Source of the DNA: Aeoliella mucimassa
GTDB lineage: Bacteria > Planctomycetota > Planctomycetia > Pirellulales > Lacipirellulaceae
DNA: 64,000 nt
Assembly: GCF_007748035.1 (NCBI RefSeq)
Contig: NZ_CP036278.1
Location: forward strand, 6,076,001-6,140,000
Direction: 5' to 3'
The translations under genes were made by a program, and so were the position numbers. Below, one piece after another: positions 1-64,000 of this stretch (position 1 is its first letter; the number at the start of each line of letters is the position of its first letter). Under the pieces are notes generated by a model. That model saw only the letters and a list, made by a program, of their open reading frames with translations, searched no databases and had not been told where the DNA came from.

Positions 1-1219
1 CGATGCCGCAAGGTCCTCGGGCGTGGAACTTATCGGTGCTGATCCCGATTTCGGCTCCCAGGCCAAATTCTCCCCCATCATTGAATCGCGTGCTGGCGTT
101 GATCATCACGGCCGAACTGTCGGCCCCTTCAGCGAACAGCCGGGCTGGCTCCAAGCTGGTGGTGATGATCGCCTCGGTGTGTCCAGAGCCGTAGCGATTG
201 ATATGGTCGATCGCCTGCTCAACGGAATCGACCACCTTGCACGAGATGATCGGTCCCAAGAACTCGGCTCCAAAATCCTCTTCGGTGGCAGGAACTGCCT
301 GACTCAGGATCTGGCAAGTTTGCTCACAACCGCGAATCTCCACGTCGTTGGCAGCGAGTGCCTTCGCGACGCTTGGCAGGAACTCGGCCGCTACGTCTTT
401 GTGTACCAGCAGCGACTCACAGGCGTTGCAAACCCCCATCCGCTGGCACTTGCTGTTGATCAATATTTGCTCGGCCATCGACAAGTCGGCATCCGCGTGT
501 ACATACACATGACAATTGCCGTTGAAGTGCTTGATTACCGGCATCGTCGCTTCAGCGACCACTCGGCGAATGAGCCCTTCGCCGCCCCGGGGGATGGCGA
601 CATCGATCAACTGGCTTAGCTTAAGGAAATGTCCCACGGCCGCCCGATCGGTAGTGTCGACCAACTGCACTGCATGCTCCGGCACGCCATGCTCTTTGGC
701 CGCCAAGGCGAGCTGCGCAACAATGGCTTGGCTCGAGTGGATGGCTTCTTTGCCGCCCCGCAGAATCACTGCATTGCCCGCTTTCGCGCAAATCGCTGCT
801 GCATCGGCAGTGACGTTCGGACGCGACTCGTACACGAAGAACACCACCCCCAGTGGGCAGCTAACCTTGTCGATCCGCAAACCATTGGGGCGGACCGTCG
901 AATCGATTACCGATCCAATGGGGTCACGCAGCGAGGCGACTTCTTCCAACGCACTGGCGATGCCTTCGATACGCTCTGGAGTGAGTCGCAAGCGGTCGAT
1001 CTGGGCATCGCTCAAACCGTAACCGGGAGCGGCGGCAATGTCTTGCTTGTTGGCTGCCAGGATATCGCTCGTGTGATCGCGTAGGCATTGCGCACTCGCT
1101 CGAAGCCAAGCGATTTTGGTACCGCCAGGTAGCGAAGCCATTTGCCGCGAAGCGGCCTTGGCCTGCTCGGCGACTTGCTTGGTGTAAGTTTCGAGGTCCA
1201 CGTGGTTGCTAGTACCCAT
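1..1219 (-). CDS. proA: Glutamate-5-semialdehyde dehydrogenase (gamma-glutamyl phosphate reductase), 3' end cut by window
   Basis: The minus-strand reading gives a near full-length ProA that runs off the left edge. It reduces gamma-glutamyl phosphate to glutamate-5-semialdehyde with NADPH, the second step of proline synthesis, in the cytosol. Visible family signatures are the segment [20 protein letters not shown] with the following [14 protein letters not shown], and the catalytic-cysteine region [15 protein letters not shown], which has the expected Cys followed by Asn-Ala-Cys-Glu. The ATG at 1219 begins [20 protein letters not shown], a normal ProA N-terminus. The neighbour folP lies 110 bp upstream on the same strand, and proB is not in view. 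About 400 codons are present, so only the last few residues are missing. Confidence 0.93.
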
Positions 1220-1329
1220 GTTGAGTGCTGTATTCGTAGATAGAGTGGCGAAGGAGTATCGTGAGTTTCGCGATAGCGGTCAACGCCGCTTGCGAACGAA
1301 TAACGGCGGATCGCCGCGGATGCTAGCGG

Positions 1330-2223
1330 TCAGGCAAGCCCACCCACGGCAGCGAATGCTAGCACTGCTTCGCGGGCGGGGCGTACTTCGTGCACCCGGA
1401 TCACTTGCACCCCTTGGCGTGCCAGCGCCAGGGCGACGCCGACCGTGGCGGCCGAGCGATCGGCCTGGGAGTCGCCGACGATCTTCGCCAAAAATCCCTT
1501 TCGGGAATGTCCCACCAGCAGCGGGCATCCCAGCGAATGAAAGTCGCCACAGTGCGCGGCAAGCGTCAGGTTATGTTCGTGGGTCTTTCCAAATCCAATG
1601 CCCGGGTCGAGGCAAATGCGTTCCAGGTCGACGCCGGCCGACAACAACACATGGCGGCGTGTCGCCAGGTAGTTGCGAATTTCGCCGATCAGGTCGTCGT
1701 ACTGTGGATTGTCCTGCATGGTCTGCGGCGTGCCCTGCATGTGCATGGCGCAAACGCCGGCCTCGGTTTCGACCACCACGTTGATCATCTCCGGATCGCC
1801 TTCGAGGCCGGTAATATCGTTGATGATCTCGGCTCCGGCAGCCATCGCCGCGCGGGCGACTTTCGACTTGCTGGTATCGACCGAAATCGGCACGTCGGTT
1901 TGTGAAATGAGCTTCTCGACGACCGGCACCACACGATCAAGCTCTTCTTGCTCGCCAACCACTTCGGAATAGGGTCGGGTGCTCTCGCCGCCGATGTCGA
2001 GAATGTCGGCCCCTTCGTCTGCTAGCTGCAAGGCATGCTCCACCGCCTCATCCGTGGTCGCGTAGCGACCGCCATCCGAGAAGCTATCGGGCGTCACATT
2101 GACGATGCCCATCCACATCGGTAACGACTTGAATTCAAGCGTACGGGTTCGCAACCGCCAGCTAGTAGCTCGCGGTTCGATGGGATGCACAGGAAACGAG
2201 GCAGGTTCGAAGGGATTGGTCAT
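1330..2223 (-). CDS. folP: Dihydropteroate synthase
   Basis: A 297-residue protein that condenses 6-hydroxymethyl-dihydropterin diphosphate with p-aminobenzoate to make dihydropteroate in folate synthesis (cytosolic TIM barrel). The diagnostic motifs occur in order: MGIVNVTPDSFSDGG at about residues 38-52, DIGGESTRP near 76-84, PISVDTSK near 112-119, INDITG, GIGFGKT, and the pterin-site loop GHSRKGF near 238. About 37 residues precede the first motif, somewhat longer than in many bacterial enzymes, so a later start is possible, but the ATG at 2223 is the only upstream methionine before it. It lies just downstream (38 bp) of the sugar dehydrogenase gene and upstream of proA on the same strand. 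Co-transcription is possible but not shown. Confidence 0.95.
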   Translation of the reverse strand: MTNPFEPASFPVHPIEPRATSWRLRTRTLEFKSLPMWMGIVNVTPDSFSDGGRYATTDEAVEHALQLADEGADILDIGGESTRPYSEVVGEQEELDRVVPVVEKLISQTDVPISVDTSKSKVARAAMAAGAEIINDITGLEGDPEMINVVVETEAGVCAMHMQGTPQTMQDNPQYDDLIGEIRNYLATRRHVLLSAGVDLERICLDPGIGFGKTHEHNLTLAAHCGDFHSLGCPLLVGHSRKGFLAKIVGDSQADRSAATVGVALALARQGVQVIRVHEVRPAREAVLAFAAVGGLA

Positions 2224-2261
2224 CCCACTAGCGTAATCGGAGACGCTGGCGAGGCCAACAG

Positions 2262-3815
2262 TCAGGCCCGATCAGGCTGCAGCCTCCGCCGCGGTGCACT
2301 AGAAACGACCAGCCACCCCACGGCGAACAGCGAAAAAATAGCCACTTTTGCCGCAACTGGCTCAGGCACCGCTACTGGGCTGTCGGCTGGTTGGACCGCT
2401 CCGAATTGCTGTTTCCACAATTCGTAGTCCGCGCTCGACACTTGGCCGTCGCCATTTCCATCGCCAGGCACGAACGGGGCCAAGCCGGATGCGCCGAGAT
2501 TGTCGCGCCACACGGTATAGTCGGCCAGGTTCACGGTGCCATCGTGGTTGTAGTCGCCTGGCAGCGGTGTGTCGGTGACCACGCGGAAGATCTCTCCCGT
2601 CCCCAACGTTTGGTTGAAAAGGGACGACGCAATATCGACTAGATAGAGATTGCCCATGGCATCTTCTCCGAACGAGACGAGACCGTTGACCGAACCAACA
2701 TCGGGCGTGAGTTGGTCGAGAATGTTCTCAACGGTTCCTGTCGGATCGCTGGGATCAAACATCCAGACATTGTCTGACACGGAGTCGCCGAACAGGTACT
2801 TGCCCTGAACGCTCGTGTCGGCACCGCGATAGACATAGCCACCGACTAGGGAGTTACCTTCGAACTCTCCTGATCCGTGCGCGTATTCGTAGACCGGGTC
2901 GACGTTTCCAGGGGGACGATTTCCGCCGACCCCTCCGCTGGGAGTCGCGCTGGTTCCTTCGCGAAGTCGCCAGCCATAGTTCTCCCCGCCGGTGCTGTCG
3001 GCAGATTGAAAATCAACCTCCTCGCGAAAACTCTGACCAACATCTCCGATCCAAAGATCCCCCGTCTGGCGATCGAAACTCGACCGCCAAGGATTGCGAA
3101 CACCATAGGCCCAGATTTCGTCGTCGCCGGTTATATCGACAAAAGGATTGTCATCAGGAATGCCGTAGTTGCCCGCGTTGGTGCCATCCACGTCGATTCG
3201 CAGCACCTTGCCGAGCAGGTTGTCGGTGATGTCCTGGGCGTTGCCGGTGCCGGAGGTATGACCGCTGCCGGTGTCGTTGCTGCCTCCGCCATCGCCCGAC
3301 ATGACGTATAAGTATCCGTCCTCTGGACTGAAACCTATCCATCCTCCGTTATGATTCGTCGCTGGCTGCTGCCATTCGATTACCGTGGTGTAGTCGGTAC
3401 TCGCGACATCCGGATTTTCGGACGACACGGTGTACTCACGAACGAGTGAGTTGAAATTGGTGCCGGAGTTACTGCTACTTCCTGTCAGATAAACATAGAA
3501 CTTGCCATTGCTGTCGTAATCGGGGTGGAACGCCATGCCGAGCAGCCCTCCTTCGCCGGAACCGTTGATGCCGGTCACGGTGGCAAACTCGGTCGTGTTG
3601 ATCGAGTGATCATCGAGATTAAGAATCTTGATATCTCCTCCGCGCTCGACCACAAACAGCCGCTCCGGGTCATTCGGTGCATGCGTCACATAGATCGGGC
3701 GATCCAGCCCGGTTGCCATGCGCTCGAGCCCTTGAATCTCCGCCTGTCCACTGGACGCAAGCACTAAACTGGCGACGAGGGCCACTATCGGGACGAATCG
3801 CAGAGGAGAAGACAT
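2262..3815 (-). CDS. Exported PQQ-dependent sugar dehydrogenase-like protein with dockerin-like repeat and PEP-CTERM-type tail
   Basis: A 517-residue protein beginning with a Sec signal peptide (residues 1-26). Residues about 30-415 resemble the soluble glucose/sorbosone dehydrogenase beta-propeller (RPIYVTHAPNDPERLFVVER, GLLGMAFHPDY, NHNGGWIGFSPEDGYLYVMSGDGG), which oxidises sugars with PQQ in the periplasm. Around 420-475 are two calcium-binding dockerin type I-like motifs (GDYNHDGTVNLADYTVWRDN and PGDGNGDGQVSSADYELWKQ). The C-terminus carries VPEP, then a hydrophobic stretch and basic residues, as in exosortase-sorted PEP-CTERM proteins. The three-part build is common in planctomycetes, where the dockerin-like segment is probably a cell-surface or internal clasp and not part of a cellulosome. 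The actual substrate is unknown, and the cofactor is inferred from family only. Confidence 0.85.
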   Translation of the reverse strand: MSSPLRFVPIVALVASLVLASSGQAEIQGLERMATGLDRPIYVTHAPNDPERLFVVERGGDIKILNLDDHSINTTEFATVTGINGSGEGGLLGMAFHPDYDSNGKFYVYLTGSSSNSGTNFNSLVREYTVSSENPDVASTDYTTVIEWQQPATNHNGGWIGFSPEDGYLYVMSGDGGGSNDTGSGHTSGTGNAQDITDNLLGKVLRIDVDGTNAGNYGIPDDNPFVDITGDDEIWAYGVRNPWRSSFDRQTGDLWIGDVGQSFREEVDFQSADSTGGENYGWRLREGTSATPSGGVGGNRPPGNVDPVYEYAHGSGEFEGNSLVGGYVYRGADTSVQGKYLFGDSVSDNVWMFDPSDPTGTVENILDQLTPDVGSVNGLVSFGEDAMGNLYLVDIASSLFNQTLGTGEIFRVVTDTPLPGDYNHDGTVNLADYTVWRDNLGASGLAPFVPGDGNGDGQVSSADYELWKQQFGAVQPADSPVAVPEPVAAKVAIFSLFAVGWLVVSSAPRRRLQPDRA

Positions 3816-4039
3816 AAAACACCTGTGCTTTGCGAAGAAGAGCGACCATTCACTCGGAGCCTGGTTCCTGGGACTTCCGGGTCCGTCACAGCACTATACG
3901 GGGCGAGCCATCGAAGGCAACCAATCCACTGTCTCACGATTTATGTTTGGCGAGTCGCTCAACCTCGCTTATATTGGTCGCAGCTTGACTTCCCCCTTCG
4001 CGACTTTCAGGCAGCAAATACCGAAGAGCACGTAGCCAT

Positions 4040-6340
4040 ATGCCTACGCGACGAACTTTCATGCAATCACTGGTCAGCGGGTCGGCGGCCGTTGCCATGG
4101 GTTCCTTTGGCCCTCGAAGCCAGGCAGATGATATGCTAACACTGACCACCGGAATCGCTCCCCCTGTTCAAGGCGAAGACCTGTTCGCGTACATGCAACG
4201 CACCGAAGGGGAGTTCGATCAGCAGCTCTACGCCAAACTGCTCGGCGCGGCAAACGACTACAAGGAGGGCGACGAGATTGTCGGCGTCGCAGCGGCCGAC
4301 GAGGCCTCGCGCTCCCACGCCCGGCAGTTGCTCGCTCGCACGAAGCTCGCCGACCTCGACTCACACGCGATCCATCACGACGACCTCTCCGACTACATTG
4401 CTAGCGTCGTAGATTCTGCGAATCGCCCGACCAGTCAAACACTCACGGTGGGCCAGCTGAAGAGCTTCTTGCTATCAGCCGACGAGCAAGCCATCAAGCA
4501 AGCGAGCAAGGGGCTATCGAGTGTAGCGATTGCAGCGGTGGTGAAGCTCATGTCGAACGACGAGCTGATTCAGGTCGGCCGCAAGGTGTTCAACCCGCTA
4601 CCTGGCAGCAACATCGGCGCCCGCGGGTACCTGAGCGCCCGGGTGCAGCCGAATTCGCCGACGGATCATATCGACGATATTGCCTGGCAAGTGTTCGACG
4701 CCTGGTCGTACGGGGTAGGCGACCTGCTGCTGGGAACGAATCCAGTCTCCAGCGAGGCGAAGTCGGTCGCTGCGGTCGAACTCACGCTGCAGGACCTGCT
4801 CAAGACATTTGGCATCGACTCGCTGATGCCGCACTGTGTGCTCTCCCACATCGATGTTCAAGCCGAAGTCGAGCAACACTGGCCCGGCTCCACGGAACTG
4901 TGGTTCCAGAGTATTGCGGGGAGCGATGCCGCGAACGCGACGTTCGATATTAGCATCGAGAAGATGCGGCAGCACGCTCGGTCGCGGACCGGGCGGTTTG
5001 GCATGTACTTCGAAACAGGGCAGGGGGCCGACTTCACCAACGGCCATAGCCATGGCTTCGACATGGTGATCCACGAATCACGCAAGTATGGCTTCGCCCG
5101 AGCCCTGAGTCACGATGTCGCTACGGCCCGCGCCAAAGCCGGCGTGCCCGACACTGCGTGGGTGCACCTGAACGACGTGGCCGGGTTCATCGGACCTGAG
5201 GTGTTTCGCTCCCGCGAGCAGCTAGTCCGCTGCTGCCTGGAAGACATCGTCATGGGCAAGCTGCATGGTTTGTGCATCGGGCTCGATGTTTGCTCCACCC
5301 TGCACATGGACGTGTCGCTCGACGATCTCGACTGGTGCCTGGACCAAATCATGCCAGCCAACCCGGCCTACCTCATGGCGTTGCCGACCAAGATCGATCC
5401 CATGCTCGGGTACCTGACCACTGGCTACCAGGATCACGTTCGTATTCGCGAAAAGTTTGGCTACCGCATCAACGACGCGATGTGGCAGTTCTTCCAGCAA
5501 TTGGGGGTCGTCGATCGCCAAGGGAATCCCACGGAGCACTTTGGCGACCCGCTATGGGTATATCAGCAATACTGCCGCAGGAAGAACGACGAGCGACCAG
5601 CTGCTGAAATCATTGCCGAAGGTCGGCAGAAGCTAGCAGAAATTCGCCGCCGAGGTGTGTTTGTCGCGGAAGGCTATGGAGAGAAACCTTCGCAGCTGGC
5701 GCCTGAACTGAAGGCAAATATTCATCGCATCTACGACGACGCGAAGCAAAGCATCTGGGCTGAGTTCGATCAGAAGTTTGTCGAGTCGGTTCCCGACGTG
5801 CTACCACTCGCGACTCAGTCGGCCGACCGAACCGACTACATTTTGCACCCCACCTCCGGCGAGCAACTGAGCGAACCTGCGCTGACTGCTATCGAAACAT
5901 TGCGTGATAAGCATGCGGGCGAGGTTGATGTGCAGATCATCGTATCCGATGGACTCAACGCCCTGGCCATCATGGAATCGGATCAGCTAGCACTATTCCT
6001 CTCGCAGCTTCGCCAGCAACTCCGCAAGCAAGGCCGAAAACTTGCCGCGCAGCAGGTGCTTGTCCACTCGGGGCGGGTGCGGGCGGGATATCGGATCGGC
6101 GAGACCCTGTTCGGCCAACTCCCCGGAAATCGCGCCATCCTGCACGTGATCGGCGAACGCCCTGGCACCGGACATCGCACGTTTTCTACCTACATTACCG
6201 CAGCCGCAGGCAGCGTTTGGGGAGAGCCCAACGCAGTCGATCACAACATCACCAAAGTGGTCTCGGGCATTGCGAAAACTGCGTTGGAGCCAAAGAAAGC
6301 AGCCAACGATGTCGCTCGATTGTTGGCTGGCATGATTTAG
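4040..6340 (+). CDS. Fused ethanolamine ammonia-lyase EutB-EutC with twin-arginine leader
   Basis: A 766-residue fusion of the large (EutB-like, roughly residues 35-490) and small (EutC-like, roughly 590-766) subunits of adenosylcobalamin-dependent ethanolamine ammonia-lyase, which splits ethanolamine to acetaldehyde and ammonia. EutB features include the VGDLLLGTNPVSS region, FGIDSLMPHCVLSHIDVQAE and the FETGQGADFTNGHSHGFDM segment. The EutC part shows QIIVSDGLNALAI and HVIGERPGTGHRTFSTYIT, a variant of the family's IGERPG loop. The N-terminus MPTRRTFMQSLVSGSAAVAM is a Tat-type signal. That is unexpected because EAL is normally cytosolic and needs a corrinoid and a reactivase. No eutA, transporter or microcompartment genes are near. 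The gene stands alone with divergent and convergent neighbours. Family membership is confident; activity and location are inferred. Confidence 0.88.
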   Translation: MPTRRTFMQSLVSGSAAVAMGSFGPRSQADDMLTLTTGIAPPVQGEDLFAYMQRTEGEFDQQLYAKLLGAANDYKEGDEIVGVAAADEASRSHARQLLARTKLADLDSHAIHHDDLSDYIASVVDSANRPTSQTLTVGQLKSFLLSADEQAIKQASKGLSSVAIAAVVKLMSNDELIQVGRKVFNPLPGSNIGARGYLSARVQPNSPTDHIDDIAWQVFDAWSYGVGDLLLGTNPVSSEAKSVAAVELTLQDLLKTFGIDSLMPHCVLSHIDVQAEVEQHWPGSTELWFQSIAGSDAANATFDISIEKMRQHARSRTGRFGMYFETGQGADFTNGHSHGFDMVIHESRKYGFARALSHDVATARAKAGVPDTAWVHLNDVAGFIGPEVFRSREQLVRCCLEDIVMGKLHGLCIGLDVCSTLHMDVSLDDLDWCLDQIMPANPAYLMALPTKIDPMLGYLTTGYQDHVRIREKFGYRINDAMWQFFQQLGVVDRQGNPTEHFGDPLWVYQQYCRRKNDERPAAEIIAEGRQKLAEIRRRGVFVAEGYGEKPSQLAPELKANIHRIYDDAKQSIWAEFDQKFVESVPDVLPLATQSADRTDYILHPTSGEQLSEPALTAIETLRDKHAGEVDVQIIVSDGLNALAIMESDQLALFLSQLRQQLRKQGRKLAAQQVLVHSGRVRAGYRIGETLFGQLPGNRAILHVIGERPGTGHRTFSTYITAAAGSVWGEPNAVDHNITKVVSGIAKTALEPKKAANDVARLLAGMI

Positions 6341-6406
6341 CAGAAGCCGAAATCGCCTATAGCTGTTTAAGCTGGTCGCGCGAGAAGCACGCCCGCTTCG
6401 CGAACG

Positions 6407-6949
6407 CTACCATTCTTCTTCGATCGAACCAACGATCTGCTGGGCGAGTCGCTCGATAGCTATTTGTTGGCTGGAAGCAACCGTTTGGCCCACGGCTGGC
6501 ACCATCAACGAGGTATCGCCCACCTGACCAAGCTCCGCTGGCATGTCGATGTACGTGGGAGTGGCCATCGGTGCCTGCATGGCGAATCCCGCTCGGCGGC
6601 GGTTTACGTAGACCACCTCGGCTTGCAGCCGATTCTCGGCCAATCGCGTCGCGTCGAAGGCGTCCTCCACCAGAGTACGGCGGATATCAGAGTTCAGCTT
6701 GATCGAAAGCACCGCATCGGCCGACGGATCACTCACCACTCGGTAGGGGGTTTTGAGTTGCACTTCGTTGATCACCGCCTCGGTGAGTCGCTCGCCGAGG
6801 TCTCGGCGATAGCTATCCGACTCGATCATCGGCACGTAGATCGTTTGAATGTCGGGCGCGTAGAGCGATTCGTTCCCCATGCGATAGTTCGCGCACCCGC
6901 TGGCGGCGATCAGGCCGACAACCAGCAATAGCAAGTGGCGATAATTCAT
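6407..6949 (-). CDS. lptE: LptE-like LPS-assembly lipoprotein
   Basis: A 180-residue lipoprotein. Signal peptide with lipobox LIAASGC (Cys19) implies lipid anchoring, probably in the outer membrane. The rest matches the LptE/RlpB pattern in planctomycetes: YRMGNESLYAPDIQTIYVPM, then SYRRDLGERLTEAVINEVQ and later LAENRLQAEVVYVN. LptE plugs the LptD barrel that places lipopolysaccharide in the outer leaflet. The start at 6949 is preferred over an in-frame upstream start at 6970 because it places the hydrophobic core correctly. The gene follows the tetratricopeptide lipoprotein gene by about 107 bp on the same strand, so they are likely one envelope operon, and it converges with the EutBC gene. 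lptD is not in view. Confidence 0.78.
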   Translation of the reverse strand: MNYRHLLLLVVGLIAASGCANYRMGNESLYAPDIQTIYVPMIESDSYRRDLGERLTEAVINEVQLKTPYRVVSDPSADAVLSIKLNSDIRRTLVEDAFDATRLAENRLQAEVVYVNRRRAGFAMQAPMATPTYIDMPAELGQVGDTSLMVPAVGQTVASSQQIAIERLAQQIVGSIEEEW

Positions 6950-7056
6950 GGCAGGAGCGATGCGTTGCAAGTATAAAAGAAGGCCGACGAGCTACGCCTG
7001 GTCGTGGGGGGAATACGACGAGGCCCAGCTCATCAGCACTTCGCAAGGTACGTTGA

Positions 7057-8448
7057 CTAGCGAAACAGTGTGGTTCCTTCTTCGTCTTTCTTGTCCGGCG
7101 ATTGGTCACCGCCACGCGAATCGCGAAGCTCAGGCACGCGGGCGACGCGCGTCCGTTCCGGGTTCTCGGGGAACATCTCGATGAGCCACTTCGCTGGTTC
7201 TTCGGGCAAGGCTGGTTCGTCGGCAATCGCTGACAATCGCTCGCGGGCGGCCGAGGCCAACTGCGACTCGGGATACTTCTTCATCACCTCGCCATAGTAA
7301 ATGCGAGCGGCGCCGTAGTGGCCGGTGTTCTCGTAGTGCGAAGCCATTGCCATATCGCGTTGCACGATCGCCTGGTTCACTTCGGCTTGGGTTTGCGCGA
7401 GTCGTTCACCTTCGTCGGCGCTTAGTCGTCCCGCGAATTGTGTTCGCAGCTGCTTGGCTAGCACCTTGGCCTCTTCCAAGGGTGCCCCATCGTATTCCGG
7501 CCCCTGATATTTACGTAGCTTGGTCTGTAATCCCAGCAGGTGAGCCTCGAACTGATACTCGCTGCGAGGATACTGCTGACGCAACAGTTGATAGTAGTGA
7601 TCGGCCTCGCCGTACTGACCTTTGCGGAAGTACATGCCAGCCATGGCCATGATCGCATCGTCCGCCCGGGGACCGGTGGGATCGTAAAGCTGAATGTTTT
7701 CGTAGGTTTTGCGAGCAAAGCCTTGGGTATCGAACCAAGGGCGAGTCTCGTCGGTGAAGTTCGGCGTCGCCGCCCAATGATGCTCTTTCTGATCGTGCTT
7801 TTCCCAGTACTCCGCAATCGACCACAAACGCTCCACAACCCCATCGACTTGTGGCGAGTTGGGATACTTCTCCAGTAGCTCGACGTAGGTTTCCCGAGCG
7901 TCCTGATATCTGTCGTCGAAGAAATAGCTATTACCGAGCTGATAGAGCGATTGCCGTTCGAGCGTCGAATTGGGCCACCGCTGGCAAGCTTCCTGATATT
8001 TTTTGGCCGCTTTCGCATACTGCTTCGCAGTAAACAGGGTCTGGCCTTCTTGGTAGACCTCTTGAGCGCGCTGTTGATCAGGACCAAGACCAACGGCCAC
8101 CTTAGCCTTCTCGTAGTTCTTCTTCGGATCGAGCTGCGGAAATAGCCCTTGTGGTTTATCCGACTCGGTGCGGAACACCAGGTCCTTCTCCGACATCGCA
8201 CCGTCCATCGGGCGGCCGTTCTTGTCGAAGTACCCTGGTACCCCTTCGACCTGGTAGCCCTGACGTTCTACATAGGTCGCTTTGTTCTTATTCTTTTTCC
8301 ACCACTCCGGCGTACCAGGCGTGGCCGCGGAACCACCGAAGCTAGGCATACTTGGCATGCTCGGCATCTGTGCGGGTAGCGATGCGCAGCCGCAACTAAC
8401 CAGCATGGCGAGTAACAACGTGGCGATTCGGGAACTGTAACAATTCAT
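7057..8448 (-). CDS. BamD/YfiO-like tetratricopeptide lipoprotein
   Basis: About 463 residues from the ATG at 8448. The N-terminus IATLLLAMLVSCGCAS is a lipoprotein signal with the acylated Cys around 19-21, followed by a short Met-Pro-Ser-rich linker. From about residue 120 there are tetratricopeptide-type repeats (QEVYQEGQTLFTAKQYAKAA, QSLYQLGNSYFFDDRYQDAR, MAGMYFRKGQYGEADHYYQL, HYENTGHYGAARIYYGEVMK). This pattern is shared with BamD, the outer-membrane assembly lipoprotein, and with other TPR coordinators such as YbgF. It is about twice the length of proteobacterial BamD, so the exact role is uncertain. It lies directly upstream of the LptE-like gene, which supports an envelope-assembly job. 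The 8505 upstream start extends into non-signal sequence and was not used. Confidence 0.75.
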   Translation of the reverse strand: MNCYSSRIATLLLAMLVSCGCASLPAQMPSMPSMPSFGGSAATPGTPEWWKKNKNKATYVERQGYQVEGVPGYFDKNGRPMDGAMSEKDLVFRTESDKPQGLFPQLDPKKNYEKAKVAVGLGPDQQRAQEVYQEGQTLFTAKQYAKAAKKYQEACQRWPNSTLERQSLYQLGNSYFFDDRYQDARETYVELLEKYPNSPQVDGVVERLWSIAEYWEKHDQKEHHWAATPNFTDETRPWFDTQGFARKTYENIQLYDPTGPRADDAIMAMAGMYFRKGQYGEADHYYQLLRQQYPRSEYQFEAHLLGLQTKLRKYQGPEYDGAPLEEAKVLAKQLRTQFAGRLSADEGERLAQTQAEVNQAIVQRDMAMASHYENTGHYGAARIYYGEVMKKYPESQLASAARERLSAIADEPALPEEPAKWLIEMFPENPERTRVARVPELRDSRGGDQSPDKKDEEGTTLFR

Positions 8449-8634
8449 GAAATCGGAATACCATCGTGAACAGAACCAAAGCCGCCAGTGGCGACGAAAA
8501 GACAAGGCAGCGGGAACTTAGAAAACCGGCTGCACGCGAGTCAAGAGCAGTTGCCCTGTTTCGACCACACGTGAGCAGAATCGCGTAAGTTCTTTTACTC
8601 ATTGTTACTTGCAAGTTTGCCGACCCAACGGAGA

Positions 8635-8670
8635 CGCCGCCGCCGGGGTCCGAAGACTCCGACGGCGGCG
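8635..8670 (-). terminator. GC-rich hairpin downstream of the secretin gene
   Basis: A 36-nt inverted repeat with a CGAA loop: 16 of 17 possible stem positions can pair, with a single mismatch (one of the pairs is G-U). It sits 32 bp past the stop codon of the secretin gene read on the minus strand. There is no T-run, so it is either a factor-assisted terminator or an RNA-end-protecting hairpin. Confidence 0.55.
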
Positions 8671-8701
8671 CGAGTTGAATAGCATATTGCTATTGGAGTA
8701 G

Positions 8702-11700
8702 TTAGTTACCAATCGGAGTGCCCATCAACTTGGCTTCTTCCTCTTCCTGAATGATGATTCGTGGAGTCACCATCATCATCAGGCTGTCGGTTTCGCGGCC
8801 GATACCGACGTTGCGGAACAAGCGGTTGATGTAAGGCATCTTCGACAAGAGTGGTACACCAAACTCGTTACGGCCTTCGTTCAGTCGCTTGATGCCACCG
8901 AGCAGAACCGTACCACCATCTGGCACACTCACCGTTGTAGTTACTGAGATGAACGAGAACTCAGGCAACTGAACCGTCGTGCCACTGCGGACGATGTCTT
9001 CCGCATCATTGGCCGAGGTGCTCGTACCGTCGTTGTCGTCGGTCGTGCTGCTCGAGGTGCTGGTAGAAGTCGAACCCTCGAAGGTAAACTCCTGCACATC
9101 ACCAATCTGGCTGAAGAACGGCACCACCGTCAGGCGGACGTAGCGACGATCTTCCGACACCACCGCTTGGATACTCATCAGAGTACCTTCGCTGAGCACC
9201 ACAATCACAGGCTGCTGAGCAGCGGCGAACTCGCCAACCACTGGCACCACACTGATCACGAAAGGTCGTTGCGTGGTATCGGCCACGAACGCTTGCTGAC
9301 CGTTGAACAAGGTCACCTTCGGAGCGTTCAACAAGTTACTACGTTGATCGCCCTGCGAGGCACTAATCAGGAAGTAAGCTTCGATGTCGCTGAGGATCGC
9401 AAAGCCGAACGAGGCGACATCCTGCGGACTACCAAACTGTGGCACCGCCAACGCGTAGCTACCTTGCCGCAGCGGAATATCAAGGTCGTTGGTGAAGTTC
9501 GGGAACTCACCGTCGATCAAACCAACCACAGCACTGCTGGTTTCGCCTTCGTAGGCTTGACCTGGCTGGAAGGTACCGGGCTCGGGATCCTTGTTCTCGA
9601 TGTTCATATCGAAGTCGATACCGATCCGTTCGAAGAAGCTATCGCTCAGACGAATGAATCGCACTTCGATCGTGACTTGCAGGTCTTGCAGACGACGCAA
9701 CTGTTCCAGCAAGTCGGCAATCTGCTCGTGCACATCTTGAGTTTGGCTAATAACCAGGCTCAAGTTAGTTGGGAACGGACGAATCTCCGCTTCCGGTCCA
9801 CCATTCTCCACCCAAGTGTCGCTGGCGACCGTCGAGATAATCAGGTCGATCAGAGAATCGAAGTCGGCGTTCGCTGCACCACCCATGCCGCCGGGGCCAC
9901 CACCAATCGGTAGCGTTGTCGGCGAACCAAGTCCCGCACCGCTGGCACCCATACCGGGCTGAGCCAGCGCGGTTGGAGGCACTACCCCATTGGGATCAGG
10001 GTTGTTGCCATTCACGAACGACATCGGACCATGGCCGAACGAACCAGCACCGTAGCCCATCGCGGCGTGAGCACTGTTGATCAGCCCCTGCAGACCCATG
10101 TTGTTATCGGGCACGAAGTTGGGAATCGGAATCACCAGGTCGGCCACGTCGTAGACGAGGGTATACTGCTCGGTATCCTTCAGCGTTTCGCTGGTGATCT
10201 TCAGCACTTCGTCCTTGACAACGTAGCCCAGGTGGAACTGCTCGAGAATCAGGTTCAAGGCACTCTTCAGCGAAATCTCACCGTTAACATTCAGCGATAC
10301 ACGAGTGTCGCTCGACACGCCTTCCTGGTTGAGACCACGAAGATCCAGCACCATGTTCACGCCGGTTGCTTTCGACAGATCGTCGATCACTGCTGCGAGC
10401 GGCTCGTTCTGGAATCGCACCATCACCGGCTTACGCAGGCTGGCTTCGATTTCGATTTCCTTCGGGCTACGGTTGCGATTCCGATCGTTGCGTCCGCGTT
10501 CCTGAACCAGGTCGCGCCAACGCTGCACGTCGTACACCACTTCGTTATTGTCCGAGGTGGTCGCAATCGACGCACTTTCGACGTCGGAGATCGCTTGCCA
10601 GAAGCCGTTTTCTTTTTGCTCAGCAATGCTGTTGTTGATGAACTCGCGGCGAATGAACTTGGCCGTTTGTTGAATCTGCATGACGGTTGGATCTTCAGGA
10701 GCCAACTCCGTCAATTGCTGGGCAACCAGTTCCATTTCGTGGTACCGGTGATCGTCGCGAAGCTTATTGAACTCATCCACAAGCTTGCCGATCTTATCTT
10801 GCATCTGCAGCTTGAGTTCCATCCGACGATCAATCTCGGCGAGAATCTCGCGATTCCGTTCGTCGAGCTCTAGATCAGCACGATGCTGCTGAATGTACTG
10901 CTCGGTTTCGTTGATGCTGATGCTCAAACGATGCTGCAGTACTCGCTTGTCGTTCTCACCAAGTTGGCTCTTGTTGACTACTGCTTGCAGATCTTCAAGG
11001 GCCTTCAAGGCTTGCTTGGGGTCGGTTTCGCGAAGCTGCTTGGCATCCAGCTGCACGCGTCCGACATCGGCCGAGAGCTGACGCACCAGCACCTGGCGTT
11101 CGCCATCCGCCATGTCCATCTCGCGCGAGTTGGCCGTGGCAACACTGTTGGGAAGCGTTTCGCTTACTGCCGGAGTCGATACGTTCGACATCACAGGCGA
11201 CAGTTCCAAAGGTTCAGGAGCCGCAGTGAGGATTCGCAGATGACCGTCCAAACGTCCGCGGGCTTGGGTGTCGAGCGTTCCGCGGCTTTCGTTCGCTTTG
11301 CGGAACAACGACAAAGCTTGCTCGCGATTGCCGCTCTTCAGAGCTTGCTCACCAGCATCGAGCAGAGCCTGAGCACTGGTAGCTGGAGCTTGGGCGAAAC
11401 GCATCTCACTGATACCAGGCAGATTATTGGCCTGGGCCTGCACGTCTTCGTTGGTTTGCATCATCCCGACAGGATTCGCGTAGCGATTGTCGTCGCTCGG
11501 AGCCGAGATGTCTAAGCCCGAATACGGAGTATTCTGCGGCTGAGTCGCCGGGGTAGCCGTGGCCGGGTAACCGACCGGAGGCAGCTGCACCGGAGCCAAG
11601 TCGAGCCCTGGAATCGAATCGGAAGGTTCCTCCCGATAGATACCGTAGGGACTCGTGGCCGACGCCGGGGTGACCGCAGGGTCGACCATCGGGGTCGTTG

Positions 11701-12049
11701 GTGCCTGAGCAACCGGCGGACCAGGAGTATTGAAGGGATCCTGGTTGTTCGCTTGTGCCTGCATCAGGTCGCGACGCAGCGAACCAGGCGTGTCGCCAAA
11801 GTGGAACATTGGGTAGCGAACATCCGCTCCCTCTGCTTGCGTAATCAGTGAGTCGGCCTTCTTAAGGTCGCCCGCACCGATGGCAGCTTTGGCTTGGACC
11901 AGTAACTGGTCTACCTGCTCCCTCGACAACGGCGTGTTCGCCGTTGCGGCTGTTGTTGTTGATTGAGCTTGGGCCACACCCGCAAGGCAGGTGGACAAGC
12001 CAAGCCCCAAGACTACCAGTACTTTTCTAGACATCCGTGTCGCGTTCAA
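8702..12049 (-). CDS. Type II/III secretin family protein (GspD/PilQ-like) with long N-terminal region
   Basis: A 1115-residue exported protein with a signal peptide at 1-28. The first third is helical and repeat-like (EQVDQLLVQAKAAIGAGDLK, LLDAGEQALKSGNREQALSL). The middle carries a secretin/TonB short N-terminal domain (PLAAVIDDLSKATGVNMVLD) and an N-domain before a Gly-rich insert (about residues 680-740). The last third is the secretin core (QVTIEVRFIRLSDSFFERIG, SVPDGGTVLLGGIKRLNEGR, VPLLSKMPYINRLFRNVGIG). Secretins form outer-membrane rings for type II secretion or type IV pilus export. No pilus or general-secretion ATPase genes are in this window, so which machine it serves is open. 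Related proteins in planctomycetes are longer than GspD (about 650), as here. The upstream gap of about 350 bp suggests its own promoter. Confidence 0.85.
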   Translation of the reverse strand: MNATRMSRKVLVVLGLGLSTCLAGVAQAQSTTTAATANTPLSREQVDQLLVQAKAAIGAGDLKKADSLITQAEGADVRYPMFHFGDTPGSLRRDLMQAQANNQDPFNTPGPPVAQAPTTPMVDPAVTPASATSPYGIYREEPSDSIPGLDLAPVQLPPVGYPATATPATQPQNTPYSGLDISAPSDDNRYANPVGMMQTNEDVQAQANNLPGISEMRFAQAPATSAQALLDAGEQALKSGNREQALSLFRKANESRGTLDTQARGRLDGHLRILTAAPEPLELSPVMSNVSTPAVSETLPNSVATANSREMDMADGERQVLVRQLSADVGRVQLDAKQLRETDPKQALKALEDLQAVVNKSQLGENDKRVLQHRLSISINETEQYIQQHRADLELDERNREILAEIDRRMELKLQMQDKIGKLVDEFNKLRDDHRYHEMELVAQQLTELAPEDPTVMQIQQTAKFIRREFINNSIAEQKENGFWQAISDVESASIATTSDNNEVVYDVQRWRDLVQERGRNDRNRNRSPKEIEIEASLRKPVMVRFQNEPLAAVIDDLSKATGVNMVLDLRGLNQEGVSSDTRVSLNVNGEISLKSALNLILEQFHLGYVVKDEVLKITSETLKDTEQYTLVYDVADLVIPIPNFVPDNNMGLQGLINSAHAAMGYGAGSFGHGPMSFVNGNNPDPNGVVPPTALAQPGMGASGAGLGSPTTLPIGGGPGGMGGAANADFDSLIDLIISTVASDTWVENGGPEAEIRPFPTNLSLVISQTQDVHEQIADLLEQLRRLQDLQVTIEVRFIRLSDSFFERIGIDFDMNIENKDPEPGTFQPGQAYEGETSSAVVGLIDGEFPNFTNDLDIPLRQGSYALAVPQFGSPQDVASFGFAILSDIEAYFLISASQGDQRSNLLNAPKVTLFNGQQAFVADTTQRPFVISVVPVVGEFAAAQQPVIVVLSEGTLMSIQAVVSEDRRYVRLTVVPFFSQIGDVQEFTFEGSTSTSTSSSTTDDNDGTSTSANDAEDIVRSGTTVQLPEFSFISVTTTVSVPDGGTVLLGGIKRLNEGRNEFGVPLLSKMPYINRLFRNVGIGRETDSLMMMVTPRIIIQEEEEAKLMGTPIGN

Positions 12050-12398
12050 CTCGACTCTCCTTGTTGCGATGGATCACATCGGCAGCATTACCGTCCCCCT
12101 AGCGCCATCCGTGGCGTGAAAGACGGTAGTCGATTCCGGCAATTACCGGAAGACGATTTTGTGATTCGGTTATAGGGGTAGCTAGCATCGCAGCGTTCCC
12201 GCGCTGTGCACGTTGCCAATGGCAGCCTACAAGCGCTAGCGGTACTAGCTACAACGTTTCGCTGGTAGCGGAAAAGGGTTAAGTGACAAGTTTTTGAAAG
12301 ACAAGCGGGGGCGTAAATATCCGCTGGCGAAAACTGGGTCAATAGCAGTTATAGAAAATCAGAAAAAGATTTTCCGCCAGTTGGCAAGCCTTTGTCAC
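12050..12398. other. Intergenic region between fadA and the secretin gene
   Basis: About 350 bp with no credible ORF. It is the 5' region of the secretin gene. It contains only small imperfect hairpins (for example gctag/ctagc around 12236-12250) and no clear promoter consensus that I can defend. Confidence 0.5.
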
Positions 12399-13559
12399 TT
12401 AGCCGACCCGCTCGAAGAGCGTCGCGATGCCCTGCCCTAGCCCAATGCACATGGTCGCGATGCCATACGTCGCATCTCTTCGCTGCATCGCGTGTAGCAA
12501 CGTGGTCGCGATTCGCGCCCCACTGGCCCCGAGTGGATGACCAATGGCAATGGCCCCGCCATGCACGTTCACTTTTTCCAGTGGAAGCTCAAGCTCGCGA
12601 ATGCAAGCCAACGATTGAGCCGCAAACGCTTCGTTGAGTTCAAACAAATCAATGTCGTCGAGCGACAGTCCACTGCGGGCGAGCACCTTCTTCACTGCCG
12701 GTACGGGTCCAGTACCCATCACCGCTGGTTCCACGCCGGCAACTGCCGTGGCTAATACTTTTGCCATCGGCTTTAGCCCGAGCTCACCAGCGCGTTGCTC
12801 ACTCATCACCAACAAAGCAGCCGCCCCATCGTTCAGTGGCGAACTATTTCCCGCGGTCACGGTACCCAACCCAGGCATGAAGGCTGGCTTCAACTGCGCA
12901 AGGGCTTCGAGGCTGGTATCGTCGCGGACCGACTGATCGCGAATCGCTTGAATGCGATTGCCTTGTTCATCGCGTCCCCAGACTGCAACGATCTCCGCAT
13001 CGAAAGCACCTTGCTCATACGCAGCGACTGCTTTCGAGTGACTATCGAGCGCGAACGCATCCTGTTCTTCACGAGTAATGCCGCGCGACTGCGCAAGGAA
13101 CTCAGCCGTAACACCCATCAAGAGTGCCCCTTTGCTGGTGCGATGGAACAACCGAGGGTTGAGATCCACACCAGCATCCATTGGCAAGTGATGCATGTGC
13201 TCGGTGCCCGCGACGATCTGCACGTCTTCCGCCTTGGCGATGATCGAATGGCAAGCCTGGTTGAGCGCCTGCAAACTACTACCGCAGAGTCGATTCACGG
13301 TTGCGCCGCCGGTCGCCATCGGCAGGTCGGCCATCAGTGCGACCATCCGCCCCATGTTGAGCCCCTGCTCTCCCTGTTGCTTCACGTTGCCGACGATCAC
13401 GTCTTCGATCGCTGCGGGGTCAATGCCTGTCCGCTCAACAACTGCCTGCACGACCGACGTCGCTAGGTCGTCGCCGCGCACGTAGCGATACAAACCTAGT
13501 TCCGCATGCGATCGACCGATCGCTGTGCGACAAGCATCGATAACAACAGGTGTAGGCAT
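12399..13559 (-). CDS. fadA: Acetyl-CoA C-acyltransferase (3-ketoacyl-CoA thiolase)
   Basis: A 386-residue thiolase that splits 3-ketoacyl-CoA with free CoA to give acetyl-CoA, the last step of beta-oxidation (cytosol). All three active-site signatures are present: nucleophilic Cys in VNRLCGSSLQALNQA (about residue 90), the catalytic His in GGAIAIGHPLGASGAR, and the C-terminal CIGLGQGIA Cys. Length is normal for FadA/FadI. It starts 80 bp after the fadB-like gene on the same strand, matching the usual fadBA operon in which the two subunits form the trifunctional complex. A biosynthetic acetoacetyl-CoA thiolase is the alternative, but the partner gene argues against it. Confidence 0.92.
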   Translation of the reverse strand: MPTPVVIDACRTAIGRSHAELGLYRYVRGDDLATSVVQAVVERTGIDPAAIEDVIVGNVKQQGEQGLNMGRMVALMADLPMATGGATVNRLCGSSLQALNQACHSIIAKAEDVQIVAGTEHMHHLPMDAGVDLNPRLFHRTSKGALLMGVTAEFLAQSRGITREEQDAFALDSHSKAVAAYEQGAFDAEIVAVWGRDEQGNRIQAIRDQSVRDDTSLEALAQLKPAFMPGLGTVTAGNSSPLNDGAAALLVMSEQRAGELGLKPMAKVLATAVAGVEPAVMGTGPVPAVKKVLARSGLSLDDIDLFELNEAFAAQSLACIRELELPLEKVNVHGGAIAIGHPLGASGARIATTLLHAMQRRDATYGIATMCIGLGQGIATLFERVG

Positions 13560-13638
13560 GGTGTCGCCAGAGTGGGTTGAAAAACGAAATCAACGGGTCC
13601 GTAGCTCAAAGCCGGCAGTGAGTTGGTTACTCGTTTTG

Positions 13639-15789
13639 CTATTCGTAAAACTTGCTGCCGTCTCGAGCCTTCTGTTCGAGTAACTTTGTTACCTCATAGC
13701 GTTTGCCAAGAGTGTGGAAGTGGGCCAATTTTTCGACGATCGCCGCCGCACCAACAGTGTCGGCCCAGAAAAAAAGCCCGCCGCGGAAAGGTGGAAAACC
13801 AATGCCGAAGATCAAAGCGAGATCGATGTCGCGAACGTCGGCCGCAATTCCTTCTTCCAAGGCTCGAGTCGCTTCGACCAGCATCGGTAACATCAAGCGA
13901 TCGACCAGATCGCCTGGTGGTTCGGTATCCGTTGCAAGCGCGGCAACAAACTCGCTGACCACATCGCTTGGCTGTTTCTTCCACCGGCCTTTCTTATCTT
14001 TTTGCCAGTCGTAGAAGCCTCGCCCGTTCTTCTGGCCGAGGCGATCGTTCGACACCAGCTTATCGACCATCGGCGTGTCGATCACGCGGTCGCTAAAAGC
14101 ATCGCGAAGCACCCGCCCCGCGTGCAAACAGACATCCAGACCGATCACGTCGTGCAGTTCGATGGGTCCCATCGGCATGCCAAACTCCTTGGCGGCCGAT
14201 TCAATCGCTTTGAGCGGCACCTTTTCTGTGAGCAACACCGCGGCTTCGTTCATGTACGGCAGCAATAGCCGATTCACCAGGAATCCTGGCCCATCGTTTA
14301 CCACCACTGGCGACTTACCAAGCTTCCGCGCAAAGGCAGCCGCACGTTCGATCGTCGCCGGCGAACTCTCACTGCCGCGAATCACCTCCACCAGCGGCAT
14401 CTTTCGCACCGGATTGAAGAAGTGCAAACCACAGAATCGCTCGGGGTGCGTAAGCCCTTTGGCCAGCAAACTGATCGGGATGGTCGAAGTGTTCGAACAC
14501 AAGATTGTTTCGTCACCTGCGGCGGCTTCGATCTGCTGCAACAGTTGCTGCTTGATTTCAAGATTCTCGACCACTGCTTCCACCACCAAGTCGCAAGCGG
14601 CCAGATCAGTAACGTGCGGAGTCATATCAAGCTCCGGCGTGAGCTCCAGCACTTTATCGGTGCTGGCCGACTTTGTCTCGCGATCGAACGCAGCCTCGCT
14701 GAGCACCGCTTTCTCTGCTGCGAGTAAGGCCTCGGCGCGATTGTCTGCTAGACTCACCCGTACTCCTCGGCGGAGACTCACTGCAGCAATGCCTTGCCCC
14801 ATGGTCCCCGCACCCGCAACTCCCACGCTGTTGGCCGCCAGTTGTTTCTTGTCGCTGCCGATACCATCTTTGTTGAAGTCGGTCAGGAAGAACACATTCA
14901 GCAGCCCACGATTTACCGGGGAACCAAACAGCGGGGTGAATCGCTCCGACTCCAATTCGCAAGCCGCGTCGATGTCGAGCAAGGCACCTTCGAGCAATAC
15001 CTCGAGCGCGACGAGCGGGGCAGGGTAATGGCCTTTGGTCTCTTGCTGAATCACCCCCAAGGCGGTCGCCCCGAGAAAAGCGAGTTCGGCCTCGTTGATC
15101 GGAATCTCGCTCGCCCACTTCTCACGATTGGCCAAGTACTCGCCCGATGCCTGATCGGCCATGACAACCCGTACAGCGGCTTCCATTAATTTGCTGGCGA
15201 CGTCGCCCGAAGCCGACACGATGTCGTCGGCCAGTCCCATGGCAAACGCTTCGGCACCGCTAACATTCTTGCCGCTGGTAACCATCTCGACCGCGTTGGC
15301 CAGTCCCACAATTCTCGGCGTGCGGGCGGTGCCTCCCCAGCCGGGGAAGAGTCCCAGCTTGACCTCGGGGAACCCGATTTGCGTCTTCGGGTTGTCGGTC
15401 ACGACACGACGATCGCACCAAACAGACAGCTCGGTTCCACCGCCGACGCAGATGCCATCGATGGCGACGACTGTTACCATCTTGAGTTTCGACAATCGCT
15501 GCAACAACAGCTGACCATGGCGACTGAACTGACGAATCACTTCAGCCGGCTCATCAATCGAGGCGGCAAACTCCTTGAGGTCGGCACCCGCGATAAACCC
15601 GGCAGGCTTGCCGCTCACAATCACCAGCCCCATCAAGTCGGTCCGATCGGCCAGCGCATCAAGGTGCCCGGCGATCTCGCCGAGCATGGCCTGCGACAAG
15701 ATATTCAGGCTGTGATCGGGATGATGCAACGATAGCCGAGCAATGCCAGGTTGCGGGAAGTCGAGCGTCGTAAACCGTGTATCCGCCAT
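13639..15789 (-). CDS. fadB: Multifunctional enoyl-CoA hydratase / 3-hydroxyacyl-CoA dehydrogenase (FadB/FadJ)
   Basis: A 716-residue alpha subunit of the fatty-acid oxidation complex. Residues 1-190 are the crotonase fold (GKPAGFIAGADLKEFA with the oxyanion-hole residues, ICVGGGTELSVWCDRR). Residues about 320-500 are the NAD-binding dehydrogenase part (GVAGAGTMGQGIAAVSLRRG Rossmann loop, SNTSTIPISLLA, GLHFFNPVRKMPLVEVI), followed by the C-terminal dehydrogenase repeats (GPGFLVNRLLLPYMNEA, GIGFPPFRGGLFFW). The ATG at 15789 starts MADTRFTTLDFPQPGIARLS; an upstream in-frame extension to 15984 is not crotonase-like and was dropped. With fadA 80 bp downstream it forms a fadBA operon. FadJ-type (anaerobic) versus FadB-type cannot be decided here. 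Confidence 0.93.
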   Translation of the reverse strand: MADTRFTTLDFPQPGIARLSLHHPDHSLNILSQAMLGEIAGHLDALADRTDLMGLVIVSGKPAGFIAGADLKEFAASIDEPAEVIRQFSRHGQLLLQRLSKLKMVTVVAIDGICVGGGTELSVWCDRRVVTDNPKTQIGFPEVKLGLFPGWGGTARTPRIVGLANAVEMVTSGKNVSGAEAFAMGLADDIVSASGDVASKLMEAAVRVVMADQASGEYLANREKWASEIPINEAELAFLGATALGVIQQETKGHYPAPLVALEVLLEGALLDIDAACELESERFTPLFGSPVNRGLLNVFFLTDFNKDGIGSDKKQLAANSVGVAGAGTMGQGIAAVSLRRGVRVSLADNRAEALLAAEKAVLSEAAFDRETKSASTDKVLELTPELDMTPHVTDLAACDLVVEAVVENLEIKQQLLQQIEAAAGDETILCSNTSTIPISLLAKGLTHPERFCGLHFFNPVRKMPLVEVIRGSESSPATIERAAAFARKLGKSPVVVNDGPGFLVNRLLLPYMNEAAVLLTEKVPLKAIESAAKEFGMPMGPIELHDVIGLDVCLHAGRVLRDAFSDRVIDTPMVDKLVSNDRLGQKNGRGFYDWQKDKKGRWKKQPSDVVSEFVAALATDTEPPGDLVDRLMLPMLVEATRALEEGIAADVRDIDLALIFGIGFPPFRGGLFFWADTVGAAAIVEKLAHFHTLGKRYEVTKLLEQKARDGSKFYE

Positions 15790-15955
15790 AACCGATCGCC
15801 AATACGAGTTTCGGGGAACCATCGCACGATCTGCTAAGGGAATTATACGCCGCGTAGCCTTAGAAAACGAACGAACGTCCGGCGAAACATCAAGCATCCC
15901 CCGCACACGACGCGGTCGGTTGACCTGTGTGGGCTTGCCGGAACAAACTACCGGC

Positions 15956-16456
15956 ATGAACGACACTCCCCCCAACACCCCCAATGCCGACGCGCCTGCC
16001 TCTCAAAGTTGGCGGATCGCCATCGCATTATTTGTGGTTCTCGTGGCTTTGGTGCTGACTCGCTGGTGGATGCCTGATGACTCGACCGTGGTCGATGGCG
16101 ACCATCCGTCCGACGTCGCGGCCGAGGAAACCGACAATCCGGAGCTTGGGGTCACCTTTGCCGCCACCGGCGTCGAGGGACTCCCTCGCGAGGTGTGCAT
16201 TGCCGTGGGGGAGGAAAAAATCTCGGTTTTCGCGGCTCTCGAGCAAGTGCAAGCAGTCGAACCGGCCTGGTATTTCACTTATCAAGGCAGCGGGAAGATG
16301 ACGATGGTTACCGAGATTGCCGGTTTTTCCAACGAAGGAAACACTGGCAGCAACTGGACTTACGAGATTAACGGCGAAATGGCCCCCCGCAGCGTCGGAG
16401 AAATGCAAGTCGGGCGCGGCGACCGCGTCTTGTGGAACTTTGGGACATACGAATAA
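15956..16456 (+). CDS. DUF4430 (transcobalamin C-terminal-like) domain protein, membrane-anchored
   Basis: A 166-residue protein. Residues about 17-37 form a single N-terminal membrane helix (WRIAIALFVVLVALVLTRWW), then an acidic linker, then a DUF4430-type domain: EKISVFAALEQVQ, GSGKMTMVTEIAGFSNEG, SNWTYEINGEMAPRSVG, GDRVLWNFGTYE. The Trp-Thr-Tyr-x-x-Asn-Gly and final G-D-x-V-x-W pattern is the family hallmark. DUF4430 is the beta-grasp fold seen in the C-terminal half of transcobalamin and intrinsic factor, which bind corrinoids. It is divergent from fadB (about 165 bp between starts) and 59 bp upstream of a DUF6580 membrane gene on the same strand, so the two are probably one operon. Ligand binding is inference. 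Confidence 0.75.
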   Translation: MNDTPPNTPNADAPASQSWRIAIALFVVLVALVLTRWWMPDDSTVVDGDHPSDVAAEETDNPELGVTFAATGVEGLPREVCIAVGEEKISVFAALEQVQAVEPAWYFTYQGSGKMTMVTEIAGFSNEGNTGSNWTYEINGEMAPRSVGEMQVGRGDRVLWNFGTYE

Positions 16457-16515
16457 TAGAGGATTCGGGCGCTGCCCGGCCGCGAACCTTTTAATCGTCC
16501 CCTCGCAACAGGAAA

Positions 16516-17103
16516 TTGAACGTGCGACGTCAACTGCAAATCAACAGCGATCACTTGGTATTTGTGCTCTTGGTAGCGATTGCCGTGGTGGGGCGTTTGG
16601 GACGACTCGATTGGAATTTCACTCCGCTAGCGGCTGTCGCGCTGCTGGCCGGATGTTACTTCCGCAATCGATTCGTTGCCGCGCTGGTACCGCTTACCGC
16701 GCTGGCCATTACCGATCTCACTCAACCAAGCCATTACAGCGGCTGGGTACTGGCCTCGGTTTGGGGCTGCATGATGGTGCCCGCGATGCTGGGCCCCTGG
16801 CTCCGCAAGGCCAGCAGCAAGCTGCAAGTCGCCACGCGTGGTGTCACCAGTGCATTGCTGCCAGCGACGATCTTCTTCCTGGTAACCAACTTGGTGGTGT
16901 GGGCAGTTGGCCCCGTTGCTGGTTCGCCCTTCCAGTTTGGTAGCGACCTGGCTGGTTTGGCCACCGTGTACGCGGCTGGTATTCCCTTCTACCTGAAGAT
17001 GCTGGCCGGCGACCTGTTCTACGTCACCACGCTGTTCGGTGCGTTCGCCATCGCCACTGGCGGGTTTCGTGCTTGGAACGAAACCGCTCAAGGCGCTGGC
17101 TAA
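16516..17103 (+). CDS. DUF6580 family multi-pass membrane protein
   Basis: A 195-residue hydrophobic protein with about five to six predicted transmembrane helices (HLVFVLLVAIAVVGRLG; PLAAVALLAGCYF; AALVPLTALAITDL; ASVWGCMMVPAMLGPWL; LPATIFFLVTNLVVWAVG; YLKMLAGDLFYVTTLFGAFA). The stretch RLDWNFTPLAAVALLAGCYF is the typical DUF6580 opening. The family looks like the substrate-binding S-component of ECF-type vitamin transporters, but this is a resemblance, not an established function. The start used is TTG at 16516, behind an AGGAA ribosome site; GTG at 16522 is an alternative. It follows the DUF4430 gene by 59 bp and is closed by a strong terminator at 17165, so the pair is a self-contained unit. 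Confidence 0.72.
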   Translation: MNVRRQLQINSDHLVFVLLVAIAVVGRLGRLDWNFTPLAAVALLAGCYFRNRFVAALVPLTALAITDLTQPSHYSGWVLASVWGCMMVPAMLGPWLRKASSKLQVATRGVTSALLPATIFFLVTNLVVWAVGPVAGSPFQFGSDLAGLATVYAAGIPFYLKMLAGDLFYVTTLFGAFAIATGGFRAWNETAQGAG

Positions 17104-17164
17104 GTCATTGCTCGCTGAGCCGACAACCGCTTAGCGATGCACGACAAGGCCTACTAAAACAAAG

Positions 17165-17200
17165 CACCCGGTGAGCCAAGCTCACCGGGTGTTTTTATTT
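17165..17200 (+). terminator. Intrinsic terminator after the DUF6580 gene
   Basis: A perfect 12-bp stem (cacccggtgagc / gctcaccgggtg) with a CAA loop followed by five T residues. On the minus strand it is followed by TTTGTTTT, so it may also end transcripts of the convergent gene at 17275. Confidence 0.9.
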
Positions 17201-17274
17201 GGACGTAGCGACGACATAGACACTGTCGCTTTCGCCGATTGATTCCGTGTTTCGCGAAACGAAGCACACGTTTG

Positions 17275-18657
17275 CTAGTTGGCTGGTTCGGCAGCCTCGG
17301 CTGCTTCTTCCTCTTGCAATAGCTCAGCTGCTTCCTCTTCGCTTTCAGGAGGAGCATCCACGGCTTCGACGCCAAGCGACGCCGAGGCGGTCGCGATCGT
17401 GCTCGACATTTGCTTTACGTCAGTTACCAGATTCAAGAGAATGAGATTCTCTTCCGTCGCGCGGTTGAGAACGGGTTCGATGGCCGTTAGTACTTCGTCT
17501 AACAGGCCAGCAAAGCGTTGATCCTTAATCGCCGGCTTTACGGCTTCCACGCCTTTTTTCAGGCCGGTGAGACGCAGCACCAGGCGTCGGCGTTGGTATT
17601 CGTCGGGCAGTTCGATTTCTCCGCCGCCACCGAAACCAAATCCTCCACCACGGCCAGATCCCATCCGCATTCCACCCATTCCGCCGAGCATTTCGTCCTC
17701 GTACTTAATAGCTCGCTCTTCTTCGTCCGACGCAATGTCGGTGGCCAACTGCAGCAGCGTTTGCACAGTCTCCTGCTCGTTCAGTCCGGTCGCGGAGCCA
17801 TAAGCATTTTTGTACATGTCCAGTAGCTCAGCAACACGAACGCGTGTATTGAGCCGCGCCTTTTCGTCGCCGATCATTTTGAACATGGCATTGTGCACAC
17901 GATTGCCGTCGCCCAACACGCCAATGTTAGCGAGCCCGCGAGCGGCAATCACTTTGATCCACTGCGATACACTAGGCGAGAGGTCTTGGGGGAAGCTATC
18001 CTTCTCCAGCACCTTCAGCAGTGCGGCCGCGGTTGGTCCGCGATTGGCAGCTGGCAACGCTTCGAGCGACTTGGCGTGCCGCTCCAATCCAACGAGTGCC
18101 CCGACGATCAGCGGAGCCGGCGCCCGCGCGGTATCGACACCACCATTCACGTAGTCGGTCAGCAGCTTATTCGCTTCGGGCATCGGCACCGAACCGGTCG
18201 TTTGCGTGGCGTACGTTGCGTCGAGTTCTCCGATCAGCAGCATCGCATTGTACTTCACCGCGGGGTGATAGTTGTCACGGATCACCTGACTCATCTCAGT
18301 GAAAGTGAGTCGCGTGAGATCCTGCTGCACCGAAGGGGCCGCGGCCCACAGGTAGTTGCGCATGTAGTCGTAACGCAGCTTGCCAAGGTCGGCCAACGAC
18401 TCGGCATCGAACTGGGTCATCGAGGCTAGATAGACACCACGTATGTAGTTGCCAAACCCTGTGCGGTCGGCTTCGACCCCAGTTGGGTTACGCGCGTATC
18501 GTTTCGCGCGGCTGCCCCCGTAGCGTTTGGCCGCTTCGTCGATTGGTTTTGTTTCGTACTGGGCGTGCACCGCTGGTGCCGCGAGGAGCACCGACGCCAG
18601 CAGCAGCGTCATGCCTTGAATGCACCCACCTGAAAGTAATCTGCGAACTCGTTCCAC
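17275..18657 (-). CDS. Exported HEAT-like protein of unknown function
   Basis: A 460-residue protein with a cleavable Sec signal (residues 1-33, ending VHAQYE). The mature part is mostly helical and looks like irregular HEAT/ARM repeats (QVIRDNYHPAVKYNAMLLIG, KVIAARGLANIGVLGDGNRV, TRVRVAELLDMYKNAYG). A Gly/Met-rich linker (GGMGGMRMGSGRGGGFGFGG) lies near residues 325-350. The C-terminus is a strongly acidic Glu/Ala tail (PPESEEEAAELLQEEEAAEA). I do not recognise a characterised family. HEAT-like proteins of this kind are frequent in planctomycetes and are presumed to be protein-binding scaffolds in the periplasm. The gene appears monocistronic, facing the terminator at 17165-17200. Confidence 0.7.
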   Translation of the reverse strand: MERVRRLLSGGCIQGMTLLLASVLLAAPAVHAQYETKPIDEAAKRYGGSRAKRYARNPTGVEADRTGFGNYIRGVYLASMTQFDAESLADLGKLRYDYMRNYLWAAAPSVQQDLTRLTFTEMSQVIRDNYHPAVKYNAMLLIGELDATYATQTTGSVPMPEANKLLTDYVNGGVDTARAPAPLIVGALVGLERHAKSLEALPAANRGPTAAALLKVLEKDSFPQDLSPSVSQWIKVIAARGLANIGVLGDGNRVHNAMFKMIGDEKARLNTRVRVAELLDMYKNAYGSATGLNEQETVQTLLQLATDIASDEEERAIKYEDEMLGGMGGMRMGSGRGGGFGFGGGGEIELPDEYQRRRLVLRLTGLKKGVEAVKPAIKDQRFAGLLDEVLTAIEPVLNRATEENLILLNLVTDVKQMSSTIATASASLGVEAVDAPPESEEEAAELLQEEEAAEAAEPAN

Positions 18658-18870
18658 GTGCCTATTCTCCTACACTTGCTCTTGCGCGAGAGGGTGTATG
18701 ATCGATTGCCAAAGGGCGGTGTTATTAAAGTAAACAGTGGCAACGACTTGCGCCCGCTGCCACTAGTTCCAGGCTAACCACCAGGGCGGCGAAAATCAAG
18801 AAAACGCCGCCAGAGACAGCCGTAAACGGTCAACTGCCTTCCGAATCTCTAATCGCCGAGTCACCCAACA

Positions 18871-18920
18871 ATTATTGCCTGGAAATCGAGGGGAGATATC
18901 TCGATTTTCCAGGCAATAAT
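18871..18920. repeat. Large near-perfect inverted repeat
   Basis: Arms of 20 and 21 bases (attattgcctggaaatcgag and its complement with one extra A) separated by nine bases. It lies in a 336-bp gene-free stretch (18658-18993) just downstream of the small gene at 18994-19350. No T-run follows in either direction, so it is not a typical intrinsic terminator. The rest of this gap shows no gene. Confidence 0.7.
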
Positions 18921-18993
18921 CGGGGATTCAACGCGACAACGCACGTTGGCGAGGGGTTTTTGAGTTCTGTCATCCTGCGGTAGGAGGCTGGAA

Positions 18994-19350
18994 TCAGACC
19001 TGGGGTTGGCCCACCAGGCCGAGCACCTCCAAGGCGGCGAAACCGCGTCCGAGCGAGTTCTCGGGCAATTTCAGGGCCGAATCGAGCACTCGGCGGGCTT
19101 GCCGGGTGTATTCGGCCCGCGATTCGGCCACGAACGGGGTGTCGACTTCGCGGTGAACCGTGTGCCATAGGTCGCTCAATCGGTCGAGCGCAGTGGCGTC
19201 GCCGTCGAGGGCGGCAAATATGGCGTCGTCCAGCTCTTCGAGCTGTTCCAGCGCAGCACCGCCTATCTCCAACCCATTCGGGGTGGATAGAACGAGCCCA
19301 TCTTTGGAGGGGGCTCGAGTCAGTCGGTCGGTAAAGCGTGGACGGTTCAT
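18994..19350 (-). CDS. Small protein of unknown function, last gene of GTPase/FGE cluster
   Basis: A 118-residue protein, mainly acidic and helical (LEQLEELDDAIFAALDGDAT, RLSDLWHTVHREVDTPFVAE, YTRQARRVLDSALKLPENSL). No signal peptide, membrane segment or metal motif is visible. I do not recognise a family. It follows the zinc-ribbon GTPase gene by 54 bp on the same strand and is the last gene before the 18871-18920 inverted repeat, so it probably belongs to the same transcript. Such small partners next to GTPases can be regulators or effectors, but nothing in the sequence says which. Confidence 0.6.
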   Translation of the reverse strand: MNRPRFTDRLTRAPSKDGLVLSTPNGLEIGGAALEQLEELDDAIFAALDGDATALDRLSDLWHTVHREVDTPFVAESRAEYTRQARRVLDSALKLPENSLGRGFAALEVLGLVGQPQV

Positions 19351-19404
19351 CGTTGTGTCATCTCTTAGGGCCTTTCAGTCCCCAACACTTTTACTACGCA
19401 AAGC

Positions 19405-20325
19405 CTAGGCAAGTTGTTCGATCAGCCAACCAAATGGATCGAGAACGCCATGGGGTTCTACCCGCAATGGCACTCGGCACCGGCGGCCGCCGATCAGCTT
19501 GTAGCCGGTGGCTCCCGTTACCGAAGCGGCAAACACCTTGGTGTTCGGGAAACGCCGGCGGCAGTCCTGCCACAAGGCACTGGCGTGGTTTTCGGCAAAC
19601 GTCACGGGGTCTTCGGCACACGCAGGTGTCGCGTCGGCCTTGGTGAGTACGAGTGCCAGCGGCTGCGTTTTGCCGCGATTACACCAGTTGCGTTTTTTCT
19701 CCTTGCTCGACTGCTCATCTATTAAAGACAGCATTTTGAGCGAAACGTAATCGTCATCGTGTTCGCCTGCTTGTAACCGCTGGGCGTCGGCCATCACCAT
19801 GATGGCCGAGCACTTACCCAGCAGGGCACGGATCGCCGGATAGCTACCGGGACGTGCCAACTCTTCGATATAGGCGTCGCCCGCAAAATCGGCAAATACC
19901 ACATCAGTACGCTTGCGGCGGCGCCCACAATCTACACGACAATGCACCCAGCAGGTGTGTTCGGGGTCGCGGCTCGTTTTGTCGGGGTACCACCCGGCCG
20001 ACAACGCGGTGGTGGTCGACTGTTGCAACGAGATGGACTGCGGCCCTAGCAGGGTCGCCTTCAGCGACCCGGAATCGCGCATCAGCATGTCCATCAACAT
20101 GCCGAGGTAAGTAGTCTTGCCAGTGTTGCTAGCTCCCACGCAGCCGATGAGTTGCGCAGGGCGCTTCAGGTCGGCATTGATTCGCGAGATCGACAACGGC
20201 GCGGCGCAAATGTGGCAGTGTTCGGCCGACACACGATTCTCGTGATTACAAATGGCACATGCCAACGGGGCAGCCTGACCTGCGAGCAGGTAGGTATCGA
20301 TCGGTAAGCGAGACAGGGTAGGCAT
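19405..20325 (-). CDS. Zinc-ribbon P-loop GTPase (possibly double-GTPase-like family)
   Basis: A 306-residue protein. Residues 23-40 form a four-cysteine zinc ribbon (Cys23, Cys26, Cys37, Cys40). A P-loop follows at about 64-71 (GASNTGKT), then a switch-II-like DFAGD and a guanine-specificity TKAD motif (LALVLTKADATP), which together indicate a small GTPase-type NTPase. The order zinc ribbon then GTPase resembles the DO-GTPase proteins described by Aravind and colleagues in NTP-dependent conflict systems, but I cannot confirm membership. No membrane segment is visible. The gene is third in a tight leftward cluster with a coiled-coil protein, a membrane FGE-sulfatase protein and a 118-residue protein, which suggests a signalling or regulated-response module and not housekeeping translation. 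Confidence 0.75.
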   Translation of the reverse strand: MPTLSRLPIDTYLLAGQAAPLACAICNHENRVSAEHCHICAAPLSISRINADLKRPAQLIGCVGASNTGKTTYLGMLMDMLMRDSGSLKATLLGPQSISLQQSTTTALSAGWYPDKTSRDPEHTCWVHCRVDCGRRRKRTDVVFADFAGDAYIEELARPGSYPAIRALLGKCSAIMVMADAQRLQAGEHDDDYVSLKMLSLIDEQSSKEKKRNWCNRGKTQPLALVLTKADATPACAEDPVTFAENHASALWQDCRRRFPNTKVFAASVTGATGYKLIGGRRCRVPLRVEPHGVLDPFGWLIEQLA

Positions 20326-20433
20326 GGCAGGCTGCCGTTTGGTTGGATGGTAAAGGTTTGGTTTTTTAAAAGGGTGGCACAGGGTGTCCTCCGACTGATC
20401 GACAGCCGAGAACCACCTGTGCTCCCAGTTCTG

Positions 20434-21768
20434 CTAGGAGTCGATGGAGGAGTCGGTTGCCGATGGGTCATCCACCGACGAAGCACCGCCATCTCCAAAT
20501 TCCTGGTCGGCTACTACGTCGAACGACAGCGCCAAGCGGAAGCCGATATTCGAACGTCGAGCCAAGGGGCGTTCGCCACTTCGGAAGTGGCAAGTCGCCT
20601 GATTTTCAAAGTAGGTGTTGAACGCTCCTCCATGCAGCACGTTCATCGAGTGACCATCGCCGGTCGCTTGATCGCGACTCGTCGCATCGAGCGACGAACT
20701 GGTCCACTCCCAAACGTTGCCGATCAGTTGCACGACACCACCGAGCGACGAGCCGGCTTCGAACGCATCGACCGGTTGCGGGCCGCGAGCGCCGGCCGAC
20801 CACAGCAAGGCGCGACGAGCCTCGAACGTGTCGCCCCAGGGGTAACGTCGTTGAGTGACTCGTCCCGGCGAAGTCTCTACTGGCCAGGCACCTGCTTTGG
20901 TCCACTCGGCATCGGTCGGCAAACGCTTGCCAACCCACCGTGCGTAAGCGGTGGCTTCGTACCAACTGATGCCAACTACAGGCAAACGCTCCCAGCCATC
21001 GGGGAATTGTCCACTGGTCCAGCCAGCCGGCGCAGGCACCCCGGTGCGGTCGACAAACTCGAACAAAGCCGGCAAGGCTTCTTCGGGCCAGAGCTGGAAT
21101 TGCTCGTAGCCACAGTCGTCGACAAAGTACTGGAATTGCTCGTTGGTGACGCAGTAGCGGTCGAGGTAGCAACCTTCGGTGTGCACCAGACCCGGGCAAT
21201 CGGCCGACACCGGCGAAGTACCCCAGGTAGCCCGTTCGGCGTACTCGCCAACAAGGACTCGCCCTTCGGGAATGACCGACATCTGCTGATCCATTTCCGA
21301 CAGCACGACGGCCAGTTCTTCGTCCGACAGTTGCGAGGCGGTCTCATGACGGAGCAGTAGCGCGTAGCGCCCTTGATCAATCATGCGATTCACCAGATCG
21401 CCGGTGGTCTTCTCTTTGCCACCCGACTTGCGTGCCCGATGCTCCGACACACTCTCGACCGGGGACTCGGAGGGATCTTCCTCGGGGGGCAACCCACCGC
21501 CGCGGAGCGAGGTGCGGCGATAGTCGGCGCGTTGCTCCGAAGGCAACAGCGCACCATGGCTGGTGACCAGCCGATGAACGTTGCGCGCAGCCACCACGCC
21601 GACCTGCCGCCAGATGGCGCACAAGGCGACACCAGCGATGGCCATGAGGTAGACGTTGCCAAGGATAAACCCACACGCAAACACGAGAAGGGCGGCAGCC
21701 GACCACGCATGTTGCGAGAGTCGTTGCCAGTGCGGATAGAGCGATGTTGATAGGGACGTGACTTGCAT
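20434..21768 (-). CDS. Membrane-anchored FGE-sulfatase (SUMF1/formylglycine-generating-like) domain protein
   Basis: A 444-residue protein. Residues about 23-62 hold two adjacent hydrophobic helices (AAALLVFACGFILGNVYLMA and on), then a charged linker to about 120. From about 165 comes a SUMF1/FGE-type domain: GRVLVGEYAERA, YCVTNEQFQYFVDDCGYEQF, PVVGISWYEATAYARWVGKR, LPTDAEWTKAGAW, GNVWEWTSSSL, LHGGAFNTY and the closing NIGFRLAL. True formylglycine generators use a cysteine pair near the C-terminus; only one Cys (CHFRSGERP) is visible there, so this is more likely a binding or sensing version, as in many bacterial signalling operons. It is 26 bp after the coiled-coil gene and 108 bp before the GTPase gene. 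Confidence 0.8.
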   Translation of the reverse strand: MQVTSLSTSLYPHWQRLSQHAWSAAALLVFACGFILGNVYLMAIAGVALCAIWRQVGVVAARNVHRLVTSHGALLPSEQRADYRRTSLRGGGLPPEEDPSESPVESVSEHRARKSGGKEKTTGDLVNRMIDQGRYALLLRHETASQLSDEELAVVLSEMDQQMSVIPEGRVLVGEYAERATWGTSPVSADCPGLVHTEGCYLDRYCVTNEQFQYFVDDCGYEQFQLWPEEALPALFEFVDRTGVPAPAGWTSGQFPDGWERLPVVGISWYEATAYARWVGKRLPTDAEWTKAGAWPVETSPGRVTQRRYPWGDTFEARRALLWSAGARGPQPVDAFEAGSSLGGVVQLIGNVWEWTSSSLDATSRDQATGDGHSMNVLHGGAFNTYFENQATCHFRSGERPLARRSNIGFRLALSFDVVADQEFGDGGASSVDDPSATDSSIDS

Positions 21769-21794
21769 AGCGTCTGCCGTCTGAAGGGGAGGGA

Positions 21795-22307
21795 CTAGCG
21801 TGCCGCGGATCGACGAGCTGCCTGCTGTTCGCGGAGTTTCTGGAATTGCTTAGCTACCGCGCTAACCTTTGGATCGATGGCTTCTGCGACCGCCGCGTTA
21901 CCACGCCCGGGCGAGGCGCTACACGTGGACTCCATCGGGGGGGAATTGCCCACCGCGTACGGTTCGATGAGTTCATCGAGCTGTCGGCGGAGATCATCGA
22001 TTTCGGCTCTTGCCTGATCGAGCATCGCAGTGGTAGAGACTTCCACTGCCTGATGACTGGAGAGTTCCGACCGCTGCTCTTCAAGCTCGGCTTGCTGCTG
22101 AGCGAGTGCTTCTCGCTGGCGTTCGAGTTCCGCTGTCTCGTCCGCTAGCGTGGCGGCCTGTGCATCGAGTTCTGTATGCCAGAGGGTGAGTTTCTCCTGG
22201 TAGGCATCAAGGGTTTCTAGCGATTCGCCCAGCTGCGCAGCATACTCCTGCTGCTCTTCGCTCCAAGCTTCCATCCAAGTTCGAATAATGTCTTCCGGCT
22301 GGGACAC
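21795..22307 (-). CDS. Coiled-coil protein, first gene of GTPase/FGE cluster
   Basis: A 170-residue protein with a long predicted coiled coil at about residues 45-115, rich in Glu, Gln, Leu and Ala (ELERQREALAQQQAELEEQR, ARAEIDDLRRQLDELIEPY). The C-terminal part is less ordered and ends in a basic helix (FQKLREQQAARRSAAR). No enzyme motif or signal peptide is seen. It begins the leftward cluster that continues with the FGE-sulfatase protein after 26 bp, so it is almost certainly co-transcribed. A scaffold or oligomerisation role is inferred from the coiled coil only. Confidence 0.65.
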   Translation of the reverse strand: MSQPEDIIRTWMEAWSEEQQEYAAQLGESLETLDAYQEKLTLWHTELDAQAATLADETAELERQREALAQQQAELEEQRSELSSHQAVEVSTTAMLDQARAEIDDLRRQLDELIEPYAVGNSPPMESTCSASPGRGNAAVAEAIDPKVSAVAKQFQKLREQQAARRSAAR

Positions 22308-22537
22308 GATACTCTCGCTATGGCCGCCTCAATTGCGGCGTTAAATGATGAACAAGTGCGAGGCCCCGCGATGTCCAAGCAAGTGCCGCACTTGGCGGAA
22401 GACACACGAGCCCACGACAGTGATAAGTTGCTAGCTACGAATGCACCCAAGGCGCACCCGAACTGCAACTGAAAACTAGGTTATGATTTCAGCAGGGGCA
22501 AACAGAAGAACTGCAGGAATACCCAACTACTCGATTC

Positions 22538-23656
22538 TTATGCCTGCATCGCGGCAAAGAACCGTTCAAAAAGATAATGACTGTCGTGCGGGCCGCTCGA
22601 GGCTTCGGGGTGGTATTGTACCGAAAATGCCGGTAACTCTCGATGTTGCACCCCTTCGATCGTTTGGTCGTTCAGGCTGCGGTGCGTTACTTCCAGCGAG
22701 TCGGGCAGGGTCGACTCGTCCACGGCGAAGCCGTGGTTCTGCGAGGTGATCTCTACCTTGCCGGTGGTCAGGTCGTGCACCGGCTGGTTGGCGCCGCGAT
22801 GGCCAAACTTCATCTTGAACGTCTTCGCGCCGCAGGCGAGCGACAGCAACTGGTGACCAAGGCAGATGCCGAACACCGGCTTCTTCTCGACCAGGTCGCG
22901 AATCGTATGGATCGCGTACTCGATGGGCTCGGGGTCGCCAGGGCCATTCGACAGGAACACCCCATCGGGGCTGAGTTCCAGGATCTGCTCGGCGTTGTAG
23001 CTGCCTGGCACCACGGTCACCCGGCATCCACCGTCGACCAGATGGCGGGGAATATTCCACTTCATGCCGAAGTCCATGGCTACCACGTGCGGGCTGTTGC
23101 TGGCCGATTTCCGGGCGTCGGGGTTTAGCAACGTCCAGCTGCTCAGCGGCTCGTTCCACTCGTGGGCTTCGCGAGCGGCGACTTCCTGCACCAGATCGCG
23201 GCCCACCAGGCCCGGGCTCGCCTTGGCTTTGGCCACCAGGCTGGCGTCGTCGAGGTCGACGGTCGACAGCACGCCCCGCATGGCTCCCTCGGATCGCAGC
23301 TTGCGCACTAGCGCCCGCGTGTCTATCGACTCAATCGCGACCACTCCGTGATCCTCCAGGTAGTCGCTCAGCCGCTTCTCGCTACGAAAATTGCTCCGCA
23401 CCCGGCTATGCTCGCGGACCACAAAGCCCGACAAATGCGGCCGCTGACTCTCCAGATCCTCGGTGTTGCAGCCGTAATTGCCGATCTGCGGGTAGGTCAT
23501 CGTGACGATCTGCCCACGGTAGCTCGGATCGGTGAGAATCTCCTGGTACCCGGTCATCGAGGTATTGAAACAGACCTCGCCATCCACCTCGCCATCGGCA
23601 CCAATCGAGGTGCCGGTGTATACGGTTCCGTCTTCGAGCGCAAGTTTAGCAGTCAT
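22538..23656 (-). CDS. carA: Carbamoyl-phosphate synthase small (glutaminase) subunit
   Basis: A 372-residue class I glutamine amidotransferase that hydrolyses glutamine and passes ammonia to CarB for carbamoyl phosphate, feeding arginine and pyrimidine synthesis. The N-terminal CarA domain is clear (LALEDGTVYTGTSIGADGEV, CFNTSMTGYQEILTDPSYRG). The amidotransferase part has the nucleophile elbow FGICLGHQLLSLACGAKTFK and the His-Glu partner in VQYHPEASSGPHDSHYLF. Length is normal. carB is not in the window. An aminotransferase gene lies 128 bp upstream on the same strand; co-transcription is possible. Confidence 0.96.
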   Translation of the reverse strand: MTAKLALEDGTVYTGTSIGADGEVDGEVCFNTSMTGYQEILTDPSYRGQIVTMTYPQIGNYGCNTEDLESQRPHLSGFVVREHSRVRSNFRSEKRLSDYLEDHGVVAIESIDTRALVRKLRSEGAMRGVLSTVDLDDASLVAKAKASPGLVGRDLVQEVAAREAHEWNEPLSSWTLLNPDARKSASNSPHVVAMDFGMKWNIPRHLVDGGCRVTVVPGSYNAEQILELSPDGVFLSNGPGDPEPIEYAIHTIRDLVEKKPVFGICLGHQLLSLACGAKTFKMKFGHRGANQPVHDLTTGKVEITSQNHGFAVDESTLPDSLEVTHRSLNDQTIEGVQHRELPAFSVQYHPEASSGPHDSHYLFERFFAAMQA

Positions 23657-23784
23657 AGGGCGGGGGGGTGGATCAGAGGGGGGACCTGGGGAGGGAGAGA
23701 CGAATTAGCACAATCCTACGTAACCAGGGCACTTCGATTCAAGCCGCCCATGGCGAACGCGGAATTCCGCGAATCTCGCTCGGT

Positions 23785-25023
23785 TTATGGTTTTCCTGCT
23801 TCGGTAGTCACTTCGCCTTTGGCGGTCCATTCGTCCTCGGCTTCCTTCAGGCATTGCTTGATGTGCCGCACCGCTTGTTTCAGGCGGTTTTCGTTCTCTA
23901 CCAGGCTCATTCGCAGGAATCCTTCGCCGGCGGGGCCAAAGCCGCTGCCGGGGCTGACTGCCACGTTGCCCTTCTCCAGCAGCATCATCGCGAAGTCCAT
24001 GGTGCTCATCCGGCTCCGCCAGGGCTCGGGAATCGGCTGCCAGACAAACATGCCGGCCTTCGGCACGTTCGGCTCCCAGCCCATGCGGGCGAGGCCGTCG
24101 CACAGCGTGTCGCGGCGGCCCTGGTAGATGACCGATTGCTCCTCGACCGCGGCGTCGGTATGGCGCAGGGCGACGATCGCGGCAATCTGGATCGCCTGGA
24201 ACATGCCGTAGTCGTAGTAGCCTTTGATGGTCGCGAGGGCCTGGATCATCTCGCGATTGCCGCAGCAAAAGCCGATTCGCCAGCCAGCCATGTTGTAGCC
24301 TTTGCTCATGGTGGTGAACTCGACGCCGACGTCGATCGCCCCCTTCGAGGCCAGGAAACTCGGCGGATGGTAACCGTCGAACGCCACGTCGGCGTAGGCG
24401 AAGTCGCTAATGACCATCAGGCCATACTTTTTGGCAAGCTTCACCACCTCGTCGTAGAAGCCCTGCTCCACGACCACACTCGAGGGATTGTGGGGGTAGC
24501 AGAGAATCAGCAGCTTCGGCCGTGGGTAGAGCGTTTCGCAGGTATACGCGATATCGCTCAAAAATTTGTCGCTATTGGCCACCGGCAGCGTGATCACGTT
24601 GCCCGACGCCAGGGCGACGCCGTATACGTGCACCGGGAAGTACGGCGACGGGACAATCGCCGTGTCGCCAGGGCCCATCATCGCCAGGCACATGTGGCTG
24701 AAGCCCTCTTTCGAGCCCAGGCAGACGATCACCTCGTCGGTGGGATCGAGCCGGACGCCGTACTTTTTAAAGTACTTGGCCCCCACCTCGCGGCGTAAGT
24801 TCGCAATGCCATTCGACTTACTGTAGCGATGGTTACGGGGATCGCGGGCCGCCTCGGCGAGCTTGTCGATCACCATCTCTTGCGGCGGGTCGCTGGGATT
24901 CCCCATGCCGAGCTCGATGACATCGTCGCCGGCCGTGCGCTTGTCGTAGATCATTTTATTGATCCGGCCAAACAGATAGGGCGGCAAACGAGTAACACGT
25001 TGGGCAACTTGAATATGCGACAT
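23785..25023 (-). CDS. Class I/II PLP-dependent aminotransferase (AlaC / LL-DAP-aminotransferase-like)
   Basis: A 412-residue fold-type I aminotransferase. Typical elements: [80 protein letters not shown] (the Asn contacting PLP), [15 protein letters not shown], and [16 protein letters not shown] with the Schiff-base lysine in SKGYN. The closest groups are E. coli AlaC (alanine-forming) and LL-diaminopimelate aminotransferase relatives, which share these motifs. Substrate cannot be fixed by eye. The ATG at 25023 gives [20 protein letters not shown], a normal AlaC-like opening. It lies upstream of carA on the same strand. Confidence 0.88.
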
Positions 25024-25279
25024 CGAACGAAGGGGAAAAATTCGGTAGGGAAATAGGTAAAAGTAGGAATTGCCGGTCGCACCCCAATACGGGGGACGCG
25101 GCGGCCATGTATTCTAGACTTATTTAACCAAAAGGCTATCGCGGCCAACTCGCCCGCGGAAAATAGCCCTGACTGTTACATCGGCACTTCGGCCGCGCTC
25201 TGGAGCATTTTGACAAATGTTCTGGTACGATCGACCTTCGGACGTGTGCTTCCTTTCCCCGCATCTTTGGTTGTGATCC

Positions 25280-26131
25280 ATGGTTTTGCTCCGCTTTCTC
25301 TGCTCGGTGACTCTTGTGCTGCTCCTGGCGACCTCGGCCGTGGGAGAGGACCCCACTCCGCTGCCAAAAGCTCACGCGCACAACGATTATTACCACAATC
25401 CTCCGCTGATCGACGCGCTCGACCATGGGTTCTGCAGTGTCGAGGCCGACATCTTCTTCCTGCAGGGCAAGCTGCTGGTGGGGCATAGCCTGCTGGAACT
25501 CGACGAACGCCGGACGCTCGAAGCCGCGTACCTCGAGCCGCTCAAGGCACGGGTCGAAGCCAACGACGGGCGGGTGTTCAAGGAGGGGCCTCCCTTCATG
25601 TTGCTGATTGATATTAAACAGGACGCCGCGGCGACCTACGCCGAGCTCGAGCGGGTGCTGGCCAACTACCGCGACATGCTTAGCCGCTGGGAAGATGGCG
25701 AGTACCACCAGGGCGCCATCCAGATCGTCATCTCGGGCGACCGGCCCCGACGCGAAATCAAGGCCAGCAACCCCCGCTACGTCGGTATCGATGGCCGCGT
25801 TGGCGACCTCGACTCAAGCGACGCCGCGGATTTGATGCCGCTGATTAGCGACCGCTGGGGTTCGCACTTCGAGTGGAATGGCAAAGGCGAGATACCTGCC
25901 GCCGAGCGCGACAAGCTCCGCCGGATCGTCGCCCAGGCGCACGACAAACAGCGTCGCGTGCGATTCTGGGCCACGCCCGAAACTCCGGAAATGTGGCAGC
26001 AGCTTCTCGATGCCGATGTGGACCACATCAACACCGATAAGCTCGATAAACTGCAATCGTTCTTGCTCGAAGCCGATCCTCAGCTGCCAACCGAGCAGCC
26101 GCAGCCTGAACAGCCGTCCGCTGGCGAATGA
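25280..26131 (+). CDS. Exported PI-PLC/GDPD-like phosphodiesterase, AIM6-like
   Basis: A 283-residue protein with a Sec signal (about residues 1-22, ATSAVGED). The mature N-terminus has the pattern KAHAHNDYYHNPPLIDALDHGF then SVEADIFFLQGKLLVGHSLLEL, which is the two-histidine and Glu-x-Asp arrangement of the glycerophosphodiester phosphodiesterase and PI-PLC barrel superfamily, in the variant called AIM6-like. LLIDIKQDAAATYAELERVL and VRFWATPETPEMWQQLLD, VDHINTDKL fit the later barrel strands. These enzymes cleave phosphodiester head groups; the true substrate of the AIM6 group is not known to me. It ends 10 bp before the convergent fucosidase gene. Confidence 0.75.
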   Translation: MVLLRFLCSVTLVLLLATSAVGEDPTPLPKAHAHNDYYHNPPLIDALDHGFCSVEADIFFLQGKLLVGHSLLELDERRTLEAAYLEPLKARVEANDGRVFKEGPPFMLLIDIKQDAAATYAELERVLANYRDMLSRWEDGEYHQGAIQIVISGDRPRREIKASNPRYVGIDGRVGDLDSSDAADLMPLISDRWGSHFEWNGKGEIPAAERDKLRRIVAQAHDKQRRVRFWATPETPEMWQQLLDADVDHINTDKLDKLQSFLLEADPQLPTEQPQPEQPSAGE

Positions 26132-26141
26132 CGCTCGCCGG

Positions 26142-27587
26142 CTACTTGCTTTCGATCGGCTCGGTGAGCTTTAGTTTCAATACGGTCGCGTACGGGTCGA
26201 CAGCCTCACCGGTGAGCTTCACTGTCAGCCCGGCGTCGCTCGACGACACGGCAAACTTGGTCGCCGCGTCGGCCAGCAGCGTGCACTCCTCAGCAGTCGC
26301 TTCGACCGGCACGGTCAGCTCGCCGCTCTCGGGCCAATCGAACACGTGCAGGTAGAGCGTATCGCCCTTGGTGGTAATGCGTCCCCACGCTGGTGCATCG
26401 CATGGGCTGGCGGTGGTGCCGTAGATCGACTCGCTGTTGGTCTCCATCCATTTGCCGATGGCCTGCATCCCTTCGATGCTCTCCGGCGGTACGGTTCCGT
26501 CGCCGGTGGGGCCGATATTCAGCAGAAAGTTGCCCCCCTTCGAGGCGATATCGATCAGCGTATGCACCAGTTGATCGTTGGGTTTCCACGCCTGATCGTG
26601 ACGACTATAGCCCCACGTGGTGTTCATCGTCATGCAGGTTTCCCAGTCGACTCCGGGAAGCCCCCGATCGGGCACGTGCTGCTCGGGCGTGACGAAGTCG
26701 CCATACTTGGGATTCAGCTGGGCGGCGACGCCGGTCATTTGCATGCTGGTCCAACCCGCTTCGGGGATGCGGAACAGCCGGTTGTTCATGATCACTTGCG
26801 GCTGCTTATTCCGCACCAGGTCCATCAGCTCGAAAGCCCGCCAGGCTTCTTCGCCTTGAAAGTCGGTCGCGCTGTAGTCCCACCAGAGAATGTCGACTGG
26901 CCCGTAGTTCGTGGTGAGTTCCTTCACCTGGGCGTGCAAGTACTCCTGGTACTTCGCATGGTCGCGTTCTCCGTTGGGATACGGCTTGCCTTTGAGCGGA
27001 TGAGGCAACTGGTTCGACTTTTCGTACTCGTACTGATCGTGATGCCAGTCGATCACCGAATGATAGAAGCCAACGCGTAGCCCCTCGGCGCGGCAGGCGT
27101 CGACAATCTCTTTCACCAGATCGCGATCGAGCTTCGAGCCCGCGTCGAAGTCGCTCACCGCCGAGTCGTGCAGCGCGAAGCCATCGTGATGCTTGGTGGT
27201 GAACACCAGGTACTTGCAGCCCGCCTGCTTGGCCAGCTTGGCCCATTGCTCGGCGAAGTTCTCCGTCGGCTTGGACAACGGCAGCGCCCGCTCGGCGTAG
27301 GTATCGGTGTCGGCCCGCACACGGTACTGAATCCATTCCATGCCGCCGCGCTCGCCGACCGGTTTGCCTTCCCAGGTGCCTGCCAGGCCGGAGTAGAGTC
27401 CCCAGTGGACGAACATGCCGAAGCGGGCGTCGCGCCACCACTCCATGCGTTGCTCCCGCTCGGGAGTGGTCATCGGTTCCACTTGTTCCGCAGCGGCCGG
27501 CGCGGCTGGTTCGGCGGCCATCGCGGATTTGGTCGCAGTGACTAGCAAGCAACTAAGGAGTAAGCAGAGTGTGAGGGTTCGTTTCAT
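26142..27587 (-). CDS. Exported alpha-L-fucosidase, GH29
   Basis: 481 residues from the ATG at 27587, which starts a Sec signal (MKRTLTLCLLLSCLLVTATK). The GH29 fold is clear: RFGMFVHWGLYSGLAGTWEG, WAKLAKQAGCKYLVFTTKHH with DGFALHDSAVSDFDA, GLRVGFYHSVIDWHH, and the nucleophile region PVDILWWDYSATDFQGE, where the Asp of LWWD is the expected catalytic residue. The enzyme removes terminal alpha-L-fucose from glycans, fitting the algal-polysaccharide diet common in planctomycetes. A longer in-frame start at 27959 runs through non-signal sequence and is not supported. No sulfatase is adjacent. The gene converges with the AIM6-like gene. Confidence 0.93.
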   Translation of the reverse strand: MKRTLTLCLLLSCLLVTATKSAMAAEPAAPAAAEQVEPMTTPEREQRMEWWRDARFGMFVHWGLYSGLAGTWEGKPVGERGGMEWIQYRVRADTDTYAERALPLSKPTENFAEQWAKLAKQAGCKYLVFTTKHHDGFALHDSAVSDFDAGSKLDRDLVKEIVDACRAEGLRVGFYHSVIDWHHDQYEYEKSNQLPHPLKGKPYPNGERDHAKYQEYLHAQVKELTTNYGPVDILWWDYSATDFQGEEAWRAFELMDLVRNKQPQVIMNNRLFRIPEAGWTSMQMTGVAAQLNPKYGDFVTPEQHVPDRGLPGVDWETCMTMNTTWGYSRHDQAWKPNDQLVHTLIDIASKGGNFLLNIGPTGDGTVPPESIEGMQAIGKWMETNSESIYGTTASPCDAPAWGRITTKGDTLYLHVFDWPESGELTVPVEATAEECTLLADAATKFAVSSSDAGLTVKLTGEAVDPYATVLKLKLTEPIESK

Positions 27588-28363
27588 CGCTTCGCTTTCG
27601 AACGGAGTAAACATCGCACCACCTGTGTGCGTGCAGGGCCGGCGGAGCCGCCCTATGGAGGTTAGGTCGTAAGGTTGGGTCGAGGGGTTCGGTGGATCGC
27701 TTCTATGAGCGGCCCGCCAGTTTGGTTTGTTGGGGAAATCGTCAGCAGCGTGCAAGTCACGTACTGGCTCGAGTCGAGTGTAATCGCGTGTCGCCGACGG
27801 GACCACAACGGCCATCCCGCTGCAAGGTGCCGAGCGAGTGACTGGTTGCCTGGTTGATGGCCCCATCGTTTTGCCCCCAAAACCGCGAAATCGATTCGTG
27901 GGGGCTTTTATTTCTTGTTTTGCAAACCGATCCGTCGTCATAAACGATTGCCATACCACGACTTACAGCCATCGCCATTTTGCCCCTACAAGGAGTTTCG
28001 CCCCACCCTGTTTCGAATGGGGGCAAAACCCTCGCCCCACGGTTCCTATTTCCAATGTTCAGCATCATCACTCCTGCGACAAACATCCGGTATTCCAACT
28101 CCTATTTTCCGGCCCTCAGCAGCACGACCTGCTGCTGGTAACCGAGACGACATATATACTTTTGTTCACACTACTATTAGAGCCGGTGGAGCGGGAATTG
28201 CAATCCAAATCTTTGGCCACTTCGAAGCACAAAACTCGCAAGTTTCCCTTGACCGGATACTGGGTCGCAGGAATCAACGATAGGCATCTGGTGGTTCACA
28301 CGATACGATTGCAGCAGATTATCCCCTCGGTCGGCGAGGCATGCAGTTCCCCCGGAGTCAGCG
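27588..28363. other. 776-bp gene-free region upstream of the fucosidase
   Basis: The ORFs here have no recognisable protein character. The stretch contains repeated TTTTGCCCC-type words, including a 9-bp inverted pair (27978-27986 with 28020-28028, 33-base loop). It holds the promoters of the fucosidase (leftward) and the small lipoprotein (rightward), but I cannot place -35/-10 boxes with confidence. Confidence 0.5.
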
Positions 28364-28909
28364 ATGATGCGATTTGTTTCAGCGACCTTACTTTTGCTAT
28401 TGGTGTGTGGTTGCGAGGGTAAAATCGCGCGAGTGCCCGAACTCCGAGATCCGCAGCAGCAATCGGTGGACCAGCCGGGGCTTGAGTTCTTTAACTCGCT
28501 TTCCGGTCAGCTCGAGATCGAGTTGTCGGAGCCAGCCGAGCGCGTTGCCGAGAATCTCGCGAACGAAGCGGCCCCGCCGACAGCGACGATCGTGTCGCTA
28601 ACATTCGTGCCTGAGATCTTTGTGGAAGAGACCGAAGAGTTCCGCCCGCTTACCGAAGAAGAATTGAGCCGGGTGGCTTACAAAGGTGCCAGCATCACGC
28701 TCGTCGGCGAAGGTGGCGTGGCCGTCGAGCACAAAGCCCCCAACGGGCAGCACTTCACGGTCGCGGAATTAGTGACGGCGGTGGAAAAGACCGAGAAAGA
28801 GAGCCGGGCGAAGTCCGAATGGCTCGATGGCATCGACGTGCATCACATCTTCTTTGAAGGCATGTATCAAGAAGAGGACGGAAGTTGGTGGATCACTTGG
28901 GGATCGTAA
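28364..28909 (+). CDS. Small lipoprotein of unknown function
   Basis: A 181-residue protein with an N-terminal lipoprotein signal (FVSATLLLLLVCGCEG, lipidated Cys at about 15-17) and a GGAG ribosome site just upstream. The mature part is acidic (VEETEEFRPLTEEELSRVAY) and ends in an aromatic segment (MYQEEDGSWWITWGS). I recognise no family. It faces the YpsA/SLOG-like gene across a 56-bp gap, so the two are convergent. The coding call rests on the clean signal peptide and length; function is unknown. Confidence 0.65.
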   Translation: MMRFVSATLLLLLVCGCEGKIARVPELRDPQQQSVDQPGLEFFNSLSGQLEIELSEPAERVAENLANEAAPPTATIVSLTFVPEIFVEETEEFRPLTEEELSRVAYKGASITLVGEGGVAVEHKAPNGQHFTVAELVTAVEKTEKESRAKSEWLDGIDVHHIFFEGMYQEEDGSWWITWGS

Positions 28910-28965
28910 CCGAGCGTTCCACCGTTCCAGTGGGCCGGCGAGTCGCTCCTCCATCCACCAACACC

Positions 28966-29478
28966 TCACTCGCTCGCTAAGGCCGACGCGAGCACCGACC
29001 ACACGTAGGTGCCGATGGTTGGTTCCTGCGAGCCGCGGGGGCCGGCGATGTTGAGTCGGCGGATCTGGTGCTCGACGAGGAACTCACAGAGTCGCTCCGC
29101 GTCGGTGCGGATGGCGTCGGCGGTGCCGAACAGCGGGTGGGCGTTGCGGGCCAGGTGCAACAGCGGACGCTGCGACTCGCGGGCGAAACGCAGGGTGAGG
29201 GCCGTGCCGCCGGAGGGGCGGGGAGCGATGCTGAACACCGCGGTGCCGTCGCTATCTTCCACGTTCTGCCGAGTGCGCACTTCGTAGTTGGTCGACGCGG
29301 TTTCGCGAAGCTGGTAGCGAAGGTCGAGCGGACCATCCTCGGCTCGTCGGCCGCGCGGGCACCAGCCATCGTGCGGCAAGCGATGCTCGATGGCAAAGTC
29401 GAGCGCCGCGCGATCGGCCCCCGTTTGCCCGCCCGACACAATGGTAACGACCGCCAGCGGAGAGTCGCGGTGCGTCAC
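28966..29478 (-). CDS. Putative molybdenum-carrier / YpsA-type SLOG family protein
   Basis: A 170-residue protein starting at GTG 29478; its start codon overlaps the stop of the M48 protease gene (GTGA), implying translational coupling. The first residues VVTIVSGGQTGADRAALDFA then GWCPRGRRAEDGPLDLRYQL match the putative molybdenum carrier (PF12694) / circularly permuted YpsA SLOG group, a Rossmann-like nucleotide-binding fold. The C-terminus (RRLNIAGPRGSQEPTIGTYV) has the second glycine-rich loop of that family. Molybdenum binding was proposed from family naming only; SLOG proteins more generally bind nucleotide ligands. A longer reading to 29679 lies inside the protease gene and was rejected. 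Confidence 0.8.
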   Translation of the reverse strand: MTHRDSPLAVVTIVSGGQTGADRAALDFAIEHRLPHDGWCPRGRRAEDGPLDLRYQLRETASTNYEVRTRQNVEDSDGTAVFSIAPRPSGGTALTLRFARESQRPLLHLARNAHPLFGTADAIRTDAERLCEFLVEHQIRRLNIAGPRGSQEPTIGTYVWSVLASALASE

Positions 29479-30416
29479 GGCTCGAGACCTGGTGGCAAGC
29501 CGTTGGGGTATTCCTGTTCGATCACCTGCTGGATGTACTGCACACGGTTGGCAGGTTTGGGGTGCGTGCTGAGCATCTCGGGTGGCCCGCCGCCGGGGCT
29601 GGCTTCGTCGAGAATGCGCATCAGGCCGACCATCGCGTTGGGGTCGTACCCCGCGAGCACGCAGAGTCGCACGCCCCACTTGTCCGACTCGAGTTCGTCG
29701 TCGCGACCGTAGCTCATGCTGATCATCTGCGCGGCCGCCTGGGCCATGCGGGCGGAGCTTTCGTCGCCGCCGGCGGCCCCGGCCGCGGCCGCCAGTCCGC
29801 TGAAGAGCGACTGCTGGGCCATCCGCTTGTTGCCATGGCGTTCGATCACGTGACCGATCTCATGCCCAAGCACGCCGGCCAGTTGGCCATCGGTCTCCAG
29901 CCGAGCGTAAAGGGCCTCGGTAATGAACACCTGCCCGCCTGGCAGGGCGAACGCGTTCACGGTGCGGGAATCGGCCAGCAGGTGGAACTTGAACTCGTAG
30001 GGGTTATCGAGCGGCTCGCCGAGATCCTGGCTGCGCTCGACGATGTAGTCGTTCAGCCCGGCCAAGAGTCGCTTGCCCATGTCGCTTACTCGTCGACGAT
30101 GGAACTCGCGGGGGCTTTCGCCGCCGTGTTGCTCGATCATCTGCGGAGCCGCTTGCAGGCCGAGGGCTTCTTCCTCGCGCTCGTCGGCCATGGCGACCCG
30201 CTCGACTTCGCCGGTGATTTGATTCTTGTCGCCAGGGTTTCCGTAGTAGGAGATCAGCGCAAAGATGGCGATGCCCGCAGCGATGATCAGCCGCATCTTC
30301 AGCCCGCTACCTCGCGAGCCCCCGCGGCCGACACCAAACATGTTGCGACCACTCGACGAGCGATAGCTACGCTGGCCCCGGCGGGACGTAGGAATCGGAA
30401 AACTAATGCGGGCCAT
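29475..30416 (-). CDS. M48 family zinc metalloprotease, membrane-anchored
   Basis: 313 residues from the ATG at 30416. A basic N-terminus precedes a membrane helix (MRLIIAAGIAIFALISYYG, about residues 31-50). The protease domain has the zinc motif HEIGHVIERHGN and the downstream EXXXD-like ELESDKWGVRLCVLAGYDPN, plus LSTHPKPANRVQYIQ near the end, all standard for M48 (HtpX/BepA/Oma1-like). In bacteria such enzymes degrade or check envelope proteins. The gene sits late in the leftward operon headed by the ECF sigma factor at 34.9 kb, so envelope stress control is a reasonable inference. Its stop overlaps the next gene by four bases. Confidence 0.88.
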   Translation of the reverse strand: MARISFPIPTSRRGQRSYRSSSGRNMFGVGRGGSRGSGLKMRLIIAAGIAIFALISYYGNPGDKNQITGEVERVAMADEREEEALGLQAAPQMIEQHGGESPREFHRRRVSDMGKRLLAGLNDYIVERSQDLGEPLDNPYEFKFHLLADSRTVNAFALPGGQVFITEALYARLETDGQLAGVLGHEIGHVIERHGNKRMAQQSLFSGLAAAAGAAGGDESSARMAQAAAQMISMSYGRDDELESDKWGVRLCVLAGYDPNAMVGLMRILDEASPGGGPPEMLSTHPKPANRVQYIQQVIEQEYPNGLPPGLEP

Positions 30417-30518
30417 CGATTTGGTCCCCGAGTTGCCATGATGCAAACCGCTGGCTCCCAGCGAGCCAGCGGTAGTGTACCACGATCAATCGAGTTCGAC
30501 AAAAGTCGGCAACCCGGA

Positions 30519-32195
30519 TTACCGCTCGATGACTTTGCCGTCGCTCATCTGCACCAAAATCGGCAGGTTCTTCGGCAGCAGCGGATCATCGGTCGGGAGG
30601 ATCTCGACATGCCCGTCGCAGAACGCAGCGACCACTTGCCCGCGATCGGGGTTACCCCGGAACTGCTCGACCACCTTGGCCAGGTCGACTTCCCAATCGG
30701 CCGGCTTAGTCCAAGGCACCGCCTGCTCTGGTGGCATCTGCACGACGAGTAGCGTGTTGCTGGTGCCGTCGAGGACTTGGCGGAAGGTCGTACCGGGAGC
30801 GAAGTAACACTTCTGACTGTTGTACTCTCGCTCCACCAGCTCCCCTTCTGGCTTGGGAGGGAAGATGCTGTTCGCTTGCACCGGCACCTGGAACGTGGTG
30901 AGCCCCTCGGCAGCAAGCTGCGGGTGGAGCTGGTCGGAGTAAACATCCGGCATTTGCTTCACGAGCTGCAAGTTGTGCGGGCTATCCCAAGGTTCGTCCA
31001 GGTGGAACCTGTTGTACAAGCCCATCGATTCTCCATCGCTCAAGTAAGGCAGTATGGCCACGCGCCACGACAGGAGCGGCTTGCCATCCCTGTCGGTAAG
31101 GGCACCTGCAGCGGGCAAGTAGTTGTTGGCCGACTCGAAGTTGAGCATCCCCAGCGACATTTGCTTGAATTGATTCATCTGCTGCGATCGCTTGGCGCTC
31201 GCCTGGGCCGACTCGACCGCTGGCATCAGCACTTCGCTCATTAACTTGGCAACTTGCTCGTCGCTGGAGTTCACCGTGACGGTGATCGCAGTACCATCGC
31301 GCTGGGGAGCGAGAATCTTCGCCGCGTGCGCGACCAGCGTTTTCAATTCGGCCGGCACCTGCTCGCCAGCAGCCTGTTCGAGCGCCAGGCTCAAGCCATC
31401 GACCAGTGCTTGTTCGCATACCTCAGCGGCGGCCTCGCTGTGGGTATCGAGCCTCAGTTGCACATTCCAATCGGGCGGACAGGTGGCCCGCACTTGGATG
31501 CTCTGCAGCTGGTCAGCGAGCAGCTCGCCGGTGACTTTGTCGAACGGCTTCGGCATCCGCGGCCAGAGTTCGCGAATCACCCGTCGGGGGTCTTTGCCGG
31601 GATCGATCACCAGCCCAGCGACTGGGGCTGTGTCCGCATCGCCATCGCCCAACAGGTCGGCGACCCGCTTGCCGAGCTCCGCGTTACCATCGGTACGAAC
31701 CGCGTAGCTTTCGATCGACGCGGCTTGGCCGACGAGCACGAGTGAGTCGAGCTGGTGGAGCGTTAGCTCTTGTGCCTCACGCCCCAACATCGGGAGCAGG
31801 CTCTTGGTGAGTCCCAACACCGCTTCGGCTTCTTTCGGCGAGCCAGTGGTGATCGCAGCGATCGGTCCGGCGGTTGGATGCAGGTCGCTCGTGCCGAGCA
31901 CGATTACTAGTTCCTTGGCCCCCGCCGAGCGAAAGCTCTCGACAAAGCCCAGCCCCATCGCATAGGCCGGCGAATTGACCAGCTGATTCGCTTCGGGACC
32001 GACGCGGGAAGCGACTTCCTTTTGCACGCCGGAAACCCAGCGGCCATCGATCTCGACCACGGCTACCGCCAGGGTGTCGTCGCCGGCCAGTTGGCCGATG
32101 GCTCCTGCGACACGAGCCTGCTGGTCGGACTCGGCCTGAGCGACCGCGGTGAGCAGAATCAGCACGCCAGTGAGTATCGTTCGCTTGTACATCAT
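30519..32195 (-). CDS. Exported protein with C-terminal DUF1559-like domain
   Basis: About 558 residues. The start is one of two adjacent ATGs (32195 or 32192), both behind an AAGGA ribosome site. A Sec signal spans residues 1-20. The first 300 residues are not recognised. From about 330 the sequence matches the DUF1559 core without its usual prepilin helix: QMNQFKQMSLGMLNFESANN, LPAAGALTDRDGKPLLSWRV, AILPYLSDGESMGLYNRFHL, DEPWDSPHNLQLVKQMPDVY, TFRQVLDGTSNTLLVVQMPP, VVAAFCDGHVEILPT. Planctomycete genomes have many DUF1559 proteins of unknown role. It is 61 bp after the preceding gene in the sigma-factor operon. Confidence 0.75.
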   Translation of the reverse strand: MMYKRTILTGVLILLTAVAQAESDQQARVAGAIGQLAGDDTLAVAVVEIDGRWVSGVQKEVASRVGPEANQLVNSPAYAMGLGFVESFRSAGAKELVIVLGTSDLHPTAGPIAAITTGSPKEAEAVLGLTKSLLPMLGREAQELTLHQLDSLVLVGQAASIESYAVRTDGNAELGKRVADLLGDGDADTAPVAGLVIDPGKDPRRVIRELWPRMPKPFDKVTGELLADQLQSIQVRATCPPDWNVQLRLDTHSEAAAEVCEQALVDGLSLALEQAAGEQVPAELKTLVAHAAKILAPQRDGTAITVTVNSSDEQVAKLMSEVLMPAVESAQASAKRSQQMNQFKQMSLGMLNFESANNYLPAAGALTDRDGKPLLSWRVAILPYLSDGESMGLYNRFHLDEPWDSPHNLQLVKQMPDVYSDQLHPQLAAEGLTTFQVPVQANSIFPPKPEGELVEREYNSQKCYFAPGTTFRQVLDGTSNTLLVVQMPPEQAVPWTKPADWEVDLAKVVEQFRGNPDRGQVVAAFCDGHVEILPTDDPLLPKNLPILVQMSDGKVIER

Positions 32196-32256
32196 TGTAT
32201 TCCTTAGACTTGCCACCTCGCTAAATCGGCGGGCGGCTGTTCGGTACGGGACATGT

Positions 32257-33750
32257 TTACTCGGCCAGCTTCAGTTCGTATCGCTTTTGAATGCGTAGTC
32301 CGTCGCTCATCGGCAACACCAGCACGGCCGTATCGTCTTGCAGGTGGTATTCAAACGGTTCGCCGGTGGCCGGGTTGTTCGGCACCGGAACGCAAGTAAT
32401 CGCGTCGAGCGACTCGGGCCAGGTCGCGTTGTTCTCGGCAGCGTGCATTCGCAACGCTTCGATCACGCGGAGTGCTTGCACGTCGCGATCGGTTCGCACC
32501 TCTGCGCTGCGAGCCGCGGTGATCGCTGGCAGCAGCAAACTGCCGATCGGCAGCAGTTCTCGATCCTCCGACGCACCAAAGGGTCCGGCTCCGCGGAGCA
32601 TTTCACTCTGCTTGCGATCCATCTTTTGAGCGTTGACAAAGTCGACGTACTGCGACCGCTCCATGCTGTCGGCGATCCGCTGGTACACGCCCGCCTGGTA
32701 GTAGGCCAGTGCCTGACCGACTGCCATTTGCTCGACTTCGTCGGGGTCGTGTCCCCAGGAGACTAGCCGCTGCTTGGCGTGCGAGTAGCCAGCCAGGGCA
32801 AAGCCCATGCCGAGGAGCGAACGCATTTGATCCTCCGCCCCCCAGTCAGGATTGGGACTCGAGAGAAGCTCGGGCGTGAACAGCAAGCCGACGTCGCGTT
32901 GCCAGATCGCGTTCCACTCTTCGTACGAATGCTGCTGACGCTCGGGATGGTCGAGCATTTTGAACATCCGTGGTCCGATTGCCAGTTCCAAGCGAATGGC
33001 ATCGCGGAGCGAGATGAGCGGGCGCGGCATTTCGCTCAGCGCCCAGTACATGTTGGGCGAGTCTTCCGCAGCGATCAGGTCGAGCATATTGTTGGTGGTG
33101 ATTCCCTGGATCGCAAAGCCAACGAGCCCACTGACCAGGATCGGTTGCTGACCGGTGTCGGCAGCGAGCCGATAGTTGATGCGCATCAGCTCGATTGCGT
33201 CGTCGTAGCGATGTTCGGCAATCGCCAGGCGAGTGTGCAGCGAGATCGCCCGCCCCACCGAACGCATGTTCTGCACTTCGGGCAGCAACAGCGCGATAAT
33301 CTCAATACCCGTGAGGTCTTCGTAGGCGACGCCCCAGTCGGTATCGCGACATTTCGAACCGGGAGCAATGTAGTTCCAGATTCCAAAGTCGGTGATCTCT
33401 TTCATCTTATCGACCGGCAACTCGCTGATCGGCACCTCGGTATCATACCAGCTTTCAACCTCCTCGCCGTACTGCTCACGAGCTTGCTTCCAATGCTCTT
33501 GAATCCCCGTTTCTGCAAACGCCCGCATGTAGTGAGCGACTGAGTTGCCGTGCATCAGCTCATGCGGGCGCAGCGACAGTCGGTGCTTGAACACCGGCAC
33601 CGGCTCGTCGGCCGGGGTCACGGTCATGCGGATCACTTGATACTGGTGCTCGTCGTTTTCGGTGTCCCAGATCGCTTCGCTGCGCACTTCCACCGGCGCG
33701 ACGAGCACCGTGGTGAGCAGCAACCAACTCGCTATCAGATAAGTCTTCAT
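32257..33750 (-). CDS. Exported protein of unknown function
   Basis: A 497-residue protein with a Sec signal (residues 1-24, LVAPVEVRSEA). The body is helical, with segments such as RAISLHTRLAIAEHRYDDAI and VLVLPMSDGLRIQKRYELKL at the very end. Planctomycetes carry families of similar proteins with a C-terminal WPESLDAITCVPVPNNPATG-type segment, which also occurs here; I know of no function. Its ATG overlaps the anti-sigma stop (ATGA), so it is translationally coupled to that gene and clearly part of the sigma-factor operon. It could be a sensed or effector protein. Confidence 0.7.
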   Translation of the reverse strand: MKTYLIASWLLLTTVLVAPVEVRSEAIWDTENDEHQYQVIRMTVTPADEPVPVFKHRLSLRPHELMHGNSVAHYMRAFAETGIQEHWKQAREQYGEEVESWYDTEVPISELPVDKMKEITDFGIWNYIAPGSKCRDTDWGVAYEDLTGIEIIALLLPEVQNMRSVGRAISLHTRLAIAEHRYDDAIELMRINYRLAADTGQQPILVSGLVGFAIQGITTNNMLDLIAAEDSPNMYWALSEMPRPLISLRDAIRLELAIGPRMFKMLDHPERQQHSYEEWNAIWQRDVGLLFTPELLSSPNPDWGAEDQMRSLLGMGFALAGYSHAKQRLVSWGHDPDEVEQMAVGQALAYYQAGVYQRIADSMERSQYVDFVNAQKMDRKQSEMLRGAGPFGASEDRELLPIGSLLLPAITAARSAEVRTDRDVQALRVIEALRMHAAENNATWPESLDAITCVPVPNNPATGEPFEYHLQDDTAVLVLPMSDGLRIQKRYELKLAE

Positions 33751-34424
33751 GCCAGGGTCTCCTCGTCCGTTGGAGTAGTGTGAATCGCTTCGGGAACCGT
33801 CGCGGCCGGCGGCGAATCGTCCGGCGGTTGCGACGGGGTAGGGGAGCGGAGCAGCTCGTTCCGCATGTTCAGCATGGTGCGGGTCGGCACCGGGTCGCTC
33901 GCGCGACGAGTGGATGGTTGCCGATCGGTGAAGTCGGGCCAGGCGTCGACCCCGCGGAGCAGCACCGCCGCGCGCAGGGCCAGGTAGTTGCTGGAGGGAT
34001 CACCACTGGGGGCGACGACCAGCAGCGGCGAAAGCGGCTCGGCCACTTCCACCGGAGCCAGCGGCGGGAGCTCAGGGTCGGGTGCCTGAAGTGGTTCTTG
34101 GTCGTCGATCTCCACCGGGGCGCTCATGCGGTCGACATTCGCTAAGTCGATGGCGGTAGCCCCGTCGGGTTGGCGGGCGAGCATCACTGCGAGCGTGATC
34201 GTGGCCGCGGTCATTAGTCCGGTACTCGCTTGCCAGATACTCAAGCTCGACCGCCGGGTGGTCTTCTCGCGACGATGTTCCACTCCCGCTGCGTAGCCGG
34301 CGCGGTACATTAGTTCGTCGCGATCGACTTGCGGCTCGGCGGGCTGCAGTTGCCGCAGCGTGGCTTCGAGCGGATCTTCTTCTCGCAGATCGTCTTCTAC
34401 TGGGCGTTGGTCGTCTTCTCGCAT
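33747..34424 (-). CDS. Putative anti-sigma factor, single-pass membrane protein
   Basis: About 225 residues. An acidic/charged cytosolic N-terminus (residues 1-65) precedes one membrane helix (SLSIWQASTGLMTAATITLAV), then a Pro-rich extracytoplasmic tail of about 130 residues. The gene overlaps the end of the ECF sigma gene and is itself overlapped by the next gene (ATGA). This position and topology are typical of anti-sigma factors, although no zinc-binding HxxxCxxC motif is visible. An alternative start lies 12 bp upstream (34436). Function is inferred mainly from context. Confidence 0.65.
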   Translation of the reverse strand: MREDDQRPVEDDLREEDPLEATLRQLQPAEPQVDRDELMYRAGYAAGVEHRREKTTRRSSLSIWQASTGLMTAATITLAVMLARQPDGATAIDLANVDRMSAPVEIDDQEPLQAPDPELPPLAPVEVAEPLSPLLVVAPSGDPSSNYLALRAAVLLRGVDAWPDFTDRQPSTRRASDPVPTRTMLNMRNELLRSPTPSQPPDDSPPAATVPEAIHTTPTDEETLA

Positions 34425-34903
34425 GGCGTGTCCCATTCGTTACGCAGAACTTGAATCGCTCGACCATACTCGCGGTGCAAGCTGCTGGACGACTTGCCCA
34501 GCACCTCGGCCATTTCGTCGAACGTTAGATTGCCCCAGGTCTTCAGCAGCACCACTTCGCGAAGCAGCTCCGGCAGCTCGGCGACCGCGGTCAGTAGCTC
34601 GGCACGTTCTCCGGGCTTCAGGGTGCCGGTGAGTCGCTGCTGCCAAGCGTGTTGCTCATGCAACGTACGACGCTGCTGGCCGCGTGCGGTATTGATCGCC
34701 CGCCGCCGCACCACGCAGTACAGCCAGGCGATCGGTTGCTGGGGTAACTCGGAGAGTCCGGCCAGTTCGATCAGCGCTTCCTGCAAGCAGTCGTCGGGCT
34801 CGTCGGTCCATTGAGCCGCGTACAGGGCAAGGGCCGCCCCGTGCCGATCGAGCAACTGGGCCACCAGTCGACATCGCGCAAGATCGTCGACTGAGGTTGG
34901 CAT
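34397..34903 (-). CDS. ECF-type RNA polymerase sigma factor
   Basis: A 168-residue protein. Region 2 appears in AAQWTDEPDDCLQEALIELAG and WLYCVVRRRAINTARGQQRR, and region 4 in LPELLREVVLLKTWGNLTFD then EMAEVLGKSSSSLHREYGRA, with a helix-turn-helix for the -35 element. It directs core RNA polymerase to a stress or envelope regulon. The first gene of a leftward operon, it is followed by an overlapping anti-sigma gene, two exported proteins, an M48 protease and a SLOG-like protein, so it likely controls its own operon. The divergent M32 peptidase begins about 215 bp away. Confidence 0.88.
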   Translation of the reverse strand: MPTSVDDLARCRLVAQLLDRHGAALALYAAQWTDEPDDCLQEALIELAGLSELPQQPIAWLYCVVRRRAINTARGQQRRTLHEQHAWQQRLTGTLKPGERAELLTAVAELPELLREVVLLKTWGNLTFDEMAEVLGKSSSSLHREYGRAIQVLRNEWDTPCEKTTNAQ

Positions 34904-35119
34904 CCGTTTCTCCGTGAGTAAGGCAATCTATACAAGAGTCACCGCTCGACCGTGCTGCATCCCAGAATATTCCAGAATTCCCCGAAATGCGAACCTGGAG
35001 TCCCACTTGCGAAGCTCCACTCGCAGTTTTACAACGTCAGAAGCCGCTCGCGGCGGTCACTGACGCCAGCGACCGCCCCCGCCCCGTTCGCTATCGCCCC
35101 CAAACCAGAGTATCCCCCC

Positions 35120-36634
35120 ATGGCCGACCCCCAGCAGACCTACGCCCAACTATGCGACCACGCCCGTAAGACCGAGCTGTTGACCTCGGTGACCAATGTG
35201 CTGGGGTGGGACGAGCAAACCTACATGCCCCCTGCGGCCGGGGAATATAGGGCCGATCAGCTAGCCATGCTGGCCTCGACGATCCATCAGCAGGCGACCG
35301 ACCCACAGGTCGGCGACTGGCTCGCGGAGCTGGAATCCAGCCCGCTGGCGACCGACACCGAGAGCGACACGTCGGTGGTGATCCGCGAAATGCGGCGCAG
35401 CTACGATCGCAAGACCAAGCTGCCAGCCGACCTGGTGGAGGCCCTCACCCGGGCGACGAGCATCGGCCAGCAAGTGTGGGTCGAAGCCCGCAAAGCAAAC
35501 GACTACGCCCAGTTTGCTCCCAAGCTCGAGACCATCTTCAAGCTCAAGCGGGAAGAGGCCGATGCGGTCGGCTACACCGAATGCCGCTACGACGCGCTGT
35601 TGGACGATTACGAACCCCACACGACGGCCTCGCAGGTGGAGCCAGTGCTGCGCTCGCTCGGCAAGGCGCTCGTGCCGTTGGTCGCAGCGATCGGCGAGAG
35701 CAAGCACCAGCCCGACATGTCGATCATGGATCGCGACTTTCCGGTCGACGTGCAAGCCAAGTACGGTAGCGACGTCGCCAAGCGGATTGGCTTCTGCTTC
35801 CAAGGGGGACGCATCGATCCGACCGCCCACCCATTCTGCACCACCCTCGGCCCGGCCGACGTTCGCTTGACCACCCGCTACAATCCCCGCGACTTGCGGG
35901 CGGGGCTGTTCAGCATCATGCACGAAGCAGGTCACGGATTGTACGAGCAAGGGCTGCCGAGCGAGAAGTATGGCCTGCCGACCGGCGAAGCCATTTCGCT
36001 AGGCATTCACGAATCGCAATCGCGGATGTGGGAAATCCTGGTCGGCCTGAGCCATTCGTTCTGGCAACACAACTACGCCGACGCCCAAGCGGCGTTCCCC
36101 GCCGCGCTCGGCGACGTGGCCCTCGACGATTTCCACTTTGCCATTAATGAGTCGAAGCCTTCGCTCATTCGCGTAGAAGCCGACGAAGCGACCTACAACC
36201 TGCACATCCTGATTCGCTTCGAACTCGAGCTGGCACTCGTGGCCGACGAGCTATCGATCGCCGATTTGCCAGCTGCCTGGAACGCCAAGTACGAGCAGTA
36301 CCTCGGCATTACGCCCCCCAGCGACGCCCTAGGGGTAATGCAGGATGTGCACTGGAGCCATGGTTTGATTGGTTACTTCCCCACGTACTCGCTGGGCAAC
36401 CTTTATTCGGCACAGTTCTTCGCCAAGGCGAAAGAAGACCTCGGGGACCTCGATGCCCAATTCGCCCAAGGAGACTACAAACCATTGCTCGATTGGTTGC
36501 GTACGAACATCCATCAACATGGCAAGCGGTACACGGCCGCCGACCTGGTGGAACGGGTCACCGGCAAGCCGCTGTCGTCGGAGGCCCTGTTATCGCACCT
36601 GAGCGACAAATTTGGCAAACTTTACCGGTTGTAA
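35120..36634 (+). CDS. Carboxypeptidase Taq, M32 family metallopeptidase
   Basis: A 504-residue cytosolic zinc carboxypeptidase. The start at 35120 gives MADPQQTYAQLCDHARKTEL, the usual M32 opening; an in-frame upstream extension to 34952 is not M32-like. Key elements: VLGWDEQTYMPPAAGEYRAD, TTRYNPRDLRAGLFSIMHEA with the zinc motif HEAGH, GEAISLGIHESQSRMWEILV (downstream Glu ligand in IHESQSR), and LYNLHILIRFELELAL-type helices (here TYNLHILIRFELELALVADE). Length is normal. It removes C-terminal residues from peptides with broad specificity. It is divergent from the ECF sigma gene and 135 bp before the zinc-ribbon protein gene. Confidence 0.95.
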   Translation: MADPQQTYAQLCDHARKTELLTSVTNVLGWDEQTYMPPAAGEYRADQLAMLASTIHQQATDPQVGDWLAELESSPLATDTESDTSVVIREMRRSYDRKTKLPADLVEALTRATSIGQQVWVEARKANDYAQFAPKLETIFKLKREEADAVGYTECRYDALLDDYEPHTTASQVEPVLRSLGKALVPLVAAIGESKHQPDMSIMDRDFPVDVQAKYGSDVAKRIGFCFQGGRIDPTAHPFCTTLGPADVRLTTRYNPRDLRAGLFSIMHEAGHGLYEQGLPSEKYGLPTGEAISLGIHESQSRMWEILVGLSHSFWQHNYADAQAAFPAALGDVALDDFHFAINESKPSLIRVEADEATYNLHILIRFELELALVADELSIADLPAAWNAKYEQYLGITPPSDALGVMQDVHWSHGLIGYFPTYSLGNLYSAQFFAKAKEDLGDLDAQFAQGDYKPLLDWLRTNIHQHGKRYTAADLVERVTGKPLSSEALLSHLSDKFGKLYRL

Positions 36635-36769
36635 CGGCCGGCTTTTTCTCAATGCATTGTTTTGTTGCGGTTGCGGTAATGGTACACTCGTAGGGAGGGT
36701 ATTTCCGCGCGCGAATCGGCTGTGGGTGCCCTCCTCGTAGAAACTGCCAGTACGGAGATAGCCCTCGCC

Positions 36770-38845
36770 ATGGCTTTGTTGGCCCGCTGCCCCGCTTGTG
36801 ATTGTGAGCTCGAACTCCCGGCCGACGCCTTGGAAGCGTCGTCGGACGTCGAGGTTGAGTGTCCCGCGTGTCGCCATACGTTCCTGGTGGACGATGCCGC
36901 GCCGCGCACCGTGATGGCAGCCCGCCCGGTGACCAAGGCTTCCTCGATTGCCAGCCAGGCGGAACCCACCAAGTCGCAAGACGACCGCGCAGCGGACGAA
37001 ACTCCATCGTTTAGTGCATCGACGCTAGCATCGTTTCTCGAAGACGCTGGCCTCGAAGATTCCGACAGCAAGCGTGCCGCATCAGAAAGCCCCAAACCGC
37101 AAGGCTCCGGTTCGGAGAGTAACGCCGAGAAGCCTAGCGAACTGAACCTCGGCAACTACAAGAGCCTGGAGGAACTGTTCAACAAGGTCTCGGCTGGACC
37201 GGTCAAACGCCCCACAATCGATGAGCCGCCCACCAGCGAGCCGGCGGTAGATCCCGAAGCGATCACCCAAAAGCTACCCCGCACCGCGTCGATCGAACCG
37301 ATGGACGACACCAGCGACGACTCGCCGAAAGAACCGTCGACGGATTCGTTTGACGAGTTTGTCGGCTCCAGGGAAGAAGATGTCGAAGACGCCCAGTTCG
37401 AGCCTGCCAGCTTCGATTCACTCGAGCACGCTACGAGCGACTCCGACGAGCCGGCGCCGACTTCCGATCGGCGACCAACCCTCGGCGAGCTATTTGGCGC
37501 CAGCAGTGCATTTGATGAATCAGTACCAGAACCATCGCCGCTGGAAGAAGACGCGATCGACGTGGAGTTCGAAGACTCCAACGATACCAAGCCCATGGTG
37601 CAAGGCGAGTCGATCGATACGATCCTCGACGAGTTAGACAAAGTCTCGCGCGATTCGAGTACCCCTTCGGCATTCCATGACGAAGACGAAGAAGCCACCA
37701 CCGAACCGCTAGCGTCTCCCTCGTTCGACTTTGGGCCTGATAGCAGCGACACGGAACCCGAACACCCGAAAGGCTTGCGGGCGTCGATGGGTTTGTCGGG
37801 CGACTCGCACCTTGAGGAAGAAGAGGAGTCGCTGCTGCCGGTGACCGACGAAGCCGACGACGAAATCTCGTTCGCCGGCGTGCAAGCACCGAGCGGCAAG
37901 ATCCCCACCCGCAAACGGGGCGGCAGCACCTCGCTGCTGAAACTCGCCATGGGTGGTGTGAGCAGCATTGCAGTCGCGCTGATCCTATCGCCGCTGGCGG
38001 TGATGTGGATCAACCACTTCCGTTCGAATCCGGCCGAACCGTTTGGGGTCGCCCAGTACTATCCCGACCTGCTGAAACCGGCCGAGTTCCGCAGCGATCC
38101 GACCACCGAGCAAGGCGCGAGCGAAAGCTCTTCGGGCGATACGATGCTGGCCGAGAACGACCACCAAGAGACCGGCAACGTGATTCCGCTGAACTTCGAG
38201 GAAACCATTTCCCCGCCCGACAGCTCGGCCCCCGCCCCCTGGGACGAGGACGACTCGGCGGCCGCTCCGCTCAGCAAGAGCACCGTCGAGATCACTGGTG
38301 CTCCGAAGTACCCTGCGGCCGAAATCATGGAACTGACCAAAGCAGCGAAGGACGCGACCAGCAAGCTGCTGGACGGCAGCCTGTCCGACTCCGCTCTCCG
38401 CCCCACCAAGGGTGGCGGCTACGCTTCGATCGCCCCGCTGGCCGACGCGATTACCTTTGCCGAAGGGGAACCAACCGCGAGTTGGAACACCCAAGCGCGA
38501 GCGGTGTTCCCTCCGTTGTTTGCCACCGCGCAGAGTCGCGAAGAGATCGCATTGATTTCGAGCGTTTGGCTCACGAGCGATCGCCGCACGCATGGCGGCA
38601 TCTTCTTTAGCGGCCAGCCCGACAAAGGCCGTCAGCAAGGAAGTGTCGCCGAGTACGAGTTCACGCTGCCGAACAATCACAAGCTGATCGTACTCACCTC
38701 GAAGGCCCTGCCCGACTCGATTACCTCGGCATCGCACGTGGGTGTGATTGGTAGCGTCATCGACCAGCCTGCAGAGCGTATTGAAGGCTACACCGGTTCT
38801 GCGGAACAGGTGATCTGGTCGAACGATTTCGTTCCCGTTCGCTAA
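36770..38845 (+). CDS. Zinc-ribbon membrane protein with long acidic region
   Basis: 691 residues from the ATG at 36770. An MJ0042-type zinc ribbon opens the protein (Cys7, Cys10, Cys31, Cys34; CPAC and CPACRHTF). Residues about 50-380 are low-complexity, acidic and rich in Ser, Asp, Glu and Pro, probably disordered. One membrane helix follows near 390-413 (MGGVSSIAVALILSPLAVMW). The C-terminal 275 residues would be outside the cytosol; they hold a folded-looking segment (VFPPLFATAQSREEIALISS, HKLIVLTSKALPDSITSASH). I do not recognise that part. Similar zinc-ribbon plus acidic-linker proteins are common in planctomycetes and lack assigned function. Two long antisense ORFs over this gene are codon-bias shadows. 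Confidence 0.72.
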   Translation: MALLARCPACDCELELPADALEASSDVEVECPACRHTFLVDDAAPRTVMAARPVTKASSIASQAEPTKSQDDRAADETPSFSASTLASFLEDAGLEDSDSKRAASESPKPQGSGSESNAEKPSELNLGNYKSLEELFNKVSAGPVKRPTIDEPPTSEPAVDPEAITQKLPRTASIEPMDDTSDDSPKEPSTDSFDEFVGSREEDVEDAQFEPASFDSLEHATSDSDEPAPTSDRRPTLGELFGASSAFDESVPEPSPLEEDAIDVEFEDSNDTKPMVQGESIDTILDELDKVSRDSSTPSAFHDEDEEATTEPLASPSFDFGPDSSDTEPEHPKGLRASMGLSGDSHLEEEEESLLPVTDEADDEISFAGVQAPSGKIPTRKRGGSTSLLKLAMGGVSSIAVALILSPLAVMWINHFRSNPAEPFGVAQYYPDLLKPAEFRSDPTTEQGASESSSGDTMLAENDHQETGNVIPLNFEETISPPDSSAPAPWDEDDSAAAPLSKSTVEITGAPKYPAAEIMELTKAAKDATSKLLDGSLSDSALRPTKGGGYASIAPLADAITFAEGEPTASWNTQARAVFPPLFATAQSREEIALISSVWLTSDRRTHGGIFFSGQPDKGRQQGSVAEYEFTLPNNHKLIVLTSKALPDSITSASHVGVIGSVIDQPAERIEGYTGSAEQVIWSNDFVPVR

Positions 38846-38937
38846 CGAACGAACAACCGCTCTCCGCCGTGGCACCCCCCAGATGCTAGCAACGTAGCGC
38901 GCATTCTCGAATTGCCAGCTGTTTACTTCCAGCGCGA

Positions 38938-39028
38938 TTGTGAAGGAATTCACAATCTGTTTCAGCGTGCTATTCGTGGCCGAAACTCGAACGAAAGTGG
39001 TCCGCACCCCCTTCGTGAAATGGTTCAC
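38938..39028. promoter_or_regulatory. Pair of palindromic operator-like sites
   Basis: TTGTGAA-4-TTCACAA at 38938-38955 and GTGAA-4-TTCAC at 39015-39028 share the extended word TTCACAATCT and are centred 75 bp apart. They lie in the 432-bp gap (38846-39277) ahead of the CBS gene. The spacing of the half-sites suits a dimeric repressor. The gap holds no credible gene. Confidence 0.5.
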
Positions 39029-39277
39029 AATCTATCTCGGCAAAAACTTGCAGAATGGGTGCTAGATTTCTTTTGGGGCTCGCAGCCTAACTCGGTATAC
39101 TGACGACCGCTGCGAGAATCCGTCGTTCATACCTTATCCCCCAGCAGCATCCACCCGGGCGATGCAGCACTGAGTCGGAATCATTTCCTCGCAGTCCTAG
39201 ACTAATTGGCAGTTGCGGTACGCGATTGCATGGACCCTGATCGCCAGTTAGTGCACCCTTATCTCGTGGAGCAGTGT

Positions 39278-39754
39278 ATGAATTCAAAGGTTGCCAAGGA
39301 TATCATGGTCACCCGACTGGTGACCCTTCGACCCACCGTCGACGTCCTGGACGCAGTGCGAACGCTGTTGAAGAGTCGCATCTCAGGTGCTCCGGTGGTC
39401 GACGCCGATGGCAAGTTTCTCGGTGTGTTTTCCGAGAAGTGCGCGATGCAAGTCATTCTGGACGCCACGTACGACTCGCTTCCCACGAACAACGTGGGTG
39501 CGTTCATGGATACCCAAGCACGACAGATCCGCCCGGACACCGATCTGTTGTCGATCGCGCAAGTATTCCTGCTCACGAACTTCCGCCGACTGGCCGTGGT
39601 CGACGAGCAAGGTTACTTGCTGGGGCAGATTAGCCGCCGTGACGTGATGGCGGCAGGGCTGAAAATGCTCGACGATACGAATATCGAGAAACATGAACCA
39701 TCGCTGCTTTATCTCAGTGCGTTGCACGAGAGAAAATCGATGCCGTTGGCCTGA
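39278..39754 (+). CDS. CBS-domain pair protein
   Basis: 158 residues from the ATG at 39278, preceded by a GGAG ribosome site seven bases upstream. Two CBS motifs fill the protein: IMVTRLVTLRPTVDVLDAVR with SGAPVVDADGKFLGVFSEKC, then QIRPDTDLLSIAQVFLLTNF with RRLAVVDEQGYLLGQISRRD. CBS pairs bind adenosyl ligands (AMP, ATP, SAM) and act as energy or metabolite sensors, usually by docking on a partner. Here the protein stands alone, facing the type III glutamine synthetase gene. Two operator-like palindromes sit 250-340 bp upstream. An upstream in-frame TTG start (39206) would add 24 poorly CBS-like residues. Confidence 0.85.
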   Translation: MNSKVAKDIMVTRLVTLRPTVDVLDAVRTLLKSRISGAPVVDADGKFLGVFSEKCAMQVILDATYDSLPTNNVGAFMDTQARQIRPDTDLLSIAQVFLLTNFRRLAVVDEQGYLLGQISRRDVMAAGLKMLDDTNIEKHEPSLLYLSALHERKSMPLA

Positions 39755-39876
39755 GAAAGCTGGCCTAAGAGATTTGACCTGAAAACACCATGGCTTCGCG
39801 GTCATGCATGAGTTCGGTCCTGCATAAGTAGCAACCTGCGCGGCTTTGCGCTGCGTGACATCGTACCCCCTGATAG

Positions 39877-39920
39877 CGACGGGCGGACTGGCAAACTTTC
39901 GAATGCTGGTCCGCCCGTCG
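39877..39920. terminator. Hairpin terminator between convergent CBS and glnN genes
   Basis: A perfect 12-bp stem (cgacgggcggac / gtccgcccgtcg) with a 20-base loop. The plus-strand side is followed by TCTTATCT, weakly U-rich. It may serve both converging genes. Confidence 0.65.
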
Positions 39921-39965
39921 TCTTATCTCAGAGTTCATCGTTCTTGCCTGTTCGGCAAGCACTTA

Positions 39966-42221
39966 CTACTTGATGAACAACATTTCCTGGTAGGTCGGCA
40001 GCGGCCACAGGTCGTCGGCAACGAAGCCTTCGAGCTTGTCGGCGTAGGTGCGAACCTTGTTCATCAACGGCAACACCGAGTCGCAGCAGTGACGCGACTC
40101 AGCGAGCAAATCGTCCGACTCCCCTTCGGCCAGCGAGGCTTCCAGTTCGGCGATCGAATCCTGAAGCTCCTTGACCAATTCGGTCATGGCATCCAGGGTG
40201 TTGGTATCGAACTCGTACCCGAGCATCTTCAGGTTGGTGCACGTTGCAGCCAGCTCGTTTTGGTAACGAATCGCAGCAGGGAAGATCATGGTCTTGGCGA
40301 TCTTGATCGTCAGCTTGGCTTCCACGCCGATCGTCATGCAGTACTGCTCGAGGTAGGTATCGAGACGGCTGGCGAGCTCACGCTCCGACAGCACGTTGTA
40401 CTTGCCGAACAGATCGATGATGTCCTGGTTCTTCAACACAGGCAAGGCGTCGGCCGAGGTCTTCAGGTTCAGCAGACCACGCTCTTCGGCCTCTTTGTGC
40501 CACTCTTCGCTGTAGCCGTCGCCGTTGAAGATGATCGCGCCATGCTCGTTCATGATCTCGGTGAGCAGCTTCTGCAGCTCGCCGTGCAACTTCTCGGGAT
40601 CGCCACCAGTGGCTTCTTCCAGACGGGTTGCACAGTAGTCGAGCGACTCGGCGACGATGGTGTTCATCGCCACGAGCGGGCCAGCGATCGATTGGTTCGA
40701 ACCAACCGCACGGAACTCGAACCGGTTACCAGTGAACGCGAACGGGCTCGTACGGTTACGGTCGCCAGCATCCTTTGGCAGCGGCGGCAACACGTCGACA
40801 CCAACGGTCAGCGTACCCTTGGGAATCGACGAGCTAGCACCACCAGCCTTAATTTGCTGGAAGACGTCGGTGAGCTGATCGCCCAGGAAGATCGAGATGA
40901 TCGCTGGAGGAGCTTCGTTCGCACCCAACCGGTGATCGTTGCTCGCCGAAGCGACAACCGAACGGAGCAGGCCTTGGTACTTGTGTACCGCACGAATGAC
41001 CGCACCGCAGATCAGCAGGAACTGAGCGTTATCGTGCGGGGTGTCGCCTGGATCGAGCAGGTTGCCTTGCGACGAGCTGCCCATCGACCAGTTGACGTGC
41101 TTACCCGAGCCGTTGACGCCAGCGAATGGCTTTTCGTGGGTCAGGCAAACCATGCCGTACTTCTCAGCCACTCGGCGAAGCGTGGTCATGGTGAGTTGCT
41201 GATGGTCGGTCGCCAGGTTGGCGAATTCGAACATCGGAGCAATCTCGTACTGACCAGGAGCCACTTCGTTGTGACGGGTCTTTACGGGGATACCGAGCTT
41301 GAACAGTTCGCGTTCGGCTTCGAGCATGAAGGCCAGCACGCGCTCGGGAATCGCACCAAAGTAGTGATCGTCGAACTCCTGGCCCTTCGGAGGTGCAGCA
41401 CCAAACAGCGTACGACCAGCGTTCAGCAAGTCGGGGCGGGAGAAGTAGAAGTTACGATCGATCAGGAAGTATTCCTGCTCGGGACCAGCGGTCGACGAAA
41501 CCAGACTGCCGTCGGTGTGACCGAACAGCTTCAGGATGCGCTGGGCCTGTTGATTCAGGGCCTGCATCGAACGTAGCACTGGAGTCTTCTTGTCGAGTGC
41601 TTCGCCGGTCCACGACACGAACGCGGTGGGAATGCAAAGCGTGGTGCCGTTGTCGTTTTCCAGAATGTAAGCGGGGCTCGTCACGTCCCAGACCGTGTAA
41701 CCACGAGCTTCGAACGTGACCCGAATACCGCCGGTAGGGAAGCTCGAACCGTCGGGCTCGCCTTGAATCAGCTGCTTGCCCGAGAACTCGGCGAGCGCGG
41801 TTCCATCGTCGTCGGGAGCCAGGAAGCTATCGTGCTTCTCAGCGGTCAAACCGGTGAGCGGGTAGAACACGTGAGCGTAGTGAGTCGCGCCCTTGGAGAT
41901 CGCCCAGTCCTTCATGGCAGCGGCCACAACGTCGGCCACCGAGGGGTCGAGCTTCTCGCCTGCTTCCATCGTGCGGAGCAGCGCCTTGTAAACCGGCTTT
42001 GGGAGCCGCTTCTTCATGACCGACTTCGAGAACACATTGGCGTTGAACAGGTCGCCAGTCGAGGTGTCACGGAAGTTCATCGGCGGCGAGCTGGGCTTGT
42101 AGTTCGTGACTGCCGAAATAGCCGCCCTGCGAGCCGAGTCATACGATGGCGAGGCACTGTTCGAAGAAGCAGTCAATCCACTACCGTTGCGACTTGTCTT
42201 GTCTTTATAAGCTGTATCCAT
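39966..42221 (-). CDS. glnN: Glutamine synthetase type III
   Basis: A 751-residue GSIII enzyme (the large, about 700-residue class), making glutamine from glutamate, ammonia and ATP. Characteristic pieces: [56 protein letters not shown]-type segment (here [20 protein letters not shown]), [20 protein letters not shown] and the ATP/glutamate region [20 protein letters not shown]. The ATG at 42221 is behind a GGGA site; an earlier TTG (42236) would add five residues. No glnB or regulatory gene adjoins. Present alongside carA and the CBS protein it belongs to central nitrogen assimilation. The long antisense ORF over this gene is a shadow. Confidence 0.94.
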
Positions 42222-42656
42222 CCGAAGTTCCCACAATTAAAGAGAGATCGAGCTGACCTACTGCAGCGAGTGCGCACGGTCGAGAAAATGCCTCCGTGCA
42301 CGAGAAACACCACTCCATAGGTGCGAAAAGTAACTAAACATGCAAATTTCGTACCGGCAAAACCTCGACGACTGCTGTAAACCACATAACCCGACAGCTC
42401 TCCCACTGAAATGCTGAATTTGACCGCATAATTGCAACTCGCTGCCCGAGAAACTTTCTTACGCCAATCGGGGGGGTGCCGACTGCTGCCTGCTTTCTTA
42501 GCACCCGATGCAAGCACACCCAGCATGCTGACTTCGGAAACCTGCAACACCGACCTCTAGTGTGATTATTCCCCGCGAAAGGCGAGTCGCCGTACCGCGC
42601 GGTTTTTGGTCAATGCTCGCCTGCCGCTGGGTCAAAACGAGTCTGTCTCCTGGGGA
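42222..42656. other. Gap upstream of glnN
   Basis: 435 bp without a credible gene. It should contain the glnN promoter. A loop-less palindrome ACCGCGCGGT followed by five T residues sits near 42595-42610, but no plus-strand gene precedes it. I see no sigma-54 -24/-12 signature I can defend. Confidence 0.45.
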
Positions 42657-43877
42657 TTAACATCGGAGCTGCCGGGTTCGGAGCACGATCGCCAGCAGCG
42701 CGGTGCTGACGAACAAGGCAAGTGCCTGCGGTTCGGGCACCTGGGCGATGTAGAGCGAAGCATCGGGAGAGAAGTAGTCGTTGTTATCCACCGAGGTGGA
42801 GTTCAGATCGAAACTAAATGGCGAGCCATCCTGCAACACGCCCGACAGCGTGACATCGCGTTCGGTAAGCTCAAAGGGCTCTTCCAATCCCAATCCTTCG
42901 ATCGGAATGCCATCCAGGTAGAACTCACTACCGACGAGCACAAGCGTTCCCTCATAGAGTTTGAACGCGTCTCCAAAGGTACCGCCAGAGATGAGTACGT
43001 CGTAGTCCAGGTCGCCTTTCAGCGCGGCCAGCGGAGGCTCGAAGGCTGCACTCGCTTCGTCGGAATCGGGACTGACGATTCGAGGCCCATGGGGCAAGAT
43101 GGTGAAATTGTCGCCAAACGTACCACCAGAGATAGTCGCTGTACTCGAGGTAAACACTCTCATGTTGTTCCCAATCGTTCCACCCGTGATGGCAACCTCG
43201 TTGAGGAAGAACACGACAGCATTGTTGCCGATTGCCCCGCCCGAGATATTCAAGGAACTCTTGCTAGCATTGAAGTCGTCCCCGATACTCCCACCTCGAA
43301 GGTAGAGCTCACTTGCTTCTAGATCAAAGTCGCTGTCGATCATCCCTGCGGAAATATCGACGGTGGCTTCGTTAGCGCGCAAGCGAGTTCCGATACTCCC
43401 CCCCGACATCTGCAACGTCGTACCGGCCCCTAAATTGCAAGCGTAGTCGATCGAACCTCCTTTTACGTCCAGCAAAGTACCTTCTCTCACCCGCACATAG
43501 GGACCTATCGTGCCATCCTCTAAATGCACGGTGCTGCCGTAGACATAGAAATTCGACCCTATCTCCGCTCCGTCGATGTTAACGGTTGTCCCGGGAAAGA
43601 CCCTGGGGTTGTACCCTACAACGCCACCAGTCGCATTGATTTCGATATGATTGTCTTCCAGGCCGCTATCGCCGGCAGTAAGCCAATCGCCGATGGTGCC
43701 CCCCTCCGAGAGATTAAGCTGCGTATCGGAAGCAATCGTATAAAGATTGCCAATGGTGGTCGGTGGGACGTTGATGACGTTCGCAAAGTTGCTCGGATCG
43801 GTTTGCCCCCAGACAGAGGACGAGAACGCGACCAAAACGAACACTACCGAACAAGACGCTCGCAGTTTGGCAACCAT
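42657..43877 (-). CDS. PEP-CTERM surface protein with beta-helix-like GGSIG repeats
   Basis: 406 residues from the ATG at 43877, starting a Sec signal (residues 1-24). The body is a run of about 15 short repeats of the type SGGSIGxxxxxxxxxVxI (for example LQMSGGSIGTRLRANEATVD, LNISGGAIGNNAVVFFLNEV, ATISGGTFGDNFTI), spaced by about 20 residues as in right-handed beta-helices. The C-terminus VPEPQALALFVSTALLAIVL then RTRQLRC is a PEP-CTERM sorting signal, so an exosortase probably anchors or exports it. It starts 89 bp after the membrane gene of the radical-SAM operon on the same strand, so read-through is possible. The protein may be a structural surface component; no enzyme motif is seen. Confidence 0.8.
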   Translation of the reverse strand: MVAKLRASCSVVFVLVAFSSSVWGQTDPSNFANVINVPPTTIGNLYTIASDTQLNLSEGGTIGDWLTAGDSGLEDNHIEINATGGVVGYNPRVFPGTTVNIDGAEIGSNFYVYGSTVHLEDGTIGPYVRVREGTLLDVKGGSIDYACNLGAGTTLQMSGGSIGTRLRANEATVDISAGMIDSDFDLEASELYLRGGSIGDDFNASKSSLNISGGAIGNNAVVFFLNEVAITGGTIGNNMRVFTSSTATISGGTFGDNFTILPHGPRIVSPDSDEASAAFEPPLAALKGDLDYDVLISGGTFGDAFKLYEGTLVLVGSEFYLDGIPIEGLGLEEPFELTERDVTLSGVLQDGSPFSFDLNSTSVDNNDYFSPDASLYIAQVPEPQALALFVSTALLAIVLRTRQLRC

Positions 43878-43966
43878 GGTTTCCCCCAATGAGTCGCGAC
43901 AAGGAATAGACCACCCTGGCCGCATTGTAAATTGGTAACTGTCGTCGTAGTACCTCTTTCCTGTGT

Positions 43967-45019
43967 TTACCTCACCTTTTTCGCGGTGGCCATTTCGCTG
44001 GCGATCCGCCACGCGCTGGCGGCGATGCGGGCGACGGTGGCGTCGCTCGTGTGATAGCCCGACTTCTTGGTAGTGTGCTGCCGGATCACGATTACGTCGA
44101 CGTCGTCTTCTGATTTGCCCTCGACGGTCATCCTTCCGACTGGGGTTCCGCCGCTCAGCCAGTCGAGCAGCCCCGTTTGTCGCTTCTTCTTCGGGTTCAT
44201 CCTGACCTGGCACTCACGCAGCGGCTGGCCTAGTAGACCAAACGACTTTTTCGCGACGATCACCGCGTACAAGTAGGGATATTTGGTGCCTTGCACATCG
44301 TTGATGGCCACCTGCAATTGAACGCCGAGCAGGTCTTCGGGACCATCGGGAAAGCGAATAAACACCCGGGCGCCGATGGGGGTTTTCGTCTCCCCTTTGC
44401 CAGCGAGTTGAAACATCGGCTGAATCTGGCAGGGTGGATCCTCGTAAGGCTCGATCGCCCGCAATGCGGTTTCGAGAGCTTGGATCTCTTGATTGAGCGA
44501 CACCGGGCGCCAACCGCGTTTGGTGCCGACAAACCAATGAGGCAGCAACAGCACCGCCGCATCAAGCCCGATGACCGGCGCCCACATGCTGGTCGACCGA
44601 TCGGCCGCTACGGCGGCCACAGCCAGCAGCACAGCTCCTCCGGTGATCGCCAGACCAAAGGCCCCCAGTGGACTGGTGATATCGACAAACGCTTGGTCCC
44701 AGCTCGATACATTGCTTTGCAATAGTCGCGCGGTGGTGAATTGCTCGCGAGTGGTTTTTTCCCAAGTGCCGAACCGCACGTTGTAGCGCGGCTTCAGATC
44801 GTACCCGCGAACCAGCAGCATGAGCGTGCCGAATAGGAGCATCGGCAACGTAATCACGAGCACCGACTCGAGCGAGTCGGCTGGCCAGCACATCTGCATC
44901 AGCAGGCCAGCAGCAATGATTCCAGCCGCCCAGAGCAGCCGCTGATTGTAGTTGATTTGCGACATCAGATAGAACTGCAAGAGATGTCGCTGGTCGCGAT
45001 CGGGGAGTACTCGACTCAT
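43967..45019 (-). CDS. Four-helix membrane protein, third gene of the radical-SAM/SACH operon
   Basis: 350 residues from the ATG at 45019, which overlaps the radical-SAM stop as ATGA. The first half has four membrane helices (LLWAAGIIAAGLLMQMCW; VLVITLPMLLFGTLMLLVRG; FGLAITGGAVLLAVAAVAAD; APVIGLDAAVLLLPHWFVG). The second half, about 170 residues, is a soluble, probably cytosolic domain (RVFIRFPDGPEDLLGVQLQV, YLYAVIVAKKSFGLLGQPLR, DVIVIRQHTTKKSGYHTSDA). No family is recognised. Translational coupling to the radical-SAM gene makes it a component of the same system, for example a partner of the SACH membrane protein or a reader of the modified tail. A longer ORF to 45370 lies inside the upstream gene. 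Confidence 0.75.
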   Translation of the reverse strand: MSRVLPDRDQRHLLQFYLMSQINYNQRLLWAAGIIAAGLLMQMCWPADSLESVLVITLPMLLFGTLMLLVRGYDLKPRYNVRFGTWEKTTREQFTTARLLQSNVSSWDQAFVDITSPLGAFGLAITGGAVLLAVAAVAADRSTSMWAPVIGLDAAVLLLPHWFVGTKRGWRPVSLNQEIQALETALRAIEPYEDPPCQIQPMFQLAGKGETKTPIGARVFIRFPDGPEDLLGVQLQVAINDVQGTKYPYLYAVIVAKKSFGLLGQPLRECQVRMNPKKKRQTGLLDWLSGGTPVGRMTVEGKSEDDVDVIVIRQHTTKKSGYHTSDATVARIAASAWRIASEMATAKKVR

Positions 45020-46677
45020 CGTAGCCAGCCTTTCACGCGTTCGATCACATAGCCGGGCGTCATTCGCCGGCGGTTGGCTTTGTACAATTCGCTGTAGCCC
45101 ATGCCGCTCCAGTAGAGCGTGCAAGCTCCTTGGCATAGCTCGAAGTGTTCGCAAGTTTGGCAGATAGGATGGGCTTGCCGTTTCTTCTTGTAGAACTGAG
45201 CGTCTTTGCCGAACCAGACGTTGTCGAACCCTTCGTCGAGCACGTTGCCGACCCCGCGGGCGAAGCTCGAGCAAGGCAGCACCTCGCCCGATGGCGACAC
45301 GTGCACCAGTCCATCGCAAGCCGCGCACCCTTTGTTGCCGAGCCCATGAGCGATGGGATTGAAGATGCAAAACGGAGTCGGCGAGTACCAGTGAAAATCG
45401 ATGCCAATCTGTTCGGCATGCTGCTTGGCTTGCAGCACGAAATCGCCGATGCGAGTGTACGAGATCTTGATCTGCTCGTGCCGAGCCAGCCGCGGCGTGC
45501 CGGTCGGGATGATGTGGTTCATCGAAACGTGCGGCAATTCCAGCGACTTGGCCAAGTCGAGAATGCCAAGCAGGTGCTCGGCGTTCTCTTCGCAGATGGT
45601 GGTATTCGTATGCACGTGCAAACCTGCATTGCGGAGGTTCTCGATGCCTCGCATCGTCTTCGCAAACGAACCAGGGCGCTGCGTCAGGGCTTCGTGCACC
45701 TGGGCATTCGGCCCTTCGACACTCACTTGGGCCGAAGTCAGTCCGGCCGCGGCCAGTTTGTCGACGTATTGCTTCGACGAACTGGTGATGCCGTTGGTGA
45801 TGAGGTTGACCCGCATACCATTGTCGCGGGCATGGCGAATAAACATCGGCAGCTCAGGCCGCAAGGTCGCCTCGCCGCCGGTGAAGCTGACGCTCGGCAC
45901 CTTGCCGACCTGGGCGATCTGCTCGATCACCCGCATCACCTCGTCGGCGGTCATCTCTTCGCCGACGGGATCACGCTGCGGATGGCGATTCTTCCACCAA
46001 TCGAATTGTCGCCAGAACTTCCACCAGTTGCGATGCCGCTCGCGGGCCAAATTGCCCGGCGTGGCGTCGGGCGTTCCGCACCCCGCGTAGCAGAACGTGC
46101 AAGCCAGGTTGCAACGGTAAGTAATGGCGATTTCGCTCAGCACAGGGTAGCGGGTGAAGCTCCCCTCGAACGGAGTGGTATTCGTGGTCGGCCGCCCCCG
46201 CCCGTCTCCCAGGCGATTCGCGAGCAGGTCGCGAACGTCGCAGAAGAACGTATGCATCTGATAGATGCGCTCGGGGTGGTTACCAGCACCAACCGACAAC
46301 GCAATTTGCCGGGCAGGCTCTCCCTCGAGTGCTCGATGCAGCAACGTGAGTCCCGAGCGGTTCAACTGAAACACCTCGGTGGGCATTTTGATTAGCACGC
46401 CATCGTCGGGACGCACGCGAACATACGCCCGCACGTTGGCTACGAACTCGTCGATCCAGTCAAGGTGCTCTAGCTCGGTGCCGAACTGCTCGCCGTCGGC
46501 CGGGTACCAGTGGGGTTGCTCCTGCTCGCTGGCACATCCGCATCCGGTGGCCGATTGCCCGACGATCGGCAATGGCTCGCTCGCAGGATCAACGTAAGCC
46601 GACGCCTGTTCGACCAGCCGCTCGAGCTGGGCGTCTTCTTCCTGATTGATGATGGGTAAGCTCAGGTCTTGCGACAT
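45016..46677 (-). CDS. Radical SAM/SPASM enzyme with PqqD-like N-terminal segment
   Basis: 553 residues. Residues about 84-156 look like a PqqD-type RiPP recognition element (DDGVLIKMPTEVFQLNRSGL, TLLHRALEGEPARQIALSVG). The radical SAM cluster motif CxxxCxxC is at Cys189, Cys193, Cys196 (RCNLACTFCYAGC), followed by SFTGGEATLRPELPMFI and the NLITNGIT strand. The C-terminal SPASM region supplies extra cluster ligands at Cys437, 451, 454, 469, 506, 509, 515 and 519 (CAACDGLVHVSPSGEVLPCS, CQTCEHFELCQGACTLYW). SPASM enzymes modify peptides, for example forming thioethers or C-C links. Its ATG directly follows the TAA of the SACH-repeat gene, whose Cys-rich tail is the obvious candidate substrate. 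An N-terminal GCGCAS adds further cysteines. Confidence 0.9.
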   Translation of the reverse strand: MSQDLSLPIINQEEDAQLERLVEQASAYVDPASEPLPIVGQSATGCGCASEQEQPHWYPADGEQFGTELEHLDWIDEFVANVRAYVRVRPDDGVLIKMPTEVFQLNRSGLTLLHRALEGEPARQIALSVGAGNHPERIYQMHTFFCDVRDLLANRLGDGRGRPTTNTTPFEGSFTRYPVLSEIAITYRCNLACTFCYAGCGTPDATPGNLARERHRNWWKFWRQFDWWKNRHPQRDPVGEEMTADEVMRVIEQIAQVGKVPSVSFTGGEATLRPELPMFIRHARDNGMRVNLITNGITSSSKQYVDKLAAAGLTSAQVSVEGPNAQVHEALTQRPGSFAKTMRGIENLRNAGLHVHTNTTICEENAEHLLGILDLAKSLELPHVSMNHIIPTGTPRLARHEQIKISYTRIGDFVLQAKQHAEQIGIDFHWYSPTPFCIFNPIAHGLGNKGCAACDGLVHVSPSGEVLPCSSFARGVGNVLDEGFDNVWFGKDAQFYKKKRQAHPICQTCEHFELCQGACTLYWSGMGYSELYKANRRRMTPGYVIERVKGWLR

Positions 46678-48549
46678 TTAGTGGGCTCCTCCGCTCACAC
46701 AGGCACTATGACAGGCTGAATGGCACGCGCTATGACACGCACTGTGACATGCCGAATGGCACGCGCTATGGCAGGCACTATGACACGCCGAGTGACACGC
46801 GCTATGGCAAGCCGACGCGGCGTACTGGCTGGCCAGGTCGTTACCGCCCGACAGAAAGTAGGAGTAGCTGTGATCGGCCAGCCCGTGGGTGTTGGGCACC
46901 GCCGCGGCCAGGGTCGACACTTGTTGCTCGCGAGTCGACCAACTGCTGTCGTGATGGTGGTACGTGTGAAAGTACGGGTAGTACACCCGGCGGCGATCGA
47001 ACACGCGCCCCGACCGCACCGGCCGGCGCGGAGTCTTGCGCCCCGATGGTTTGCGTTTCGCCTGAGTGGCTGCTTCCCAGAACTCGTCCGACTCGGCCAG
47101 GGCTTTGCGGAACTCCTTTTCGATCTCTTTCTGGTAGTGCTCCTTGGTCGCTTCCAGATCGCAGTCCCAGGCTTTCTCCTGAATGCCCGCGGTGATTTGC
47201 ACCACGAGTTTCTCGGCCAGATCCTCGGCCAGGAATCCATCGTCCTGCACGCAGTCGAGGATCGTCTGATGGTAAGCGGTGAGGTCGTCGCCGGTGATGC
47301 CGGTTTTCTCGAGCCGAATGGGATTCTCGCCGATCACGTGCACGATGCCGAGCTGTTCGAGTTCCAAGATCATCACCGCAATCAAAGTCTTGAGCGGTAC
47401 ATCGCACACGTAACCGACCTCGACCGCGTTAAGCTTGGCGATCTTGCCATTCTTGCGGAAGCTCTTCAGCTCGATCGATGGAACCTGCCAGTCGTCGCGA
47501 TCCCAGCTTACATGCTCAAGTTGCTTGGCCGCTTGCTGCAGCGAGCGATGCTTGATGAGCACGATGGCCGCTGCCCCGCCGCCGAGTAGCACCAGCATCA
47601 CAATCGCCAGCCCACGCCCTGAGTTTCGGTCGACCGAGTAACGGGGCGAGGCCGATTGCCGAGAGTAGCTTGGCGTGGAACGTGGTGGCGGCTGATTCGA
47701 CGTAGCCGGCGTTTCGGCCACCAATCCCGAAGCGGGCGGCGGCTGGCTCGACCGTGTCGGCTTGGTGCGTAGCGACATGCCCGCGAACGTATCGGCCGGC
47801 ACGTAGTACGTGAGCGGGAACTTCTCCTTGGTGCTCAAGTTTTCTTTGTGCGCTCGTACCACCAGGTAGCGAGGTCCATCGGTCGGGGCGTCGGGCGTGG
47901 TGACTCCGGTGCCGCGGCGGCCGAGGTACGACAGCTTGTACCGTTTGTTCACAAATGGCTCGGTCCGCAAACCGAGTTCGGCCGCCTGCTCAAACGTGAG
48001 TTCGTCCTGATCGATCTCGATCGGCCACCTCACCAGCACGGTTTCGTGCTCCAGCGGTTCGTCCCACTGCACCGGTGCCCACCCGAACACGACCAGCTCG
48101 CCCAATTCAGCCGACGTGGTTCGCTGCAAATGCCCAGCAGCAGCTACGTCGGTAAAGTACGTCAGCACAAACGTGATCTCGCCCGGCCCAAACCGCTGAC
48201 CATTGGCGAGCAGCACGTCGTATTTGTCGCCGAGATTTTTCAGGTCGAGCTGATAGCTCTTGCCCGATCCCTCGACCACCGCCCCGCAGCCGGGTTGGTG
48301 CCAGTCGATCCGCCCGCGTTCGCCCTGAAAGTAAAAGCCCCCCATGGTGCCGCGTTGCACCTGCCAGCGAACTTTGTACTGCACCATCGCCTTTTGGTTC
48401 GGCGCGAGGGCAATTTCGACTTCCACCCACTTCAGGTCGGCCGTCACCTGGGCCTGACCGCGGGTGGGGGCAACCAGCACGACGACTATCGCCAGCGCAA
48501 AGAGGGACAAAACGGTCCTGCGATCAGCACCCCGGCGTCGACTACTCAC
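46678..48549 (-). CDS. Two-pass membrane protein with C-terminal SACH tandem repeats (candidate radical-SAM substrate)
   Basis: 623 residues. A signal peptide or helix (12-32, TVLSLFALAIVVVLVAPTRG) leads into an extracytoplasmic domain (33-310, beta-rich, ending in a Ser/Pro linker), one membrane helix (312-332), then a cytosolic part. This layout, and the segment NAVEVGYVCDVPLKTLIAVM with ILELEQLGIVHVI, resembles DUF2207-type predicted membrane proteins. After a basic linker and YYPYFHTYHHHDSS, residues 579-618 are nine perfect Ser-Ala-Cys-His units plus Ser-Ala-Cys-Val, ending SGGAH: ten cysteines and nine histidines in 40 residues. Predicted topology puts these in the cytosol, where the adjacent radical SAM enzyme (next codon after the stop) could modify them. 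Metal binding is the other obvious idea. No matching described system comes to mind. Confidence 0.85.
   Translation of the reverse strand: MSSRRRGADRRTVLSLFALAIVVVLVAPTRGQAQVTADLKWVEVEIALAPNQKAMVQYKVRWQVQRGTMGGFYFQGERGRIDWHQPGCGAVVEGSGKSYQLDLKNLGDKYDVLLANGQRFGPGEITFVLTYFTDVAAAGHLQRTTSAELGELVVFGWAPVQWDEPLEHETVLVRWPIEIDQDELTFEQAAELGLRTEPFVNKRYKLSYLGRRGTGVTTPDAPTDGPRYLVVRAHKENLSTKEKFPLTYYVPADTFAGMSLRTKPTRSSQPPPASGLVAETPATSNQPPPRSTPSYSRQSASPRYSVDRNSGRGLAIVMLVLLGGGAAAIVLIKHRSLQQAAKQLEHVSWDRDDWQVPSIELKSFRKNGKIAKLNAVEVGYVCDVPLKTLIAVMILELEQLGIVHVIGENPIRLEKTGITGDDLTAYHQTILDCVQDDGFLAEDLAEKLVVQITAGIQEKAWDCDLEATKEHYQKEIEKEFRKALAESDEFWEAATQAKRKPSGRKTPRRPVRSGRVFDRRRVYYPYFHTYHHHDSSWSTREQQVSTLAAAVPNTHGLADHSYSYFLSGGNDLASQYAASACHSACHSACHSACHSACHSACHSACHSACHSACHSACVSGGAH
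46699..46815 (-). repeat. 12-bp coding tandem repeat encoding SACH
   Basis: Nine and three-quarter direct units of 12 bp. Synonymous third positions vary between units (Ala GCC/GCG/GCA/GCT, Ser TCA/AGC/AGT/TCG, Cys TGT/TGC, His CAT/CAC) while the protein repeat is perfect, which points to selection on the peptide and not to recent slippage. Confidence 0.95.
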
Positions 48550-49701
48550 GGCTGTTACTCCGAATTCCGAGCCTGAAAAGAAGTGCTCCTATTGGAATCG
48601 GATGAAGCGGTTGAATCAAGATGGTTGGGTCCGAGAGTTCCCAAGGGGGTAGGAGTCACGACGACGAGTGGAACATGAGTAGGCACTTGGCATCCTTCCA
48701 TTGAGTTTGCGGATGGGCTGCTCGCCACTCCGTCGACTTCCGCCAGCTTCCCATCCTGCACCAAATAGATTCCCACCACCACGAATAGATTCCCACAGCT
48801 GGGCAAATAGATTCCCAATTTACCCACCGATGGGAAAATTGAATCTCCGCCCGCGCTACAAAACCAGTAGTTTTCGCGCCCGAATAGATTCCCATTTCCC
48901 AAAACGCATCGAGTGGGAATCTATTTTTTCGATGGGAATCAATCGCAAGTCGTTTGTTAGTAGAGAGTTGCATCAACACCTCCGCGGAAAGTGCCCAAAA
49001 TAGATTCCCATGGGTGGGAAACTATTTTGGGGAGGGGGCAGGAGTCAGGATTCGGGGGGCAGGGGAGTTTGGGATTTATGATTTCTGAGTGATGATTTCT
49101 GATTGAGGGATGTCATCTTGAAGGAGCTTCCGGCGACTGAAAGATCTCAGCTCGCCATTTCGAGCGTGTCACCAACGAACGCCCTGTAGGATGGGACCAG
49201 GAGCGACAGCGACGCAGCCCCATCACCTGCATTGCCAACACGCGCAGCAGCGAACGCCCACGCCGGCAACCCTTCGCCTGCGTGTCGCTAGTCGTTCGAG
49301 TTCAAAACAAGCATCACATCTGATTCACCTCCAATCACCAAAAAAGCCAACAGCCGAAAGCTGATAGCCGACGGCCTCAGTCACCTGTCCATTAGAACAC
49401 CATTGGTGGCCAATTCCCAGCGAAAACTGGAGCATTCAGAAAATTCGTTTAGCCCGCAGCCGAAGGCGATGGTTAGCGAGGTGGACCTGGAGCAACCACA
49501 AGAAGTCTCACGCAGAGACGCCAAGCCCGCGGAGGGCAAGAATACCACCGAGAGCCAGCCAGCCTCGACTACTGATCCGCCCCCCTCTCAAGCATTCGGT
49601 GAAAGGGAAACATCCCTCGCAAAAGGTTTGCGCCGCCGGGGAGAGTGAACTGCGATAATCTCGGCAAGGCGAAACTGCTTCGGTCGATGAAGCCTATAGG
49701 C
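48550..49701. other. 1.15-kb gene-free region upstream of the SACH operon
   Basis: No credible gene; the ORFs here read through DNA repeats. The left half carries the AATAGATTCCCA family. The right half (about 49080-49660) has the patchy, low-content look of planctomycete intergenic DNA. It should include the promoter of the SACH operon near 48550-48750. Confidence 0.6.
48764..49026. repeat. Dispersed AATAGATTCCCA repeats, both orientations
   Basis: Perfect direct copies at 48764-48775, 48784-48795, 48806-48817, 48883-48894 and 48999-49010; a perfect inverted copy at 48914-48925; degenerate inverted copies at 48933 and 49015-49026. The first three are spaced 20 and 22 bp, about two helical turns, as in multi-site regulator binding regions. 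They start about 215 bp upstream of the SACH gene start. Confidence 0.85.
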
Positions 49702-49791
49702 GTCTAATGGATTGTGTAACCGGGTGGCGACGGTTGACGTTGATTTCAAATTCGGCGTGAATCGCCACTCCGGTTCACGCTATTGTTATGC
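49702..49791 (-). other. attC-like integron recombination site (site 1)
   Basis: Read on the minus strand, R'' GCATAAC contains the TAA stop of the cassette gene at 49786. Arms AACCGGAGTGGCGA and its complement AACCGGGTGGCGA (49718-49730 with 49762-49775) pair fully except for one extra base on the R'' side, the extrahelical-base arrangement of attC. R' is degenerate (ATTAGAC in place of GTTRRRY), as expected for the last site of an array. Confidence 0.7.
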
Positions 49792-50520
49792 CGCGCGTCG
49801 TAGCGTGGCAAGCTGAATGAGTTCATCGACAACTAGTCGTGTTCCAATACGAATTCGTTCTAAGTCTGCCGCCACCGCGTTGTACCTCCGATTGTGAGCG
49901 GCACGGTCGCCGACTGTCTTCAACTCCTTCAACACTTTCTTTGTCTCTCGTCCGAGTGACAGCCCGCCATTATCCACCGCGTCCGTAATAATTCCCGACA
50001 GCATGGAATAGTTGCCATCGGCGTCTTTAATACGGGAACCAATGCCCAAATGCTCGTAGCATTCGATTAGTAGCGTCTCAATTAAGCGGCGGAGCATAAC
50101 CGATGCCGCATCAAAGAAGTGATAATGAACACAACCGTTGACTTGGTTACCAATCTTTTCGATGTAACCACGAGTTCCTGCGAACAGTTCCTCAGGTAGG
50201 TAGCCGTTCGCCCCGTCGTGATCTGCTGGACTGGAGTCTAATAGACCCTGTACCCAAGCCTGCACAGTCGGCTTGGCCGTCGGTTTCAGTTGAAATCCCG
50301 CCTTGTTTTGAAGCGTCAAACGCAATCTCGCGATTGCGGGTGCAAGAGTTGTCTGATTCGGATTGCCTAAACCATTTCGCTGAATTACTCGCGCCAAATC
50401 ACCAGCGGATTTTCTAATTCCGGTGGTGTCCCTATCGTAAAACCACAGTAGTGCAACGGCACGCTGCGCATTCGTAAGGTCGAGCGCAGCGAGCTTCACG
50501 CAAAACTGGTTGACATCCAT
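49786..50520 (-). CDS. Cassette-borne protein with DUF4145/HEPN-like C-terminus
   Basis: 244 residues from the ATG at 50520, four bases after the stop of the upstream gene. The N-terminal third suggests a helical DNA-binding-like region (LTNAQRAVALLWFYDRDTTG then IRKSAGDLARVIQRNGLGNP). The C-terminal half has the look of a DUF4145/HEPN helical bundle: MLRRLIETLLIECYEHLGIG, IKDADGNYSMLSGIITDAVD, LKELKTVGDRAAHNRRYNAV. HEPN-type domains are frequent in RNase toxins and phage-defence proteins, but I see no clear RxxxxH catalytic motif. The TAA stop lies inside the attC R'' box, marking this as an integron cassette gene. Function unknown. Confidence 0.72.
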   Translation of the reverse strand: MDVNQFCVKLAALDLTNAQRAVALLWFYDRDTTGIRKSAGDLARVIQRNGLGNPNQTTLAPAIARLRLTLQNKAGFQLKPTAKPTVQAWVQGLLDSSPADHDGANGYLPEELFAGTRGYIEKIGNQVNGCVHYHFFDAASVMLRRLIETLLIECYEHLGIGSRIKDADGNYSMLSGIITDAVDNGGLSLGRETKKVLKELKTVGDRAAHNRRYNAVAADLERIRIGTRLVVDELIQLATLRRAA

Positions 50521-50524
50521 GACG

Positions 50525-51151
50525 TTATCCCTCAGCGGCGCCTGACGGAGGCAGATCGTGTTCGACAAAATTTTCGCCGATATTGGTGATCGTGATGTCG
50601 TTCTGCTTCCTCGAGTCGACCCAACCCTTCCGATTTGCAATGTTGCGAATCGCTTGTGGTAAGTCGGCCGGAGTCCGTCGGCCAGCGTCCTTGAAGCACG
50701 TGAAGATATGGTCCGGAGAAATTCCTTCAGTGCCAAGAACGTTGTCTAGGTAGTAGACGGCACAGGCAATGAACGCCTGTTGGTCCTTGGGTTGTTTTTC
50801 TTCGATGAATTCACGAAACGCGGTGTTGCCTTCCGGCTTGAGGTCGAGATCTTTGACAATTGACATTACCGGTGGCTTTCGCGTCCGCGGAGACTTCGAC
50901 TTTTTGGATGGAGTCGCGTCGATGACATCATCGTCGTCGTATGGTTCGACATCTAGCAATTCGTCATCTAGGTCAATATCTCCGGCAGCGTTACCATTCG
51001 TGTTAGTCAATACTTTGACGACCTTTGTGGCGGGCTGGAACGTCTTGTTAACGGCACTTCCGATTGCGCGAAGCCCCTCCTGGATGGTCTCATCGTCGCC
51101 TTCAAATTCAGCGAAGAATACCCGCAAACGTCCTTTTTCTTTTTTCGCCAA
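50525..51151 (-). CDS. Cassette-borne protein of unknown function, partner of the HEPN-like gene
   Basis: 208 residues from a TTG start at 51151, behind a GGAGAA ribosome site at seven bases. The N-terminus is basic (MAKKEKGRLRVFFAEFEGDD), the middle is acidic then Lys/Arg-rich (LDDELLDVEPYDDDDVIDAT, SKKSKSPRTRKP), and the C-terminal 110 residues form a compact helical domain (LKPEGNTAFREFIEEKQPKD, FIACAVYYLDNVLGTEGISP, DHIFTCFKDAGRRTPADLPQ, TNIGENFVEHDLP) that looks like a winged-helix-like module recurring in accessory genes. I do not know its function. The two-gene cassette (with 49786-50520) suggests a compact accessory module. Confidence 0.72.
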   Translation of the reverse strand: MAKKEKGRLRVFFAEFEGDDETIQEGLRAIGSAVNKTFQPATKVVKVLTNTNGNAAGDIDLDDELLDVEPYDDDDVIDATPSKKSKSPRTRKPPVMSIVKDLDLKPEGNTAFREFIEEKQPKDQQAFIACAVYYLDNVLGTEGISPDHIFTCFKDAGRRTPADLPQAIRNIANRKGWVDSRKQNDITITNIGENFVEHDLPPSGAAEG

Positions 51152-51384
51152 GATTGTTCTCCTTCACTGTTAGTAGGCAGAAAGATATGACAGGTATTGC
51201 CAGATATGGTTCGCGACCCTGTGTTTGTTCGGCATTCCCGTGCCGAAATGGCAGGTATGCGATCCGGCTGGAGAAAGACATGCACATGCTGTGCCGAAGG
51301 CAACTGCTTCGGTTCGCATGAGGGGCCGGGGACGTGCCAGAGGCATACACTTGTTATTCGACACAAAAAATGTGTGTAAGCACG

Positions 51385-51412
51385 GCTTATCCACATTTTT
51401 TTGTGGATAAGC
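51385..51412. promoter_or_regulatory. Inverted pair of perfect DnaA-box sequences
   Basis: GCTTATCCACA, six T residues, TGTGGATAAGC: an 11-bp perfect inverted repeat. Each arm contains TTATCCACA, the exact consensus DnaA box. It lies 235 bp upstream of the TTG start of the two-gene cassette module, in an A/T-rich stretch. It could equally act as an RNA hairpin. Confidence 0.7.
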
Positions 51413-51456
51413 TCAACCCGGATTATAGCAGATTCTAGGTGCTAAGACGCGTCGCA

Positions 51457-51528
51457 GTGAAACTTCTACGCGGGTTAGCTGCCAAAAACGATTCGCAGAT
51501 TCACTGTTCGCTAAAATAGCTTCGGCCG
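51457..51528 (+). repeat. 72-bp repeat, copy B
   Basis: Matches 52653-52724 at 64 of 72 positions without gaps (gtgaaacttctacgc at the left, agcttcggccg at the right). Its right flank (gcttcggccgatgaagccta) also recurs beside attC site 1 at 49677-49696. Not coding; it sits between the DnaA-box pair and attC site 2. Confidence 0.85.
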
Positions 51529-51541
51529 ATGAAGCCTAGGG

Positions 51542-51600
51542 GGCTAACGCAAAAAGGACCGCCAGCACGTTAAACGGTTGGCTACTCTGCCTTGTTAGGC
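51542..51600 (-). other. Short attC-like site (site 2) after the yggL-like cassette
   Basis: On the minus strand R'' GCCTAAC contains the TAA stop of the yggL-like gene, and R' is GTTAGCC 59 bp away, near the minimum attC length. The inner stem is weak, so this site is less certain than sites 1 and 3. Confidence 0.5.
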
Positions 51601-51957
51601 CTCTGGTTGCGGCTCCTCATCGAAGGGGTTCTTCCCATACCACAAATCCCATGGCTCCGAAATCTCGAAGGAATCGACTTCGGTTCGCTCTCGAAGCCAC
51701 GCCCGCACCCATTCCAAATCTTCCTGCCGAATTGTCGTGTCCCCTGTCCGAGGCTCGATCACACCCTCCCATCCCTTCGCCGGGTGTCCTCCGCCGCCGA
51801 ACCAGAGCGCCCTGGCTTCGATCGCTTCCTCGATAAAGCCATCGGTGAAACGATCAAATTCCGTTGAGTCGAGGTGCCGCGTGAACGATGCCCTGACGCT
51901 TACTCCACGGACCGCGAATTCTACCCGATGCAGCTTCTTTCGGAGGCGCTTCTTCAT
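51595..51957 (-). CDS. YggL-like (DUF469) protein in an integron cassette
   Basis: A 120-residue protein beginning MKKRLRKKLHRVEFAVRGVS, the family signature of YggL/DUF469, a small protein reported to bind the 50S ribosomal subunit in E. coli. The rest (HLDSTEFDRFTDGFIEEAIE, LWFGGGGHPAKGWEGVIEPR, DLEWVRAWLRERTEVDSFEI) matches its usual length of about 110. DUF469 genes are recurrent cassette cargo. The stop codon sits inside the attC R'' box at 51594-51600 and attC site 3 lies 15 bp upstream of the start, so it is a single-gene cassette of about 430 bp. Confidence 0.8.
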   Translation of the reverse strand: MKKRLRKKLHRVEFAVRGVSVRASFTRHLDSTEFDRFTDGFIEEAIEARALWFGGGGHPAKGWEGVIEPRTGDTTIRQEDLEWVRAWLRERTEVDSFEISEPWDLWYGKNPFDEEPQPEA

Positions 51958-51972
51958 TGCGTCTGTTTTTTG

Positions 51973-52081
51973 GCCTAACGTAATTCAGCTCAGTTGCCGG
52001 CCGCCCGCGGGAGCAGGCGTCCAACCGACAACACCATTCTACTCGCGGGCGTCGCCGGTCAACTGCAGCCGGTGGTTAGGC
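51973..52081 (-). other. attC site 3
   Basis: R'' and R' are perfect inverted GCCTAAC / GTTAGGC 109 bp apart. Inner arms (gctcagttgccggccgcccgcg and its near-complement at 52043-52067) pair with one extra base (G in GCTGCAGTTG) on the R'' side, the polarity of an attC oriented leftward. This is the clearest of the three sites. Confidence 0.82.
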
Positions 52082-52085
52082 GACT

Positions 52086-52418
52086 TTAAGCAGTTGTATA
52101 CCAGTGATACCACACCGTTGTTTCACCAAATGCTAAGCCGAGTTCTACGTCGTCCCAAACGTCGTTTAGGAGGCTTGATTCACGCAGCGTTGTCGGGTGG
52201 GGCAAATCAATACCGGCGAACCGATGCAGGTGATCTACAACCATCTGCCATCGCGGCCAATTGACTGGTGGTGGACCATAATGTTTTGTTGCTGCGCAGG
52301 CCTTGAGCAGCGCGGACAGATCGGGACAGTACCGTGATGGCGATGCTAGAGCCAGTTCGAGTGATTGCTCAGAATCCGGTGGGTCAAACTCGAATTGGTC
52401 ACACGAAACTCGCCGCAT
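52086..52418 (-). CDS. Unknown 110-residue cassette protein
   Basis: The stop at 52086 lies five bases before the R'' box of attC site 3, and a GTTAGGC-type core (52431-52437, minus strand) lies 13 bp upstream of the ATG, so the ORF fills a cassette of about 460 bp exactly. The protein is mildly acidic with Trp-rich ends (PPPVNWPRWQMVVDHLHRFA; ETTVWYHWYTTA). I recognise no family. The assignment as a real gene rests on its fit to the cassette boundaries. Confidence 0.65.
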   Translation of the reverse strand: MRRVSCDQFEFDPPDSEQSLELALASPSRYCPDLSALLKACAATKHYGPPPVNWPRWQMVVDHLHRFAGIDLPHPTTLRESSLLNDVWDDVELGLAFGETTVWYHWYTTA

Positions 52419-52652
52419 GAATGTCCCGTCGCCTAACTTGTTTATAGAATGATCATCATAACACCTGTAGACTGCAAAGTTGTCAGCCTAACACTCGGGC
52501 TTCCGATCCTCGTAACTTACAGTGTAGCCGTGAGTTATGTCTATCTCAACCTTCTCGCTGTGTGATAGGATGTTTCTGCCTAGCGCACTGTTAGCTAATA
52601 AACAGTACAGGTGCCAAAAGCAGAATAGAAAACCCGCCTTCGTACGTTGGGT
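52419..52652. other. Array edge with two GTTAGGC cores
   Basis: Holds two GTTAGGC cores on the minus strand (at 52431-52437 and 52486-52492) but no convincing attC fold and no gene. The first is the 5' boundary of the 110-codon cassette. It could be the remains of another attC or of an attI. The sequence is visibly A/T-richer than the flanking chromosome. Confidence 0.5.
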
Positions 52653-52724
52653 GTGAAACTTCTACGCTGGTTGGCTGCCAACAACGCCTCGCAGGTTCAC
52701 TGTTCGCCAAAACAGCTTCGGCCG
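52653..52724 (+). repeat. 72-bp repeat, copy C
   Basis: Second copy of the element at 51457-51528, 64/72 identical, same orientation. It lies about 150 bp upstream of the membrane-protein gene at 52877. Confidence 0.85.
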
Positions 52725-52876
52725 CTGAGACCAAGCGAGTTTCGGAGATCATCGAATTGCCCTAGTTGTGGCAACCTCAGCGGCTGCCGCCTGTGTTACA
52801 CTGTAGACACAGCCATTATTGTCGGTGCCTGGCGACAATTCACATTCTTCCTTACCTGGTGGCGAGCTTCACACTA

Positions 52877-53539
52877 ATGCCGCTGCGGACAATTGCAACT
52901 CGCTTTGGAATACACATGCTGTGTGTGGGTTCGGGTTTCGCGGCCGCCATTGCTCACGTTTACTTGTATGCTTTAGCTTGTGACTTGGGCATTCAGAAAC
53001 CGGTTTCAAGATGGTTGGAAGCTAACGGTCTTGGTAACTGGTTGGGGCCGTGGTGGATGGTGTGTTCGCATTTCAGTGAATGGGTTCTGGGCTTTTGCTG
53101 TGGGATGGTCATCTGGGCAGTGTTCGGGAAGCGAAGTACCCTGGCAGCGTTTTGCTTTTCTGCGGGGTATCTAACTTTCACTGTCATGAGCGTCGTTGCC
53201 TACTCTTCGAGTTTGCAGCCGGTGGAGCGATTCGGGATTTCTGCCGTATCCGCAGTGGCCATCTGGGACTTAGTTTTCATTCCAGTTGTCTTGCTTGGAA
53301 CATCGCTGATGCCGAATGTCAGAGCATTGTCTCACAAGCAAGAAAAACTGCAGTACTCAGTACGCAACTTGCTGTTGGGAATGCTTATTGGCTCAAGCCT
53401 CCTTGGCGGACTAGCATACGCAGGCCGAATCGGAGCTCCCGCTGTGCTACTGGTGGTGCTAACTACTCTTGCTTGGTTTGCGATTGGAAGAGCGAAACGC
53501 GTCGAGTTGCGAACGCATGAAAGAACTCCAGCGACTTGA
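52877..53539 (+). CDS. Multi-pass membrane protein of unknown function
   Basis: 220 residues from the ATG at 52877 with about five hydrophobic helices (MLCVGSGFAAAIAHVYLYAL; WVLGFCCGMVIWAVFG; LAAFCFSAGYLTFTVMSVVA; SAVAIWDLVFIPVVLLGTSL; APAVLLVVLTTLAWFAIG). An in-frame extension upstream reads as repeat-derived sequence and was dropped. It is the only rightward gene in the cassette region and its codon use is less G/C-rich than in the flanking chromosome, so it may be acquired. No family is recognised. Confidence 0.6.
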   Translation: MPLRTIATRFGIHMLCVGSGFAAAIAHVYLYALACDLGIQKPVSRWLEANGLGNWLGPWWMVCSHFSEWVLGFCCGMVIWAVFGKRSTLAAFCFSAGYLTFTVMSVVAYSSSLQPVERFGISAVSAVAIWDLVFIPVVLLGTSLMPNVRALSHKQEKLQYSVRNLLLGMLIGSSLLGGLAYAGRIGAPAVLLVVLTTLAWFAIGRAKRVELRTHERTPAT

Positions 53540-53754
53540 ACACATTCCAAGATTAACGAACTTGCTCTGCATTCATCGTTCCACGCAGGTTTCGCTGAGC
53601 CACGCAGCTGTTAGCACAGTGCGCAACCGGTAGTTCGCATGAGACCGACGAGTTGTTGTGAAGAGAAGCTAGACAGAAAAGTGGGCGAAGTTTAGCTCGT
53701 TCATCGGCTTTCAGCAACACGCATCCTGCTGGCAATGCTAGCATCGCACCGTCG

Positions 53755-55461
53755 CTAGCGAATCCCCAGCGATTTGATCCGCGAGGCCAGCGTGGTTGGC
53801 TTGACTCCCAAGCGAGCGGCCGCCCCGTTTTTGCCATACACTTTGCCGTCCGAATGCTCTAGTGCGCGACGAATGTTGTCGGCCTCGCGGTCCCGCATTT
53901 CGGCCATCGTGTAGATCGGCTCGCTGGAGTTTGCCCCCTCGCGTTTGGATGCGTGCTTCGGGCTTCGCGACCCCGTGCGTGCTGGCTTTGGCAGGTCGAA
54001 CGTCAGCCGACCGTTCGAGGCGACGATCGCTGCCCGCTCGATCACGTGCTGCAGCTCGCGGACGTTGCCAGGCCAGTCGTACTCCTGCAACTGCTTGACG
54101 TTGCCGAGCGTCAGCCGCAACTCAGCGCGGCCCAACTGCCGAGAGTAGCGGGCGAGAAAATGTTCGGCCAGCAGCCCGACGTCCTCCAACCGGTCGCGGA
54201 GCGGTGGCACTTCAATCGGAAACACGCTAAGCCGATAGTACAGGTCTTGTCGAAACCGTCCTTCGAGTGCTTCCTGTCGCAACTCACGGTTGGTTGCTGC
54301 GATGATTCGCACGTTCACTTTGCGCGTCCGCTCTTCGCCGATGCGTTCGAGTTCCCCTTCTTGCAGCACCCGCAACAGCTTCGCTTGCAGGTCGAGAGGA
54401 ATTTCGCCGATCTCGTCGAGAAACAGAGTGCCGCCGTCGGCCAGTTCGAACCGCCCTGCCCGATCGCGAAGCGCCCCGGTGAATGATCCCTTGGAATGCC
54501 CAAAGAACTCGCTCTCGTACAGCTCCCGCGGAATCGCTGCGCAGTTTACCTTGATCAGCGGACGATCGCGTCGCGAGCTACGGCGATGCAACTCGCGGGC
54601 GACCACCTCCTTGCCGGTGCCGCTTTCGCCGAGGATGAGCACCGACGATTCGGTGGGTGCCACCAGATTGATTTGCTGAGCGATCGTATCGAGCGCTGGA
54701 CTGCGACCGACAAGATCGCCAAACGCGGTGCCGGCCACTTCTTCGCGAAGGTATTCGTTTTCGAGTTCCAGGTGCGACTTGAGTTCCTCGATTTCTTCGA
54801 TCGCCCGCGCGTTGGCAATCGCTGCCGCCAGGTGATCGGCAATCATGTGCAACCATTCCTGGCACGATTGCTCAATCGGCTCGCGAGCGAAGATGGCGAG
54901 CACGCCGAGAGTCTCGCCGCGATACACGAGCGGCAAGCCCGCTAAGGCGACGATTTGCTGCCGATGAATCCACTCGGGGCTGACGATCCACTCATGGCCT
55001 TCTTGCAGCGTGTTGATCAGCATCGACTCGCCGGTCGAGGCGATCCGCCCGATCTTCCGCCCCCCTTGGGGGAAGCGGCGGAACTTGCCATCCGCGCGCG
55101 TCCAATGTTCCTGCTCGTCGGTTGCCGAGTTGCCGTAGCTGGTTACCAGGTGCAGGCATCGGTCTCGCTGGTGGCACTCATCGGCCAGCGCACACTTGCC
55201 GCAATCGCCGTGGAGCGGCGGGCGCAACAGCCAGATCCGCGCGAGGGCGATCGTTGAACGCTGGGCCAACAACCGTACCGCGGCCGGCAAAAGCTCAGGC
55301 AGATGGTGCTGCCCCGACAAGGCGAGCAAGATCTGCTTGGGGTCACCAAAGATGGCATTCGTTTCAAGCAACGGACCGCTCCAAGCCAACGACAATTCGT
55401 GTTCACGCAACGATTTGTCGTTTATACACGATATTTCGTGCGCCCGCAACAATCCTGGCAA
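53755..55461 (-). CDS. Sigma-54-dependent activator (NorR/FhlA-like) with GAF-type sensor
   Basis: Up to 568 residues; the true start is uncertain (TTG at 55461, later TTG codons possible). The N-terminal half looks like a GAF sensor and contains a Cys cluster (Cys87, 90, 96, 102; [16 protein letters not shown]) suited to metal or redox sensing. The AAA+ part has the Walker [16 protein letters not shown], the sigma-54 contact loop as GSFTGA (usually GAFTGA), Walker [14 protein letters not shown] and the arginine finger segment [21 protein letters not shown] Fis-type helix-turn-helix ends the protein ([20 protein letters not shown]). It is divergent from an AhpD-like gene that has a sigma-54 promoter, which it presumably activates. 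Confidence 0.9.
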
Positions 55462-55498
55462 TTGCTGTAACTCTTTACCATCAAGTCACTTACAACAA
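55462..55498. promoter_or_regulatory. Putative activator-binding inverted repeat
   Basis: TTGCTGTAA and TTACAACAA, complementary at 8 of 9 positions, separated by 19 bases. It lies just upstream of the sigma-54 promoter and adjacent to the activator gene, a plausible enhancer site. Confidence 0.45.
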
Positions 55499-55509
55499 TC
55501 TATGCCAAC

Positions 55510-55526
55510 TGGCACACCAACTGCGT
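55510..55526 (+). promoter_or_regulatory. Sigma-54 (-24/-12) promoter
   Basis: TGGCACACCAACTGCG: GG (55511-55512) and GC (55523-55524) separated by exactly ten bases, with TGGCAC matching the -24 consensus perfectly. It points at the AhpD-like gene 75 bp downstream. Confidence 0.75.
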
Positions 55527-55598
55527 TAGTAGCAAGGCATCAACGAGCTTTTCGATGGCTCTCACTCAAAACTCCGCTGCTGCGAAAGGAAACCTACT

Positions 55599-56180
55599 AT
55601 GCCACGCCTTACCCCTGTTGCTCCTAGCTCCGCCACTGGTCGTACCGCTGAACTGTTCACCGGCATCAAGTCCAAGCTGGGCATGGTTCCGAACATGATG
55701 CAAACGCTCGGCCACTCGCCCGCCGCGCTCGAAGGCTACCTGTCGCTCAGTTCGGCACTCGGCGGCGGCCTGCTCACTGCGACCCAGCGAGAGCAAATTG
55801 CCTTGGCCGTGGGGCAGGCGAATAGCTGCGACTACTGCCTGGCAGCCCACTCGGCCCTTGGCAAGATGGCCGGACTCACGGTCGATCAGATTCGCGACGC
55901 CCGCTTGGGCACTGCGGTCGATGCCAAGGACGAAGCTCTGGTTGGCTTTGCCCGGAAGTTGGTCGACGAAAATGGACACGTCGACGACGCCGATCTGGCC
56001 AACCTGAAGCAACATGGTTTCAGCGAGGGTGAAATCGTGGAGATCGTGTTGAACGTTTCGCTCAACATTCTGACGAACTACTTCAACCACGTGGCCGATC
56101 CTAAGATCGACTTCCCTGCCGCCCCTGAGTTGGCCGCTGCTGGAACCTGCAGCAGCAATGGCACCTGCTCCACCCACTAA
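55599..56180 (+). CDS. Carboxymuconolactone decarboxylase / AhpD-like peroxidase
   Basis: A 193-residue protein of the AhpD-like fold. The redox motif is ANSCDYCLAAHSALGKMAGL, with Cys77 and Cys80 and His84 arranged as in alkylhydroperoxidases. The N-terminus (VAPSSATGRTAELFTGIKSK, LGMVPNMMQTLGHSPAALEG) is typical of the peroxidase-related subfamily. The C-terminus adds a Cys-containing tail (GTCSSNGTCSTH) not needed for the fold. The gene is preceded by a sigma-54 promoter and a divergent activator and followed by a DUF1348 gene, so it is an inducible peroxide or xenobiotic response unit. Confidence 0.88.
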   Translation: MPRLTPVAPSSATGRTAELFTGIKSKLGMVPNMMQTLGHSPAALEGYLSLSSALGGGLLTATQREQIALAVGQANSCDYCLAAHSALGKMAGLTVDQIRDARLGTAVDAKDEALVGFARKLVDENGHVDDADLANLKQHGFSEGEIVEIVLNVSLNILTNYFNHVADPKIDFPAAPELAAAGTCSSNGTCSTH

Positions 56181-56302
56181 TCCTGAAGCCCGGTGACCCG
56201 CCGAACGATTTGGCTGGGCGATGGCCCTGACATTGCCCATCGCCCAGCCATCGGTGGGACCTTCACTCAACACCTTCACACTCAATTGCAAAGTCGCGCA
56301 CG

Positions 56303-56773
56303 ATGACAGCCACCCTCGCCCTTCGTCCCCCCTTCACGCTCGAATCAGCTCGCCAAAAAGTCCGCGCTGCCGAGGATGCTTGGAACTCGCAAGATGCTCA
56401 CCGCGTTGCCCAGAGCTACTCCCCTGACTCCGAATGGCGGAACCGCAACCTGTTCTTCCACGGGCGCGATCAGATCGTCGAGTTCCTTACTCGCAAATGG
56501 CAGGTCGAGCTTGAGTATCGGTTGGCAAAGTCGCTGTGGACGTTCAGTGACAATCGCATCGCGGTACGATTTCAGTACGAGTACCGCACGGCCGAACATC
56601 AATGGCATCGCGCGTATGGCAACGAACTCTGGGAGTTCGACGAGCAAGGTTTGATGCGTCGGCGCGAAGCCAGCATCAACGACTTGTTGATCGACGACTC
56701 GCAGCGACGCTTCCACTGGCCGAGCGGGTCCCCCCGCCCGGAGGAGGGCTTCGGTATTCCCGAAGTGTTCTAG
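56303..56773 (+). CDS. DUF1348 (NTF2-like) protein
   Basis: A 156-residue protein of the DUF1348 group in the NTF2-like superfamily: [80 protein letters not shown]. The fold forms a small hydrophobic pocket, used by relatives as enzymes or ligand binders; the role of DUF1348 is not known. It follows the AhpD-like gene by 122 bp on the same strand and is likely under the same sigma-54 promoter. Length is normal for the family. Confidence 0.87.
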
Positions 56774-56959
56774 TGTGCCTTGTCACCTACATAGACCACA
56801 CGCTTGAGAAATCCATGCCGTGCATAAGCCCATGGGGGGGGGTACCCCATGATTGCACGCAGGGTGCCTAAGATTGCAGCCCAACTCGACGCGGGCCTAT
56901 ACTGGGCGCAACGCTCGTTGTCCCCCCTCCCTGCTCATTGACTTGGCTTGGTCAATTCC

Positions 56960-57742
56960 ATGCATATCATCTCTAGCGTCGCTGCACGTTTTGTTTGCTT
57001 TCCGCTTTTAGCTCTGCTACTTAGCGCTCCCTCGCACTTGTTTGCTGAGGAGAGTACTCCATCGCCAGCAAAGGACGCAGCCGCTCCCGGGCAGGCGACT
57101 ACCGAAGACGGCTTCCAAGAACTGCTGAACGGCCAGGACCTCTCGGGCTGGGAAGGCCAACCAGGGTGGTGGAAAGTGGAGGAAGGGGTGTTGGTGTGCG
57201 AGTCGACGCCCGAAAAGCCGTGCCAGCGATCGCACTATCTCAATTGGACCGCCGGCGAGCCCGCCGACTTTGAGCTGCGCGTTTTGTACCGCATTCATGG
57301 CGAAGGCAACTCGGGCATTCAGTTCCGCAGCGACCGCCGGCCGGAGTTCGACATCTGGGGCTATCAGGCCGATCTCGATACCGCTGGCGTCTACACCGGG
57401 TGCTTGTATCAGCACGACCGAGGACTCGTAGCCGGGCGTGGCGAGCGGGTTTCGTTCGACAAATCCGGCGAAAAAACCAGCGAGACGTTTGCCGACTCGC
57501 AAGCGCTGCTAAAAGCGACCGAGGGGGACGACTGGAACGAGTATCGCATCGTCGCCCAAGGAGCCAAGATCAAACTCTGGATCAATGGCAAGCTCATGTG
57601 CGAGGTCGAAGATCACGACCCAAAGCTCTCGACAACCAAAGGCCTGATCGCCCTGCAGATGCATCAAGGCCCTCCCATGAAGATCGAATACAAGAGCGTA
57701 CGACTGCGATCGCTCGACGCGGACACTCCCATCGAGGACTAA
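56960..57742 (+). CDS. Exported DUF1080 (3-keto-disaccharide hydrolase-like) protein
   Basis: 260 residues from the ATG at 56960, beginning with a Sec signal (residues 1-30). The mature part is the DUF1080 concanavalin-like fold: FQELLNGQDLSGWEGQPGWW, KVEEGVLVCESTPEKP, NSGIQFRSDRRPEFDIWGYQ, DWNEYRIVAQGAKIKLWING, KGLIALQMHQGPPMKIEYKS. Members hydrolyse 3-keto-glycosides made by Gfo/Idh/MocA oxidoreductases, one of which is encoded 46 bp downstream. The palindrome catgggg/ccccatg at 56831-56851 lies upstream but has no clear role. Confidence 0.88.
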   Translation: MHIISSVAARFVCFPLLALLLSAPSHLFAEESTPSPAKDAAAPGQATTEDGFQELLNGQDLSGWEGQPGWWKVEEGVLVCESTPEKPCQRSHYLNWTAGEPADFELRVLYRIHGEGNSGIQFRSDRRPEFDIWGYQADLDTAGVYTGCLYQHDRGLVAGRGERVSFDKSGEKTSETFADSQALLKATEGDDWNEYRIVAQGAKIKLWINGKLMCEVEDHDPKLSTTKGLIALQMHQGPPMKIEYKSVRLRSLDADTPIED

Positions 57743-57788
57743 CCATCCTCCAATCCCCCCTTCCTACCAGCCAAAGGCGGCACCCACC

Positions 57789-59192
57789 ATGACCACGACC
57801 CTCACCCGGCGCGACGCGCTGAAACTCGGCACCGCAGCCATCGCATTACCCACCTTCCTACCGGCATCGGTACTCGGCCGCGATGGCAACGCTCCCCCCA
57901 GCGAACAAGTGCGAGTCGGGGTGATCGGCTGCGGTGGTCGCTCCTACATGATTCGCGAAGGGGCCGACGTCAAAGGTTTCCAAGTGGTAGCCGCCTGCGA
58001 TTGCTTCAAGCAACGTGCGGAAGAGTTTGCCAGTAAACTCTCCGGCGATCAGAAGTGGGGCGTGTACGACGATTTCCGCCAGATGATCGAGCAAGAACAA
58101 CTCGACGCGGTGATGATCGAAACCACCACTCATGCCAGGGCGTGGATTGCGATGCATGCGATGCAAATGGGCATGGATGCTTACATCGAAAAACCAATGT
58201 GCCTGACGATTAGCGAAGGTCGCGCGATGGTGAACGCCGTGCGAGCGTACGATCGGGTGACCCAGGTTGGCACCCAGCAACGGAGCATGCCGATCAACAA
58301 CTGGGCCAGCGACCTGGTGAAGAACGGAGCGATTGGAAAGATCAAAGCGGTGCTCGCGCCCAACTTCATCGGCCCGTTCGTGTGGACCAAGTCTTCCAAC
58401 GCAGACGTGCAAGGCCCCGTGGATAAATGGTGGGACGTATGGACCAACCAGGCGGAATTGCGTCCGTACGATGCCGACCTGCAATTCGGTTGGGGACGCT
58501 GGTGGGACTACGACGCCGGCGGGTTGTGTTTCGGCGTCAGCGGCTGGGGCGCCCACTCGTACGATCAGATCAATCGAGCACTCGGCACCGACGACACCGG
58601 CCCGGCCGAGATCGTGCTGCAAGAAGAAGTCGCCATTCGCGACTCGGGACGCTTCGCCCCTCGCGAGACGGTCGGCACCGCGATTCAGGACGAAAGTCCC
58701 GACATGAACACTGGGGCCGATTATTACCACATGGCGAAACTCGAAGGACCTCGCGCAAAGGTGCTCATGCGGTTTGCCAATGGCACCGAACTTCGCTTGC
58801 ACCTGGACGGTGACCGCGGCCCTGGGCTGGGTGCGATTTTTGTCGGCGAGAACGGCAAGATCGAAATCAATCGCAACAAGATTGCCAGCAATCCCAAGGA
58901 GCTGGTTACCGCGTCCGACAACCCGGGGGCCAACCGCCGCCCCGAAACGGCCTACCATATCGAGAACTGGATCGAGTGCATCAAGTCGCGCGGTCGCTGC
59001 AATGCCGACATCGAAATCGGACAGCGGGCAGCAACGCTTTGCGAGCTGGTGAACATCGCCCGCGGAGTGGGTCGCGTCGGGGAGAGCCTGCACTGGGACG
59101 CGGAAACCGAGCAGTTCACCAACTGCGACGAAGCGAACGCGATGCTCTCGCGCCCACGCCGGGCGGGTTACGAATTGCCTGAAATCGGCTAG
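57789..59192 (+). CDS. Tat-exported Gfo/Idh/MocA family oxidoreductase
   Basis: 467 residues. The leader TLTRRDALKLGTAAIALPTF is a twin-arginine signal. The Rossmann motif VRVGVIGCGGRS follows at about residue 40, then FQVVAACDCFKQRAEEFASK and the EKP motif in DAYIEKPMCLTISEGRAMVN that holds NAD(P) and the substrate. The C-terminal half matches planctomycete members (WWDYDAGGLCFGVSGWGAHS, NRRPETAYHIENWIECIKSR). Such enzymes oxidise C3 of sugars or glycosides. With the DUF1080 gene 46 bp upstream this gives a 3-keto-glycoside route in the periplasm. A perfect terminator follows at 59201. Confidence 0.92.
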   Translation: MTTTLTRRDALKLGTAAIALPTFLPASVLGRDGNAPPSEQVRVGVIGCGGRSYMIREGADVKGFQVVAACDCFKQRAEEFASKLSGDQKWGVYDDFRQMIEQEQLDAVMIETTTHARAWIAMHAMQMGMDAYIEKPMCLTISEGRAMVNAVRAYDRVTQVGTQQRSMPINNWASDLVKNGAIGKIKAVLAPNFIGPFVWTKSSNADVQGPVDKWWDVWTNQAELRPYDADLQFGWGRWWDYDAGGLCFGVSGWGAHSYDQINRALGTDDTGPAEIVLQEEVAIRDSGRFAPRETVGTAIQDESPDMNTGADYYHMAKLEGPRAKVLMRFANGTELRLHLDGDRGPGLGAIFVGENGKIEINRNKIASNPKELVTASDNPGANRRPETAYHIENWIECIKSRGRCNADIEIGQRAATLCELVNIARGVGRVGESLHWDAETEQFTNCDEANAMLSRPRRAGYELPEIG

Positions 59193-59200
59193 CAACAAAA

Positions 59201-59248
59201 GCCCCACGAACTCGGTAAGCTGCCCCGCGTACCGAGTTCGTGTGGGGC
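59201..59248. terminator. Bidirectional hairpin terminator
   Basis: Arms gccccacgaactcggta and its complement with a two-base bulge, 12-base loop. The minus-strand exit reads GGGGCTTTTGTTG, so it best serves the anti-sigma gene at 59255, and it also lies just after the oxidoreductase stop. Confidence 0.85.
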
Positions 59249-59254
59249 AATCGC

Positions 59255-60691
59255 CTATTCAGGCTGCATGATGAGCAGGCTGACTCGCACATCGTTATAG
59301 TCGCGATCCCCTGCCAGATCGTCGTAACCAATGATGTAGAAGCCCGATTGCTCGTAGAGGGTCGCACGACTGCTAACGTGCCAATTCTCGGGAGACTTGT
59401 CCAAAGCGGTTGGTCGATTGAAACCAATCACCCGAATCGTTTGAGGACTGCTCGTGGTGTTGCGAACACAAGTCGATCCCAGATCGCAATCGCTTTTACC
59501 TTCGACTTTGGCATTCGACCAAAGGACTTTGTCAGTATCGACATTGTAGAGCATCAGTGCGTTCGGATCCGACGCTTGGGCGAGGCCTTTCATCAGCAGC
59601 ATATCGCCCGGCAATAGTTCCACATTGAATCCCTCAGGAACCTCGTCGCCGAAATCGAAACCATCGACGTGTAGCGGTTGAATCACATCAACCTTTGGCT
59701 GGGTGGGCTGGGGAGTTTTCTCGTTCGCGGTGAAGAACAAGCTTGCCGAGAGATCGTCGAAATCATTGTCGGGACGATAATTCGTGCCGGTAAGCGGAGC
59801 AGGGCCGCTATCGTCCCAGCCAACCTGCACCACGTCGTCGGACTCCAGCTGCACGCGGAGCGAACTCATCCGCCAGTGGTCCTCGTTATCGCGCATCGAA
59901 AGCTTGTGCACGCCGGTTAATAGGAAGAACCGGGGAATGTCCGTCGTGTTCGACTCGGACCACCGACCCAGCACACCATACCGACGGTTCAGTGCGGCCG
60001 GGTTTGCGTGTAGCGGCTTGGGACCTTTGCCCGCGTTGTGGAAAGTAAACTTCCGAGCGGTGGCCGCATGGGAGTTAAATACTTCGGCAATCGACAGGCT
60101 GTTCTCGCCTGCCGCATCAAACGCAGCGACTAATTCCACCGAGTAACCAGGCTCGAGACAGAACAAGTAGCCATCGCCATCCTCGCCTTGGGTTTGGCGA
60201 AGCTTGATCGCCCCCGGCGGAACGGCCACCATGTTGTGATGCTCGGAAGCGGCGGTTTGATAGGTAGGACCCTTCCACGAAACTCGCGTAATGGTCGGCA
60301 AGTACACCATCGATTCCCCGCCACGCGCGACAACGGCCTTATTGCCATCGAGCACTAACCAGGCAGCCGAGCAGGCAACTAGCGCAATACTAGCAGCCAG
60401 TACCCAACGCCATGGAGAAGCCTTGCGAGATGACGCACCAGGATAAGAAGCCACTTCCTCTGCATCGCTGTCGATCGCAAAAGGTAGGCTCCACTCGTTG
60501 CTTCCATCGAAGCTACGGCCAACCACCGACTTGAGTCCGACATGTGTGTTTACGAGATCGCAATAGAAGTCTTGAGCTTCGTCGTCGTTGAATAACAATT
60601 GATTGAGGTGGTCTAACTGATCTTTCGATAGACCACCATCATGAAGTTCGGAAGCCAACCGCTCCAATTCTTCAAACTTGCTGTTTTCCAC
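59255..60691 (-). CDS. Membrane-anchored anti-sigma-like protein with DUF4114-like C-terminus
   Basis: 478 residues from a GTG at 60691. The cytosolic N-terminus (ELERLASELHDGGLSKDQLD, QLLFNDDEAQDFYCDLVNTH) matches the planctomycete anti-sigma/FecR-type pattern. One membrane helix follows at about residues 93-112 (WRWVLAASIALVACSAAWLV). The large outer part has beta-rich segments and ends GYDDLAGDRDYNDVRVSLLI, resembling the D-x-D-x-N-D calcium-like DUF4114 end of surface proteins. It begins 50 bp after the ECF sigma gene, its likely partner. Confidence 0.8.
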   Translation of the reverse strand: MENSKFEELERLASELHDGGLSKDQLDHLNQLLFNDDEAQDFYCDLVNTHVGLKSVVGRSFDGSNEWSLPFAIDSDAEEVASYPGASSRKASPWRWVLAASIALVACSAAWLVLDGNKAVVARGGESMVYLPTITRVSWKGPTYQTAASEHHNMVAVPPGAIKLRQTQGEDGDGYLFCLEPGYSVELVAAFDAAGENSLSIAEVFNSHAATARKFTFHNAGKGPKPLHANPAALNRRYGVLGRWSESNTTDIPRFFLLTGVHKLSMRDNEDHWRMSSLRVQLESDDVVQVGWDDSGPAPLTGTNYRPDNDFDDLSASLFFTANEKTPQPTQPKVDVIQPLHVDGFDFGDEVPEGFNVELLPGDMLLMKGLAQASDPNALMLYNVDTDKVLWSNAKVEGKSDCDLGSTCVRNTTSSPQTIRVIGFNRPTALDKSPENWHVSSRATLYEQSGFYIIGYDDLAGDRDYNDVRVSLLIMQPE

Positions 60692-60740
60692 CGCACGCTC
60701 CCATCCTAAAGCCGCCCAAACTTCCCAACACGCTCAAGCT

Positions 60741-61286
60741 TCAGTCGCCTATCTCTTTCTGCATATACATGCATTTGCGCAACGCTCGCCTGGCTCGTTG
60801 CAGTGCCCCCTTTACTGCCGGCACCGATTTGCCAAGTCGCGACGCGATTGCCAGGATCGATAACTCCCCATGATACCGCATGGAGAGCAGCTCTTGGTCC
60901 TGTTTCTTCATCTTGCCGAGACACGACTGCAAGGCATCCATCGCCAAATCCAGGCGATTCACCTGGCCAGGCTCTTGCATGCGATCCATCAGCTGACCCG
61001 CCAGTTCTTCGCTGAAAACATGACGGTCTCGTCCACTATCTCGGCAATAGGCCTTTACTTGCCAGTAAGCGACCTTCGTAGCCCAGGCGTCGAAGTTCGT
61101 GCCTGGCGCAAAGTCCTCCGCTTTCTGCAAGAGCAGCATATTGGTTTCCTGCAGAATATTATCGGCAGCGTGGGCATCGCCGACCGCAGTCAGGATGTAA
61201 CGCAGCAATCCCCTCTGCGCATTCAGCAACAGCGTTTCGAACCGTGGTTGGTTCGGTACACCATCTCCTCCGTGCAGATCACCCAT
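60741..61286 (-). CDS. ECF-type sigma factor (planctomycete/verrucomicrobial subfamily)
   Basis: 181 residues from the ATG at 61286; a GTG two codons earlier is an alternative. Region 2: FETLLLNAQRGLLRYILTAV, DAHAADNILQETNMLLLQKA, FDAWATKVAYWQVKAYCRDS. Region 4: LGKMKKQDQELLSMRYHGEL, SILAIASRLGKSVPAVKGAL, QRARRALRKCM. The QETNMLLLQKA form is typical of the Rhodopirellula/Verrucomicrobium ECF group, usually paired with a FecR-like anti-sigma as here and controlling nearby DUF1559/LamG surface genes, which begin divergently at 61984. Confidence 0.9.
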   Translation of the reverse strand: MGDLHGGDGVPNQPRFETLLLNAQRGLLRYILTAVGDAHAADNILQETNMLLLQKAEDFAPGTNFDAWATKVAYWQVKAYCRDSGRDRHVFSEELAGQLMDRMQEPGQVNRLDLAMDALQSCLGKMKKQDQELLSMRYHGELSILAIASRLGKSVPAVKGALQRARRALRKCMYMQKEIGD

Positions 61287-61983
61287 GGGCACCTAGCGTT
61301 ATTACGACAAGTAAGTGACTAATTCGTAATGCTAGTTTTCTTGAAACTTACGGGTACCGCAAGAGTCGAGTTGGTCCACATGGCTTACTGAATGCAGTAA
61401 GTGGGCAAATGCCCGCTCACCTTGATATACCGCTGCTTGGTTGGTGGGAGCGCTCAAATTGTGAAGATCGTATGAAATGCCATGCGGGAGAGCGCGGCTG
61501 CAAATGCACAAATTAAGGATTCTCAAGCCCGGAAAACCGGTCCGTTGCAGACAACCGTGATCTGTCCAAAAAGGTTCTCGTAGAAACATTCGTTAAGAGT
61601 TCATGAATCTAAAAAATGCGCGCGACTTCTTTGGTACTCGCGGTATGTCCTTATGGAAGAGAAGAGGTTTCACCAAAACAAACTACACCTAGCCGAAAGC
61701 TAGTGTGTACCTGAGCCCAAACCAACGGTTAGCCGAAAACGCGGCTAACTCTTCGGCTCCCCTCAGTGACAACGGTGCAACCCAAGTCGGAATTGGATTG
61801 CATACACAGGGTTGGCTTTCGTAATAGCCTTTCCGGTTGTCCCTGATCCCACCCCCACGAGGCGACCGCCTCTAGCCATAAGACATTAATCAATTTTGAT
61901 CGCCTGCCCACTTCTGTGGCAGGTCAGCGCGTGTGGCAACACTCGTCTGCACATGCGTCTAAAAAGCGGAAGAAAGGACAAGT
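61287..61983. other. Divergent promoter region with hairpin
   Basis: 697 bp without a gene. It contains a 7-bp hairpin (gttagcc/ggctaac, 61728-61749) and AAAGGA at 61972-61977 as the ribosome site of the DUF1559 gene. It should hold promoters for the sigma-factor pair and the DUF1559 gene. Confidence 0.55.
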
Positions 61984-63105
61984 ATGCGTCGCGTAACTAG
62001 TTGTGATTTTGCACGGAATGCTACAGCCACCCCATCCTGTGAGGTTGCCCGAACCACGGAACAGCGAACTTCAGTTGCCCGCACTCGACGCGGCTTCACC
62101 CTAGTAGAACTGCTGGTGGTGATCGCCATTATCGGAATTTTGGTTGCCTTGCTGCTGCCAGCCGTACAAGCCGCTCGCGAAGCCGCTCGTCGCTCGCAGT
62201 GCACCTCGCAGCTGAAGAACTGGGCGCTCGGAATGATTAACCACGAAAGTGCCCACGGCGAATGGCCTTCGTCGGGTTGGCCCGGACGCTGGAGTGGTGA
62301 TCCTGATCGTGGCTCCGGCGCGAACCAACCTGGCTCGTGGTTGTATGCAACGCTTCCATACGTGGAACAGGAAGCACTGCACGACATGGGCGATGGCCTG
62401 ACCGGTGCTGCTCGTCAAACCGCGATGCTGCAGCGTGATGCCACGCCGATTTCGATCGCCAATTGCCCTTCGCGCCGCAAAGGGGGGCCTTATCCCGCTT
62501 CGGTCGGTAGTGTGCTGACCGGCGACGGCACCGGTAGCGTTTTTAGCTACAGCTACACCGAAGTGGCCCGTTGCGACTACGCTGCAAGCGTCGGCGACGA
62601 AACCAGCTTCGACAGCAAGTGCCGCGAGATCATCCCCGAGAACTACATTCGCGACCAATTTCCCGACGGTTTTCCCCCTTCGACCAAAGATTTCTCCGGC
62701 GTTTCTTTCTGCGGTAAGGCGGTAAAGAACCGTTCGATCACCGACGGATTGTCCAACACCATTGCGTTGGGCGAGAAGTGGATGCCAGTGGAACATTACG
62801 AATCCGGCACCTGGCATGCCGACGACTGGTCGATGTACATCGGCTTCCAGGACGATATGGTTCGCTCCACCTTCTACAACGCCCGCACCCCTTCGCACGT
62901 CCCCCGCAAGGATGGCGATGCCGGTTCGTTGAGCGACAACGTGCAGTGGGAACTCTTTGGTAGTGCCCATCCTGGCGTCTGCCTGTTCGCCATGTGCGAT
63001 GGTTCGGTAACCGGCGTCGACTTCGATATCGATCCCGAAACGTTCCGCCAAATGGGCGCCCGCAACGACGAAGGCGAAATTAAGACCTACCGTCGTGGCG
63101 GTTGA
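61984..63105 (+). CDS. DUF1559 protein with type IV prepilin-like N-terminus
   Basis: 373 residues. The ATG at 61984 has a good AAAGGA ribosome site. A long 37-residue leader precedes the prepilin cleavage motif [21 protein letters not shown] and the hydrophobic helix, then [20 protein letters not shown], the DUF1559 start. The C-terminal region has [20 protein letters not shown] and [20 protein letters not shown], both family hallmarks. The prepilin peptidase PilD would process it. Planctomycetes have dozens of these, presumed surface or pseudopilus proteins. It is followed by a LamG gene 104 bp downstream. Confidence 0.93.
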
Positions 63106-63209
63106 TTCGATCTGCCACGACTGCTTTCGACGGACTTTGCTTACAAGTCACTTCAACTGACCACACTAATAGACTCATTGGAACTGGTAACTACCTAGAG
63201 GAGCTTGCA

Positions 63210-64000
63210 ATGCTTATGCGTGGAGTCTTTCTGTCATTGATCATCGCGGTCGCGACCGCTCAGCAACTGAGCGCTCAGACGCTCGTTCACCTGTGGTCGT
63301 TCGACGAAGCGATTACCGACTTCCAGGAAACCTTTGCTGACTCCTCTGGAAATGGACACACCGGCACCGGTGCTGCTGCCATCCGTGAGGGACTGTACGG
63401 CAACGCTGCTTACTTTTATGCCGGTGGAGATTTCGCTGGTGATGGCATCGATTTCTACGACGACAACCCAGAAACCTCGGTTCTACCGACTGGTGCCGAT
63501 GACAACTGGTCGATGAATGTATGGGTGAAAGTGGACGAAAGCATCCCCACCCTTAATTACTTGGCCGGCTTTGGCATTCGTGGCGCACCGTCGGGAACGG
63601 AAGGAACCGATTTCGCCAGCCGGGCGATTGTGAACATTTCGGAAGGGTACCGCCTCTGGGGTTCGCACATCGATGCACGCTCGAATACCGCTTTCGCAGC
63701 TGATAGCGAGTGGCATATGTATACAGCCACCTATGACGATGTTAGCACCGCAATCAAAGTATACGTTGATGGTTCTCACCGAGGTGAATTCCTGCTCAGC
63801 AGCGATGAAGCGAAGGACTGGGTTGACGCCTCGGCGGAAGTACACGTTGGAAATCCCGCTCCTGCTTGGAACGGTGGTACTGGAATCAACGAAGGTGGAA
63901 CCGACACGTTTGAAGGCTACCTTGATGAGTTCGCCATTTGGGACGGTGCCTTGACCGACGACCAAATCACGGCACTTTACCGCTTCAACGATATTGATAT
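63210..64000 (+). CDS. Exported LamG-domain protein, cut at right edge
   Basis: The first 263 codons of a LamG/concanavalin-like secreted protein. ATG at 63210 with GAGGAG ribosome site; Sec signal to about residue 22 (SLIIAVATAQQLSAQ). LamG motifs: LVHLWSFDEAITDFQETFAD, SSGNGHTGTGAAAIREGLYG, NWSMNVWVKVDE, SEWHMYTATYDDVSTAIKVY, GYLDEFAIWDGALTDDQITA. Such proteins in planctomycetes often end in a PEP-CTERM tail beyond the visible part. It follows the DUF1559 gene and probably shares its regulation. Confidence 0.88.
   Translation, partial: MLMRGVFLSLIIAVATAQQLSAQTLVHLWSFDEAITDFQETFADSSGNGHTGTGAAAIREGLYGNAAYFYAGGDFAGDGIDFYDDNPETSVLPTGADDNWSMNVWVKVDESIPTLNYLAGFGIRGAPSGTEGTDFASRAIVNISEGYRLWGSHIDARSNTAFAADSEWHMYTATYDDVSTAIKVYVDGSHRGEFLLSSDEAKDWVDASAEVHVGNPAPAWNGGTGINEGGTDTFEGYLDEFAIWDGALTDDQITALYRFNDID

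Follow-up and report, generated by a model that had tools for sequence, protein, structure and literature searches.

A membrane protein with a SACH-repeat tail and the adjoining radical SAM/SPASM enzyme: a candidate target/enzyme pair in Planctomycetota and Spirochaetota

The window analysed here is a 64,000-nucleotide stretch of the Aeoliella mucimassa genome (NZ_CP036278.1, positions 6,076,001 to 6,140,000). Reading of its open reading frames and comparison with homologues identified a gene for a 623-aa membrane protein with a GTG start (46678..48549, minus strand; all genes and protein features of the window named below lie on this strand). Hydropathy and a structure model indicated a signal peptide or hydrophobic segment at the N-terminus (residues ~1-35; 48445..48549), followed by a predicted extracytoplasmic beta domain, modelled with pLDDT mostly above 90 (residues 34-253; 47791..48450), a transmembrane segment detected by hydropathy (residues 311-335; 47545..47619), and a predicted cytosolic domain modelled with confidence from about residue 370 (residues ~346-500; 47050..47514). 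A third hydrophobic stretch was detected at residues 388-407; because the model folds it as a helix and a strand into a well-modelled domain, one transmembrane segment and a cytosolic tail were counted. The cytosolic C-terminal tail proposed by an earlier, sequence-only reading of this DNA is therefore also predicted by hydropathy, charges, and the model, with the caveat that the tail would face outside if residues 388-407 did span the membrane. The tail itself was modelled as a low-confidence helix, which was given no weight.

Fold matches of the membrane protein chiefly covered the ectodomain, whose modelled fold resembled that of an oligosaccharyltransferase-complex subunit, which we take to be ribophorin I/OST1, and the N-terminal domain of M1-type aminopeptidases (Z 15.6, rmsd 3.1, 184 residues aligned). 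This likeness between folds, one of them predicted, carries no functional implication. A PDB sequence search returned no solved structure similar to the membrane protein, and no Pfam or NCBIfam model matched it above cut-off. The sequence-only reading had described its layout as DUF2207-like. Six of the 17 family members matched PF09972 (DUF2207) at E<=0.1, with 16.3, 16.7, 19.7, 20.6, 22.0, and 23.9 bits, and distant members scored 20.4, 19.4, and 14.8 bits; the comparison stood to that extent, but all six missed the gathering cut-off of 24.4 bits and the window's own protein gave no match. These scores weakly suggest that DUF2207 is a sub-threshold relative. TIGR04222 had no match in the window protein or anywhere in the host genome, and the equivalent of the cytosolic domain in one distant relative matched it weakly (13.6 bits, E 0.037; cut-off 43). 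Full-length members of the family, with inferred starts, measured 539-1023 aa.

The repeat tail, defined by sequence, tail comparison, and codon analysis, spans residues 579-618 (46696..46815) and consists of nine perfect SACH units (residues 579-614) and one SACV unit (residues 615-618), 40 residues altogether. As read previously, the codons differ between units: the nine SACH units are encoded by eight distinct DNA sequences, and Ser codons of both the TCN and AGY sets are used. The repeat had been taken for the C-terminus itself; it does lie near the end, but not at the very end, because tail comparison showed that SGGAH and the stop codon follow SACV (46681..46695). Tails of relatives ended in SGGAH, SGGPH, SGGSH, SGGSF, SGGSR, SSGH, SSF, or SNF. 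When the 6.6-Mb host genome was searched with a DNA pattern for two adjacent SACH units, the pattern was found only in this tail, and the control gave 0 matches.

Tail composition was compared in 38 tails (G930, counted among the 39 genomes described below, was left out), using the 380 Cys residues within the last 70 residues. Ala preceded Cys in 350 cases, and Cys was followed by His (297), Val (44), Phe (20), or Tyr (19). A wider range of residues stood before Ala (Ser 298, Asp 32, Asn 17, Gly 12, Gln 10), and the core of the repeat is therefore x-A-C-H. A Val unit closed the array in 32 of the 38 tails, the other six ending in SACHSGGSF, and one distant Spirochaetota group had its ACH units in three blocks, each with an ACV at its end. 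The NCBIfam model TIGR04117 (Syntroph_Cxxx), named 'Cys-Xaa-Xaa-Xaa repeat radical SAM target protein', resembles the tail in its four-residue Cys repeat. It matched the window tail at 21.9 bits (E 1.4e-4), short of the curated cut-off of 50, and only residues 573-617 were aligned within its 98-position profile; three of the 17 members matched at E<=0.1, the window's score being the best.

Codon comparison of six Planctomycetota members revealed 313 synonymous versus 24 nonsynonymous differences over 520 codon pairs in the tail, compared with 2254 synonymous versus 3541 nonsynonymous differences over 7703 codon pairs in the body of the same proteins. Between the window and the Spirochaetota members, a 36-codon stretch of the tail retained 89% residue identity and the body about 30%. 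These results support selection on the tail peptide, in line with the sequence-only reading.

The TAA stop codon of the SACH gene (46678-46680) directly precedes the ATG (46677) of a gene encoding a 553-aa enzyme (45016..46677), so that the two genes abut as had been reported from the sequence. The CX3CX2C cluster motif (Cys 189, 193, and 196; 46090..46113), a fourth Cys beside this motif (Cys 200), the SPASM cysteines (451, 469, 506, 509, 515, and 519; 45121..45327), and Cys 437 were invariant in 15/15 enzymes. PF04055 and PF13186 matched all 15 and exceeded their cut-offs in the window enzyme, which was assigned by sequence to the radical SAM/SPASM superfamily. Among the 25 of 78 NCBIfam matches listed, all lay far below cut-off (best 133.6 versus 500 bits); models of His-Xaa-Ser enzymes also stayed below theirs (HxsC4, 104.7 versus 500 bits; HxsC, 62 versus 267.9). 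The best PDB sequence matches were SkfB and then PqqE, SuiB was the top Foldseek match, and BlsE, heme-pathway enzymes, and viperin were among the family or structure matches. The structural matches also included anSME, an enzyme that acts on sulfatases. Plasmid records yielded 363 matches to the enzyme, all below 60% identity; the eight listed comprised five PqqE, one MftC, and two unnamed radical SAM proteins.

The N-terminal region of the enzyme was examined for the PqqD-like segment described in the sequence-only reading. In the enzyme model (mean pLDDT 71.8), residues 69-152 (46222..46473), modelled within the enzyme, form a helix, three strands, and helices, which we take to be the element order of RRE/PqqD domains. 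The top fold alignments were with SkfB (Z 23.1, 341 residues) and SuiB (Z 22.6, 372 residues), at 13-18% identity. Among 50 rows, the SkfB row and three SuiB rows aligned from model residues 73-82 to the N-termini of those chains (Z 21.7-23.1, 341-375 residues aligned), three NifB rows started at residues 82-97 with 214-226 residues aligned, and the alignments with PqqE, viperin, and anSME began only at about residue 174. When the N-terminal slice of the family was aligned with three PqqD proteins using hhalign, E was 0.0013 (probability 18.7%), compared with 0.13-0.69 for seven control slices. The Pfam PqqD model matched six of the 15 enzymes weakly and gave no match in the window's own enzyme. 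Taken together, the model, the fold alignments, and the weak sequence match support a predicted PqqD/RRE-like domain at the N-terminus, so the segment noted earlier is retained.

Counting the window's own genome, 39 Planctomycetota and Spirochaetota genomes carried a SACH-tailed member of the family, and the enzyme gene came after the tail in all 39. This total combines the sampled genomes, the loci of a named-genome scan, and the window; sampled and named-scan genomes were distinguished by handles and coordinates, G443, G453, and G909/G452 were counted once, and G013 and L054 were treated as one genome. The tail gene of G930 was split over two contigs, and its end adjoined the enzyme gene. 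In none of the 39 tail-bearing genomes was the repeat kept without a nearby radical SAM gene, a combination that the sequence-only reading had set against its own proposal. Among 97 close genomes (host included), the sole other holder was G013, whose protein showed 61% identity, eight SACH units, and a SACVSGGAH end, with an enzyme fragment at the contig end; G055 was dropped because it had a tail-like repeat only. In the class sample of 397 genomes, the host alone gave a full match, and 13 others with short matches were dropped: 11 matched in the tail region, and G423 and G133 matched elsewhere with stop codons. G055 and 12 of the 14 class loci were read, those of G423 and G133 being left out, and Cys repeats were present in all except L047. 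Four class loci (L039, L043, L046, and L049) encoded proteins rich in Cys that contain SSCY-type units and, early in the sequence, a GCHH motif; their bodies were unrelated.

The named-genome scan returned 17 loci, five from Planctomycetota and 12 titled as or grouping with Spirochaetota (L064, titled just 'bacterium', was counted with the latter group); one of the loci, L063, comes from Rectinema subterraneum. Best-segment identity to the window protein was 48-58% for the Planctomycetota loci and 31-34% for the Spirochaetota group. The protein ended in a SACH-type repeat in 17/17 loci, and the enzyme gene then followed in 17/17. The partner was a radical SAM enzyme in each of these loci; the other neighbours were compared only among themselves.

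The sequence-only reading had suggested a co-occurrence test with profiles. Two profiles, A2 built from 17 membrane proteins and A3 from 15 enzymes, were used to search 296 Spirochaetota and 294 Planctomycetota genomes. At E<=1e-3, A2 matched 17 Spirochaetota and 24 Planctomycetota genomes, of which 12 and 14 remained after dropping 5 and 10, respectively. The Spirochaetota rejects were low in complexity or had no ORF match (G528, G571, G595, and G629) or consisted of a body fragment running off its contig (G679); the Planctomycetota rejects were weak and did not read as the SACH membrane-protein family (G774, G775, G828, G846, G859, G863, G881, G895, G896, and G992). One of the 14 Planctomycetota genomes, G1014, was kept as a relative and not counted as SACH. 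At E<=1e-60, A3 matched 12 Spirochaetota and 14 Planctomycetota genomes, identical to the A2 sets; because we chose this limit ourselves and scored four or five candidates per genome, the co-occurrence is no proof of absence elsewhere, and since the genomes are related, the counts are not fully independent.

In the two samples, the enzyme match overlapped the membrane-protein match or began no more than about 110 bases from its end in all but three genomes: G637, at 489 bases and with an enzyme frame that is broken; G930, where the contigs are split; and G1014, where the enzyme lies in front. The genes overlapped by 1 or 4 bases in 5 of 18 loci rows, the start being unplaceable in most others. 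One copy per genome was found in 16/16; second entries in G455 and G451 represented an assembly split and a broken fragment. Pairwise identities of the membrane protein and the enzyme were correlated at r = 0.97 (105 pairs from 15 loci), as they should be if the two genes are inherited together. A tree built from 25 bodies, with the tails removed, placed L074, from the Spirochaetota sample, within a Planctomycetota clade; either the cassette was transferred or the contig may be mis-binned. An ORF of 1184 aa in L069 was rejected as a natural gene fusion, an assembly N shifting the frame inside the tail. The constant gene order in the 39 tail-bearing genomes and the identical genome sets support the view that the membrane protein and the enzyme are a dedicated target/enzyme pair.

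In G1014, a cousin pair was observed (L113, 541-2280, and L153, 1336-2694), comprising a membrane protein whose layout is similar, together with a radical SAM enzyme whose gene lies in front. The cousin tail is Gly-rich with Cys-Ala repeats (GCACAGCACACACAGGGR) instead of SACH, and its enzyme scored 21.6 bits against Pfam PqqD (cut-off 23.4). The occurrence of another tail type in a distant relative, alongside a related enzyme weakly matching Pfam PqqD, supports the pairing.

A third gene of the cassette (43967..44965) encodes a 332-aa membrane protein that matched no Pfam or NCBIfam model over cut-off. Of the 17 named-scan loci, 12 had a relative of the window's protein after the enzyme gene, and relatives were also found in G864 and G476; none was found in the stretches from G598, G582, and G1014. 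Eleven loci of the Spirochaetota group shared related short ORFs immediately upstream; by eye, the N-terminal parts of these ORFs include hydrophobic stretches. Several other features were observed in the neighbourhood. Between 48762 and 49010 of the window, in a span of 250 bases upstream of the operon, AATAGATTCCCA is present six times (five copies direct and one inverted), and none occurs in the rest of the window. Across the genome this 12-mer was counted 586 times, the reversed control gave no match, and spacings of 77 and 116 bases recur among the places listed, indicating that it is a dispersed repeat element. The ORF at 42657-44213 has at its end a PEP-CTERM-like sorting signal that is weak and falls below cut-offs. 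A large ORF at 39966-42236, presumably a type III glutamine synthetase, has related ORFs near the cassette in L060, L064, and L068; this nearness may be due to chance. An ORF at 53755-55461 appeared by eye to be sigma-54 activator-like (GAF, AAA+), with relatives near the cassette in L062, L064, L067, L068, and L155. A search for a sigma-54 promoter upstream of the operon gave best sites at background level.

Several known systems share parts of this arrangement. SkfB and SuiB are the top fold matches of the enzyme, the N-terminal domain included, and SkfB is also matched by sequence profile. Their precursors are short. By the short-precursor criterion, the pair falls outside the sactipeptides and ranthipeptides, its partner being a membrane protein of 539-1023 aa. 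The enzyme resembles RRE-dependent RiPP maturases in its predicted N-terminal PqqD/RRE-like domain and in the adjoining putative target gene of all 39 genomes. The sequence-only reading had described the known radical-SAM RiPP families as using short free precursors. Radical-SAM maturases are not limited to such precursors: anSME acts on sulfatases, and QhpD is described as a radical SAM enzyme that introduces Cys-Glu/Asp thioethers into the gamma subunit of QHNDH (PMC8172795). QhpD is thus similar in forming Cys thioethers in a protein-sized target, but that target is an amine dehydrogenase subunit without a SACH repeat. Modification at many sites of one substrate is also on record: examples are the Cys-Asp links in the ranthipeptide Freyrasin, made by PapB (PMC8172795), and the short tandem repeat precursor TvgA, in which TvgB makes cyclopropylglycine (PMC9062424). 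In these cases, however, the substrates are precursor peptides.

The closest precedent found was TIGR04222. TIGR04222 membrane proteins are described to have a Cys-rich low-complexity C-proximal tail, are often encoded beside an MNIO enzyme, and have been proposed as protein-sized substrates (PMC12452194). A Cys-tailed membrane protein beside another type of RiPP enzyme has thus already been proposed, and both systems combine a large membrane protein, a Cys-rich C-proximal tail, and an adjoining RiPP-type enzyme. The TIGR04222 tails are rich in Ser and Gly, have Cys residues scattered among these, and are predicted to be periplasmic; the association is loose, 490 of 1372 genomes lacking MNIO genes (Table 3 of PMC12452194). 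In contrast, the system described here has SACH repeats, a tail predicted to be cytosolic, a radical SAM/SPASM enzyme, and strict pairing. Precedents are thus known for a protein-sized substrate and a repeat substrate, and one has been proposed for a Cys-tailed membrane protein; no description of the SACH tail/radical SAM pairing, and hence of the combination, was found in searches of open-licence PMC papers, where the letters of the repeat itself turned up in two papers as part of German wording.

We propose that the locus is a self-contained modification cassette, with the membrane protein as substrate and the neighbouring radical SAM/SPASM enzyme as a maturase dedicated to it, a reading to which we assign a probability of roughly 0.6. 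That the tail is the substrate is very probable, because a conserved tail and a RiPP-type enzyme gene adjoin and recur in two phyla. The RRE/PqqD-like domain of the enzyme would recognise the membrane protein while the tail sits in the cytosol, and the active site would work repeatedly along the Ala-Cys-His units, the ACV unit coming last in most members. The likeliest chemistry would be a thioether joining each Cys, through its sulfur, to a carbon in a neighbouring residue, of the sactionine or ranthionine type, with a change of -2 Da per link; taken as a claim about the product, a Cys thioether comes close to an even chance without reaching it. Such chemistry is known for the sactisynthase SkfB (PMC6231123) and for QhpD and PapB on Cys-rich substrates (PMC8172795). 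The flexible tail would stiffen into an array tethered to the membrane; with the His side chains left free, this array might bind or sense metal or take part in redox reactions on the inner side of the membrane, although a metal or redox role of this kind is, on balance, rather unlikely.

The strongest rival keeps the tail as substrate and changes the reaction: the enzyme could form Cys-His or C-C cross-links, oxidise or epimerise Ser, Ala, or His, or catalyse a new reaction. Related SPASM enzymes are chemically varied, and SuiB, the top Foldseek match, makes a Lys-Trp bond. TvgB, as noted, makes cyclopropylglycine in a repeat precursor (PMC9062424), and the His after Cys, or Val at block ends, is unexplained by thioether formation alone. 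Each unit is nevertheless built around Cys, and the best PDB sequence match is a sactisynthase, so that a non-thioether reaction is a serious possibility, if the lesser one. It is improbable that the tail stays unmodified and binds Cu, Zn, or Fe-S directly while the enzyme acts on a cofactor or another residue. Evenly spaced Cys and His are natural ligands, and many radical SAM/SPASM enzymes use non-peptide substrates, as BlsE, the heme-pathway enzymes, and viperin among the matches illustrate. However, strict adjacency and identical genome sets argue against this reading, as does the RRE-like domain, since RRE domains in known systems bind ribosomal substrates. Ala before Cys is also conserved beyond what metal binding alone demands; recognition by the enzyme is therefore favoured over metal binding alone. 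Attachment of haem c through overlapping C-X3-C-H motifs, which CHSACH fits, is very improbable, because haem c is attached outside the cytosol, the tail is predicted to be cytosolic, and overlapping motifs cannot all be occupied. A functionless low-complexity or repeat-slippage artefact is scarcely credible: tail-only matches elsewhere were, where read, simple satellites or other Cys-rich repeats, but this tail occurs in 39 genomes, shows synonymous change throughout, and is far better conserved with Spirochaetota than the body (89% versus about 30%).

Returning to the proposed maturation of the tail by the adjacent enzyme, we tentatively consider a wider possibility, a new class of modification on resident membrane proteins. 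A cytosolic ACH tail may acquire identical Cys-derived cross-links in a continuous chain, or a Cys/His linkage of a new type, to form a membrane-tethered metal or redox ladder common to Planctomycetota and Spirochaetota and perhaps exchanged between them, with a sister branch modifying a Gly/Cys-Ala tail likewise. If the tail is modified, radical SAM maturases would act on anchored membrane proteins, beyond free peptides and soluble subunits, and the near-perfect repeat substrate would make a new linkage unusually easy to study. Membrane proteins with a DUF2207/TIGR04222-like layout would then also have a biochemical role that can be tested.
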